Positions 1-64,000 of a stretch of 64,000 nt of DNA are shown piece after piece (position 1 is the first letter of the stretch; each line of letters begins with the position of its first letter). Made by a program: the position numbers and the translations under genes. This DNA is from Siphonodentalium dalli. Lineage: Eukaryota > Mollusca > Scaphopoda > Gadilida > Siphonodentaliidae. Location of the stretch: assembly GCA_032622095.1 (NCBI GenBank), contig CP136066.1, positions 103,995,319 through 104,059,318 of the forward strand, given 5' to 3'. The notes below the pieces were generated by a model that was given only the letters and a program-made list of their open reading frames with translations, was not told where the DNA came from and made no database searches.

Positions 1-3000
1 GTAATAATTGGTCGATGACTCGACGACAAGGTTCTCATAGTCACACACGTTTCGATGACAATATGATGTGTCGGCCCATGTATAAAGCTGCGATCTAATT
101 AATCGACCCTCCTTAACGACTTGGACCACCAGTATACCGCGGCCAACCGTGATACCACCTCGCATTCGCGGTTAGACCGCATTTTTAATGCAATGTTTAT
201 ATGAATTGTATTTAGTTTTTTAATTGATTATGCAATCGCGGTCAGTGACAAACTTGTTGAATAAACCGCAAACAATTTATTAATTGAAATATTGTTTTGT
301 GTATTGTTAACTCATCCCTCGAAAGTAGCAAGGCAAAAGGCGATATCGAATATATGGAATACTATTCGGGCCACTTCCTAATGGTGCTTTTGGCGCGCGC
401 CCAAAGCATCATAACATGCGATATTAGTTGCGCACCCAAAGCGACACATAGTCGCATCTTTTGTCGCTTGTTTCACTTTCAGCGCGCACAACAACATGCG
501 ACATTTCGCATGTTTTGGCTCACGCCGAAAGCAACACACGCGACAAAGATGTCACATTATGTCATTCTCGTCGCTCAAATAATACCGTTCTGTTGCTTCT
601 GTCGCTTTCAGCGAGCGCCATTAGGATGAGACATAAGACTGTCGTGCAATTCCAAAACAATGCCGTAGAAGACAATATCAATTTTAAGGGCAGGTTAACT
701 AGGAAGTAAAGATATAAATACGGTATTTATCAATTGAAAACTTGGTGATTGAAAATGCCGCCAAATGTTGAACGCTCATGTCTTTCGATATTTCTAGTTC
801 AAACTCGCTGTTTTTCTCGAAGGTTGTACTACTTTAATCTCATCGCTGTAACAAAACATATGAACTATATATAATAAATATTCAAAATAATCGATTAACA
901 TTTATTAAGTGTTTAGTTGACATAAAAGAAATTCGGTTTGTGGGAAAAGAATTAACACGACGCGTGGCGGTCACGAACAAAGGAACTGTGTGAATAGCAG
1001 TCACGGATAAGAACAATTAATATGATGTACGGCGGTCGCAAAATATTACCAGTACCGCAGTAAGATTATCGAGCACACCGCATGCCATTAACTGCTCGCA
1101 ATCCCGGTGATACCACTTGACCGTGGTTGAATAGCGGTACACACGCCGTTATTAACGGCCTACAGAATACAACCCTAGCGTCAGTACATGCGCATATCAC
1201 AGCACTCTCAGTCTGTATGCATATCAGTTCGTCGCAGACTCCGTAGAAACATCCAATACAGCAGACTCCGTAACTTGACGATGATTTTGCGACATGGTTC
1301 TCAACTCATAGCCACACATGTTTCGTTGAAAATAGATGACAACGATGAATCGTGAGTGGCCGATCTGCGTTATCGTGTTAGTTACATGTAGCGATAATTA
1401 ATTCCGAATAAGAGAATATCGACACAACAAGTTGTGACCAACCAATTTCGACTAAACGTTCTACGTTGTTGGCATTGTCCTGTGCTAGTCACTAGTGGTC
1501 GATACCAAATTTCTTCTGAATTATTCTGGTTCGTTATACTCTTGTGTATCTTAAAAAACAGCCACACCACTGTCACGTGTAACAGCGTTGGCTTGGCACA
1601 CCGTGTAACAGTCGAACAACAGCTCGAATATGCCAATGTTATATATAGACATCGGCCGGTTTTCGTAGATTAACATCATTGTCAGATTCACACACAGACC
1701 GAAATCAGACAGTGTTGATATTATTCCAGAACTCCTACAGTATTAGAAGTAAATATGTTATCATATTTCGCCCAAATTGGCCAAAATAAAAATAGTTATC
1801 ATTTTACGGCTTCTTAATTCTGAATACCTCCAAGGTATGGTACAACCGTGAACAAAGGCTTTTATGCCACACGGTTCCAAATAAAAGGTGTAAGCGGGAT
1901 GTAATGTGTTTTCTCCGCTATACTTTACTTTAAAAGGATAAAGGAAGGAGATTCGGCCATTTTGTTCACTTCAAATTGATAATTTATCGCGCACCACATG
2001 ATCGACACACGTGATCGATGCATCTAATCAGCTTGGAACCAACGAGTTGGTACTCTATGGAACCTAACATCTAGGTTCTACAGCCATATACTACATTGGT
2101 ATTACCGGAAGGTACCCCACTATTGGCATTAGATTGCATATATGCACACCGGAGCGCATACATGGATTGTTATATCTGAGAGTGCATGCAACCTCGCACC
2201 AAACCATCGACCATGACATTTATTTTAAATAGTAAATTTCCCGACATTGTGTATGTGCGATGTGATTAATTATAATATGTGAGGTACATCAGATCAATAC
2301 AATAACTAAGTTGTAATGACACGGATTTGTTTGAACATAGTTGTTGTGACCCACGTACATTGAAATGTTACATAACAAAGGATGTTGACACATAATGGTC
2401 TGGGTACACAGGGGATCGGGACATAAGTCACCAAACTTAATGGGGCCCCTGTCTCTGGCTACAGCTGCTGATAAATATTTATCGATAGTGATGTTGTACG
2501 AAGTAATGTAATGAAAACTGTGTTGTTGGTTTAAACATAGATTATTATCCAACACATTTCACGTGATTGTACAAACGGTATTTATACATGTATGCAAGTA
2601 TGGTAAAAGAATGTCAATTTGCTTATTGCTATGACTATAGTTATATTGATATAGATGGGTTTAGTCGGAAAAGGAACGACATAAGCATTATTAAGGTGGT
2701 CCGTGGATGCGGCAGTGTGTAGTTTGAGTAGTTATGTGTGTTGGAAAGAAAACTATATATAGAATAGGACCGACAGAGGAAAGATGTGGTAGATTTGTAG
2801 ATTTCCAAAACCTCTCATTCGATTAAAATAGTATTAGAGTATACATGTGGAGTATGTGTAGCGCAACTACGGATAATAAATATGGCTCAGATGCGGATTC
2901 TTGTATGTTCATGACGTTTATTTATTAAATCGTATTATGTCCAAAATTTAATTTTTTTTAAACGATTTGAATATATTGGTGTTACAATTCTTGTTTAGAT

Positions 3001-3183
3001 TGTCATCACCACAAAGGATCAAAGTGTAGTTGAGCATAAGATAAAAAAAAATTCGGTACACCATTCAATAGTTGGCGACGGGCTCGTTCGTATTGTGGAC
3101 ATTGGCATATAAAGTGTCTTCAATCTCACCATATACACAGCGATCAGTATCATATAGTATAAGTTACAGTGTATAGGTCAAGT
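1..3183. other. Upstream region with no supported gene
   Basis: I see no gene here. The short open frames have no recognisable domain. A diverged direct repeat relates roughly 17-75 to 1277-1340; both contain GGTTCTCA, then CACACRTGTTTCG or CACACACGTTTCG. Bases 360-625 are rich in scattered GCGAC and GTCGC words without a clean period. Everything else looks like unique or decayed AT-rich sequence. Confidence 0.5.
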
Positions 3184-3289
3184 TGTCTGGTATAGCGTGG
3201 TACGGGGCGAGGTGGGACCAAAACCACCAGACTCGAAGCGAAGGGTGGTTTTGATCCCGCCAAGCCTGGTACCACGATATAGCAGACAG
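3184..3289. repeat. Imperfect foldback palindrome of about 106 bp
   Basis: The left arm begins TTGTCTGGTATAGCGTGGTAC and continues through a GGGACCAAAACCACC block. The right arm is its reverse complement with a few mismatches (GGTGGTTTTGATCCC, then GTACCACGATATAGCAGACA). The loop is about 17 bases, around 3236. This is the layout of a small foldback MITE. I could not identify a target duplication, and the palindrome has no coding capacity. Confidence 0.75.
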
Positions 3290-3454
3290 CTGGGGACTCT
3301 GTATTTACCATGTCGACAATTTTATCTGACATTAGAAACATTGAATCACGCATGAGTTTCAATGAATAGTGTAATACAGCAAAAAAAGAACACTTTGCCC
3401 CTTGTCAAATCTGATAGTATATTCGGGTTAACTGTGGGGATGTGAGGTGTAGAT

Positions 3455-4990
3455 GTAGATAGGATAGGATAATTTTTATTTACAATATACACACATGGAA
3501 AGTACAATTACAAATAAATATTATTATTAATATACTATTCATCTATAGTGTTAGGGTGATATAGTCATGACTGACTGTCTTCCTATCACCCCTGAATGTG
3601 ATGACAGATTATATGAAGAAGATGGCCGAATTAATTAGCATGTTTTTTTGGTTACGTTCATCGTGTGCAGACTGGGTGTTTTTATATAGGCATTGTTAGG
3701 GCGATGGTACGAAAAGTTGTTCATATGTATAGGCACCTACTTGGTCGATATAATGAATGAATACTATGAATATACCTGTGTGCGTGGAACCGAGTAGGAA
3801 TAATGTGAGTGAGGTATTTTAATTAACATGTATACTTGAGTGATTTTGTTTGTTTTTTGTTTGTTTGTTTGTTTTATATTTGTTAGCTGAAAATTATGTA
3901 TCATTTATGCAATCAGTGCATATTCGGTTTTTGCATCGAACGCTTGCTGAATAGGTAGTAATAATATCCACTTTCAAACGTTTTCGGAAGACATGTCTTG
4001 ATTGCTTTGAGGTATATTTACTTTCTACGGAATTCCACATAAAGGGGAATGAATGGTATGGGAAACTTTAGAAAAAGAGAATTTGTTTTGTACTATGGGA
4101 TCAGATTGCCGTCTATTTGGTTCTGCTCTCTTGTCATACATACCAGAAAAAGACACTGGTAAGCGACCGTATTTCCAATCATGTATGCAAATGGATGCAT
4201 GTAATTTATGTAAATCATCTATTTTTTAAATGTTTTCTTGTTCGAAAAGAGGACTTTGTAATAAATATAGTTTCTTCACTGCTGGTACATGTCCCCATAT
4301 TTAGATGCCATAATCTAAGTGGCTTTGAATTTGGGCGAAGTATAATGTTTTGAGAGACTTGCTCGGGAGAAAATGTTTAACTTTATTAATGCCATAAATT
4401 GCATGTACCATTTTGAGTATGCAATGGAAATGTGTTTGTTAAAGGTCAGGTTTTCATCTAGATGGATACCTAAAAAATTGGCAGACGATTAGTTCCGCAT
4501 GTTCCCTATCCGCCGAAGTTCGGCTTCATTAAGATATATTTTAATTGTATTCCATTTTTGTCATTGTTTTGTGGATGTAAGAGCATATAATTGCTCTTGT
4601 TAGCATTGATGGCTAGTTTGTTGCAGCAACACCAGTCAGATAGATTTCTTAATTCATTATTGACATAACTTTGGATTAACGCCTCATTTGGTCCACTTGC
4701 CATAAGGGTTGTATCGTCGGTAAATGATAACAGTTCCATAATAGTTGCATTTGACATATCGTTCACGTAGAGAACAATTATGGGCCCGAGTAATGATCCT
4801 TGAGGAACACCATATAAAGTTTTAAGGGGATTTGACTTAATTCCATTGAATTATACGTATTGTCGTATCATTGAGATAGCTTCGAAACCATTTGTTTGCC
4901 ATGCCTCTAATTCCATAATGTTCCATTTTTGTAAATAAGATGTCGTGGTTTATTGTGCCAAAAGCTTATTGCATATACGCAAAATAAAGA
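3455..4990 (-). pseudogene. Degenerate non-LTR retrotransposon (LINE), reverse transcriptase remnant
   Basis: Read on the minus strand from about 4990 downward, the sequence shows the reverse-transcriptase core in order, across frameshifts and stops: [18 protein letters not shown], then [14 protein letters not shown], then GVPQGSLLGP, then VNDM and the catalytic box FTDDTTL. A thumb segment (WCCCNKLAINANKSNYMLL) follows. An 86-residue stretch (4766-4506) is still open and carries the DD box. The region down to about 3455 ends in a tail with repeated TATCC, as a LINE 3' end would. The FxDD box and the GVPQG motif fit the Jockey/CR1 type. The copy is dead, with a stop and shifts before the VPQG motif, and the endonuclease domain is not seen. 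Clade assignment is tentative. Confidence 0.8.
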
Positions 4991-6348
4991 TCGTAATAGC
5001 TTGCGATCAATCGTGAAATCAGTCTTGTTTATTTCAGCCATGTATGTTTCCAAATTACCCCATTCAAGTTACAACCAGTTAGTTGTCGTTTTCAGCGCTG
5101 AGAAAGGTGACTTCAAAATTGAATCGTTGGCCTCATATTACAATGATTGAAGTTAACACGACACACCTGCATATAGTACTGTCATAAGAACACAACTTTT
5201 CAATGGTCGAACATTCGATTTGTTTATAAAACAGTAGCTTAATTTAATTGTCTTAACTAATACATGTTTATCGTATATCTACTTGTGTTGAGTGACACTA
5301 TTCATTTAACTGATAGATAGAACAGTTATTCAGGCGCATTGAAATCCTGAACGTTTCAATAATTCCTACAATATTGTTTAGACTCAAATGGTTTGGACCT
5401 GTTTTGTGTGACATCGAAGTGATGTAGATTTCGAAAGGGCCAGCAATAATCTAATTGTATAATGTGTGTAATTTCCGATTTTATTACTTATTCAATTTCA
5501 CGTTAGTTGGTTCGAGGCGGAGAGAAAATTTCATCATTTCAAAATGCTGATTGGTCGATTTGAATTGGAGATAAGACTTGGTAAATATATTTACAGTATG
5601 TAATTTGGGATATAAAACAAAAGTTGAGTGTTACTATCGACTGGTTCTGCACACGGATGTCTGATACATGTACTTCGTGATCCTATTGGTTAGATGTGTA
5701 TATATCGAGGGCTTCTAATGCCAAAGCAACAGTCACTTTTTACTATCTACAACGTCTGGCGATCGCATCCATAATCTTTTTGTTTGTACATGTAGCCGAT
5801 ATATAGCGGCTAGAATTTGTATATATATGTTCTTGACCTAAACAAACCTTCTTGAGATATCCAACTATGATATATCACCTACACTGTAAATACAGGGTCC
5901 TCAACAGACCAAGTACACCCAGTATGCTGGTTAGTAACCGACACTGTAAGAATAGTTATTTTAAGAACTGTAATACGTTCTACAGATGTGATCATTTGTC
6001 TTCTAACATATGTCCGATACCAATAAATGATAGTTCTTTTATCTTATACATGTGGCTGTGAGATTGTTCACGCTCGATATAACGCGGTGGTGTCAACAAA
6101 GCATATTCATTTATTTTGATATAAACATTTTCGTTTCCTGTTCAGCACTATTAGATACAAAATATAATACAACGTATAATACATGACGCATGATAAGGCA
6201 CGGGGTAGGGCTTTGGCTGTAAGCTTGAAGCTTATAAAAGTGTCAGTTACCGAAATGCAACTATTTCACCAGTGCGTCGATTTGTTTTTGATTTTTTACG
6301 ATTTAGTTTAGAGGCTAGTATGTTGAGTCTATTATGCATACTATAATT
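4991..6348. other. No gene seen
   Basis: The sequence is AT-rich. The short open frames on both strands have no recognisable domain or codon pattern, and I see no clear repeat. Confidence 0.5.
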
Positions 6349-6488
6349 TAATAATAGGTTAATTGTCTATATAATAATAGGTTACATTGTCTATTTAATA
6401 ATAGTTTACATTGTCTATTTAATAATAGGTTATATTGTCTATTTAGTAATAGGTTACATTGTCTATTTAATAATAGGTTACATTGTCT
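6349..6488. repeat. Minisatellite with a 24-bp period, about six copies
   Basis: The unit is AATAATAGGTTACATTGTCT followed by ATTT, repeated about six times with single-base changes. One copy has TATAATAATAG in place of TTTAATAATAG and one has TAGTAATAG. Copies are head to tail with no inversion. It is non-coding because stops occur in every frame. Confidence 0.9.
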
Positions 6489-7269
6489 TTTCAAATTTTT
6501 AATCGTGAAGTTCACATGGATCGACTTAATGACGTTTTTTGAAGGCCGTAATGAAGTGCATGTATCTATTGGGGCTGGGAAATACTGATGATATTTGCCA
6601 CTAGTGGGGTGTCAGTTTGTCTTAATGAACCGATAGACTCTATCTTGGAAGTCAATCTCCTGTGAGGAATGAGCAGTACTATCGTCCAGGTACATGCCTG
6701 TACACCTATATACGCAACTGACAAACATGTAATTATTTTAGTTAGCGACAAGAGACATCGCAGACTAACTGAGTTGTATTACGTTGTATCCTTATAACGG
6801 ACAACATGAAGAGATTCTATTTTCAACACAACGCAAGCCGTAATGATTACCATATATGGCAATGGGGCACGTGCGTCATGACAACTCTTTTTTTTGTAAT
6901 CGATAAAAGATGGCGACTGTCTGTGAAGCGAAGGAAATTCGACGTTTATTTATGTCAATAAAGTTTTAGTTTTGAGGATTTGACAGGTTTGTTATTATAG
7001 TAAAATCCGTTTGTATCATGCATGCAGATTGATTCGCAATATTGCTTTTATTCAAATATCGAACGTGTATATATATAATCGGAACCTGAGTTATAACGCA
7101 ACACCCACTGTGGACGGCTTAACGCAAACGACGGTTCGGTTCATCACAACCAACCAACAGAACGCAGTCGTGTGAACGCTACATAATTATTGCGTTGTAT
7201 TTCGGAACACGAGATGCGCCTCACGACAAAGACGGTGCCACTCTATGCGATTCTTGCCCCTCATTGTAG
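6489..7269. other. No gene seen
   Basis: This is ordinary AT-rich sequence leading into the large minisatellite. No domain, RNA gene or clear repeat is recognised. Confidence 0.45.
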
Positions 7270-9030
7270 GGTGATGGACACAGTCTACTCATGTTCTATA
7301 CAGTCTATTCGGGTTTTACACAGTCTACTCGGGTGCCACACTGTCTACTCGGGTTTTACACTAGTGTTCTACACAATCTACTCGGGTTATACACAGTCTA
7401 TTCGGGTTCTACACAGTCTACTCGGGTTCTACACAGTCTACTCGGGTTCTACATAGTCACTCGGGTTCTACAGTCTACTCGGGTTATACACAGTCTATTC
7501 GGGTTCTACACAGTCTACTCGGGTTATACAGTCTACTCGGGTTATACAGTCTACTCGGGTTATACAGTCTACTCGGGTTCTACAGTCTACTCGGGTTATA
7601 CAGTCTAGGTTCTACAGTCTACTCGGGTTCTACAGTCTACTCGGGTTATACAGTCTACTCGGGTTATACAGTCTACTCGAGTTACACAGTCTACTCGGGT
7701 TATACAGTCTACTCGGGTTACACAGTCTACTCGGGTTATACAGTCTACTCGGGTTATACAGTCTACTCGGGTTACACAGTCTACTCGGGTTATACAGTCT
7801 AGGTTATACAGTCTACTCGGGTTCTACAGTCTACTCGGGTTATACAGTCTACTCGGGTTCTACAGTCTACACGGGTTATACAGTCTACTCGGGTTATACA
7901 GTCTACTCGGGTTATACAGTCTACTCGGGTTATACAGTCTAGGTTATACAGTCTACTCGGGTTCTACAGTCTACTCGGGTTATACAGTCTACTCGGGTTC
8001 TACAGTCTACTCGGGTTCTACAGTCTACTCGGGTTATACAGTCTACTCGGGTTATACAGTCTACTCGGGTTACACAGTCTACTCGGGTTATACAGTCTAC
8101 TCGGGTTATACAGTCTACTCGGGTTATACAGTCTACTCGGGTTCTACAGTCTACTCGGGTTATACAGTCTACTCGGGTTATACAGTCTACTCGGGTTCTA
8201 CAGTCTACTCGGGTTATACAGTCTACTCGGGTTATACAGTCTACTCGGGTTATACAGTCTACTCGGGTTATACAGTCTACTCGGGTTCTACAGTCTACTC
8301 GGGTTATACAGTCTACTCGGGTTATACAGTCTACTCGGGTTCTACACAGTCTACTCGGGTTATACAGTCTACTCGGGTTCTACAGTCTACTCGGGTTATA
8401 TACAGTCACTCGGGTTCTACACAGTCACTCGGGTTCTATACAGTCACTCGGGCTCTACACGGTCTACGCGGGTTCTCCACAGTCTACTCGGGTTATACAG
8501 TCTACTCGAGTTATACAGTCTACTCGGGTTCTACACAGTCACTCGGGCTATACACGGTCTACGCGGGTTCTCCACAGTCTACTCGGGTTATACAGTCTAC
8601 TCGGGTTCTACACAGTCACTCGGGTTCTACACAGTCACTCGGGCTCTACACGGTCTACGCGGGTTCTCCACAGTCTACTCGGATTATACAGTCTACTCGG
8701 GTTCTACACAGTCTACACATTAATTGTAAACAGTCTACTCGGGTTATACACAGTAGTTGTAAACAGTCTACTCGGGTTCTACACGGTAGTGGTAAACAGT
8801 CTACTCGGGTTCTACACGGTAGTGGTAAACAGTCTACTCGGGTTCTACACGGTAGTGGTAAACAGTCTACTCGGGTTCTACTCTGTAGTTGTAAACAATA
8901 TATTCGGGTTCTACACAGTAGTTGTAAAAAGTCTACTCGGATTATACACAGGAGTTGTAAACAGTGTACTCGGGTTCTACACAGTAGTTGTAAATAGTCT
9001 ACTAGGGTTCTACACAGTAGTTGAAAATAT
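7270..9030. repeat. Large 18-bp minisatellite (GTCTACTCGGGTTATACA) that grades into a 33-bp period
   Basis: From about 7270 the unit is GTCTACTCGGGTTATACA (18 bp), with TTCTACA and TTACACA variants and 20-bp versions ending ACACA. At 8440-8700 a higher-order block appears three times about 95 bp apart, marked by CACGGTCTACGCGGGTTCTCC. From about 8740 the unit becomes 33 bp because GTAGTGGTAAA or GTAGTTGTAAA is inserted between copies of the core. Since 18 and 33 are multiples of three, open frames arise that read as VYSGYT and LLGFYTVVVNS repeats. I treat these as by-products of the period, not as genes. Confidence 0.95.
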
Positions 9031-9239
9031 TAGAGAGGTTCCAAAAACTCGGGTTTTATGTCGCATCAGACATTCTTTTCGCACAATGGACGACGACGAG
9101 TAGGATTATTGAACTTGGCAGGGCAGAACGTGAGCAATTATTTTTATCTTTTTTTTTTCCTTTTTTTTTTTTACATTTTTTAACAATTATTATAAAAAAC
9201 TAGAATGAAACTGTAATTGCACAGCAATTTCGATACTTC
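9031..9239. other. Array exit and T-rich tract
   Basis: The minisatellite decays by about 9050. A run of T and C (9140-9180) follows, then AT-rich sequence. Nothing coding is seen. Confidence 0.5.
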
Positions 9240-10590
9240 CATGTTCGCCAATGACGGAAATTGTGTCACCTGATAAAGCGTCAGTTTTCAGGAGACACAT
9301 ATCAGTATGGTGATACTGTAGCTGATAGTAATACTCGGCAACCACAGATTCTATCCACCAAATTCCATCAAAATCTGCACCAAATACAATTTGAGATACT
9401 TACCAACACGCCCGTTCTCGCAAACCGGAAGTGAAATCCATCAACTATATATATCATTAGAGAGCGCAGAGTTTGCTGCACATCATGCAAAAGGTCCCAA
9501 CTCGATATCTCAAGCCCTTATGGATTTCATATGAAGAGCGTTGTTTTATCCTTCGACCAGTAGTGAACTTTTAAACCGGAAGTGCGAACCCTATCATTTT
9601 TCGGCGGTTCATAACACACAAACATGCGCAAATAATGAAAAAAGTCCGAACCCGATATCTCAAGCGTTTAGGAGGAGATCTCTTCACAACAATAAAACCG
9701 ATAAAGAGCGTTTTACCCAAAGGTCAAGGTCAGACGAAGTTCCCTATTAGTTCATCGACTGCCAATGCGCAATGACTAATGACTAATCAATCGGCCAAGC
9801 CGTTTCGGCGATATAAGAAATCAAACCTCGATTTTGCAAGTCATTTTAGTGGCGCGAAGACCCCCAAAAATCAACAAAATGTCGATAACTCTGAAGGTCA
9901 AGGTCGGAAATAAACCAGGTTTTTAAACAGCCATAACTATCGAAGTTTATGTCCGATTTTTAAAATTCGAGTTGCATAGCAATCAGTGGCATCTACTGAT
10001 GACGTCTACCAAATTTCATCAAAATATGCGCTAAAATAGTTTTGAGATACATACCCACACGCCCGTTCTCCCGAACCGGAAGTGATATCCGTTAACTATA
10101 TATATCGTTCGAGAGCGCAGAGTTTGCTACACATCAGGCAAACAGTCCCAACTCAATATCTCGAGCCATTCTGGATTTCCTATAATGAGCGTTATTTTAT
10201 CCTTCGACCAGTAGCGAACTTTTAAACCGGAAGTGCGAACCCTATCATTTTTTCATAACACACATACATGCGCAAATCATGAAAAAAATCCGAACTCGAT
10301 ATCTCAAGCCGTTTAGGAGGAGATACGATAACAACAATAAAACCGATAAAGAGCGTTTTTTCCAAAGGTCATGGTCAGACGAAATTCCCTATTTATACAT
10401 CGACTTCGTATACTCAATGGCTATGCAGGTACCAATTTTAAATCAATAGGTCTAGCCGTTTTGACGATATAAGAATTCAAACATCGATTTTGCAAGTGAC
10501 TTTTATGTCGCGAAAAACCCCCAAAAATCAACAAAATGGCGATAACTCCGAAGGTCAAGGTCGGACGGAATTCTCAATAGGCCATTTACC
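9240..10590. repeat. Two tandem copies of a ~651-bp dispersed repeat
   Basis: Two head-to-tail copies are offset by about 651 bp. Landmarks in copy 1 and copy 2 are CGCCCGTTCTC (9409 and 10060), AACCGGAAGTG, GAGAGCGCAGAGTTTGCT, TTATCCTTCGACCAGTAG, AAACCGGAAGTGCGAACCC, GAGCGTTTT and CCCCCAAAAATCAACAAAATG. AAGGTCAAGGTC recurs at the end of each copy. The frames are broken in both copies, so the family is a non-coding dispersed repeat of unknown type. The copies differ by many substitutions, which implies an old duplication. Confidence 0.85.
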
Positions 10591-10763
10591 GAGATCTTCC
10601 AAAGTTATATACTGAACCCGAAAGCAGCAGGTGAATCGGTCCAGCCGTTCCGGAGATTAAGGCATGTTATCGGAATAATAGGAATAAGAAAAAAAATAAA
10701 AGCCAGAAGAATTACAATATACTTCCATTTAACATGGAAGTATAATAATATTAAATTTGTTAG

Positions 10764-10832
10764 GCCAATGCATTCTCTTATATAGGCGATGCGACATATG
10801 GTCGACTCGCATATATAAGAGAAAGCATTGGC
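10764..10832. repeat. 69-bp palindrome, solitary diverged copy
   Basis: This is a lone, more diverged copy of the 69-bp hairpin also present at 22514, 22802, 63057 and 63329. The outer arms GCCAATGCATTCTCTTATA and TATAAGAGAAAGCATTGGC pair. A TCGAC/GCGAC loop lies inside. A short separate hairpin (ATACTTCCAT...ATGGAAGTAT) lies just upstream at about 10719-10744. The rest of the two-hairpin element is missing here. Confidence 0.85.
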
Positions 10833-13206
10833 ACAGTGTTTTCGTCGGATTGTCGCCAATTCTGTTATTTGTCAAAGCCGTGCCCTTATCAAGATGGTAT
10901 ACCCCTTGCCCCAGGTTGCGTTTAGGTTATTAAACAAATGCACGGTACTCGTGAGACAATGGGACTAAATTGAATTTGAATGCCATAATGCAGTTTGTTT
11001 GCTATTTTGTGGCTGCATATGGGTATGTAAACCATGCATTTACTCTCACCAAAAGAGAGGTACAGAAACCTGCAGCCCAGGGACTATACTGGCACTGGAC
11101 ATGGTCATATGACTTTATCATATGAATTTATGACCACATTCCAAGTAAGTGAACACAACAATCTTGTTACCCCTTTGCTGTGCCATGCATTGCTGCTCAA
11201 TGTCAAATAATGCCAATCGTCCATTCTTGCTTAGATGACCAAATATGGGTGATAACATTCCAGACGTGTTGCTGTATTCTGCTACCATGTATGAAGATAC
11301 ACCCGAAGACCGAAGACTTTCCGAATATGCATTTCCCCCCTTTTGTGGTGTCTATTTGTCAAGTTCTTTGTGTATATGCGCCGTGTTTTGTTTTCCTTGA
11401 CTACATCAATATAATCACTTATTTCATTAGTAAGACAAATGCCGTCAACTGATTACCTATATCTGATAAGTTATTTCGACATCCCTGACAGTAAGTCCAA
11501 AAATTCTCCTTGAGTCATTAACAACAATCGAAGTTGATTAATTGAATCGATCCGACTTATTTATTATCGCGTTGTATCCACCAAGCAATAATGATTATTA
11601 ACTGTATAGTCTATGCGGTGCTGGGGGTGACCGTCGCACATCGGGGGGATTTTTTGTTCTCAAAGTCGACATGCAATGCCAAATTGCCACAATGAGACTG
11701 TGTTTCAACCTGACATCCACGTTGTGGTATACACGTCAACGTTCTGCTTGATGATGAAACTGCTGAGTTTTATATTAGTACAATAATAATTGTAGATACA
11801 ATGCCGACTAAATAGACATATTCAATCCTCTATAACCAATGTAGGTGTCCCATGGTAATGGCTCATTAGACCCGCTTACACAAACTGTCAAGCGATGACA
11901 ACCAATTTATAATCCTGATAAGTGCGGGTATGCACAGGATGGACAACTTAGTTTATATATCTCGCCAATTTTGTCAATGCGTACTGGGGTCATTGGTTTT
12001 CAATCTCAGTGGAGTCATGTTCCATTGAAATAACCGAAACAAATCTTAAACAAACCTGACATAATAAGTATATGTGTCGTTATATTCTCGCAGCTGCTAG
12101 GGTCCTATCACACGTGGATGTATGCTTATTTGTACATGCTAATGCTTTAAATGGTAAGTGTGAGGCCTGGGTATTGATTGTGCTAAGTCCCATGAATTTT
12201 GGATGCATGAAAGTTGGTCTCACACTGTAGGTATTGCACGACTCTCCGTCACACGTACACAACTATGAGAATTACGTACAGTACGGTTAAAACTATATCA
12301 TCCAATTTATATATCAGTATGGAGCAATGTGGGCAATTATCCAAAGATGAAATTTCAAGTACAAGGATTAGAAAGCCACACATTTAGAAGACGTGCTCAA
12401 AATGTCATATACTCAGTTAGCATTAGAATGATGCTTGTCATACTAAAGTTGTCCCTTTCGCTGATGCTAATCCATTTCAACCAACGGGATGACAACTCGT
12501 TGGTCACATGTTACCAGCCATCGAGTTGGAAATGGTTCAGATCGTCGGAGTTCAATGCAATATATCGATACGACTTATATCGTAATTCAAATTCTCGAGA
12601 AATATACTAGCCGTTGAGTACTTTTAACACAAACAATAAGTAGCAGCTCCTTAGCACGATCGACAATTTTCTGCAATGGAACAACCTATTTATCTGATAT
12701 ATGTCAAATATTCATGATTCTGTTAATTCTCCCCAGGATACATTGTACGATATGCGTGAAAGATTTATATGTATCTGACCGAAAGCATATATTCAATCCT
12801 GCGATTATCACATATATCAGATCATGTACATAGGTGTGGTAGTTATTGTGTGCTTTATCTAAGTAGACGACCCAGAAAACAATTGATTTTGAATTATTAT
12901 GTTTAGCTTAATATTGGGGCATTTGAAGCCGTAATTGGTCGGTATTATTTGACTAAGTTTACCATGTGAGCACCATACAATCAAACCAGGTTCCACCGTT
13001 GGATATGGCGACGGTCCTATATTCGACAATGACACACGTTCTTGTCAAGTTATTGTCGTTGGAATTTGTTTTTTTAGAGTTAGATGTAGATTATTCATTT
13101 GTAGAATAACAATCAATTATCATGACAATCGTCGTCAAAAATGAATGACATTGATAATTTAATCGATTCAATGATTGTTGACACTGTGACTTGGTGAATT
13201 TAAATT
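10833..13206. other. No gene seen
   Basis: The sequence is unique and moderately AT-rich, with several short open frames that show no domain. I found no tandem repeat or long palindrome. Confidence 0.45.
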
Positions 13207-13408
13207 TTAAGTATCGCTGTCCTTGCGACTAATGGGACTATCTTCGTCGGCTGGTTCGTGCAAATATGGGCCAATATTCAAACGCAAGCCATCAAAGGTA
13301 TCTTCAGTATCTGCCATAGATGCAGTATCCTCCGCAACACGTAACTCGTCGTCATTTTCGTGATCAGAGTCACTATCAAACGCGGAAATGCTGTGTGCAG
13401 AAGCCATT
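13207..13408 (-). CDS. Short acidic ORF of uncertain status
   Basis: I do not firmly recognise this. Starting at the internal Met (13408, MASAHSISAF) the frame runs 66 residues and is strongly acidic and Ser/Asp-rich. It ends in IGPYLHEPADEDS before a stop. The PYxxEP pattern in an acidic context resembles short N-terminal segments of some invertebrate P2X7-C-terminal-like or ZMYM-like proteins, so it could be a first exon or a retrocopied fragment. No clear splice donor is visible at its end. The upstream extension to 13506 crosses a poly-G tract that encodes prolines and is unlikely to be coding. Confidence 0.25.
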
Positions 13409-13429
13409 TTTCGTAAACAGGTCGTCTGC

Positions 13430-13457
13430 GGGGGGTGGGGGGGGGGGGGGGGGGGGG
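13430..13457. repeat. Poly-G tract
   Basis: A G-run of about 20 bases (GGGGGGTGGGG followed by an uninterrupted run) lies on the + strand. It could form a quadruplex and is prone to length errors in assembly. Other homopolymer G or C runs occur near 17753, 18090, 19210, 19830, 38757 and 58066. Confidence 0.9.
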
Positions 13458-13506
13458 TAAGTCCCACGTTGACGTCACGGGTTTTGCGGTCACGTGACTC
13501 GAGCAA

Positions 13507-16500
13507 AATCAGCTAAGAAATAATAATCAATTTTTAAAAGTCGCTAAAAACACGTTTATCGATAAAATTATATCTAATTTTTTATTGGATGTTATATTTG
13601 AACCTTATTCACACCAAACTAGCCATATAACATTGAAATGATAAACATTTAACAGTTCCCATTTAAGTATTTGTCTATTATGTCAATACTTGGAGAGATA
13701 TAATGTAAGTAGGAACATCTTTATATATGGAATACCCTACCATTTCAAAAAGTATATAACTTGGAAGTATTTGGCAGATATATTATGTTTGTACAGAGTT
13801 GACACACGACACTTTGTCTGAATCTCCATGCATTTTTGAGTTTTGACGCGCCTCGTTACATTCTTTACCATGAAGTCACCAAATCAGAACGAAAGTAGGA
13901 AAATGATGTTGAATCTGATTAAGTGTCTACATTCGTTCCAAAATTTGCAAATATGTTTACATTCTTTCCGATTTTGATGCCCTGTTAACCAGTTGGCTAA
14001 TGCCTGTTAACCTCAGAAAATATGTCATTTTTAGGTAGGGTGCCGTATGAAACATTGTGAAAAGTTATATTTTGTCACATATCTCGGGGATTCTCGGCTC
14101 GGCGCCCTCTGAATTCGAACCCCCCCCCAGCACAGCCTAGACTAGTAATATTGTGCAATGTAAAGCACATTTCAAATGTGAAACTGCAACGAAGCAGATC
14201 ATACACACCATGATCAATTGAGGAAAGTTATTTCTGTCTATGCGCTGTGTTGTGTTTTTCTTAACTACATCAATATTATTACTTAATTAATTACGAATCA
14301 AAATGTCATCAAATAAGTGTATATACCAGAAGAGTTAATAGGAAACAGTGATAAGGAACGAATCAATGACAAGAATAGCAAAATAATGTGAAGAAATCAC
14401 AAGGTCACAGTCATATGGGTGGAATATGCGGCATCACATGCATGGACACACGTTTGAAAATACGCATCTTGGTACAATTCAACAACTTTTTCTAGTTGTG
14501 CGCGTGTGTCGCCGTAGAAGCAACATATTTCCTGGGGAGAGGAGCTATCTGCGTTGAATAACTTATGCCCCAATTGTACATTAATGATACAATAAAATAT
14601 GTTTAAACTAAAATATTTCCGTTTGACCTACAATGGTAGACGGTGATTATTGTCCAGTGTTGTCAGAGCATAGTGGTGTGTACAAGTTGTTCAATAAGAA
14701 AAAAAATGGTTCTCTATGTATAAATGTTTTTGACAGCCGTAGATATTTTGTTATACTATTCTTGTATGTTATATCATTTATACGCACTGATCGATATTCT
14801 TTATGGTGTGCATTGAGAGTGAATGGTGAGTGTGCAAGGACCCCACTCCGCCCCACTTGTGGTGTCATTATAATTATTAAAATGATTTGGTTTGCTTGCA
14901 TATATGTTTGTATGAATTCACTCTATATAGTGTCAATAACTTATACAACTAAAAAAAAATGGTATTTCAGATCTATACAAACTTTGACACATATTTGTAT
15001 GCATATATCTACATATAAGTAAATATGTACCTGTATGACGCATTCACACCATAGCGTCGTTACCATGCATGTCCTTGTCCTAAAAAGTTCCAATATGGGC
15101 GACAATAAACACAGTAATTTCCAGAGTAAGATGATAATTTATTGCACGCAAATTCGTTTATTTTTGCGAAATACAGCAAAATACAGAAGCCTTCAAACCG
15201 TTCAATAAACATGTATGTATTATCCTTGAACAAATCGATAAGTAAACAACGTTTTTGGCGACGTCAACTTCAACAGAAAATATCTTAACTAAATTATGAG
15301 GTATAGTCTACATAAAGCGCACGTTTGTTCAATTAAATAGAACATATCGACCTAAATTTCAGTATATTACAAGCTACAATTTTCAGTGTGCAATACACAT
15401 ACATGTAGAAAACCACAGTCGTGTGAACCTGTTAACGGTATTACACGCGTGAGAACCGTAGTTTTTACACAACTACGGCTCTCGTCTTAGCATCGCGTCA
15501 GAACAAACTTATGCAATAACGTTAGCACGTTCGCACACTTGTGTCGTTCTATCTAATGTATATAGTGAATGAAGACCCAGGTTTGACATCAATATTGGGT
15601 ATCATATATGAACGATTATCGGGGCTACACAACTCTATCTTTTGAACCACATCGCTCACATATATCAGTACTGTGACAAATAACGTATATAGCCAGTGTG
15701 GATGCACCCTTATTACACATGTTAGTTGACAAAATGTATGCATTGCCTCAATGAACGATTCACTTTCGTCATTCCCACAGTTGTCCGTTTTTGGCCACCA
15801 AGTTTAGATTGAAGTTCGTTAATGACACAAATATGTTGACCATACCAGTGGGGAACTTGCATTGCAATTGTGTTTTTTAAACAGTTGACAAAAATAGCTT
15901 CCCAACTTTATTCAGGTTCAGACACAGACTATGTATCATGTTACTCTGAGTGTGGCTTTCGTGCTGACATTCATCGTACATTGCACTGTCGTACTTGTTG
16001 GAATTCGTTGGCCAGTTCTGCTCATGATTCGCTCGCAACAAACAAGGCCATGTAACACAGCGGACCTGCATGGTTCTCACATAATCATACTAAGGTGGGG
16101 ATGAAATGAAATTCATCATGGTGGCTATTCAATAGCAAAAGCCCGGTCGTGATAATAATGTGAACGTCTTCATTAATGAACAAATACTTTATAGCCGATA
16201 CGTGTTATCACATCGCAACCCATATGTCAAGATGCCAATCAGAAGACCAATAATTCTCTTTAAGCCATCCACAATTATCAAATTTGACTAATTGAATCAC
16301 CACCATCCAATTATCTCTCGATCGTAACCAGGTCCCTCATCGTGATAGATCATTTCTTTTGTGATGCATTGTTTCTTCTCCTTATCTGTGCTATTTAGAG
16401 TCGCGTGATGAGCGGCTGCTAATCTGAATAATCAAATTAATTCCGATTAGCGCCTAAACACGCACATATTAGGGTCTCTTCCCCCATAAAATCGTCAGGT

Positions 16501-17248
16501 GGTTGACTTCATATGAAAACCACCAGGTTGATGGTCCCAGGTATAGTTTCGTTCTGTACTTAAAGTGTACAGGTACTTTAACTAATGCTGGTCAGAGAAA
16601 CTTGGACGCAGTCATTCAATTTTGCGTGTTTTCCATTGACGCTGGACCGTTAACACCACTCAGAACACTATTAGGAGTTCCCGCGGAATTAAAACGGATA
16701 AACATCAGACATGGTCACATTAATATAACTCTGTTTATAGATCACGCGTGAGCCTTGATCTGGATAGTTACTGTCCTGTTAAATCGGATATTCTGATTGG
16801 TCAACGAGAAAGAAAAGGTGGAGCCTTCTGTGTGAGATATTTTAAATTGTTGTAACATTTATCCTATATTGGCGATGTATCTATCGTATGCGATCGCTTG
16901 CGTTGGATGGTGACCATTGACCTCGATTATAAGGCCTTGGTATAGAGACTCCAAACCGTCGCCACACGTTCTGTTGAATAACGTCTGCACTCGCTGTTGA
17001 AGTCATTGAATTTGCATCCTGCCATTAGAATATACAGACCTGTGATCTCAGGCCTTCGATAACAACTTCTGATTTTGGACGATGAGAGACATCTGACCTC
17101 GGATAAATGACTAATATCAAGATAGCATAAGCTAGAACATGTGGTGAATGTCGCTGGGTGACCATCGTGCTCAATTTTCCTCCATGGTTCTGACCTTTGA
17201 ACTTCTGATCGAGTCTTGATTGCTTGTGACATTTGACTTCGATACACC
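13507..17248. other. Region upstream of the globin start; no gene seen
   Basis: No convincing gene is present. The 165-residue minus-strand frame at 17424-16927 lies over globin exon 1 and is a shadow with no domain. The last few hundred bases should contain the globin 5' UTR and promoter. I see no clear TATA box, and a reverse CCAAT word (GATTGG) near 16795 is only suggestive. Confidence 0.4.
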
Positions 17249-17436
17249 ATGGGCTGCTCCCAGTCAGCAAGCGTCTTGCAAGACGTACCGTTTGTGAAGA
17301 TTGAAGTCGGGGACATGTCCAATGATGTCGAGGACCCGCGATTGCCGCTCACTAAGCGACAGAGGTTTAATATTACTAAATCATGGAAAGGTATTGTGCG
17401 GCAACTTAAATACACAGGCATCATGATGTTTCTCAG
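17249..17436 (+). CDS. Globin exon 1 (acylation motif, helices A-B)
   Basis: The start ATG lies in CACCATGGGC, a near-ideal Kozak context, and encodes MGCSQSAS. The acidic linker VEDPRLPLTKRQRF leads into helix A, then KSWKGIVRQLKYTGIMMFL. The exon ends CTCAG followed by GTAAGC, a strong donor, leaving two bases of a codon (phase 2). Joining AG to the first T of exon 2 makes Ser63 and then MFETN, which restores the usual globin helix B-C sequence. Confidence 0.92.
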
Positions 17437-20400
17437 GTAAGCATGCCGTATAACCTTATAACCATTTGATTGCTGAATGGAACATCCCTATACTCAGTTA
17501 GTTATACAAATATATTATGACATACTCCCCATTTTGGATGAATGCATGTAAATTAACCATTTCTATACTGAATGGATTTTCCCATTCAATTATAAAAGTA
17601 TATATTAGAATGGTCTATTAATCGTTCGAAGAGGTGTTCATGTAATACAAGCAGGAGAGAGACTGACAAAGATATAATACAAGAGCAGCACAATTCATTT
17701 CGCGCTCCGCGTGTATACTAATGTAGATAGTCTTGTTTCGCCTGGGCGCTGGAGGGGGGGGGGGTTATTTATAGAAAACGGAGGCCGAGTCCGTTAAAAG
17801 GTGTAGTTGGGAATTTCAATTTCGTTTATTGTCCTTTACATTATTATGTCATTAATGTTGATTTTTGGTTTGTGACAAGCTATGTCAATTACAAATAAAA
17901 GAAATGAAAAGGATAATTTGAAAGTCTTATTTTTCAACTTTTATTTTTCGTTTTGCAGCCCACCGAGTGTTGTGGTCGGAGACGACCGAGTCGGCCGCCG
18001 GTTCGTTAACTAGGTGCTGGTTGTTATTGATATTTTAACGGAATTCTGAGTTGGTCATTCGCGAAACCAATATAATTTATATTCTATGGGGGGGGGGGGG
18101 GTCGTGAGAAAATTTACACATACAGGGCCCAAAAAAAAATTACAGCCCTTTTCCTACCCACCCACCCTTTTTGTGCAAATAAATTATTTTTTTCCGCCTG
18201 ATTTTTTTGGACCCACCCCCTAAAATAAGAAAAAAATCATTTAAAATATATTCAAGACCAAATCAAACAGAATCAAAGGTAAGTTTTAAATTGGTCCGTT
18301 TCTGGTAGATTCCAAGTGTTCAAAAAATTGAAAAACTATCAACGGTTATGATGTTGTTTTCGACATTGAAAAATACATTTTGAAATAAAAAGGGTTTTAT
18401 TCTACAGTATGCACAGATATTGTGAGGTAATATTTATAGTGCCAATAAGCCAACATTGTATTTAATTTTTACATAACTAGTCCAGTTACTAATTAATGAC
18501 TTCTTCACTGTTGTTCCAAAAAAGGTGCCATCAACCATCATATCAGAACACCTTATAGCCATACCTGCAATGACAGTTATATAGTATATAATTATCACTC
18601 TTTGGAGCCAAATAAACAGGCTGGCATGTTTATTTTTTAATTTGAGGTATTTTGTTAGCCAGCACTCTGCAGCACTAGTATTATTTGGTCATTAGACATG
18701 CCAGAGTGAAAATTCCAGCACTATCAGGCACTATTCAATATTAATTTGAGGTGAAATGCAAACCAGCACTCCTATTCAGTCATCACTTTTATTTGGCACC
18801 AGAGAGTGCTTTATCTTATACCTACATATGTTCTTAAGTGTTGGTTAAGGTCATAATCTATGTTAGAACACATTTATTAGTGAAAACATCTTAAAACAAT
18901 GTCCATAATGTGGGTTGAAAAAAATTTGCACAAACAATTTTTTTCAGGCCTCTGAGATGCATCCACCACGCCCGGTATAGGAATGTTTTTGGAACATCTC
19001 CCCTGTATTACTTATATCTTGTACATACCCTGTTCCTATGTGTCTGTAAAGGCCATAACCTGCCTTAGAACACAATTATTAATGAATATATTTGAAAACA
19101 ACTTAAAACAAGGGCAAAAATGTGAATAGAAAAAATTTTGCACACACTCATTTTTTCGGGCCTCTTCGGACCCACCCACCCCGGCCCTGTATGATAAAAC
19201 TTTTGTGCGACCCCCCCCCCCGATTCTATAATTACAATCATGGGTATATAATATATGATCTTGAGCGCGTTACCATTTCTGACATTGGTTTTCTTTTAAA
19301 AGCCGATATGGAACACATTCGTTTTAAGTTAGCGATTTCACAACCAAGAAAAAAGGTGATCGAAATACGTCACTTGTACACTTATATCTTCTCAACTGTC
19401 ATATTTGTTTTGGAACTGGAATCTTGGTATTCATAGTGAGATTGCAAAATATGATACATAGCTCATTTGCTTATTTTTTTTGGTTAATACACCGGCATTG
19501 ATGAAACGTTATGGGGGACGTTTCATTTAAATTTATTGTAGGCATTTACATGATGCAATTAGTCTACTCGTGTGGTTTGAAGATGCCAAAGTGGCAACCT
19601 CTGAGTTAGGGCGGAGTCGTGGCACCAAAAATTGATAAAAAAGAAACTTGACAATAGACAATTTAACCATATATAACGTTTGGTTACGTTTTAAAGACAA
19701 ACTGTGTCTCAATTTAGTGAATCAGCACAACTTAATCAGTAAGTACTTTGGATTTATCCAATCTGGAAGAAATGTGACAATCATCTGCTATTGCCGAGAA
19801 ATCCAACCACGTCGATTGTAGAATTTACTCCCCCCCCCCCCGCCAAAAAAAAAGAGAAAGAAAACAACGTCTGATGTACGCACAGTTGGAAATATAATTT
19901 ACTTCTTCTTTAATCGCGGGATGAATTAATCGCGATAAACAAAATAATGACAATCATTCCGACAAGGTGATCCACTGCTTATAACCCATGTATGGGAATG
20001 ACGTTCCGTGATACCAGTTTGGGTATAGAGAATAACACGTTGAGAAAGAGCATCGGAGGGTTCACATCATTTTAACATGGACAATGCCGAGTCACCCTGC
20101 TAGTTCATACAGTAAAACCATAGTCAGAAATGGTATAGTCCTCAAGATCATATTATTAGGCATATACAAAATATAAAATATACTGGTTTCATGAATGCAA
20201 CACCTCAGAATATTCTGTTAAAAACAACTAGTCCTTCAAATTATTACAACAATTATCACTGAAGGTTTCTCATTCACCACACCAGTAAGCCTCTAAATGC
20301 GGACCAAAATCTACTGATCGGATTAAATACACCCCGATAGTGAGCATTCCAACTGAGACATATTTCACCAGCAATGCTAGCTATTCTATTATATTATGCA

Positions 20401-23400
20401 TTGTGTTCCCGCAATAAAATCTTCAATAGTGGTCCAGCCATTGTTGACACCTAAATACCGAAAGTAATTAATTATAACGCGGTCATAAAAGTTACATACT
20501 GCTACAATGAGACATCCGCGAAGATACGTCCGAGAATATATACATGCTGCAAAATGTCTAACCAGTACGCAATATATCGAGTACGCTATTAATCAACGTT
20601 ACCTCATAACTCCTATGACATCGCCAGATCGGCCTCGTAGTGTGCACTCTGGAGGGCGTAATAATATTTACAACCTTGTGACATTAGTGATAACTAGAGG
20701 TGTGACTGTCCCAATAGGACTAAGGATACCCACCGTGTTTTAAAAGACTAAGATGTTTCACATGTCAGTAAACATTAAGTTAAATACTGAAATAACAGAT
20801 TCCCATTGCAGGTCCACAATCCTAACCCCAAACCCTAATCCTAACCCTATTGACCGAAAAATGTAGGAATAAAAGCTCGGAAAAAGGGGATTAACTCCAC
20901 AAAAAATATTCGGACAGACGTCACAATCACAAATCCACAGGTTCCCATGGTACTACATATTTGTGCCAAGTTTCAAAAACATCGACCTAAAAATTTAGGA
21001 ATAAAAGCTCGGACAAAGTTATGCATTTTGCAAAAAAATTCCAAAGTCGAAAAAGCGGGATAACTCCACCATGAAATCGGACAGTCGTCATAATTGCAGG
21101 TGGTGGTTGATGTCTGTTTCACGGAAAATGTTTACAAAACGACTGCAAAAAACTCCGGACAACTTTGTGTCCATGGATGACGGATGGACGGACAAGCTGA
21201 TTCCATTATACCCCCAACAACTTCGTTGCATATAATAACACAAAATGTGGTATTATACAGAAGCGGGATAGTCGATAATACATATGTGTGTTAATCAATA
21301 TGCATTTGCTGTCGGTATGTCATTATTATAGTTGTGTGACAAATGTTGGGGGTATATAGCCGGGCTATTCCGATTGTTTACTGGTATGGACAATAATGGC
21401 TTCCTACAATGAAATTCTTTGAAAGATCATTGTCGCTAAAGTATATATTGTTAATGCTATCGATTAATTCACATTATCGTCAAATCGGAAGCCAGTGCTC
21501 GTTTCGTCCCGTCAAAATTGTAGGTAAACATACCAGGCTGTATAACAGTGATTTGAAGGTCAGGGGGTATTCATTTGTTTATGCCGCTTTATAATCTTTG
21601 AGAAAAGGGAGCTGTTGCATTTAACATATATTTATTTATCGAATATTGCAATGAATATTTATTTGTCAATTCTTGTTTGAACCGATTTCTAAATCTGATA
21701 TTTTTTTTATTTCTAAGCAATTAATTACATATACTTGGGAATGTGTTTGGGTAATACAGAAGTAAAAGCCGTTATCGGAGTTAATGCTTCCAAGCTGCCA
21801 GCCTGATGCCCATTGCCAGTTGTATATTCAAATGTGTTATCAAATTATTTATGCAGTACATTGCATTGGATATCTTTGTTGTTATCATTTGTATGTGATA
21901 TTTGGTTTTGAGGTACGACTTTCATCAACAATATCCGAGGAATTTCATGAATTGTTCTGGTCTAACGGTTCAAATTCGTATTAATGGCTCATTTTCAGTT
22001 TTATTTAAAAACTATTCGATACGAGGTGATTACTAGTTGGGTATATCAACGTGTACTTACTATTTGTTATATTAAAAGCCAAATTGTTTATGAACACCAA
22101 TTGTGAACTTTTTCTATTATAAATTTACTTGTTTTTCAATTTGTTGGTGGTTATTTCCAGAAATGTTGATGCTGTATCGTCTGCGAATGAAAGCAGACTC
22201 AAACACGTGCTACTGAGTATATCGTTGACGTTGAGCATTTTTTATATTTATTGTTAGATTTCAACCTAGTGCTAGGTTCAATATAACTAACTCTTGAACC
22301 ATTTCTTTGTTATGCCTCTAATATATACGTCAATATAATGGTCAAGTTTTTGGGGGAGTATGTGATGACTGATCATGTCAAATGCTTGCGAAAGGTAAAT
22401 ACATATCGCTACCAAAGAGTCTCTTGTCGTTTTGTAGTTATTCCCATAAATATGATGTTATATGTGACCCGCCATATCAAATCCAGTCGGAAGTCGGGAA
22501 TGTTTTACCCTGTGCCAATGCATTCTCTTATATATGCGAGTCGACCATAGGTCGCCTCGCATATATAAGAGAATGCATTGGCCTAACAATTTTTTACAAT
22601 TTTAATAATTTGTTCTTGTATTCTTTAACAATTTTATAATTTCACCCATACAGAGCCCCAGACAAACATGAGAAGACGACACTCTTCTATGTGCTTCTAT
22701 ATATGTGTGGGGCTCCCTGCAGGGTAATGGATGTTTTTTTATTTTATGTCCTAAAAATTGTAAGATACATTTATTTAAAAAACATGATAAAAAATTGTTA
22801 AGCCAATGAATTCTCTTATATATGCGAGGCGACCTATGGTCGACTCGCATATATAAGAGAATGCATTGGCACAGGGTAAAAAAAATCCCGACTTCCGACT
22901 GGATTTGATATGGCGGGTCATATATATGAAGTAATGGTTGGGCTGTTGAGATGAGAGTCTCTTGTCATTTTGTCGGTATTCCCAACAATATGATGTTATA
23001 GATGAAGTAATGGTTGGGTTGTTGAGAGGTTTGCTCTAATCGAAATTGTTTTTGCGAAGAATATCAAATTTGTTTAAGAAGGCCCTTTTCTGTTAAGAAA
23101 GAATTTACCCATATACCCATACACTAAAGTGAAAACAAATCATCAGAGTGTTCAACAATACTATAGGGCGTATGTAGGTGTGTTTCTATGGTTTATTTAT
23201 GCACGATTACATAAAGGGATCAAAATTTCTGGTATGTTGTGCTATTCACATACAATTTAACGCATTCACATCGCGGATTTACATCTGTTATCAGCTGTTG
23301 TCATTTTACTTCAAATACTAAAACATCCTAAAATATTGGTAATAGGTCGGAGGCGCCCGCACTGTAACTAGTCTATATATACATGTACAAAGATCTAGCG

Positions 23401-26400
23401 ATCACCACAGTACGATGACTTATACTTATTGCTGTGTGCCTCAACCCACAATCATCAGTACATGCAGAAGATAAATCATCATTGAAACATAATAAGGCTA
23501 TCTCAGTATCAGCATACCATAGCCTTGTCTTTAAAGGAGGTATAATAAAATGACATTTGACACAGTGACGTGACTAGAAGGTCTATTGAGGGTGTTCAAT
23601 TTGGAGTTCAAACTGTACCCCATAGAACCAGACCGAATTGTCCGAGTCTATAGTTTCCCATATTCTCAAATTATTGAAATGTTGGAATTATTCGGGCCAA
23701 CATAACACCCCATAATTGTTGAACATTTTCGACTGATAGCTATTCAGTCCAACAAAGTGGCCAAAAAGTAAGAAAATACTCGAATAAAATTTTTGAAAAA
23801 TCAGAATATAAGAACATTGTCGGGCTATACGTGGTCTGAAATGTCCATATAATGTTGTGTCAGGCATGCAAATTCCAACTGTTGAACTTTTTTGCAGTTG
23901 GGGTGAGACATTTACCGGTCCGCGTCACCCCCCACTGTCGATACGTCCCTGAATTATGACAGCTATATTAATGTACAAGGGTTTGGCATGTATTACACCA
24001 GGCTACTTTATGTTATATCTGAAAAATAATACTAAATGGTCTTTACGTGCGCTCGCGCAACAGTATGGCGATCAGTCAGATTCGTAGGTACGTACGTTGG
24101 TGTCACCCTACCGATTTCACTCCATGACGTCACCCTTACGCAGTACATGCCGGCGACGTTACGGGGTAGATTATAGATTTGACGCCCTTGGCACTGACTT
24201 CCGTTACTAGCTCGTTGCTATATAAACAAACCAGCGATGTGGCTTTTTTTGAAAATTGACAGTCAGTACATTCGCCCTGTATACATGTACTTTCAGAAAA
24301 TATAAAACACCACAACGTTATACCCCACCAATGTCAGTGTCTCGATATCATTTGACCAAATTTCTTGACATGAAACCGCGACAGACACGGCGTGAAATAC
24401 ATCGCATTGAGTAAACAATTTCCCATTGTTTCAATTCAACTTCAAGATCGCGGTAAAATCAAAACCGCAATTTGAAAGTGGTAAACATCTGAAAAAGACA
24501 TCAGGTGCATGCAGAAACTAATTGTTGTGCATATATATTTCTATTTGAGGTGGCAATTTTTCATGTTTATCAGTATTTTTAACGATAAGAGCGATGGTAA
24601 TTGGCGGACAATATTTTATCTAGCGCATTAAATTTAAAATAAAAAGTCGTGAATTGGCTGAGTGTTTTCTATGGCCGCACATTTCGTTGATAATTACGAG
24701 CCATTTGTTTGTCTAAATAAAATTTTTAAGTTCGAAGAGCATTAGAATGGGGATAACAGTGTGGTGTTTTGTGATTTCGGAAAGGTACATGGCGAATATA
24801 CTGTTGCAAATAACCGTTAATTGGCTCCGGCTCCGCCGTCGCCCATTAACTAAATTTGCCACAGTATATTCGCCATGTACCTTTCCGAAATCACAAATCA
24901 CCACACTGTTATCCCCTAAATAAAATTATTGAAGATTGTAATTGTCTTTTTTTGCTAACATTAAATTAAATTAAATTAAATAAATTAAGTAAAATACAGT
25001 GAAATTATTTTTTTAATTATTTTTTATTACATTTTTGCGCACGTTGGCATCTATCTGAGTGCATTCTAGTTACTGTGTTTTTCAGTCGTTATATATATTT
25101 AGGGGTCTGTTTCGGCGTTCACAGAAGCGAACATATATATTTCAACATTATAAGTCCATTTAATATCATTTTTACATAAATCGTACACGTAATCAGTTTT
25201 ACAATAAAAAAAAACAATAGAATTAAAGTGATGTGAAACACTCCGGTTGGGTGAACAAATAGAAATGGAGAATAATCTTGCTCAAAGTAGTTATTTTTAT
25301 GAATTTTAACCAAAATTTACAACACACACCGTCAGTCTTATATATTTATTAAATTCAATGAGAGTAGTACATGAGGCTCGTTACCCCCACATCTAAAAAT
25401 ATATTTTTTGGCGGGTAAAATTGTTTGTACTAAAATATTCAAAAAAAAAAGTTTTTTTTTAAACAAATCTCTAAAATTTATAACGAGTTTTCGGTCTCTT
25501 ACCCAAATATCGGCCGACTATTAAATGTCGAATGTTTTTTTTAAATATTTGCGTGTAATATCTTTTGTTATTTTTGTTCAAACAAATTTTAAATATTTTT
25601 CATGAAACTGTTAATTTTATTAATCGATGTCTAGAAATAGCTTTATACCAATTATATGTGTATGGACTGGTCCGAGTCGCTGTAATTTTGGACATTGTCA
25701 CCATCGGTATGAATGCATACATTCCAGTGTTTATCAATCAGACGCAGCCCATACTCATATAATTGTCTCCACAATACCTGAAATAATTTGACACCATTAC
25801 TCTTACATAAATAATAAAGAGCGATTATTCTTTACTTCTCTATCCCGATGAAGTTATTGAGTATATGACAGGTGTGCATTATCGCGAATTATAAATTATT
25901 GAGATGTTGTACTATTTTGAATCACGAGCGGACAATACACACGCAGTGGGTGAAAGTTAAAATGACACAGAACAATATTTAAACTTCAAATTTTAGGGCT
26001 CTTAATGTACCATTTATGTATCGTTTCTCGCTCTACAATCTCCCCTCCCCACTTATAGATATATAACGAAGACGAGAATAACATGTTGATGAAGTTTATT
26101 GGAATTTAATCATTGTCTGAATCTTCGACCGTTAGAGTTATTTCTAAGAGTTTCTTGAATTTTCTCATCGCTTCATCTGCAGCCCATTCATTATTATATC
26201 CGTGTTTGGTCAGTTTGACCATTTTCTTCATGATCATGTTATGTATGGGTGATGTTTTCAATCGATACTGGTATTCTATTAATCGTCTATAACTTTTGAG
26301 AAAGAGAGCAAACTCTGTGTCGATGGTAGCTTCTTTTCCCCACATGCTCTCATCTCCCGACATGCTCTCTTCTCCTTTCGCATCATTGGTGATGCGTTTC

Positions 26401-29400
26401 AGCATACTTTTGAATGTGTCCATCTCGTTGACACATCGCGCAACTTTCTTAAGACCGAATACCGTTCTACTACCGACGACATTATCATCTTCTGAATCTG
26501 ACGAAGCGGTTCTAGATTCAGTTGAAGATGAACGGGGAACGATATCAGATTCTAGGTCATCGGTATCTTCTCCGAAGTTTATCGCCTCTTATAAAAATCG
26601 ATTATCTGGATATTTATTAATCGAATCGTCGCTAGTCAGGTACAGATAATAATTATCCATATGACTATAGTTTCTAAAAAAAAAACAATTCAAAGAGAAT
26701 CATTATTCTTCTTCTCTTATAGTTTTATTGATATCACTGAATATATGCTTGAAGATTGACCACTGGTTCAAATTTAACGGAATACCTATAATCGTCGGAG
26801 TGTTATTCACAACTCGCCTAATGAGCAAGAAAATGAGCAAATGAGCAAAAAAATGAGCAAATGAGCAAGAAAATGAGCAATGAGCAAGAAAATGAGCAAA
26901 TGAGCAATAAAAATGAGCAAATGAGCAAAAAAATGAGCAAATGAGTAAAAAAATGAGCAAATGAGCAAGAAAATGAGCAAATGAGCAAGAAAATGAGCAA
27001 ATGAGCAATAAAAATGAGCAAATGAGCAAAAAAAATGAGCAAATGAGCAAGAAAATGAGCAAATGAGCAATAAAAATGAGCAAATGCTCATTTGCTCATT
27101 TTCTTGCTCATTTGCTCATTTTTTTACTCATTTGCTCATTTTTATTGCTCATTTGCTCATTTTCTTGCTCATTTGCTCATTTTTTTTGCTCATTTTTTTG
27201 CTCATTTGCTCATTATTTTGCTCATTTGCTCATTTTTTTGCTCATTTGCTCATTTTTTGCTCATTTGCTCATTTTCATTTGCTCATTTTCTTTTGCTCAT
27301 TTGCTCTTTTTCTCACCCTCTTTGAATATACTTTGGGTGATATTCTGTGTCATTGTTAATTGATTGGTGCATACTCAATCAAGATCTCAACGAAACGCAT
27401 TATTGACATCGATAACTATCATGGTGCATTTGGCATTCATGGCCAGACAAATTTAATTCATGGATTTTAGAGTCTGATGTCGCCAGATATCAAAATTAAT
27501 AAGAGTAAGTTGTACACGAGAACAATTACAATCATGGATAATAGAACAGGTACCTTGACGAAAACGTTTCAAACAGAACGTGGTCGTCTACATATGAATC
27601 TCCTTAAATGGATAGGAATTACTATTATGGTAATCACTGTGTCACTACCATTTATTTTAGTTCCAAAGAAGATACCGTGTGAGTCGGTTGACTATGAATT
27701 ACTTCATACTAATATGTCACACCCCAATGATTACGAACAACACCCGTGTGTTTTCGTGAAAAAGTGGACAATACGATCAAACATTACTGTTACATTATGT
27801 AATAATCAAGGACACATTTATACAGACATTAGCCGAGTTGTGAATAACACTCCGACGATTATAGGTATTCCGTTAAATTTGAACCAGTGGTCAATCTTCA
27901 AGCATATATTCAGTGATATCAATAAAACTATAAGAGAAGAAGAATAATGATTCTCTTTGAATTGGATTTTTTTTAGAAACTATAGTCATATGGATAATTA
28001 TTATCTGTACCTGACTAGCGACGATTCGATTAATAAATATCCAGATAATCGATTTTTATAAGAGGCGATAAACTTTCTAAAATAAAATGCAGAAAAAAGA
28101 GTGACTTGTACGCTACATTTGAAGAAACATGTCGATCCCGTATATTCCAGCAGATATTGAAACGTGGAGAAAACATTTCAGAGACATGCTTGATGGGAAG
28201 TTAACGCCAGATAATAAGGGTCGATACTTTATTGACAGAACTAAAAATAGTGATAGTGAAGAACACGTTCTAAAACCACATATTAACGTAGTGACGCCCA
28301 TCGCTCAAGCGATTGAAATGGCTAAGGCCGAAGTTGCAGCAAATAAGTTGACAAACACACGTAAAGCGTCCAAACAAACCAACAAGAGAGTGTTAGCTGG
28401 AGGTTTGTCTAATAATAAGAAGAAAATGAAAAGAAAAGTGTCATACGATTAGCCAAATCATGAATGAATACATAGAGTACCATACTGATAAATTGGCATT
28501 AATTGAATCACCGGCGGTCAAAGATCTATACCCTAGACCCGGGACGAACGTACTCTTAACGCGACGGTTGTATGCCACACCATATTCTCTCTTTTTATCG
28601 CTACTTATAAGAGTGATCGTTCTTCCAATAATTCGCGATAATGCACAGGTGTCATTTATGCGGAAATATTTTATCGACGAACTACAATCTACAAAGACAT
28701 AAACAGATTAAACACGGAGTTATGTCCGAGACAAAAACAGATTTCTTCGGAGAAGATACCGATGACCTAGAATCTGATATCGTTCCCCGTTCATCTTCAA
28801 CTGAATCTAGAACCGCTTCGTCAGATTCAGAAGATGATAATGTCGTCGGTAGTAGAACGGTATTCGGTCTTAAGAAAGTTGCGCGATGTGTCAACGAGAT
28901 GGACACATTCAAAAGTATGATGAAACGCATCACCAATGATGCGAAAGGAGAAGAGAGCATGTCGGGAGATGAGAGCATGTCGGGAAAAGAGGCTACCATC
29001 GACACAGAGTTTGCTCTCTTTCTCAAAAGTTATAGACGATTAATAGAATACCAGTATCGATTGAAAACATCACCCATACATAACATGATCATGAAGAAAA
29101 TGGTCAAACTGACCAAACACGGATATAATAATGAATGGGCTGCAGATGAAGCGATGAGAAAATTCAAGAAACTCTTAGAAATAACTCTAACGGTCGAAGA
29201 TTCAGACAATGATTAAATTTCAATAAACTTCATCAACATGTTATTCTCGTCTTCGTTATATATCTATAAGTGGGGAGGGGATATTGTAGAGCGAGAAACG
29301 ATACATAAATGGTACATTAAGAGCCCTAAAATTTGAAGTTTAAATATTGTTCTGTGTCATTTTAACTTTCACCCACTGCGTGTGTATTGTGTTTCTTTAA

Positions 29401-32400
29401 CATTCATTCAAAATGAGTGCTGTGTGTCCCTTTAGAGCGCATTGTGCTCCTTTAATATTCACACACCAATATTACATAACGTCCCTTACATCGTGTCACT
29501 TTAACATTCCACACCATGCGTGCATTATCCCCCTTTAATTATGTCATAGCATTGGTACATAGAAGACTGTATAACACTATGCCTATGTCTGTATATGTTG
29601 TCACATCGTGAGTGTATTGTCCACAATTTTAAGTTTTTGAAATTTTTTTAATTTTTGAAGTTTATGAAGTTTTTGAAATTTTTGAAATTTTTGATTCGGG
29701 TTGTAATTTCGCATCACCCTCTTCGTCCGCTCGTGATTCAAAATAGTACAACATCTCAATAATTTATAATTCGCGATAATGCACACCTGTCATATACTCA
29801 ATAACTTCATCGGGATAGAGAAGTAAAGAATAATCGCTCTTTATTATTTATGTAAGAGTAATGGTATCAAATTATTTCAGGTATTGTGGAGACAATTATA
29901 TGAGTATGGGCTGCATCTGATTGATAAACACTGGAATGTATGCATTCATACCGATGGTGACAATGTCCAAAATTACAGCGACTCGGACCAGTCCATACAC
30001 ATATAATTGGTATAAAGCTATTTCTAAACATCGATTAATAAAATTAACAGAGTTTCATGAAAAATATTTAAAATTTGTTTGAACAAAAATAACAAAAGAT
30101 ATTACACGCAAATATTTAAAAAAACATTCGACATTTAATAGTCGGCCGATATTTGGGTAAGAGACCGAAAGCTCGTTATAAATTTTTGAGATTTAAAAAA
30201 AAAAAATAATTAAAAATTTTTGAAAAAATGTTTGGATTTTGAATTTTAAAAAAAAAATATTTTAGTACAAACAATTTTACCTGCCAAAAAATCTATTTTT
30301 AGATGTAGGGGTAACGAGCCTCATGTACTACTAATGAGTATCGATGGCGAAATCATCTGCGTTAGTTTATCGCCGATTGTTGCGTCCCGAATCGAGATGT
30401 AAATATTTACAATTGAGCGTATCTCAGACGGTGTTTTCTATGGAGTTGTATGGTCGATTTCTTTGAGTTTTGGGCGATGTTAGTAGAATGCTACATTCTC
30501 CCAGTTAGCATAGCGCCTGATTACTAATTTATCAGTTTCAAGCAGCCGAACAAGTCCATAATATGTATTTAAGAAGAAAAATGAAAAGATATATGAAACG
30601 GACCACCTCCAAAAAATTACACCCAAACAGGGACCCACCACCCCACGTGCAAATAAAATAAATTTTCCTCCGACAATTCGGTGACCCACCCCTCGTGTTC
30701 CACGATTTTTACACTTATAGCACCTTTTTAAAATGAAATAACTCCTAACGTTTGTATGCTGACTATTGAAATAGTTAGTCTTAATGCAGATTACTGTATA
30801 CATATCTATCAGTGATGAACTAGCTTATACAGATAACGTTAACCCTGTAGCCGATATCATATTTGTCAGCGAACAATACCAAAATTTGACTTTGCTAATT
30901 TGCAACTTTTTAAAGGTCTGACTCCCTTGAGTGGTTCACCTATTGCATAAAACCCATGCCCATGCCCCCGAATGTGATTGTTCGACTAGTATATTTTTTA
31001 ATGTGTATATCTGCATGTGTTTGACCAGCGTCCCTTAATATTGTTAGCGAATCGGTCAATATTTAGATAGATAATTCTGCCATGTTCTATTCTGCTATAA
31101 AAACTTCTTGATTATACCTGGCGTTTGAACACCAGTGGCATAAGTCATCGCATACTGATCATATGTATCAATATACATCAATTAAGTCGAAAAACTGATC
31201 GCGTGTTCATTCTATAGGACATGATACAATTTTTGTTTTATATTTTATTTCTATTTTGTGATTCTAAATATTTCTCCAATTAATTATACATTATTCCATC
31301 AAAACTGATGTTATTACGTGCGCTCGCGCAACAGTATGGCGATCAGACAGATTCGTAGGTACGTTGGTGTCACCCTACTCCGTTTCACTCCATGACGTCA
31401 CCAAAAACGACGTAAAACATCGTGGCGTTCTGACATTTTTACTGTGCCGCGTTTTTGCTATGTTTATGTTATGTGTTGTTTTCGATTATTTGTTTGTCGC
31501 CGATATCGCCATTTGTCGGGATTCCCTGTTTCTATATTTAAAACTGGCATGCTCGTAGTGAGCCTCGATTTCGATGTTTTCTCCCAGGTCAAAATACGTC
31601 AGAGTTATGACAAAAATAGATCGACCTACATTTACTCCATCATAACTCTACATCAAAGAGTCTATAGACTCCTTCTGGACCTACATAGACTCCTTCATTT
31701 GGGTATTTTTACTTATAATTGGGAAGTTTTATCATTTTTGGTTCGTGCGAAGACCTCTTTTTATCATGCGGGAAAGGAGAGACATTCAAAACGCGATTTC
31801 GTAATTCGACGCAATAGGCTGAATAGCCTAACCTTCAGCCGAGTTCCGGGTCAAATACGACGAATGACTTAACACAAAACAAAACGCATTTGTTGACACA
31901 AACACCGTTTGAGGAGTTTATTATTACATAAAATGATCGTTATTGATTAATTATTGATTAATTATTGATTTTTATTGTTGCATATTGGCTGCTATCAATA
32001 TTTACACAAATGGTATTAATTATTTCTTATAATTGCTGCTTTGGTCAACTTTGACTATCGGAAAATGAAAGTCTCATCCTTTCGGCAACATGGAATTGGT
32101 TTTAATTACTTAAATGATTAATATAGTAATTTGCCTTTTATCTGTGATGAAATGAGAAATGGTAATTGTCTTTTTTTGCTAACATTAAATTAAATTAAAT
32201 AAATTAAGTAAAATACAGTGAAATTATTTTTTTAATTATTGTTTATTACATTTTTGCGCACGTTGGCATCTCTCTGAGTGCATTCTAGTTGTCCATGTTA
32301 TGGCGAACGGTCACAAATATACTGGAATAAACTTGAGGCCTTGGTTCTATCTAAGTCAAATTAAGGTCTCAGTATTGTAAAATATATGTATATATTCACC

Positions 32401-35400
32401 CTCCTACAAAAAGTGTTTTTATTTAGGCTACTGAACAATAGAAAAGTCTAATTGTTTGTAAATAATTAGGATAAAACTATCAGGACAAAATTGCAAGCGC
32501 CGGAAAATGGGGTTTTCTGGGCTCCGGATCACCCATCCCGGCCCTGTGTACGGACCCCCATTCCCCACCATAAAAACAACAAATTATTTAAAACAAAAAA
32601 GGCACACTAAAAAGAAAAAGAAAGTGATAAAATTAGAACTTTCGGGCTTATATACATGTATGTATATCAATTTCTGCTTGCAGTATGTTCGAAACAAATG
32701 CCGATGTGCTCCACCTATTCTCCAAATATATCGGCGCGGACGAAGATTTGCGACAATTACGTCAAAACGAGTCGCTCTGTGATCACGTGTCCATGGTGAT
32801 GCATACGCTAGACGAAGCGTTCACGAATTTGAACGACTTGGACTTCGTGATAAGCATGCTGAGCGAGACAGGCAAAGGTCATCACAGGATTCCAGGGTTC
32901 ACTGGTGCTGTATTCTGGGTAAGAATGAATTTACGTTTGTTATACTCTCCCCGTACCTGTATATTATGTCTTACTGTTTTGAGTAGTTCATGCAGGCGCC
33001 GTGTTTTACGAAATGGCACAGCCGATGTTGCTGAATATTTCGCAATTTTGGAAGGAAGAATAAGATAGGTCAATACATACACACAATATTCATGTGCATG
33101 CATCACACAGAAATAGAAAGAACGCCATTTGTTGTTTCATGCTGAAGAAAATACCGATTTTTCTAATTAACTTACTTTTAACAGTCTTTCCGCAGTGTAC
33201 TGGTGAGAATATTCAGACCTACACATTCACGCAGAGTTCACGAGCATGTACATGTATTTCGTTATGACATTGGAGTCAACGAAGAGAGCCACCACTCCAT
33301 GCATACGCTCCATCACAACAAACATTCAACATATCTGAGTTTGGAAAGATATATGTCTGAAGAAGTTCGACTCTTCCAAAACCCTGCATGTCAATCATTG
33401 AAACAAGCTCGGAGAGAGAGATTTATCTGAGAAAATAAAAACTGATATCATAGACTTGGGTTAAAGGGGGACTAACACTAACACACAACTTGTGTTGTAT
33501 ACTGTATTATATGTAAATATACACTGTTGCCATGCTGTTATTGTAAAGTTGTATTTAGTGTTGTTGTCTTCGGGAGAGGAGGTCCATCTAAATGGCTAGC
33601 ACTTGTCCTCCAATCCAGTCACTATACTATTTTAGTAAATGTTTACAATCCGTCTTCATACTGTTGACTGGGTGAATTCGGACACGACCTAGGGGATAAC
33701 AAAAACTAATAACATGACGTCGCTATGATGGAGTTAACATCACAAAATTAAACTTTCAGTAAACCCAATAACGAGCCTGAACACATTCCATGTATAGTGA
33801 GATAGAATATATAAGATACTTTGGTGGTCGTGCTTTAAACACATGTATTGTCACAACAGTTACAATGGATTGGGGCACAATTTATATAACTTACTAGCAG
33901 GGTTGCCCAGGTTAAAATGATATCTGCATATTGTGGATATATGGTGGGAATAGAGAATACTCTTGTTCACAGCGTTACACATATTATGATAAAGTATATA
34001 TCCAAATAACATCACAAAACATGATTCCTACACCCGGACTATAAGTAGTAGCTCACCTTATCCATATCGGAGCGATTGCCATTTTGTTTATCGCGATTAA
34101 TCCGTCTCACCAATAAAGAACTATTTATTTATTGACAACTGCGTATAATTCAGACGTTATAACATGAACATCATAAACACATTAGTTCGCAAAAATAAAA
34201 GACGACAATTGGGTTTTACATAGAGATGTATCAATCTAGTGGGTTTGACTAAGATTTTTGAGGACACCTGGTTATCATATCTCCATGAAAATACAAATGT
34301 TTCAAAGAAATGTCCAGGTGCTCCTCTGTTCATGGTGCATGCTATATACTGGCTAATTATTCTCAGTTTAAAAGAAATGTTGCAATGTTAGGCGATGAGT
34401 CTGTTCTAAAACATGAAAGATATCCTCTGTATATTGGGCAGATATAACCTTGTCAGATGTGCCACTGACTCCGTTTTCTTTTATCTCAGAAGAAATTATA
34501 TTTGACGGCACACTGTGACCACTATTGTTGAACAGGCCTTCTATACATTTCCATTTGTAACTTTTTTGTGGAAACTATATTGAATGGGGCAGACTCAATT
34601 GTGTTATACTATTAACATGAGCTATTCTAATATTTTAACATGCACCATTATCTCCCTCGTAAAAAGTTACCACTGTTAGAACGCCTTGGTGCCATCTCGA
34701 TTGTACCCCGTGAAGTTATATAATAGAACACATACAGAGATGCATTTATTTGCAAATATATCTAGGCACCAAATGCGATGTTTTTAACACGCACGATTTG
34801 ATTCCTCGTATCATTTGAGAAGAACCTGTATGAATTTGATGTTAATTGGCACTAAACATATTTCTATCAGTTTTGGTGACCCGCCCGTCCCTATTTCGGA
34901 CTCAAGCGGCGCGACATTTGACATCATTAAACCACAAACTTAGACTCATTATGGAGATGAATATATATAAAATTGTTGAAAATTGACGAGTATACAAATT
35001 CGTATCAAATTTAAGGCCCCCATTTCTCTCACCCAAACGGCAAACATTTGGCGTATTTAAACCACACGATTAGATTCATCGAATCACGGAGAAGAATATG
35101 TATCAGTCTGGTGGAAATCGGCGCTAAACATATTTTTATCAATGTTTGTGTCTCTCTCATCCTCTGTGGACCCCTGTTTCGAATGGCACCACTTTTTACA
35201 TCTTTAAACCACACAATTAAGACTCCTGATATCACGGAGATGGTTATTTATAAGTTTCGTGCTAATCGGCGACTAAACAATTTTTGTTATCAAATTTAGT
35301 GCCCATCCCACACCATCTCTCACACAAACAGCATCAACATAGCGTCTTTAAATCACATGATTTGATTCCTCGTATCATGGATAAGAATGTGTATCAATTT

Positions 35401-38400
35401 GGTGAACATTGGCGCTAAAATATTGTGTATCAATTCTGGTGCCCCTCTCCTTTTCAGTGCATCCCTGACTCGAATGACGCCAGTTTTAAATGTTTTAAGC
35501 CACACCATTAGACTCATCATACCATGTGGATGATTTTGTATAAGTTTTGTATCAATCGGTGACTAAACCAATTCTTATCAAATTTAGTGCCTACTCACCC
35601 CTCCCCAATCATATACAAACGACACCAATTTGGCGTCTTTAAATCATACAAATTAGATTCCATGTATCATGGAGAAGAATGTTGTATCAATTTGGTGGAA
35701 ATCGGCGCTAAAATTAGATTTATCAATTTTGGGGCCCCTCTCCCCGTCCGTGCACCCCTGACACGAATGGCGCCACGTTTGACATATTTAAACAACACCA
35801 TTATATTCCCCATATCGTGGGAATGATTATATAAAAGTTTGGTGGCAATCGGCGGCAAACATTTGTTCTGCCCCTCCTCTTTACAACCCCTGACAACAGC
35901 ATCACTTAAAAAAATTCTAACCCACACCATTATCTTTCTCGTAAAAAGTTACCCCTAGTAAACCAGTTTTGTCCCTCGGCGCTAAACTTAGTTTATCAAT
36001 TTCGGTGCCCCTCTCCCAGTCCGTGCATCCCTGACTCGAACGGCGCCAATTTTGACATATTAAAACCGCACCAGCAGATTCCTTATCTCATGGGGATGAT
36101 TATATATAAGTTTCGTGCAATCGGCGACAATGTTTTTTCTGCCCTCCCCCTTTTCTGCCCCTGAAAACAACGGCGTCACTTTAGAAAATCCTAACCCGCA
36201 CCATTATCTTTCTCGTAAAAAGTTACCCCTAGTAGACCCCTTTGGTGCCATCTAGATGGTCCCCTGTGAATTTCTATAGAACACAGACAGACAGACAGAG
36301 AGACATTCGCAAATATAGATATAGATTATAGTTATATAGCCCCTCTCCCAACATGATATACACACGCGTTTAATCGGTCGTAGTGCAGATGCCTACGATA
36401 GCAGGGTTGGTATCCGAAATCCACCCAAAGAAATTTTAAGGTGACACAATAGTCGTTCCCCAGTGTGACAAATCCAATAAGATCTGTTTAGTTTTCATTT
36501 CGTTTTGACGCACATAGATTAACATTCATGTTTTGTGGTCATGATTCAGTTTCTATACCTGTATGTAATTCATTGCAATTATCGGGGCCTATACAGTTTA
36601 GACCTACATTAAACACCCAAGAAAAGTTCTCAACAGCACTAATGAGTGTTCATGGTTATAGCTGGACGTGTTCGAGCTCAAACAATATCTGAAGATGCAG
36701 GGTCAGATTTTATATCAAATTGATAAAACATCTCCCAAGATAATTTTCAAATTTCCAAGCAAAATGTAACCGAAAAATACTTGCACTCACCATTATTCGT
36801 ATCATACAGCCATCACAAAAATCGTACAATAATCCTGTAAGTTATACATCCAAAACAATAACAAATTCAGAACGTTCTTTGTTATCCACCTCTGCCACCA
36901 CATTGTACGGATCCATGGTAACATACATATATCGTATTATATATCTATAGGTGACTAAACCTGGAGTAGCAAATCGGCATGTCTCTGGGGTTATAACCGA
37001 TCAAAGGACTATGATTACTACACGGGGATGTAGAATGATGGACGCTACCGAATGACGATTTCAGATTTCCCCGACGGGGATGGGTGTTAACTCTCTACGA
37101 GAGCCCACTGTAGCTGTAGCTCCCCCTGACCATCTGGTGCCACCCCTGGCTGAGTTTTTGCGTCCCCTTTCTGCAAGTTTATCACAGCTATACGCGTTCA
37201 CGCGTCGTACTATTCATTACCATTTATATAGAGTGATTCGTTTGTCTCGACGTGCAATCTATAACGGGCGCCTGGTAATAACCGATGTCGAATGTCTGTT
37301 CCGCAAGGCATCAATGCACCCAGGCTAATTGCATCTTGAGCATTGACGCAATATGAAGGCAAAAAACAACGGAAGACAAAGTGCGTGTGATTAAGAAAAT
37401 TACAGGGTTTATTTTATAACTGACTGCAAAATGCTGTCGTCTTATTTGATAACTGTCATTACGAGAATAAAATGACAGAATGCTTCCATTTTATTATCCG
37501 CATGCTGGGAGAGGCTCTGTTATACAAGTGAACGACTAACTTCAAGGCTTCACCAAAGCAACAGAAACACTGCACTGTATTTACGGGAAGACGTCAAGAA
37601 CATAAAGCATTCTACTTCAACGTACAAAGCTTGAAACGCTTTAATCGCACGACTACCGGTAAACTACATGACATATACATCACACGAATGGTGGTCAACA
37701 ATATCTAAATCAAGCAAATTCGCATTTCAATGGATTAGAAAGCCAAATTTTGAACGCGAGAATAACATATCCCTTGATGATCACAGAGGTCCGAATCGGC
37801 ATCTCTGGTTTAGACTAGGTTTTATTCTAGACCAGGTTTAACTCCAGTTTAAACTAGGTTTATGTAGGGTTTCAACTTGGTTTTACGGTAGTTAAACTAG
37901 GTTTATGGGAGTCAAACTGGGTTTTAGTGTAGTTAAACCAAGTTTTGTGATAAACTCAGTTTAAGTTTGTGGCATTCGATCTCAATTAAAAACTAGGTTT
38001 TATTGACGTGATAAAGATATGGTAATATTACTAATTGTTTGTGGTGAATTGGCTATACAATCATCAGTATAAGCTTCGGTATATATGATATATACGTACC
38101 ATACGTCTCGTCTCGAAAATATACCTTTAAATATATTTTGAAAAAACATCAAAGTTAAACCACCCTACCCCAGGTTTTACTAAAACCTAGTTTTTTGGGT
38201 TTAATTATTCGGCCGATTGTTTTCGCCCAGTATTGATGTTGTTTCTTCGCGTATATGGGAGTGTTTATTTGAATTGGGGGAGGCGTTTATGCGCGGGCGT
38301 TTGCACTCAATGTACATGCAGGAGAGTCTTAGTGGAATTCAGGGAGGCGATGTCGGTACTTGTGAGATAATTATAACAAAATATGTGCCAGTGTGATGGA

Positions 38401-41400
38401 TGATTTATTGCCTTATATGTCCGTTTGCAATTCGCTCGTTCGGGTGTCGCTTTGGCGGCTGAGAGCATGGAGGGATCGGACTGATCAGTTTGACACGTTA
38501 GACACGAACGTGAATTTTGAAACTGATTCCTTATTCACAAAAAGGTCCCTTTCGGTCAATTTGACGCATGGGTTGGTGGCCCGACCAAATACCCATCAGA
38601 GATACCCCAGCCCTCACACTGGGGAGGGCAACGGCCACCCTGAGGGGAATGGAGTATGGACTATTTTGGAGAACTGTAAGGATTTCGGCCAATTTGATGG
38701 TATGGGTGGGTGGCTCGCCCCAAATAACCCATAGAAACACCCACCCTAACATCCGGGGGGGGGGGGGTACCACAGGGGGAGGGGTGAACATAGGATATGG
38801 ACCATTTTCGAGACCGGAATGGATTTCGGCCAATTTGACGGCATCGATGGATGGCCCACTCAAATGTCCCATAGAAACAGCTCACCCGTCAACGCTGTGG
38901 GAACCACCCCAGGAGGTGAAAATGGGGTATGGACCTCTTTCGAGAATGGTAAGGATTTCGGTAAAGTTGACGTCAGGAGTGTGGGTAGCCCGCTCCAACT
39001 ACCCCATATAAACACTCTCACCCGGGGGTACCACCCGAGGGGGTTAAATGTGGTATGGACCATTTCGAGAACGGTGGGTGGCACACCCCAAATGCCCCTC
39101 ATAGAAACACCCCAACTCGCACCCCGGGATCCATACCCCATTTTCACCCGCTCGGGTAGAATCACCCGCGGTGGGGGTTGGGCGTGTTTCTATGGACTAT
39201 ATTTGAGGGCGGGCCGACCACCAATGTCGTCATATTGGCCGAAATCATTACCGTTCTCGATAACGGTCCATACCCCAATCCGACACCCGGGTGAGGGGTG
39301 GGTGTGTTTATATGGGGTATTTGGGGCGGGCCACCTACACATGCCGTAATATTGACCGACAGAGGCATGTTTTTGTGCAAATAATAAATAAATTGCTCCA
39401 TTCCCCATTTTCACCCCAGCAGGGTGGTACCCTCCAGGGATGAGGGTAGGGTGTTTCTAGGAGAAATTTGGAGCGGACTACACACACCTGTCATCAAATT
39501 GGCCGAAATCCTTACCGTTCCTTACATGGTTCATATCCCATCTTCACCCCTCGGGTGGTAACCCACCCCACCGGATGTGAGGGTGGGGTGTTGATATGGG
39601 TTATTTGAGGTACCCTTCCCCGGGGGTGAGGGCTGGTGTGTTTCTATTCGGTATTTGGGCGTACCCAATGTCCACCTCCTCGGGTGGCACCCCCCGGGTG
39701 AGGGTGGGCGGGGGGATTATATGGTGTATTCTGATCGGTCCACCCACTCATGTTGCCAAATTAATTAACCTAACTCCTTACCGTTCTCGAAAATGGTCCA
39801 TACCCCAGTTATCCCGGGTGAGGGGTGATGTTTCTATCGGGTATTTTGGGCGGGCCACCCATTCTTGCCGTCAGATTCGCCGAAATCCTTCCCGTTCTCG
39901 AAAATTGTCCATACCCCATTTTCACCCGTCCGGATGGTACCCCCCGGGGGTGGTGGTGTTTCTATGGGGTATTTGTGGCGGGCCCCCACCCATGCCCTCG
40001 AGAGATAGTTTTGAGTTCCAAAAGTCATGTTCGTCCATGATATTAGATAATATCTAACCGCTATACAACAGACCGTGCATTCGTCGTGATTTCTCAAAGC
40101 GCACGGTTTATTCCCCTGATTAGGAGATTAGATATCGACAACAGGTCGCGTGACCGGACAATGCATTGACAAGTAGCGATACTAAACAGACAGACCACGC
40201 CTCCTATCCTTGCAATTGGATAAGTGTGGCCCACAGATAACGCAATCGACCAAATCTATGTCGTCCCAGCGGTGGAGAAAAACTTGGTTTTACTGCTAAA
40301 ACCCAGTTTAAACTGGTAGTTTAAACTAGGTCTAAACTGGAGATGCCGATTCGGACCAGAGCATTTAACTATATTTTAGGTTTCCGCACATGAAACCACA
40401 AACTCCATACAGAACACGTTGCTAGGACAAATACGGATTATTCCGACATAATCTGCTCTCTCTGTAATATTGAAATCGGCGAAGAATGCCACATGGTACT
40501 GAAATGTAGGGAACTTAGCAAACTTAAAATAAAATAACACAAACCCGACTACTACCAGAGACCCAACACTTATAAATTAGCCGCTCTATTTAACTCCCGA
40601 AATCATAAGATATCGAAATATTTAGGACCCATCCGCCAAGGCTTACGACCACCAGCTTGTCGAACTGAAAGAGTGTAACTAACGAAACAAGAGCGTATAT
40701 ATTTGGAGCAAGTCATTACTTTACCATTACTATACATGTTTTGGAATTATTATCAAATATTTCCCTTCTTTGTGTTGACCAAAGTCACCTCTTTGAGGCA
40801 ACATACACGTTATGTTTCATTTTGTCCGTGTTCGTACAGACGTGTCCTTAATACTACTAGTATACTATTACTGTCCGTGCTGTTACAAAGAAACACGGTA
40901 ACAGTAGTGAACAACCAGATAACAAGAGAGCCATTAACCTATGCTAAGCATGACTGGGTAGCTGGTGTCTATGTAATGACAATGTTGCCACCTCCATGAT
41001 CTAGTGTTAAGCGCTACATCAGGTTCATTAAAATTAATGTGCCCGTCATTGCATTCTCATTCAAGTGTTGATGGAGGTGGTAACATTTACTTTGATCATA
41101 TCTCATTTGTAATATACTACAAAGTGGATTGTGGCAGAAGTTACAAAACTTAATGAGTCCCATTCTGGTATACATTGTTACAAACATATTACATAATTGA
41201 AAAAGTGGCATAATAAATATATAGAATACACCCATAGTAGCCGAGAATAAAAAAAATTCAACCACGAGCCTTTGGCGAGTGGCTAAAACCACAATTCCAC
41301 GAGTGGTGAAAAATTGTTATTCTCGGCTACTATCGGTGTATTGTGTTTATACCGTAATTATTATTCTTCGGTCGCTTCGTAAACGTATTGCTACTCTGTT

Positions 41401-44400
41401 GGTGACTGTTAACATGTATGTGCACCGAGTGACTCAAATATGTTAAGCTATCATGAATGTGGGTCACGCGTAGTATTACATATTTCTAGGAAATTCGGTG
41501 ATCCGCCACTTTCTTGGGCATCAGTCAGCTGATGTGAACACACATTCAGATTTCCCACATTGCAGACACCATTAACAATCTATACGTTGTTGTCAAAATG
41601 TAAGCCGTCGTTCGCTTTAAACACGGAAAGGCAGACGAACACGTGCGTTTGTTTTGTTTATATTTTCAACAGCTGTCACCTATATCAAACGTGTATTTGG
41701 TCGGTGCTTGCATCTAGCATAAAACATCTTGAAACTAACTTTAATGTGTCATTTTTTGACAAGTAAACCCAGTAAATGGAATTGGATAGTATATATCTCT
41801 GCGTTTAGACCACTTATCGCATTTCAGAGTGTTTTGAGTGGGAAAAATTGTGTATTTACTTCGCGAAGCGGGCGAGACGAAAAATTGGGCTAAATTTCGA
41901 TAGCGAGGTCGCCAGAGGTCAAATGACGGGTCGTTCTACTATGACTGAAGGGGTCACTCTCACCAAAAAAAGTGCTGAAGGGTACACAGGATTTTCAAAA
42001 TGTGCTGAAGGGTACACAGGGTTCAGTTTGAAATGTCGTTCTAAAGGACATTCAGTTTTCGTATCTGCCATGATTTCTGTTAGAGAATAATTGTTTACGT
42101 TCAAATTAATATTAAAATGTACTGAAAACAAACTGCTGATGGGCGCCAGACTTTCATAAACACAATTTAAGTAATGGTGTTTGTGCCGATCACAAACCCT
42201 GTGTACCCTTCAGCACATTTTCAAACCCTGTGTACTCTTCAGCACTTTTTTTGGTGAGAGTGACCCCTTCAGCTCTACTATGGGTATAAACTGTTAACAC
42301 ATAAAGTGCCGTTGAAACATTTACACAACAGTAGAAAATTATACCAATAGTAGGAATCTTTATACCCACAGTAGGGTGTAAAGATGAAATTTACAAAATA
42401 GGTGTTATACACACAGTAGCATAGCCAATTATGGTATCAAAACTTATTCACAGCTGTGACGAGAGTGATGAAATGATGAAAGGATTGTAACGGATCTTTA
42501 AGAAATGGGGTACGAGGTGCCAACGTGAATTGCTTATTGGGACGAAAAAAGGCGGCATCAGGAAGGACATTATGACAACAACATTGTTACTACACCACAT
42601 GTTCGGGATACGTTAGCCGTATAAGACATTGGTTGAATTCAGGTTTTTTCTATTTTTTTTGCATAAAACATCGATATTAGAGAGTGAATATGTATCATGG
42701 AGCCATAGACTCACGAATGCAACAATTTGTAAATGGCCTAATTCGTGTTTGTAAGATATGTGGTTGGAATTGTTGCTCAGCTCGTCAACGGGGCCTTGTC
42801 AGAACGAGGAACAAGTTAGCATGCATGTATGTTAGTCCGACAAAACAAGACAAGTCCATAATGTAACCCCAATGTCCATAATCTTACCATAAAGCAGATT
42901 CGGTCTCTATTTATCAATTGCATCACCTATATCGATATGGCAAACAAAAGATTAATTTCATAATTACTAGCAGTTGCGCTCACGTGTTTCCGTGTGTTTG
43001 TCCCTACTGTTACCGATCACCCCTCCTGTTATCAAATTTCAGGCTTAAGATGTCTCAGCTACTCATTTAATCGGAAACTATTCAACTTGAAAATAGTCCA
43101 AATATTTTATTACGGAGACTAAATGTTTGTAACTTGTAAAACATGTTTAGTCGCCTTAGCAAGCATGCTCAATCGACGTTGGCACCCCACCATCTCACAT
43201 CAGCCGGTCTCAATGATCTGTTATCGTCTTTCGCCAGTCGCCTTTCTCTCACATTTAACGCATGTAACTGTAAGTAAGTTACTTATTGTGCCACTTTGTA
43301 AACGTCTTGGCTGCTATACGTCAGTACTGTGTGTGGACGTAAAATGTCATTATGTGTGCTATACGTCCGTATTGAGTACGGACCTACTTCAGCACACTAG
43401 CAGTCGGCCATTATTCATTCCCGGAACTCAGAGATAGGTGTATCGGAACATCTGTATCTCGAAGTTTATGATGTTCCACGATTGTGGGTGGCATTACTTC
43501 AACTGAGTCAGTTTTATGGTTTTCTTGATATTCCCGTTATATTTCTCGACTTGAAAATGGACATAACGTCAACGGTCATGCACACGACGTCATAACGTCA
43601 TTAGCAGTGGAGAGGTTAAACTAATTGTTTTGTACCAAGTGTACCGGATAGGAGTTCATTATGTTTTGAAACTTGTGACCCAGTCCATATTGTATTATAT
43701 GACCAATAAGATATGTTTAAACAAATGTTAATCGGTTTCAGTTCCAGTTGTGATACATTTATGGTACAGCTGCACATACAGCTTGCAATATGTCAATTGT
43801 CCATCTGTTACTTAATTGTCCCATCTGTTGCCACCAACTTTTCATGTCATCTCAACATGCTAATATAGTGAATAAAGTGTACAACTAATATGATTACGTC
43901 AGTACGTATGGACAACCCAAAACACGTCCATCTATAAACTGAAAAATGTATGTTTCATGGGAGTGCCCATATGTACATTATGAGAATGGAGTGAAGTTGT
44001 GACAAACACATCCTCGTTAATTTTGGTGCCCCTACCTGATCTGACGGCGCTTCGGCGACTATGCACAAAATAATTATATTCCTCATAGTAGGAGATGCCT
44101 GTCTATATACCACTTTGGACAACATAATTATAGTCCTCACGCCAAGGAGATGCCTGTCTATATACAAAATTATTTTCATAAAACAAATATTCCTCTATCA
44201 ATAATAGACTATCGAACCACACAAAATACTAGATCCGGTCATGAATCTCTACAATAGCTACGTCCGTACAGATTACTGGAGATCATATTACACAAATTGC
44301 TTTTATATTCTGACAGCGAACGTTATAACATAAACACACAAGCAGTGAATATATTTCTCTTAATTGTTAATACTTGTTCCTCAGTAATCTACTTCACAGT

Positions 44401-47400
44401 ATGGGTGGCAAAGCTCGAGATTGCATGCTTGTTTGTGACTTGTGAGCTGATACTCTCATGTGCCTAATCATTGTGACGGCCAATAATAGTGAGTGGGGAT
44501 TTGAGGCTGAAACTAATAATAGTGATAGCAATTTAACTCTATATACTGTATGTATCTATGCAAAATAATTTAATAATCATTGAAAATTTTATCCAAAATT
44601 AATAATCATGCAGCACATGCTGACAATATTGTTAGGCATCTGAGAGTATATTAACATTTAATTAATTGCCCGGGATAAATTACATGAGTGCAAGGGACGG
44701 AAAGCAAAATCAACCACAAAGTCACTTAAATCGTGCACTTTTAAGTTTGGACATTCACGTAATCACGTACATTGAAATACATTATTAACTTATTAAGGAA
44801 CAGGTATTTTATAATTTATAAACTGTACTGTTTTCTTTTCATTGTTACAAACTTGCCTTTCGCAACATCAAAAAGTTCCCATGGTTCGTACTGGTGGAAT
44901 ATATAATCTTGACGGGCATATGTACAAGCTAGAATAGAGATTCATGGCATGATCTATGAAAATGCTATCAGATTAACAAATTATATCATATATTGAAATG
45001 TACCGGTTTCATGCAGTATCTAAATTATATGACCATCTGGGATTGCCTCATGAGTCATGTAGAAGGTCATGACAGTTCCACCAGCTTGGCATCGGAATTA
45101 TTATGTATAGCATAACCGATTATTCCAATGTGTCAAGTCGACAATAGAACGTACACAAGGCTATATCTAATAATGTTTCAACAAATAGCCATTATAGTTG
45201 CTAGCCCTGCTGACCGAGCTCCTGCTTAAAGGTACTCAATCCGATCATACGCTCCTGAATTACTAATTCTTTGGCTTCGCAGGGCTTCGAGGGTAAACAA
45301 ATATTTGATTCTAGTCAAGGAACCCACCCATCAAAGCTCAGAGTGATCAAATATCGATTGTTTAAGTTTGTTATTACTCGAGATATGTAATAATATGTGG
45401 CCCAGAAACACGTGATCAAATGGAAGGTCTCGTACACAATTGCGGATGGAGATGGATAACTCTAAAATCAAGTGGTAATACGGCAAAATGTTGTGATACT
45501 TAAGTCTTAAGTGATAATACGGCCTTATTTTGTTGATAAATAACAAGTTTTGGGAAATTTGATACCATAGTTGACAGTGGTTAGCATTAATTATTTCGTC
45601 GCAATAAATCTATTATGAGAACTAAAGCGTATTTTGAAGAAATGTTGTTCTTGTTGTTGTATCTTGTTGATATGGGACCGTCTGATCGGATTGAGTATCT
45701 GTAATGCTTAAAGTTTAAACTGAGACCACAGCGTTAGAAGCATGATATATTTAATAGGTGAGAATGGTAAAACAAATCACCGTTAATGGCATTATTAACA
45801 GTTACTCACGTTTAACTTGATCTGTCCATCACAGGAAACATAATTCATGCCGTAGATGGAAAGTTGGAAACTTTTGTTCAAACATATCCTCTCACTACAC
45901 TCAGTCACTCTGCAGTCTGCTGTCTCTGCAGTGTGTCGAGAGCGAATGGGAGATGTTCTTCTTTTTCTTCACTGACCAAGTTTATGGACTCTTTGACCCG
46001 ATTCGTCATCTCAGGTTTAAACCTGGTCTACGTAAACCTCTAGGTTTAAACCGCCGTGAGTCAGCAAAATCCGTGGTTTAAACCCGCGACCACATGTGTA
46101 AGTGACGCATTCGTCATCTCTGGTTTAAACCTGGTCCAGCCAGACCAGTGGTTTAGCAGTAGTGTCTCTGTATCGTCGAGAAAAATAATCGTACTTTCCT
46201 AATGCGGACCGCCTCGTTTTATTGATTGCAAAAATCAATAATTACGACAGCGACCATATTTTGATTGGAAATTTATAAGCGAGAAGCACTCACTCCTATA
46301 AAGCGTGTGGGGATAAGTTTTTGTCAATTTCGATGTTTTATTTGCCTTTTATAAGCTTAAACCGGCAACTAAACCATCTAATTCGGTGGTCCAGCTAAAC
46401 CAGCTTTCTCGAGGCTAAACTTGAGATGACGAATCCGTCTTTTCTTCATCGCGGTTTAGAATTGTCAGACAATCAATCAAAGGGTGGAGCTGTAAATTAT
46501 CTCGAGTGAGGGCGTGTCCAAGTGGCGGTTGCCGACTGGTGTTATCATGTCACAGTTGATTCATTCGCATGCGAGCTTTACTCAGATATTGACACGTTCC
46601 TTCAGTATGATTTTACAACTATCTTGTGTGTTTGTTTTTTTTTTGGCTTGTGGCAATCACAAATACTGGTGTTTTCTACGAATTCATTTGAAGGTTCAAC
46701 GTTTTAATTTTGAAACCAAAACGATGCTACTGCATGATCAGATATGCTATACACATAGTTTGCAATCCTAAACTTATATTGCTATATGAGTCAAATTTGA
46801 TAACTTATTTTTATGTAGATCATGCCACGAAGCTCTACTCTGGCTCCGCTCATAATTTTCCATAATATTCCACCAGTTCAAAACCTGGGAACTTTTGGAT
46901 TTTCCGCATGATGGAAATTGTTTTACATTGACAAAAAGCAGCGCATGTAATATATTTCTTTATTAAATGCTGTGCCTCTATATAGTTGCCCACTTTAAAC
47001 AGTTCAGATGCCGCTTCTGGTGTGTACTCATAAGCAAATTGCTTTTACTTGACTGACCTCTTGGTCCAGGATTGACACGATTATGGAGCCTTTATTCGTG
47101 CAGCGTCAGAGGGTCCTGCGGCCCCTTCGTGCGACAGGAGCCTGCGTCACATTTTCGCACATTTTGATCATTTGAACATTTTAATTAAAATTTTTTTTAA
47201 TTATATTGAAAACAAATATTAATATAAATTTAAATATTGTTTCTTGTTAGATACAACTCCTTGCTCAATTTAACAACACAATTTTTTCATTTTATTTCAA
47301 ATTAAATTATTCTTATTTTTAAATCATTTTTAGAACAGTTGCAAACAGACTAACGGACAAACATATATACAGCTCCTATATCCTTTAATATATACAGATA

Positions 47401-50400
47401 TACATGTAGATACACCATATTTTGTCTTTGCGGGTAAAGCATCTTGTAGAAAATCAATCACAAACAAGGTGATAAACAGCGCGTGAAGCTCATGCCCTTT
47501 GTCAAATTGATTTAAACCCACAAAGAGATCGGATTAATGGTACATGAGCGATACTCATTTCTCAATGAATAAATCGTGCACGCGTTCGCGATGATTTATG
47601 ACATGTCAATGACCATTACATCGGCTTGTCTTTTGGTCCGATAGGTAAGAGAGTAGTTTGACTGTATGCTCATATCACCAAATCGAGTTGTCAATTAGTT
47701 GGTAACTGAATGACAAAAACGCCCCCTTAGACCCGGTTTGGCTGGACCGCCAATGTAGGTTTAAACCAGGTTTAAACTCGGAGGTTTAAACCGGAGATGA
47801 CGAATCCGGCCACTTAGTCCACAGCGCACTAGGCTTCACGTGTTTGTCACTTTTGTGTGTAGTCTGTAGATGGCCAGAATTGTATTCTGACCCGAGTCAC
47901 AGTGATTGAGGCTGAGCCTGAAGTCGGTGATAACTAAATCACTAAATGAATAAAACAGTGAGTCAGCTATTAAATGTCCATTTTCTGATTTCATTGACCT
48001 GACATGCCGTGACAGCTATTCAATTTGGTGAAGTAGAAGGCACACTTTGCCACTTGCAACACCAGTCCAGGTGAAAAAAGACTTAACATTTAACAGAACA
48101 AGTCAAATCACCGTGAGTGGGGACCACAGGCCAGTGACCTTCATTTTCATATTTTTTCAGTCACAGATTCATTTTCATATTTTTTCAGTCACAAACTCAT
48201 CATTATTGACATTAATCAGTTTCTTTTCCGACTGACTGAGTTTCATTTTCACTGTTCAACTTCAGAAGTCTGGAGTGGAGGCTTCACATACAATGTATGC
48301 CCAATCGAGTGGCTTATACCCATAAAATTCAGTACGAGAACGGTTGTGAACCACAACTGAAGTTCGAACGGCAAGCGCCAATAACTAACTCCACTGGTCT
48401 GGAAAATTACGTCATCATTTGCAACGTTGACCTAACTGAAACGGTACGGAATCTGACGAGGTTGCCGAATGCTATGAATCTAGATCAACTAAATCCACAC
48501 TAATCATTTAATTTTGAATAAGTTTGATTTCGTTTCTCAAATTTAATAATGTTGTCGTGAGGAGGCTGATCGAAGAAGAAAAATAACTCCGTTTTGTTAA
48601 TTTGTCAATTCATTTTACAGCCTGGTTCGAGGTTATTCCTCAATGGCGGCCGCCACTGGGGCCCATAGGTCCGAATCGCCCAGATGTAAAAACATTTTTT
48701 TTTCAGGTTGATGAAGTATAGAAATTAGTGACATCACAACTATACTTGCGTCGCTTACGAACCGTAAAACAACCTTTGGGTTGTGATTAATTTATATCTG
48801 TAGGCCACACAAATATCATATACCGAAAACCATTAACGACAACAGTGCGCAGGGTGACACGACATATCCTCGTACAAATAGGATCATATTGGTCCTAAAT
48901 ATTCAGATAGGTTCTTATGGGCGTATTTGTGTTTTTAAATAAGTTCAATATAAGGTTATTTGCACGAGAACAGACTGGGTAACAATATGTCTGGGGCACC
49001 ATCGCTGGAAAGAAAGAGAGAGAGACAGAGAGAGTGTGAGTGAGCGAGAGAGAGAAAGAGAGAGAGAGAGAATGTGTTTCACCGTGGCCCGCGCTATAAA
49101 ACCCATAAAACGGAATAAAGCATATATAAGTCCAGTATCGGCTTATTTCATGATCAAATAATCCAAAAATGAACCCACGTGACAAACAATGCCATGATGT
49201 AACATTACCCATTGACCGAATTCGCATGAACATGCATGCAGGTATCTTTTGCTGTGTACATAATGTCGATTCAAGGAAATAGTAGGATATCTATGGATTA
49301 TCAGATGCCTGCATGTGATATTTAGTCTTATGATAACAATTAATTCCATGTTAGTGGTATATTATTTCGTTTCGTGCAGTAGTCTACATTACCGTATAGT
49401 ACCAGGACTAGTGGTGTGCATTCATTACAAAATAAAGCTTTGATGTTCACGTAGATCGTGTCGTGGCTGTCGTCACAAGAAGGCATCTCGCACCGGCGCG
49501 GAGATATATAAGGCTTAATCAATTTTTCTGATTGTAGGGCCGTATGTATAGTACAACTGTCGATCATGTTATTTTACTTTATGTAAGATACCAATATGTT
49601 TGGAGCATAATCCGTTTGTCGTGAGAATTAAAACTTCCTAGATATGTTGTTCAATTGACAAGTTTCGTGTGTTATCAAAGCTTTCTGCGCGTGACGCGCG
49701 TACGAAGAGGGTCATATAATTTGATCCAGTATACCGTTATAAATTCATTATAGGCCTACTTTCCCTTATCAATCGAACACCAATTATGCTTTGATGACGT
49801 ATAGAAGAATTGTGGTTGCTGATTCAATGCTGATGGACATGAGAGGTTGCCCATCGACCGTATTTGGGTTGGCCTCTTGACTTCCGATTATGACATCAAT
49901 GCTTTAAGCTCACTGATCTATACTGTGCAATAAAAGTGGTCCGATCGCTTCAAAATATAGTAGCTTCGTATTAGATAATAATTGGTAACGTTACAAAATA
50001 AGATATAGTCTATATACGATCCAAAGCGTCCGGCTTTTGTTCGTTATAAATGTATGCGTTGGACTGTTTTCTTTTCTGGGGAAATAAGCACGACAGATAA
50101 CGTTAGGACAGAATGGGTGCTATTTATTGGAAGGAGATGTTTAGATAATAAGTTCAATAAACGACCCACTGTTTGTCAAAATCTCTTCGGAGCTTGTGTC
50201 TGTATAATGTTTTTACCCCGACTTTTATCTTATTTTATCTTATCTTTACCAATCTGAACATTTCCTAAGAGAACTGTACTCATCAATGCTTACTTAGTAT
50301 AGAAAGGGTGATAGTCGACCATGTGTCAATCAAATCACACAAAATACACGTATAATGCTTCGGTCAATCGTTTTCAATTGTTCGCTCTTCTTTTGCAGAA

Positions 50401-50542
50401 AATTGAAGAACCTTTCCTGGTTGCGGTGAAGGAGACGCTGGCTGAGCGATATACCGCCAATGTGGAGATGATCTACCAACTTACCATCCGATTTATTCTG
50501 GAGAAACTCAGCAAAGGCTTTGACGACAACTATCCAAAATAA
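17249..50542 (+). CDS. Globin gene, globin X-like, three exons (17249-17436, 32684-32918, 50399-50542)
   Basis: The joined coding sequence is 567 nt and gives 188 residues. It is a haem-binding globin. Exon 1 gives an N-terminal extension of about 33 residues and helices A and B (LTKRQRFNITKSWKGI). Exon 2 gives helices C to F and the start of G. Exon 3 gives helices G and H. By spacing, the CD1 Phe is F75, the distal E7 His is H97 and the proximal F8 His is H129; the intervals of 22 and 32 residues are those of neuroglobin-type globins. The MGC start fits N-myristoylation at Gly2 and palmitoylation at Cys3, which is known for globin X and suggests a plasma-membrane redox or nitrite role rather than oxygen transport. 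Introns are 15,247 and 17,480 bp, phase 2 (B12.2-like) and phase 0 (G7.0-like). Globin identity is near certain; membership of the globin X clade is inferred from the acyl motif. Confidence 0.93.
18090..19205. repeat. Diverged tandem and dispersed repeat block
   Basis: Two related stretches carry TTAGAACACA, TTATTAATGAA or TTATTAGTGAA, AACTTAAAACAA and ATTTTGCACA (about 18860-18960 and 19065-19150). Around 18165-18225 the pattern CCCACCC...GTGCAAATAAAT...GACCCACCCCC recurs at 30630-30690, and a related phrase CCCGGCCCTGT is at 19180 and 32540. These look like copies of one non-coding dispersed family, oriented the same way. Confidence 0.6.
20818..20853. repeat. Short telomere-like scrap
   Basis: The words CCTAACCCC, AAACCCTAA, TCCTAACCCTA occur in a row, a degenerate CCCTAA repeat of about five units. 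It directly precedes a dispersed repeat. It is too short to indicate a telomere fusion and may simply be the edge of the repeat family. Confidence 0.6.
20854..21370. repeat. Dispersed repeat with the GGATAACTCCAC motif
   Basis: The block repeats TAGGAATAAAAGCTCGGA (20864 and 20996) and AACTCCAC (20892 and 21063). It ends in a CCATGGATGACGGATGGACGG segment and TATACCCCCAAC. The inverse GTTGGGGGTATA follows at 21343. Non-coding repeats of this wording are common in bivalve-like genomes. The inverted TATACCCCCAAC / GTTGGGGGTATA pair may be the end of a palindromic element. Confidence 0.55.
21990..23080 (-). pseudogene. Second LINE reverse-transcriptase remnant, interrupted by a MITE
   Basis: Read on the minus strand, motifs appear in order across frameshifts: AFDMISHHILPQKLDHY (near 22390-22340), then RGITKKWFKS (near 22300), then SLLSFADDTA (near 22200-22171) and NNLAFNITNSKYTLIYP (near 22110-22060). 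This is a Jockey/CR1-type non-LTR reverse transcriptase, dead and more damaged than the copy at 3455-4990. The 5' part is split by the MITE at 22465-22920 and also contains a tandem duplication of about 75 bp that preserves the empty insertion site. Confidence 0.8.
22465..22920. mobile_element. Double-hairpin MITE (456 bp), each terminal repeat containing a 69-bp palindrome
   Basis: The ends are inverted repeats starting TGACCCGCCATATCAAATCC and running through CAGTCGGAAGTCGGGA. Each TIR contains a complete 69-bp palindrome (22514-22582 and 22802-22870) with 27-bp arms beginning GCCAATGCATTC and a loop that differs only by orientation. The 220-bp centre has no coding capacity. The flanks suggest a duplication of TATA. 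A nearby tandem copy of the same flank (GATGTTATAGATGAAG, 22993-23008) lacks the insertion. A second copy of the element lies at 63019-63406. The superfamily is unknown. Confidence 0.85.
24036..25075 (+). mobile_element. Shared-end repeat, copy 1
   Basis: The first ~90 bp (ACGTGCGCTCGCGCAACAGT, then ATGGCGATCAG...) and the last ~130 bp (from TTGTCTTTTTTTGCTAACAT to GAGTGCATTCTAG) match 31315-32288 in the same orientation, but the middles are unrelated. The 3' end has a GCAC...GTGC stem about 8 bp before CTAG, followed by T. Shared ends with different middles and a CTAG-T end are Helitron-like, but the 5' end is not TC, so this is only a suggestion. No protein is encoded. The palindrome at 24749-24916 is nested near the 3' end. 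Confidence 0.5.
24749..24916. repeat. 168-bp near-perfect palindrome (foldback MITE)
   Basis: The arms begin GGGGATAACAGTGTGGTG and run for about 70 bp (GTGATTTCGGAAAGGTACAT, then GGCGAATATACTGT). The reverse complement ends at GTTATCCCC. The loop (about 24814-24850) contains GGCTCCGGCTCCGCCGTCGCC. The arms are almost identical, which implies recent origin or arm-to-arm conversion. A copy of TAAATAAAATT lies on both sides, though the left one is about 35 bp away. No frame of note. Confidence 0.9.
25222..25362 (+). repeat. Left part of host repeat C, interrupted by the Polinton-like element
   Basis: The sequence from AAAGTGATGTGAAACACTCC to the target site matches 55538-55676 with moderate divergence (GGAGAATAAT, AACACACACCGTC, ATTAAAT). 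The match resumes exactly on the other side of the element at 30333. Repeat C is non-coding. Confidence 0.85.
25357..25362. other. Target site duplication, left copy (AATGAG)
   Basis: AATGAG lies immediately before AGTAGTAC and again immediately after GTACTACT (30333-30338). In the uninterrupted relative at 55671-55676 the site is present once (AGTGAT). Six bases is the duplication length of Polinton/Maverick integration. Confidence 0.9.
26106..26574 (-). pseudogene. Truncated inverted copy of the zinc-finger protein gene
   Basis: This minus-strand frame matches the 191-residue protein at 28641-29216 from residue 37 (FGEDTDDLES) to the stop. Within the last 105 codons I see two replacements (Met to Leu, Ser to Trp). 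The N-terminal zinc finger and start are gone because a 672-bp segment was deleted at 26574-26578. Translation could begin only at internal Met codons such as 26423. Probably non-functional. Confidence 0.8.
26703..26817 (-). pseudogene. Inverted C-terminal fragment of the element's membrane protein
   Basis: The minus-strand frame reads VVNNTPTIIGIPLNLNQW to TIREEE and stop, identical to the last 36 residues of the protein at 27477-27947. Upstream it runs straight into the satellite, which stays open in this frame and gives a meaningless LLICSFLAH repeat. It is a fragment, not a gene. Confidence 0.85.
26820..27312. repeat. Central TGAGCAAA satellite that reverses orientation at ~27084
   Basis: From 26820 to about 27084 the + strand reads repeats of AAAATGAGCAAATGAGCAAG, period about 19-20 built on ATGAGCAA. 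From 27085 to about 27312 it reads the reverse complement (TGCTCATTTGCTCATTTT). The switch is a clean mirror (ATGAGCAAATGCTCAT). The array forms the hinge of the palindromic element. Open frames on both strands are artefacts of the repeat. Confidence 0.95.
27477..27947 (+). CDS. Mobile-element protein, type II membrane protein, 156 aa
   Basis: I recognise no family. Visible features are a basic N-terminal 45 residues, one hydrophobic segment at about 46-62 (WIGITIMVITVSLPFILV), then an ectodomain of about 94 residues with three cysteines (68, 91, 108) and possible N-glycosylation sites at N79, N102, N123 and N149. This is the layout of a signal-anchored, single-pass glycoprotein. It ends in a charged TIREEE. 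The start at 27477 gives the longest frame; Met20 and Met40 are alternatives. The next frame begins 181 bp downstream on the same strand. Only the last 36 codons persist in the left arm. Confidence 0.6.
   Translation: MSPDIKINKSKLYTRTITIMDNRTGTLTKTFQTERGRLHMNLLKWIGITIMVITVSLPFILVPKKIPCESVDYELLHTNMSHPNDYEQHPCVFVKKWTIRSNITVTLCNNQGHIYTDISRVVNNTPTIIGIPLNLNQWSIFKHIFSDINKTIREEE
28129..28452 (+). CDS. Mobile-element basic protein with possible LAGG protease site, 107 aa
   Basis: No family is recognised with confidence. The N-terminal part (IETWRKHFRDMLDGKL) looks like a short amphipathic helix region. The C-terminal third is Lys-rich and ends in NNKKKMKRKVSYD, a likely nuclear or DNA-binding tail. 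Residues 89-93 read LAGGL, which fits the adenain cleavage pattern (M/I/L)-x-G-G followed by cleavage. Polintons typically encode an adenain-like protease, so a cleaved core or minor capsid protein is a reasonable guess, but it is only inference. The gene is absent from the left arm (672-bp deletion). Confidence 0.6.
   Translation: MSIPYIPADIETWRKHFRDMLDGKLTPDNKGRYFIDRTKNSDSEEHVLKPHINVVTPIAQAIEMAKAEVAANKLTNTRKASKQTNKRVLAGGLSNNKKKMKRKVSYD
28460..28702 (+). CDS. Possible small ORF between the element's two genes, 80 aa
   Basis: The frame begins 7 bases after the stop of the 107-residue ORF (MNEYIEYHTDK) and overlaps the start of the zinc-finger gene by about 60 bases in another frame. It contains a hydrophobic stretch (SLFLSLLIRVIVLP) at about residues 43-56. 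It may be the N-terminal stub of a larger gene lost by deletion, or chance. No family is recognised. Confidence 0.25.
   Translation: MNEYIEYHTDKLALIESPAVKDLYPRPGTNVLLTRRLYATPYSLFLSLLIRVIVLPIIRDNAQVSFMRKYFIDELQSTKT
28641..29216 (+). CDS. Mobile-element C2H2 zinc-finger protein, 191 aa
   Basis: An N-terminal zinc finger is visible as CHLCGNILSTNYNLQRHKQIKH split as C4-x2-C7-x12-H20-x4-H25. An acidic Ser/Asp-rich linker follows (about 30-67), then a short internal repeat (ESMSGDESMSGKE) near residues 107-119, then a mostly helical charged C-terminal part to EDSDND. A nucleic-acid-binding regulatory role is plausible, but no family is assigned. Only the C-terminal part (from residue 37) survives in the left arm. 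The zinc finger overlaps the preceding 80-codon frame. Confidence 0.6.
   Translation: MHRCHLCGNILSTNYNLQRHKQIKHGVMSETKTDFFGEDTDDLESDIVPRSSSTESRTASSDSEDDNVVGSRTVFGLKKVARCVNEMDTFKSMMKRITNDAKGEESMSGDESMSGKEATIDTEFALFLKSYRRLIEYQYRLKTSPIHNMIMKKMVKLTKHGYNNEWAADEAMRKFKKLLEITLTVEDSDND
29217..30332. repeat. Right terminal inverted repeat region of the Polinton-like element
   Basis: About 1.1 kb of non-coding sequence ends at GTACTACT. It pairs with 25363-26105, except that the left arm lacks 29391-29726. That extra segment contains repeated CTTTAACATTC- and CTTTAAT-type phrases and a run of short TTTTTGAA units (29635-29695). An A/T-rich stretch near 30190-30260 also differs in length between arms. 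Confidence 0.85.
30333..30567 (+). repeat. Right part of host repeat C (resumes after the element)
   Basis: After the second AATGAG the sequence TATCGATGGCGAAATC continues and matches 55677-55910 (TTAGTTTATCGCCGAT, GTAAATATTTACAA, TAGTAGAATGCTACA, TTATCAGTTTCA). This confirms the element boundaries independently of the inverted repeats. Confidence 0.88.
30568..31314. other. Intron sequence with a dispersed repeat scrap
   Basis: Bases 30600-30712 resemble the CCCACC / GTGCAAATAAA block at 18165-18240. The rest shows no gene or clear repeat. Confidence 0.45.
31315..32288 (+). mobile_element. Shared-end repeat, copy 2
   Basis: The start (ACGTGCGCTCGCGCAACAGT) and the end (AACATTAAATTAAATTAAAT to GAGTGCATTCTAG) match copy 1 at 24036-25075 in the same orientation. 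The middle is unrelated and contains a 142-codon frame (31444-31872) with no recognisable domain. The pair brackets the Polinton-like element by chance or because this region attracts insertions. They are not LTRs, because only the ends match. Confidence 0.5.
32684..32918 (+). CDS. Globin exon 2 (helices C-F, haem ligands)
   Basis: The acceptor is TTTCTGCTTGCAG and the donor is TGG followed by GTAAGA. The exon supplies one base of Ser63 and codons 64-141. It holds the CD1 Phe (HLFSKY), the distal His in LCDHVSMVM (H97), and the proximal His in TGKGHHRIPGF (H129, with H130 an alternative). It ends at FW in helix G, phase 0. Both ligand histidines are intact, so haem binding is expected. Confidence 0.95.
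34770..36300. repeat. Tandem array of ~145-bp monomers in an alternating A/B (about 292-bp) pattern
   Basis: Landmarks resembling AACCACACxATTAGATTC recur at about 35057, 35209, 35350, 35499, 35641 and 35790, spaced 152, 141, 149, 142 and 149 bp. Alternate copies share GGAGAAGAATGT...GGCGCTAAA (type A) or ATGATT...GGCGACTAAAC (type B), so the real unit is a dimer. The edge repeats CACCATTATCTTTCTCGTAA and TTGGTGCCATC. A short (ACAG)n run at 36283-36300 closes it. Non-coding. Confidence 0.8.
36301..37783. other. No gene seen
   Basis: Intronic sequence without a recognised repeat. The 82-codon frame at 37080-37328 shows no domain. Confidence 0.4.
37784..37788. other. Target duplication CAGAG, left copy
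   Basis: CAGAG precedes GTCCGAATCGG, and the same five bases follow CCGATTCGGAC at 40357-40361. This defines the ends of the foldback element. Confidence 0.8.
37789..40356. mobile_element. Foldback DNA transposon with internal reversing satellite (2568 bp)
   Basis: The ends are perfect 17-bp inverted repeats, GTCCGAATCGGCATCTC and its complement, flanked by CAGAG. Inside each end lie repeated AAACTAGGTTTA and GTTTAAAC words (37806-37975 and 40288-40338). The core is a satellite (see next entry) that switches strand in the middle, so the element is largely self-complementary. No transposase is visible. The organisation recalls foldback (FB/TU-like) elements. A related family occurs at 46000-47809. 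I do not know the superfamily. Confidence 0.8.
38540..40015. repeat. Internal satellite, unit about 115-146 bp, inverted at ~39165
   Basis: In 38540-39160 units read GGTATGGACCATTTTCGAGA, then GGATTTCGGCCAATTTGACG, then CCCATAGAAACACCCC and CCCGGGGGTACCAC. From about 39170 to 40015 the units are reverse complements (GTTTCTATGGGGTATTTGGG, ATTGGCCGAAATCC, CCGTTCTCGA). Landmark spacing varies from 113 to 146 bp, so units are irregular. Overlapping Pro/Gly-rich frames on both strands arise from the repeat. Confidence 0.9.
40362..40640 (+). pseudogene. LINE 3' tail remnant with C-terminal Cys/His motif
   Basis: On the + strand one frame reads SDIICSLCNIEIGEEC, then HMVLKC, the C-x2-C...H-x4-C pattern found at the C-terminus of several non-LTR retrotransposon ORF2 proteins. 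Frames around it are shifted and stopped. The foldback element ends just upstream, so it may have inserted into this LINE. Clade unknown. Confidence 0.65.
41226..41342. repeat. Palindromic hairpin of about 117 bp
   Basis: AATACACCCATAGTAGCCGA...TCGGCTACTATCGGTGTATT forms the outer arms and AACCACGAG...CCACGAGTGG an inner part. The outer arms are nearly exact. Its loop phrase GAGTGGCTAAAACCAC resembles CGTGGCTAAAGCCACTCG in the hairpins at 59968-60445, so these may be distant relatives. Confidence 0.8.
41944..42274. mobile_element. hAT-like MITE (331 bp) with exact 8-bp duplication
   Basis: Inverted ends (CTGAAGGGGTCACTCTCACC and complement) extend about 60 bp and include AAAAAAAGTGCTGAAGGGTA. 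The flanking 8-mers CTACTATG (41936-41943 and 42275-42282) are identical. Eight-base duplication fits the hAT superfamily. Each end also contains two tandem GTGCTGAAGGGTACACAGG units. No transposase is present; the 80-codon frame over it is a chance frame. Confidence 0.85.
42283..45222. other. No gene seen
   Basis: Intronic sequence, largely unique. Short open frames (for example 43123-43437) have no recognisable domain. Around 42300-42420 there are several ACAGTAG / ATAGTAG words near the MITE. Confidence 0.4.
45232..45704. mobile_element. TIR element of about 473 bp with 9-bp duplication
   Basis: The left end GTACTCAATCCGATCATACG pairs with the right end CGTCTGATCGGATTGAGTAT. TGCTTAAAG occurs exactly at 45223-45231 and 45705-45713. 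A 9-bp duplication suggests a Mutator-like (MULE) MITE, but the right end has five extra bases (CTGTAA region) beyond the paired part, so the boundaries are less certain than for the other elements. No transposase. Confidence 0.6.
45999..47809. mobile_element. Nested foldback-family elements with GTTTAAAC-rich ends
   Basis: Left ends GATTCGTCATCTC (about 46000) and ATTCGTCATCTCTGG (about 46108), and right ends GAGATGACGAATCCG (46424 and 47794) occur in the order L, L, R, R. This implies an inner element (about 46106-46437) inside an outer one (about 45999-47809). All ends are followed inward by GGTTTAAACC or GCTAAACC words. The terminal core ATTCGTCATCTC is a close relative of AATCGGCATCTC at the ends of the 37789-40356 element. 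No transposase is seen. Target duplications are unclear. Confidence 0.65.
47810..49010. other. No gene seen
   Basis: A two-copy tandem of TTCATTTTCATATTTTTTCA lies near 48141-48187. At 48665 the word TAGGTCCGAATCGCCC resembles the tip of the GTCCGAATCGG foldback family and may be a decayed end. Otherwise unassigned. Confidence 0.45.
49010..49075. repeat. (AG)n microsatellite
   Basis: The run is built of GAGAGA units with interruptions (GAGACAGAGAGAGTGTGAGT). It is intronic. Confidence 0.9.
49076..50398. other. End of globin intron 2; no other gene seen
   Basis: The sequence is unique and AT-rich. The 3' splice site is a clear polypyrimidine tract and CAG at 50385-50398. Confidence 0.5.
50399..50542 (+). 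CDS. Globin exon 3 (helices G-H and stop)
   Basis: The exon starts in phase 0 with KIEEPFLVAVKETLAERY and continues through VEMIYQLTIRFILEKL to GFDDNYPK and TAA. Helix G and helix H fit the C-terminal end of a globin. The length of 47 codons is normal. An AATAAA overlaps the stop codon. Confidence 0.94.
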   Translation, partial: KIEEPFLVAVKETLAERYTANVEMIYQLTIRFILEKLSKGFDDNYPK

Positions 50543-50730
50543 AGCGTACATCATACCAGGAGTGACGTCTGACATTATACATGTGCATGGGGGTGTCATT
50601 CACCCATTTTCTGTACACGGGATTCATGCCAACTCAGGCCCTGCGCGGGATTCACACCCTGTTTATAATACTATATATGTTATCTGGTATTCAGGATTGA
50701 TAACACCTTCTTAAAGGTATTCGGGATTCA

Positions 50731-50736
50731 AATAAA
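50731..50736 (+). promoter_or_regulatory. Candidate polyadenylation signal AATAAA of the globin gene
   Basis: AATAAA lies about 190 bases after the stop codon. It is the best-placed signal for a short 3' UTR. Another AATAAA overlaps the stop (50538-50543) and is less likely to be used. Confidence 0.5.
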
Positions 50737-50829
50737 AGCCTGGTATGCGAATTTGTTGGTAACATTTTTATGTGGTATTTGATAGCTAGAACGGGCCTCA
50801 TTAACCTATATTTAAAATCCCTTTCGGGT

Positions 50830-50990
50830 CTTAAGCGCGCTATTTTGCCGCCCAATCAATATTGCAATAATATTGCAAGTGGGAACGTTTATAAGCGCGC
50901 CGCTTGCGATATTATTCCAATATTTTGCGCTTAATATCGCAATATTTCGCGCTTAATATTGCGCTCAAAATTGTAACAATTTAATTGCGT
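50830..50990. repeat. Self-complementary AATATTGC-rich hairpin
   Basis: AATATTGCAATAATATTGCA and GCGATATTATTCCAATATTT pair, and GCGCTTAATATCGC / GCGCTTAATATTGC words repeat around them. The block can fold but has no defined ends. Confidence 0.6.
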
Positions 50991-53900
50991 ATTTTCTTAA
51001 CTTATTCAGAATTCACCCGCTCTGTTTACTTGCATTCAGTATTTTACCCACCTGTGTTAATTGGTATTCTAGATTCAGGGGGAGGGGATGACATCATGGG
51101 AGATGCGACATAAATCATTGCGTGCAATTACTTTTAGAGCACGATGAAGCGCTGTGACTCAGTATTTTGGTTATGTAATGGATATTTCCACACGTATTCA
51201 TTATTGGGAGGAGCTTATGGTTGCTATGACACAAGGCGTACAGAACGATTATAATTATGTTTTACCGCCGATATGCAATAATACACCGATGTCATATCTC
51301 GAAGCTGTGTTATAACCACTGAAGAATTTCTAACATCATTTCACAAATCGACATTTCAGTGAACAATTATTTGATAAGAAAAAAGGCAATTTAACACTGA
51401 AAATTATTCGTGGATATAACAAATTAGGATGAACAAAGAGATATCCATGCAGGCAGCATTCTTAATCGCTGATTGATAGAAAACATATGTTAATAATTAT
51501 TGATTGACAGCTGTGGAAACGTCCATTTGTATCAAAATCGTTAGCTGGCGGCGCATAACAAGAACATTTGTACATTATAATGTGAATCATGTCAAATCAT
51601 ATCCATATTTCTCACATTTGCTGACTTGATCGACACGGCTTGCCACCGGTGCTGGTCGGAGAGGGTGCTAACATATCGAACCCCTCCCTTAAATCGATCC
51701 CCCGACTTGAACCCTTAAAGCTAGAACATTGTTATAAGTCATGTACATGTATGAGTTTCATAAACATGGACTTTATATATCTCAGAACAACTTTATTTAA
51801 ATGTATCAATTACTTTCAACGTGTGGCGTGTGAGTGAGACATTCGCTATTTATTTATAGCTGAATCAAGATAACACAACATGTAATGTGTAGTCTTTATT
51901 CTTATATGCCACATATAAGATTCGATCAGCTGTTTCCGCTCTGATTTTAGTTTACCCGCTCTTATCGTGTCATAGTAAGTCCATATATAGGTATACCATC
52001 TACTCGTGTGTCGATCTATTCCTTTCTCGAAATATGTCAAAAGGCCTTTTTGATATGGAGCTTGAGGAATAAGTTACTATTAGCATTTATGTGATAACTT
52101 TATTGATGACAAGAATTTAGGTGGGTCACTTGTGTTTATTGTATATTTAAGTCCCAAATGGAAACAAGTCTGCAAGGTGGAGTATCAAACTCAAAATTGC
52201 GTGTACATATACGCTGTCATGTTGGTTAATGTTGTGTATGTAATGGTAATACATCAAAGTTTACCAGAGTATATTGTGGGGCACACCATGCATTTACTTG
52301 AAATTTACAAGGGTATGGCCTTTTTACATGTGCTTACATGGCATTTACAAGAGTAATTTTACACGGGCACGAGGGATCAATCTATTTCACAATAGCACAT
52401 TACGCAGCTGATGTGTTTTTGTGTCTCTTTTGGTGAGAATAAAATCATACTTTCTTCGTTAATCAGTGAAAAACAATTGTACCCGGTGTCGAACTCAAAA
52501 GTTAACAGAATAGGGCAAGAATATTCTTATAAATAAATCCAGAAGAGTTTAATACCTTATGTAATCACATTTGCCATTCAAATGACCTCCAATCTGTTGT
52601 CTCAAATGTTATGGCTTCTACAAGCGTAGCCCGGTATACAACCGTGGTAAATTACCTTAATATTGAAGTAAATAACCCTGGAAGAATAACTCTAGTTGTA
52701 CCACAACATACATACATACATGTATTTACATCACTAGAGTTAAAATACATGGGTGGGTCTACATGTTTGCGTATACTATGATGACGATTCACCAGAATTT
52801 CTTTTACCAGAGTAACAACCTGGTAAAATTACATCATTTTACCTGTTCCAGTCACGACGGTAAATACCACGCTCTATTCCCAATGGGTTACCAGAGTGTT
52901 GTTTTTTAAATAAGGGAATAGTCTTTTTGTATTAAATGGTCTATGCTTATTCCCGTCGTACTGTATTTGGCATGTTCTTTTTGGGGCGGTCGTGATTCAT
53001 CTATGTGCTACAAATTTCAATTATTTTTAACCTCTTTTACATGGACAGCCGTCAATTGGCTTACTTATTTGGCTTGACATTTGGTTGGGTCCACTTTCAC
53101 TAAATACGAAGAAATCTATTGTCCGGTTTCCATTCGATTAAGAACATGTGTGACATATGTGATTACTGGAAAACAACTGTCATATGGTTACTGGCTTATG
53201 GCAAAATTGTTTCGGTAGCTCTTTGGTAACGAAATACTTTGACAAGAAATATTAGGTGTATGTAAAAATCCACATACATGTCTACATAATAATGATGGTT
53301 ATAGTAATTTCGTATCCTTCAAATTCGTACCCTATCAACTTGATAGTTATTTTGGTCACATGTAACCACTGACCGTGAGTCATTTCTTACCATTGTGGGT
53401 CATTCGCACCCTCCTCTGGTGAATAACCATACACGTGAACACACGCCTTAAGCGCATAAGCACCTCATCTGGAGTGGAAACGACCGGCCGGGACCAGATG
53501 ACATTAAACATCGTCTTCTGTCTCACTAACCGAGTTATGGTTATAATCTCCAATAAATGAAACCTTAATCTATGGAGATCGCTGACTTTTACTGTCATCT
53601 TGTCCTTGGATACACACAAATCCGACTTCAGTTCAGTTTAATTGCAGTATTGTTCCGCGATGTATCGCAAGCTGTGCATGCATTCATTACCAGGATATCT
53701 GTCATAAAATGAAAATCGCGTGGAATATTCGATCTCAGCAAAATGTCATGCTATAAATATGATCGAAGGTTTCAAGAATGATTAAATTATAATTTGTGAT
53801 CACGTCTATACGCCAGGCTGTTCCGGATTCTTCGTTTCGTGGCCACCACCAGTCTGAAAAGAGATTTATGTATTAGCATTTTGAGCGTACTAATCCTTAT

Positions 53901-54185
53901 TTCTTATGGACAGATTCATACATAATGTATTGCACTGATCAAATGACCATTGTCTGACCGCATTAATGCGTCTCATATTAATCCACATTTTACGAATACT
54001 TTCATGTTCGCTATCGGATTGAACGGACATATAACAAGTGCAACGCCAATCGTGACATATGCCCCCGACGCTAAGTTTAGAGACCGGGCAATACTAAATA
54101 ATTGTATGGATGGCGATTTTTTTCTAAACCCTAGTAGTGGGTATCATTTCCCCTTAAATTGAGCTATCAATACACCAGAGCACAA
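50991..54185. other. Downstream intergenic sequence; no gene seen
   Basis: Short open frames have no domain. At 52640-52910 short phrases around ACCAGAGT and GGTAAATTACC recur loosely, without a regular period. Confidence 0.4.
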
Positions 54186-55350
54186 CCAAATCCAATGCTC
54201 CATGCCCATGTTACAAGCTGAAATGTTCATGCGGATACAAAATTAAGAAATTCCCAAGGCAAACAAGGGCCGTATATTTGGTAAAAATGAATAGACGAAA
54301 CCTGTAGTAAGACGGTGTCCTTACAATCAGCTCTGCTATCACCGTGCCAAAGGACAACGAAATCCGATAATTAACACCTGAGTTAGAAGGTGATATGTTT
54401 AGACGGTCACAAAATTCACAAATTTCCAAGTCAAACAAGGGCCGTAACTCTGGTAAAAATTAATGGACGAAACCCGTTTTATGTGGATATCCTTCCCCCA
54501 GCCTGTGCTATCACCATGACAAAGAACAACGAAATCCGATAATTAACACCCGACTTACAAGTTGATATGTTCGGACGGACAGATGGACGGACGAAAATGT
54601 CTGAGACAAACATGGGCCACATTGGTACAAATGAATGGGCCACCTTGGTAACAAGAGCACGCCGTCGGGGCGTGGCATAATACGCCCGTTTCTGGAGTAG
54701 AGTGGGGCATGTAGACAGAACTCATATTTGAACTTGATCTGTATACCAAATTTGGTTCAGTTCACTCGATTCAATCTAAAGTTATCATCTGGAAACCGCA
54801 TATCAGGTATAATCTAAGTCGAAAAAGGGCACAACTCAGTCAAAATCATGCGGACGAAACCCATATTCGAACCTGGTCTGTATTTTGGGGTGGTAAACTA
54901 ATATACCAAATTTGGTTCAGTTCACTTGATTCAATATAAAGTTATCATCCGGAAACCGCAAATCAGGTAAAATCTAAGTCGAAAAAGGCACATAACTCAC
55001 TCAAAATCATGCGGACGAAACCCATATTCGTACCTGGTCTGTATTTTGGGGTGGTAAACTAATATACCAAATTTGGTTCAGTTCATCGATTCAATCTAAA
55101 GTTATCATCCGGAAACCAAAAGAGGACGGACGGACGATGGACGGACGACGGACGGACGGACAACCCATTTACATAATACGACCGTTTTTTCAAACGGGCG
55201 TATAAAAATGAATGGACGAAACCCGTAGTATATGGGTATCCTATTCCCCGACCTGTGCTATCACCATGTCAAAGGACAACGGAATCCGATAATTAACACC
55301 CGGGTTATAATGTGATATGTTCGGATGGACAGACGGACGGGTGGCTAGAG
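54186..55350. repeat. Tandem dispersed repeats (two interleaved families)
   Basis: Family 1 copies at about 54230-54415, 54420-54590 and 55200-55335 share GACGAAACC, CTATCACC, ACAACGAAATCCGATAATTA and TGATATGTT. Family 2 copies at about 54735, 54895 and 55055 share TATACCAAATTTGGTTCAGT, AAAGTTATCATC and TCAAAATCATGCGGACGAAA, spaced about 155-160 bp. A (GGAC)n run lies at 55127-55162. Non-coding; typical of bivalve intergenic DNA. Confidence 0.75.
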
Positions 55351-55537
55351 AGAATGTTCCTTAAATATTCCCTGACCGATTTGACACCATAAACTCACAA
55401 ATTAATAGAAAATAATTACATCGGACCAATGGGTTCATTAAAGGGCGGTTTTGGTTGCCATATATATCGACTTCCAAAACACGTTTGAACCCGCTTCGAT
55501 TTTTTGTCAGCTTAAACAAAATCCAACTATCGCCTCT

Positions 55538-55910
55538 TAAAGTGATGTGAAACAATCCGGTAGGGTGATCAAATAGAAATGGAGAATAATCGTGTTCAAA
55601 GTAGTTGTTTTACAAATATTATATGTAACCTGACAACACACACCGTCGTTCTGATATATAAATTAAATGCAGTGATTGTCGATGGCGAAATCGTTTTCGT
55701 TAGTTTATCGCCGATAGATGCGTCCAGAATCGAGAAGTAAATATTTACAACGTAGTTCGGACGATGTTTCCTATGGAGTGTTAGAGTCGACTTGCTTGAG
55801 ATTTTCGGCGATGTTAGTAGAATGCTACAATCCTCCAGTCGACATAGCCCCTGAATACTAACTTATCAGTTTCACGCACCCGAACAACTGAGTACAAAAT
55901 ATGTCTTTGT
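55538..55910 (+). repeat. Uninterrupted relative of host repeat C (empty site of the Polinton-like element)
   Basis: The sequence matches 25222-25362 and then 30333-30567 with the 4970-bp element absent. The target position is AGTGAT at 55671-55676, between ATTAAATGC and TGTCGATGG. Non-coding. Confidence 0.85.
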
Positions 55911-55989
55911 AATGTTTCACACGGAATGGAACATGGGTTAGTGTTTTCCTCGCGCTGTTATCATTCTATAGTTTACGCTCTTTTTACCT

Positions 55990-56940
55990 CACCTGAGACA
56001 AAGTCTCCGGTGGAGCTATAGTCATCACTCCTCGTCCGTCGTCCGTCCGTCCGTCTGTCTGTCCGTATGTCCGTCTGTCTGTCCGTCTGTCCGTCTGTCC
56101 GTCCGTCAACTTTTTTAAAAACATCTTCTCCTCTTAAACCATCATACCGAATTGGTTCATATTTGGTGTGTATGTTCCCTTGTTGACTCTCATTCAGATT
56201 TGTTCAAATCAGGTCACTGGGTCAAATAGTTGCGAAACAAGGGCCATAACTCTATTCCTCCATAGTAATTCTTACAACAACTTCTTGTCCATAACCATTG
56301 GGCCAATTTAGCTAATATTTGGTATGGAGAGTCCTTGGGTGACTGGTGTTCAGATTTGTTCAAATGAGGTCACCCGGTCAATTAGTTGAGAAACCAGGGC
56401 CATAACTCATAGTGATTCTTACAATGACTTCTTCTTAAAAAATATTTGGCCGATTTAGCTTATATTTGGTACAGAGATACCTTGGGTGACTGGGGTTCAG
56501 ATTTGTTCAAATGGGGTCACTGGGTCAAATAGGGGCAGAGCCAGGGACATAACTTTAAAAACAAAAAATTTAATTTTTGCATTTTGACCTTTAATTTTTG
56601 TTTAGGACACATCACAGCCTCATATTTCTTACCTAGATTTTTCTTAGCATGTTCTTCATCTGTATGGATTTTGGTATTGTTTATTTAACCCCTTCCACTC
56701 TTGTTTTGATATAGAATTCATCCAAGACAGGATTACTCAAACATTTTTCATCTGATCAACACCAAATTTGGTATATGAATTTTTGACACTTATATACATA
56801 TCAAGTTAAAATATGGGTTTGATCAGATATATTTTAACAGAGTTATGGCCCTTTATAATTCACACCCCTTTGCTATGCACTATTATTTTTTAAGAGGACA
56901 CTCTAGCCTGTATTATTGAAAAAGCCAATTTATCATAGTG
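55990..56940 (+). repeat. (GTCC)n-headed bivalve-type dispersed repeat, longest copy
   Basis: It opens with CACCTGAGACAAAGTCTCCG and GGAGCTATAGTCATCACTCC, then (GTCC)n at 56036-56104. Internal subrepeats of about 170-210 bp follow, each with TTCAGATTTGTTCAAAT, GTCACTGGGTCAAAT and GGGCCATAACTC. Further copies are at about 58640-58990, 59090-59330 and 59330-59640. No protein is visible. The family is one I associate with bivalve genomes. Confidence 0.8.
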
Positions 56941-57079
56941 TGGTCACCCGATCCTCTTGCTGAATACTGCTTGCTTCAGACCAGTTTATCATCTGTCATT
57001 ACAAGACATGACATTAACTAAACAACTACCAGAGTCTACAAGGAATAGTCCATTGTTCATTTCTCCAAGCCTGGACATA

Positions 57080-58520
57080 GTGTGTCTGACATTTGCAGAA
57101 TGAAGTCCCCAGATGGTGAATTTAGTGTTGCTACCCCATACAACAGGCTAGCATCACCAAATACACCTCAATTACCTTATTCTGCTTAGGCCTCATCTTC
57201 TGGGACAATTTTTTAAAAAACTTTTTTTTAAATTTGACAAAAAAGTGACACCATTATATATAACATCTGCATAGTTATGAAACTTTACTCTTTAATGAAA
57301 TTATGGAAACATTCCACCCTCCCCACCCACCCCCTCCCATATGGCCCAGGCCCAACCCTGCCATCAACCAACATCCCTTCCAAGCCATATCACCTCTCAA
57401 TTTAATACCTCTTCTCACCACAGAGGCATATATATATGTAAAGGTACAGGTCATTAATTATATAAACTGGCCAGATGACATGTATTATTCTAATCTAAAC
57501 ATATCTGTAGCAATTTAATGACTGACATTCAATGATACTGTGAATGGCTTTGATTTCTTCAAGTCTGGAAATAGTGTGTCTGACATTTACATAGTGAGGT
57601 CCCCAGATGGTGAATTTAGTGTTGCTATTCCATACAGCATGCTAGCATCACCAAATACACTTGCCAGGGACCTAATTCTGCTTAGTCCTCATCTTCTTGG
57701 AAGTATCCTAAGTATCAAATTGACAGTTTGATTTAGTCACTTTTTCCACCTGTTCAGTTTCAATGTCCCCCTAATTTGCAGAAGATAAAATGCATAATTG
57801 AGGTGCTCAATGGGTGCGTATCACCAACTTCAACTGTAGGACTTCAATCTGTTCCTTGGTTTTATTGGCCATTGAGGCCTAATCAGATTGAGGATGAATT
57901 TGGTGATGCTAGCCTGCCTTACAGAATATTGTCATTAAATCCACATTTTTGGGACCTAATTCTGCAAATGTCAGACATACTAAATTCAGGTTTGGCCATT
58001 TCATATTATTGTTTTAATCACCACTTATCCAGATGAAATCATACGACTAATATTCAAAGAAAAATGGGGGGGGGGGGGGTATATATTGGATTAAATTTGT
58101 CTTCTATCTGGCATTTGCAGAATGAGGTCCCCAGAGGGTGAATTTAGTTATGCTACCCTGCACAGCAGTCTAGCATCACCAAATACACTAGCCAGGGTCC
58201 TCATTCTGCTTAGGCCTCATCTTCTGGGAAGTATATAGGCACTTAAATTGACATTTTTACTTACTTTAGCCCTTCTGTTTAGTTTCTATATCCCCTAATT
58301 TGTGAATATAAAATGCATAATTGAGGTGCCCAATGGGTGCACATCACCAACTTTAACTGGAGAACTTCAATCTAATGCTATGTCTCCCATAGCAGTTGAG
58401 GCATACACAGAATGAGGTCCCCAGAGGGTGAATTTGGTGATGCTAGCCCGCATTGCAGGATTGTGTCATTAAATTCACCCTTTGGGGACCTCATTCTGCA
58501 AATGTCAGACACTATGTTCA
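57080..58520. repeat. Cluster of GGTCCCCAGAGGGTGAATTT repeats, partly as hairpins
   Basis: Units marked GGTCCCCAGATGGTGAATTT (57107, 57598) and GGTCCCCAGAGGGTGAATTT (58126, 58416) recur with GATGCTAGC or GCTAGCATCACCAAATACAC. At about 58410-58500 the unit meets its own reverse complement (AAATTCACCCTTTGGGGACC), a clean hairpin with CATTCTGCAAATGTCAGACA outside. A G-run lies at 58066-58078. Probably a MITE family. Several short frames are by-products. Confidence 0.75.
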
Positions 58521-58639
58521 CGCTTGTCTGTTCGAATATTATGTTCTTAACCACCAGTATCCAGTTGAACTCATTATACCCTGATTTTGCAAAGAAAACT
58601 TGGGGGGTATATTGGATTGAATTTGTCAGTCTCTATGTC

Positions 58640-59640
58640 AGCCTGTTCTCCCATCCATCCATCTGTCATTATGTCTCTATCCGTCCATCAATTGTTTTCT
58701 TCTCCAGATACATATTAAAGACCAAATGGGTTTATATATTTAGGTGTGGATGTTCCCCAGGTGACTCACATTCAGATTTGTTCAAATGAGTTCATCAGGT
58801 CAAATATGTGAGAAGTCAGGGCCATAACTCTTTCCTTCCATAGTAATTCTTAAAACAATTTCTTCTCAAGAACCATCTGGACTATTTAGATTATGTTTGG
58901 TATGGATGGTCCTTCGGTGACTGGGTTTAGATTTTTTCAGATTTGGGGTCATTTTAGGAAAATCAGTTCAGTTCAACTCTTAAAATCTAATGTCTGAAAT
59001 TACCAAATGAATGGATCTCATAGATGGGGATTCACGTTTGTTCAAATAGGGGCGGAGATAAGAGATTTAATTATCAAACAGCCACCCTACCTGTGCTCCG
59101 GCGGAGCTATAGTCATCACTCCTCGTCCGTCTATCGTCTGTCCGTCCATCCGTCCGACAACAATTATTTGAACATCTTCTCCTCTGGAACCATAAGACCA
59201 AATGGGTTCATATTTGGTGTGGATGTTCCCTAGGTGATTCTCATTCAGATTTGTTCAAATGCGGTCACTTGGTCAAATAGTTGCGAGGCCAGGGCCATAA
59301 CTATTTCCCACCATAGTAATTCTTTTAAACATCTTCAGAACAATAAGACCGAATGGTTTCATATTTGGTGTGAATGTTCCCTAGGTGACTCACATTCAGA
59401 TTTGTTCAAATGAGTTTACTTGAAATAGTTGCGAAGCCAGGGCCATAACTCTTTCCCTCCATAATATTCTTAAAGTGACTTCTTCTCAAATACCATCAGG
59501 CTATATGGGTTCATATTTGGTATGAAGGATCCTTGGGTGACTGGGGTTCAGATTTGTTCAAATCAGGTCACTGGGTCAAATGTGGGCGGGGCCAGGGACA
59601 TAACTCCAATTTTTTTGTTTTAGATTTAACTCTTTAGATA
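58640..59640 (+). repeat. Further copies of the (GTCC)n-headed dispersed repeat
   Basis: Copies start near 58640 (degenerate CCATCCATC/GTCC head) and 59090 (GGCGGAGCTATAGTCATCAC followed by GTCCGTC). The same GATTTGTTCAAAT and GGGCCATAACTC phrases recur about every 170-200 bp. Confidence 0.75.
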
Positions 59641-59809
59641 TCTACTTCTTTTAAAGTGATTATGAAAAGTTCTGACTGTTGTGGTCTCAAGAGTCCCAGT
59701 CTTATCAGTCTTTGCAGTCTGGTGAGCGACCCCACAGTCATTGACTGTCTTGTAATTATATTATATTATATTATAAACGCTATTATAATTGTATTAATAT
59801 TTATTATAT

Positions 59810-60445
59810 ACTTGTCCATGAATTATAAGGTTTTAGCAGTGAGATATAAGTGATATCCCACTCTAGAGTGATATCCCACTAGTGAGTGATATCAGCTTGA
59901 AATTTCTGATGTATTCATTCATTGGGGGCCATAGGCAAGTAGCTAAAGTATATAATAAACATAATATCCACACCTTTTCAGTGGATATGGGTTAAATCTC
60001 ATTCGTTATGACAAAACATTTGAAATTTCACTCGTGGCTAAAGCCACTCGTGGAATTCAATGTTTTGTCATCACTCATGAGATATCACCCATATCCACTG
60101 AATAAGTGTGGATATCCTGTATTTATTATATACTTGCCCATGAATTATAAGGTTTTAGCAGCGAGGTATAAGATATATCCCACTCTAGAGTGATATCCCA
60201 CTAGTGAGTTATATCAGCTTGAAATTTCTGATGTATTGACATTCATTGGGGGGCCATAGGCAAGTAAATAAAGTATATAATAAACAGAATATCCACACTT
60301 TTTCAGTGGATATGGGTTAAATCTCATTCGTGATGACAAAACATTTGAAATTTCACTCGTGGCTAAAGCCACTCGGGGAAATTCAATGGTTTGTCATCAC
60401 TCATGAGATATAACCCATATCCACTGAAAAAGTGTGGATATCCTC
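59810..60445. repeat. Two direct copies (~318 bp) each containing a hairpin
   Basis: Copy 1 (59810-60127) and copy 2 (60128-60445) share GAATTATAAGGTTTTAGCAG, CACTCTAGAGTGATATCCCA and GGCAAGTA. Each contains a palindrome (about 59968-60117 and 60288-60439) with arms ATATCCACAC...GTGTGGATAT and a loop with CGTGGCTAAAGCCACTCG. TCACTAGTG-type short inverted words fill the rest. Confidence 0.85.
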
Positions 60446-60537
60446 TATATATTATATTAATATCGACTTTCAAAAATTCGAATGATCGTCTGGGATAAAA
60501 AGCGTCAACTAAACTGATTTCGTTCCCCAAAGGTAGG

Positions 60538-60586
60538 GTTAAAAGTAAAATAAGTTTCATTAAATGAAACTTATTTTACTTTTAAC
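60538..60586. repeat. Perfect 49-bp palindrome
   Basis: The first 24 bases, starting GTTAAAAGTAAAATAAGTTT, are the exact reverse complement of the last 24, with a single central A. No mismatch is seen. Confidence 0.9.
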
Positions 60587-60649
60587 ACTTAGTATGATGG
60601 AACGAGTATTCACTAATTATACATAGCAACTATTGACATAATTATACTT

Positions 60650-62360
60650 TTAAAGCCACATGGCGGTTTGCGCTCCAAAATACACATAATATGATTCGCT
60701 TTTGCATTTTTCTCAGTACCGAGATAGGTCGATAAATATCTGAACTACCTTTCTCTGAGGAATATGTAACCCAAAACGGCGCATCGGAGTAATGAAAAAT
60801 ACGACTGTATATACGGTATTTGGATCCCAAAACACAAAACAGTCATTTACACGATATGGAACAGAAAGGAGCGTTCCATGGTAGTCTATTCCCGATATGG
60901 TAGCAATAAAGAACGTTTAACTTACTTCTGGCAAAAAGTTGAAAACGAAAACGAAACGAAACGAAAACGAAAAATGGCTGTTACTTTGGCATGTGTTTTT
61001 CAGAGCATATGAAGCCGATATAGCAATAGTTCGTTTATTCATCGACCTATCATATCTGTCGCTCCCAATTACGTGGAAAATTTTTGGAGATTCCAAAGAA
61101 TGCCACAGGCCAACATCATCGTGCAGGGACCGGGTTTGATGGTATCTGTGTCACAGACTGTGTGGGGTATCTACATAACCACATAACCATCTTGGAACTT
61201 TCAACTACACCTACTAGAACCAGACAAACATGTTCTGAGAAATTCCCTTTGCAAACCATTGTATTGAAACTTTCCAACTGATGGCCCAGCCTATGTCTGA
61301 CTGTCTTCTCTCTGTTAATATCAACTGGGATTATTGTTATCAGCAAGTTGTATCAGTCATCTCAGTCCCAAGCCCTTTTCTTGGGTATTGCATAATATCG
61401 ATCCGTTCCGAGCCATTCCACAGTGCCGCTTTGATCGTGCGTTTTAATATTATCGTGTTTGGTTGTGTAATCCTCATCATTGACTTTTTATGTTATGAGT
61501 CGGCCATGACTGGTTAAAGCGAGCCGTTGTCTGCAATTTCCACACAAAGCTTAGCAATTGCATGCTTCTTCTTAGTCACGGTGAACGAAATGGGCTAATG
61601 CATACGAACAGTACATGCACATGCACATGCTTCTGAACGTCTCCTCGTGATATGGCATTGCGGCTAAAACGACGTTAAACTTTAAAGGGTACTGTACACC
61701 AAATCCGGCCATTTATGGGACCATCTCCTTTTATAATCGGCAGAATATATGCAACAAATGAATGAATTTGAGACATGGATTAATGCAAAATACACTCGCG
61801 TGCTATGTGAACGATGTGAACAACATGGTAATTATAAGAAAATTAGTTTATGACTCCAGCCATTTATACATTTTCATTATAATTACCATGTTGTTTGCAT
61901 CGTTCTTAGAGCACACACGTGTATTTCGCACCAATCCATTGCTCAAATTCATTCATTTGTTGCATATATTATGTTGAGTATAAAATTAGATGGTCACATA
62001 AATGGCCGGATTTAGTCTACAGTACCTCTTTAACCAAACAAACAAGCCTCTTATCATGGCGGTTTGCGCCTCCAGAAACTCATAACAATATTCCCTTTTG
62101 AATTTTCCCGGTACTGAAATAGGTCGATAAATACTTAAATTGCATCTCTATGTGCATTGTATGTCCACGACATTGAAATAACAAACAATACAACTTTTAA
62201 CACGATGTTTGGGTCCAAACAAAAACAGCCATGTGTACGGCATGTAATAGAAAAGAGCGTTCCGCTTTAGACTATTATTGATATGGTAGAAGTAAAGTTC
62301 GTTTGCTTCACTTCTGTGCGAAAAATTTAAAACAGATGGAAAATGGCTGTGACCATGGGA
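60650..62360. repeat. Diverged direct repeats around a MITE
   Basis: Bases 60650-60965 and 62050-62355 share CATGGCGGTTTGCG, AGGTCGATAAATA, GAGCGTTCC, GATATGGTAG and AAAATGGCTGT in the same order. No frame is conserved between them, so they are non-coding copies. Confidence 0.65.
61686..62029. mobile_element. TTAA-flanked palindromic MITE, copy 1 (344 bp)
   Basis: The left end AGGGTACTGTACACCAAATC and right end GATTTAGTCTACAGTACCTC are inverted repeats. TTAA is found on both sides (61682-61685 and 62030-62033). The arms contain GGCCATTTATGGGACCATCT and ATGGTAATTATA...TATAATTACCAT. TTAA targets are typical of piggyBac-like and Kolobok elements. No transposase. Confidence 0.8.
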
Positions 62361-62671
62361 AGTATTAAACCGGTTATCAATATTTTGTGTATTTGTCAAC
62401 CTATCTTTTTCACCTCCATCCAAATTAAATAGACATAAATTGGAAGCTGAAATGAGCCAGGTCCGTTTAAGTCCTTGCACTGCTAATGTATACATCCCGG
62501 AACACAAAGGAATGCTCATTCTCTAAACACACATGCACTTAATTTGATTTATGGAAATTTTGGGTCGCTTTTAAAATTGCCAAAGGTATTGTACGCGCAG
62601 GTCACATATCTGTGTTGATACCAACTATTTATAAAAACGGGGTAGGGGTTACAACGTATTGGAGACGTTAA

Positions 62672-62856
62672 TCTGTCGATTTATGGGACCATCTCCTGTT
62701 CATTATAATTACCTTGTTTGCATCGTTCAAAGAGCACACGAGTGTATTTTGCACTAACCTATGGCTCAAATTTATTCATTTGTTGCATATATATTCTGTT
62801 GAGTATAGAAGGAGATGGTCCCATAAATTCCCATATTTAGTGTATAGAGTACCCAT
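62672..62856. mobile_element. TTAA MITE, copy 2 (truncated left end)
   Basis: The right end matches copies 1 and 3 (GGAGATGGTCCCATAAATTC, then TAGTGTATAGAGTACCCA) and abuts TTAA. The left end is shortened but still shows TTTATGGGACCATCTC, next to a TTAA. Internally it keeps CGTTCAAAGAGCACACGAGT. Confidence 0.65.
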
Positions 62857-63018
62857 TTAATCATGATACAATTTAAGTTGAATGCTTTACGACACAAATT
62901 CATTTCAAACACCGACATTGTCATATAATTTAACTATCTTTGTTCCTTTATACTCTTGATTGACTTTTTTGTTTATGCTGAGGGTCCAAAAACTTTTTCG
63001 AAGAAGGACGGTGATATG

Positions 63019-63406
63019 TGACCCGCCATATCAAATCCAGGATTGTTTTACCCTGTGCCAATGCATTCTCTTATATATGCGAGTCGACCATAGGTCGCCT
63101 CGCATATATAAGAGAATGCATTGGCTATTTTTTTTAAATAAATGTTTCTTGCAATTTTTAGGACATAAAATAAAAAACATCCATTACCCTGCAGGGAGCC
63201 CCACACATATATAGAAGCATATAGAAGAATGTCGTCTGCTCATGTTTGTCTGGGGCTCTGTATGGGTGAAATTATAAAATTGTTAAAGAATACAAGAAAA
63301 AATTATTAAAATTGTAAAAAATTGTTAGGCCAATGCATTCTCTTATATATGAGAGGCGACCTATGGTCGACTCGCATATATAAGAGAATGCATTGGCACA
63401 GGGTAA
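63019..63406. mobile_element. Double-hairpin MITE, copy 2 (opposite orientation, 3' truncated)
   Basis: It opens with TGACCCGCCATATCAAATCC, lacks about 13 bp of the TIR seen at 22485, and carries 69-bp palindromes at 63057-63125 and 63329-63397. The central segment (CCCTGCAGGGAGCCCCACAC) is inverted relative to copy 1. The right end stops after CACAGGGTAA. The 63-codon and 95-codon frames over it are not genes. Confidence 0.85.
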
Positions 63407-63731
63407 CAAAATGCATAGAATATGATGTATGTTGCAAATGGTTCTGGACACAATTGTCACCACTTACACAACCTGCATCACATTTGAAAGATTTCGCAAA
63501 AGTAGCGGATAGAAGTTTTTTCGAACAGTTCGCATCTTTGGCCTACACAAAGAGGGCACTCAAGGCAATGTTGGACATACATGTATATAATTTGAGTTCA
63601 CTGCACTAGTTGCGAATTCCAGTGAATCGCACTTAAGTTTTGATACATCTAAAATACACGTCTAAACGATAAACTTATATAATAGATGTTTGTTGATTAC
63701 CGTCTCGATAAAACCAACATGTGATTGTTAA
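63407..63731. other. No gene seen
   Basis: A short open frame (to 63609) reads a plausible-looking but unrecognised peptide. It begins inside the MITE, so I do not call it a gene. Confidence 0.35.
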
Positions 63732-63943
63732 AGGGGTACCTTACACTAAATCCGGCCATTTATGGGACCATCTCATACACTCATTTTCATGATAATTACC
63801 AGGCTGTTCGCATTGTCTATAGAGCACATGAGTGTATTTTGCAATAATCAATGGCTCAAATTCATTTATTTGTTTCATATTGAGCACTGTTGAGTATAAG
63901 AGGAGATGGTCCCATAAATGACCAGATTTATTATGGTACCTAT
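63732..63943. mobile_element. TTAA MITE, copy 3
   Basis: The ends GGGGTACCTTACACTAAATC and TTTATTATGGTACCTA are inverted repeats, with TTAA at 63728-63731 and 63944-63947. Internal arms contain GGGACCATCTCATAC and GGAGATGGTCCCATAAATG. Shorter than copy 1. Confidence 0.75.
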
Positions 63944-64000
63944 TTAAGCTGGGATTAGATCTAAAAATTCAACGGATGATTACAGAATGTCACATCTTTT

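Follow-up and report, generated by a model that had tools for sequence, protein, structure and literature searches.

A near-palindromic, Maverick/Polinton-like insertion in a presumed globin intron of Siphonodentalium dalli

We analysed a 64,000-nucleotide stretch of Siphonodentalium dalli DNA (the window) that holds a 4,970-bp near-palindromic element within the presumed first intron of a globin gene. The element is a genuine insertion with exact borders, and on balance it probably derives from one end of a Maverick/Polinton-type element as a non-autonomous inverted duplication (snap-back), the snap-back origin and the parent being deduced from its structure.

The element is a precise insertion into a dispersed host repeat

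The borders of the element were placed by its ends and by a paralogue, in the same window, of the host sequence that it interrupts:
25363..30332, unstranded: whole element, 4,970 bp
25357..25362, plus strand: target-site duplication (TSD), copy 1, AATGAG
30333..30338, plus strand: TSD, copy 2, AATGAG
55537..55908, plus strand: paralogous host repeat copy without the element (empty site)

AGTAGTACATGAGGCTCG begins exactly at 25363 and CGAGCCTCATGTACTACT closes at 30332, giving AGTAGT/ACTACT ends that are flanked on both sides by the 6-bp AATGAG. The window contains 16 AGTAGT-ACTACT pairs spaced 0.5-30 kb apart, and only the element's pair has identical flanking 6-mers. The target is a dispersed host repeat, whose second copy is uninterrupted. 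Since this paralogous copy lacks the element and holds a single target copy (AGTGAT), the insertion is real and its borders are exact.

The ends and the TSD resemble those of Mavericks. In the available part of a survey of vertebrate Mavericks, a comparison set that may not be the host's, the commonest end motif is (AGT)2//(ACT)2 (PMC8097293), matching the terminal AG..CT and short tandem repeat of the element, and Polintons/Mavericks are described, in the source excerpts at hand, as making 6-bp TSDs. We also weighed a fold-back element of another superfamily (IS3EU/GingerRoot, MuDR-like, P/Galileo or Foldback), since long inverted repeats that are themselves repetitive, with minisatellites on their inner side, recall Foldback/Galileo, as the accessible sections of one paper describe them (PMC3573991). 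In similar excerpts, IS3EU and GingerRoot have 6-bp TSDs and the IS256/MuDR group 4-10 bp; however, IS3EU ends in TA..TA and GingerRoot mostly in TA..TA, occasionally in TG..CA, whereas the element ends in AG..CT. Foldback and Galileo differ from the element in their ends and make TSDs of 9 and 7 bp, not 6 bp. With no transposase match in Pfam for any frame either, this origin is very unlikely.

The insertion lies in a presumed globin intron

The surrounding gene was read from one globin-matching exon and one candidate exon:
17437..32683, plus strand: presumed intron 1 of the host's globin gene, holding the element; its upstream exon is a candidate

The globin exon at 32684-32918 has good splice sites, and the frame that contains it scores 22.8 bits against Pfam Globin, just above the cut-off of 22. 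Upstream, a candidate for the first exon runs to 17436 and was recognized by a pattern of what we take to be conserved globin positions; the frame stays open when it is joined to the second exon. The joined peptide reaches 24.9 bits over residues 38-115. Because nearly all of this match falls in the second exon, the candidate first exon rests on the pattern and the open frame.

Two unequal inverted arms meet in an inverted minisatellite

The body of the element consists of two arms that turn within a central array:
25363..27085, plus strand: left, shortened arm, inverted counterpart of the right arm; its turning point in the array is uncertain
27086..30332, minus strand: right, longer arm, from the arm alignment
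26820..27086, plus strand: AATGAGC minisatellite at the element centre, left orientation
27085..27313, minus strand: AATGAGC minisatellite at the element centre, reversed
28628..28658, plus strand: 31-bp motif at the beginning of the 191-aa frame, with further copies in the element

The arms are inverted copies, as expected of Maverick/Polinton terminal inverted repeats (TIRs), and, besides terminal blocks, share three inverted blocks, 646, 326 and 249 nt long, that are 99% identical. They differ at 24 of 1,460 aligned bases (98.4% identity): 3 differences lie in the terminal 73 bases, 9 in the 45 bases of an A/T tract that also carries indels, and 12 in the other 1,342 (99.1% identity). The lower identity near the ends counts against a snap-back origin. 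The 31-bp motif recurs at 29766-29796 (plus strand), and 28 of its bases are found again on the minus strand of the left arm, from 25865; these repeats lie about 500 bp from each element end.

Both inverted arrays have a period of about 20. Among the best 25 of 66 complementary pairs, the longest perfect one is 27020-27086/27129-27195, of 67 nt with 42 nt between its halves; outside this stretch the arrays are out of register, which also counts against a snap-back. At the turn they overlap by about 2 nt, as read from the letters. The original prediction had named AG-type ends, an exact 6-bp AATGAG duplication, two inverted arms and an orientation-reversing satellite at the centre. Each of these was confirmed, with the refinement that the arms are unequal, about 1.7 kb on the left and about 3.2 kb on the right.

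The arms thus meet only in inverted minisatellite and without a unique spacer, as a snapback subgenome demands. This direct meeting, the 67-nt array pair around 42 nt and the overlap of about 2 nt at the turn are what a fold-back would leave, and the close identity of the arms also speaks for it. Alternatively, a Maverick with unusually long TIRs (about 3 kb, carrying accessory genes) could have integrated whole and later lost its core, leaving the repeats face to face. The intact ends and TSD would fit such a history, and in the available part of the vertebrate survey the TIRs of intact Mavericks measure 46-1,447 bp, and the core modules lie between accessory regions (PMC8097293). Yet the longer arm exceeds the longest of these TIRs more than twofold, the centre holds no unique core remnant, the arrays turn within a few bases, and inverted arrays would offer no direct homology for a core deletion. 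We consider this history unlikely. Relative to the same vertebrate elements, which span 12.7-24.6 kb, the element is also short at 4.97 kb and near-palindromic (PMC8097293).

Three right-arm blocks are absent from the left arm

Alignment of the arms places three gaps in the left arm, given here at their right-arm positions:
29391..29726, unstranded: 336-bp block with no left-arm counterpart; junction at 2 nt of microhomology
28076..28747, unstranded: 672-bp block with no left-arm counterpart; junction at 3 nt of microhomology
27316..27826, unstranded: block of about 511 bp absent from the left arm, its exact inner border lost in the array

The 672-bp block contains the 107-aa and 80-aa frames and the beginning of the 164/191-aa frame. 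Right-arm frames cross two of the three block borders (the 164/191-aa frame over 28747 and the 137-aa frame over 27826), and for this reason we regard the left arm as the shortened one and reject the alternative that the right arm gained the blocks by insertion. The two microhomology-bounded blocks stand in a 2:1 size ratio.

Near-palindromes are a known type of artefact, and we asked how well an assembly or library error, in which a read is joined to its own reverse complement, would account for the structure. The palindrome ends exactly at the TSD with different sequence in the two flanks, and these flanks join unbroken against the paralogous empty site. Because of that site, and because the three absent blocks and the substitutions given above distinguish the arms, an artefact is highly improbable.

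Only small reading frames are retained

The frames of the element are as follows:
27534..27947, plus strand: 137-aa frame, or 156 aa if begun at an upstream ATG; no convincing homologue
28129..28452, plus strand: 107-aa frame whose C-terminus is basic; no convincing homologue
28460..28702, plus strand: 80-aa frame, no match in the family libraries, the only collections searched with it
28641..29216, plus strand: 191-aa frame, or 164 aa if begun at the ATG at 28722; longest in the element
26106..26588, minus strand: left-arm copy of the 164/191-aa frame, start deleted, from the arm alignment

The 137-aa frame has a single hydrophobic stretch close to its N-terminus and, judged by eye, is predicted to encode a type II membrane protein. 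The 191-aa reading opens with a C2H2-like zinc finger that scores under the Pfam cut-off. Among the 13 ATG frames of at least 50 aa, no Pfam match to PolB, integrase, ATPase, protease or capsid was found, which sets the element apart from Mavericks; its small frames could be accessory genes. Searches of the main frames against Pfam, PHROGs and NCBIfam gave only sub-threshold or implausible matches, such as the 156-aa frame to DUF4971 (E 0.0012, 19 bits against a cut-off of 31.3) and the 107-aa frame to phrog_13587 (E 0.0034), and the other eight ATG frames of at least 50 aa had zero Pfam matches. A large protein set, searched with a method that requires shared 5-residue words, returned no homologue of the 107-, 164- or 137-aa frames. 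Among solved structures the 164- and 107-aa frames had no match and the 137-aa frame a single one at E 0.55. Rfam found nothing at gathering score in the window.

Protein-based and pattern scans of viral contigs found no relative. Three contigs (L001-L003) matched a degenerate motif of the 107-aa frame, a guess of ours drawn partly from general knowledge; their translated matches were unrelated, they look like phage contigs, and they were rejected as relatives. The parent stays unseen because there is neither a core-gene match nor a convincing homologue of the main frames, which counts against the snap-back reading.

A blastn search (E up to 1e-3) of the remaining 59 kb of the window revealed no second copy of the element. 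This speaks against an amplified non-autonomous family, that is, a fold-back, MITE-like Maverick derivative that moves as a palindrome with a helper integrase rather than a one-off molecule. Matching ends, similar arms and a TSD would be expected of such a family as well, and we hold it to be quite unlikely.

Discussion

The earlier reading of a defective, snap-back, Polinton-like element in a globin intron that keeps only small frames stands as regards the ends, the TSD, the palindrome, the frames and the intron, where the location is supported by splice sites and the globin match; the snap-back and the Maverick parent are reasoned from these features. Under the snap-back reading, synthesis on a linear parent, begun at one end, would reach the minisatellite about 3.2 kb inward, where the new strand would fold back on itself and copy outward, producing a palindromic molecule that carries one and the same end twice. 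An integrase from an intact relative could recognise the two identical ends and insert the molecule in trans into the dispersed repeat within the globin intron. Later, deletions at 2-3 nt microhomologies may have removed two blocks from one arm, and a third may have been lost beside the array; long palindromes commonly lose blocks. In this scheme the palindrome would form during extrachromosomal replication; a single integrated copy fits formation before or after integration.

A candidate parallel is adenovirus, a linear protein-primed replicon with symmetric ends and inverted end duplications. The available parts of adenovirus packaging reviews describe no inverted duplications, and we do not treat this mechanism as proven. 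Among the literature searched, the closest published precedent appears to be adeno-associated virus, for which the accessible text of one report documents symmetric and asymmetric snapback subgenomes, defective and self-complementary, from one end (PMC8235507). Those genomes come from virions of a parvovirus, whereas here the putative product is a fixed chromosomal insertion with a TSD and an unseen parent. Palindromic Mavericks appear in none of the titles or abstract openings among the papers listed.

Three blocks of the left arm comprise 1,343 bases, and in a computed fold 1,330 of these find their partners inside the matching right-arm blocks. It is a speculative and rather doubtful extension that Mavericks shed palindromic snap-back subgenomes that are integrase-inserted in trans, leaving defective Maverick molecules as such in chromosomes, and that a copy in a transcribed intron gives a hairpin RNA with a duplex of about 1.3 kb, from which small RNAs directed at the parent might arise. 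Mavericks are regarded as both transposons and virus-like elements, and their replication has been deduced largely from gene content. A chromosomal snap-back subgenome, if true, would preserve physical evidence both of replication primed at the ends of a linear molecule and of trans integration; it would also provide a route for defective Maverick molecules and hairpin-forming viral sequences into host introns.

Borders and insertion of the element

The near-palindromic element occupies 25363-30332 (4,970 bp), beginning AGTAGTACATGAGGCTCG and finishing in the reverse complement of AGTAGTACATGAGGCTCG. As the original prediction claimed, it is flanked by an exact 6-bp target-site duplication (TSD), and it interrupts a dispersed host repeat that is whole elsewhere in the window:

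25357-25362 and 30333-30338, TSD AATGAG, flanking the element
25223-25362 with 30339-30570, roughly 370-bp dispersed repeat of the host, split in two by the element
55537-55908, whole copy of this repeat

Sixteen AGTAGT-ACTACT pairs lie 0.5-30 kb apart in the window, and identical outer 6-mers occur in only 1 of the 16, which is the element. The whole repeat copy, which lacks the element and has AGTGAT instead of AATGAG, is 82.9% identical to the flanks over 25223-25361 and 80.9% over 30335-30570; joined through a single TSD copy, the flanks align to it without a gap across the junction. This copy is a paralogous, not allelic, empty site, yet it provides evidence for both the length of the insertion and the 6-bp duplication that does not depend on the palindrome. 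The element is an insertion with exact borders.

Elsewhere in the window, 22505-22925 and 63014-63406 are copies of a dispersed repeat in opposite orientation (90.7% identity), and part of a reverse transcriptase lies on the minus strand at 4506-4850, scoring 32.3 bits for Pfam RVT_1 (against 29.6). A minisatellite at 7280-8708 (about 78 copies of the 18-bp unit ACAGTCTACTCGGGTTAT) is followed by a 33-bp-unit array at 8712-9027; the long open frames in 7280-9027 resemble repeat artefacts.

Classification against Maverick/Polinton elements

According to excerpts of a survey of vertebrate Mavericks (PMC8097293), (AGT)2//(ACT)2 is their most frequent end motif, and intact copies are 12.7-24.6 kb long, with 6-bp TSDs and terminal inverted repeats of 46-1,447 bp. 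By ends and TSD, Maverick is the best fit for the element, with vertebrate Mavericks supplying the reference motif. By gene content, the element is not a Maverick: it has 13 ATG frames of at least 50 aa, and in Pfam not one of them matches a polymerase, integrase, ATPase, protease or capsid family. The predicted Polinton/Maverick likeness of the ends and TSD stands, and the predicted restriction to small frames is borne out, the longest being 191 aa. Because ends and TSD fit and gene content does not, we call the element a Maverick-type non-autonomous derivative, on its ends alone and with its parent unseen.

Arms and centre

Two inverted arms around an orientation-reversing satellite had been predicted, and both were recovered. 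The arms pair in blocks of 646, 326 and 249 nt at 99%, plus terminal blocks, with 24 differences in 1,460 aligned bases over the full alignment: 3/73 at the very end, 9/45 in an A/T tract that also contains indels, and 12/1,342 in the rest. They meet in AATGAGC minisatellites whose orientation flips near position 27085. Of the array pairs listed, the longest perfect one has 67 nt around 42 nt, and beyond it the central arrays are out of register with each other, which counts against over-reading of the centre. Three right-arm blocks are missing from the left arm:

29391-29726, 336 bp, 2-nt microhomology
28076-28747, 672 bp, 3-nt microhomology
about 27316-27826, 511 bp, with an inner edge that the array obscures

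Right-arm reading frames cross a border of two of these blocks (the 137-aa frame at one, the 164/191-aa frame at the other), so shortening of the left arm is favoured over enlargement of the right. The two clean losses, 672 and 336 bp, stand in an exact 2:1 ratio, possibly by chance.

Reading frames of the right arm

The plus strand of the right arm carries frames of 191 (or 164), 156 (or 137), 107 and 80 aa, and a 105-aa frame overlaps the longest on the other strand. Region 27316-30332 holds four frames of 100 aa, including the overlapping one. Since none of 500 dinucleotide-preserving shuffles of this region gave at least three such frames, these probably represent parental genes. The left-arm counterpart of the longest frame differs from it at 3 of 469 bases; two of the three differences alter a residue, which fits decay without selection, although three changes are too few to carry much weight. 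Protein-family, protein-set, viral-contig and solved-structure searches gave no convincing homologue; the 191-aa reading opens with a C2H2-like zinc finger scoring 17.3 bits (cut-off 25.2). An ATG-containing 31-bp motif, which may serve as a common promoter and start region, recurs as follows:

28628-28658, where the 191-aa frame begins
29766-29796, about 500 bp from the right end of the element
from 25865, minus strand, about 500 bp from the left end

Proposed origin

The simplest account is one-ended fold-back copying, then insertion and trimming. One end of a linear parent would have been copied inward for about 3.2 kb, until copying turned back on itself within the minisatellite and ran outward again. 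The product would carry an integrase site at both ends and could be inserted by a helper integrase, after which one arm would have been trimmed, twice at 2-3 nt microhomologies. A published precedent is found in AAV snapback genomes, described in excerpts of PMC8235507: these defective molecules derive from one end and can be symmetric or asymmetric. The chief alternative is a Maverick-type element with very long terminal inverted repeats whose core was deleted.

The presumed host globin gene and a potential RNA hairpin

The element appears to lie inside a globin intron, as predicted:

32684-32918, internal globin exon with good splice sites, coding for the central globin segment
17437-32683, presumed first globin intron, 15.2 kb, its upstream exon a pattern-based candidate

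The frame holding the internal exon scores 22.8 bits for Pfam Globin (cut-off 22), and the exon weakly matches solved structures of neuroglobins, cytoglobins and other globins (best E 0.0094). A script pattern using presumed globin positions and requiring a phase-2 donor gave three first-exon matches, one of which, ending at 17436, also has the specified glycine. Joined to the internal exon it gives an open frame of 24.9 bits; because the Pfam match (residues 38-115) covers nearly only the second exon, the first is a candidate only. Given this candidate, the right-arm frames are in sense orientation to the globin gene.

Among the Polinton/Maverick literature matches listed (titles and abstract openings, subscription papers mostly outside), a palindromic form is undescribed. 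When the element is folded as one RNA, 447/451, 637/643 and 246/249 bases of three left blocks pair within their right counterparts. If transcribed within the globin intron, the element would form a long hairpin RNA.
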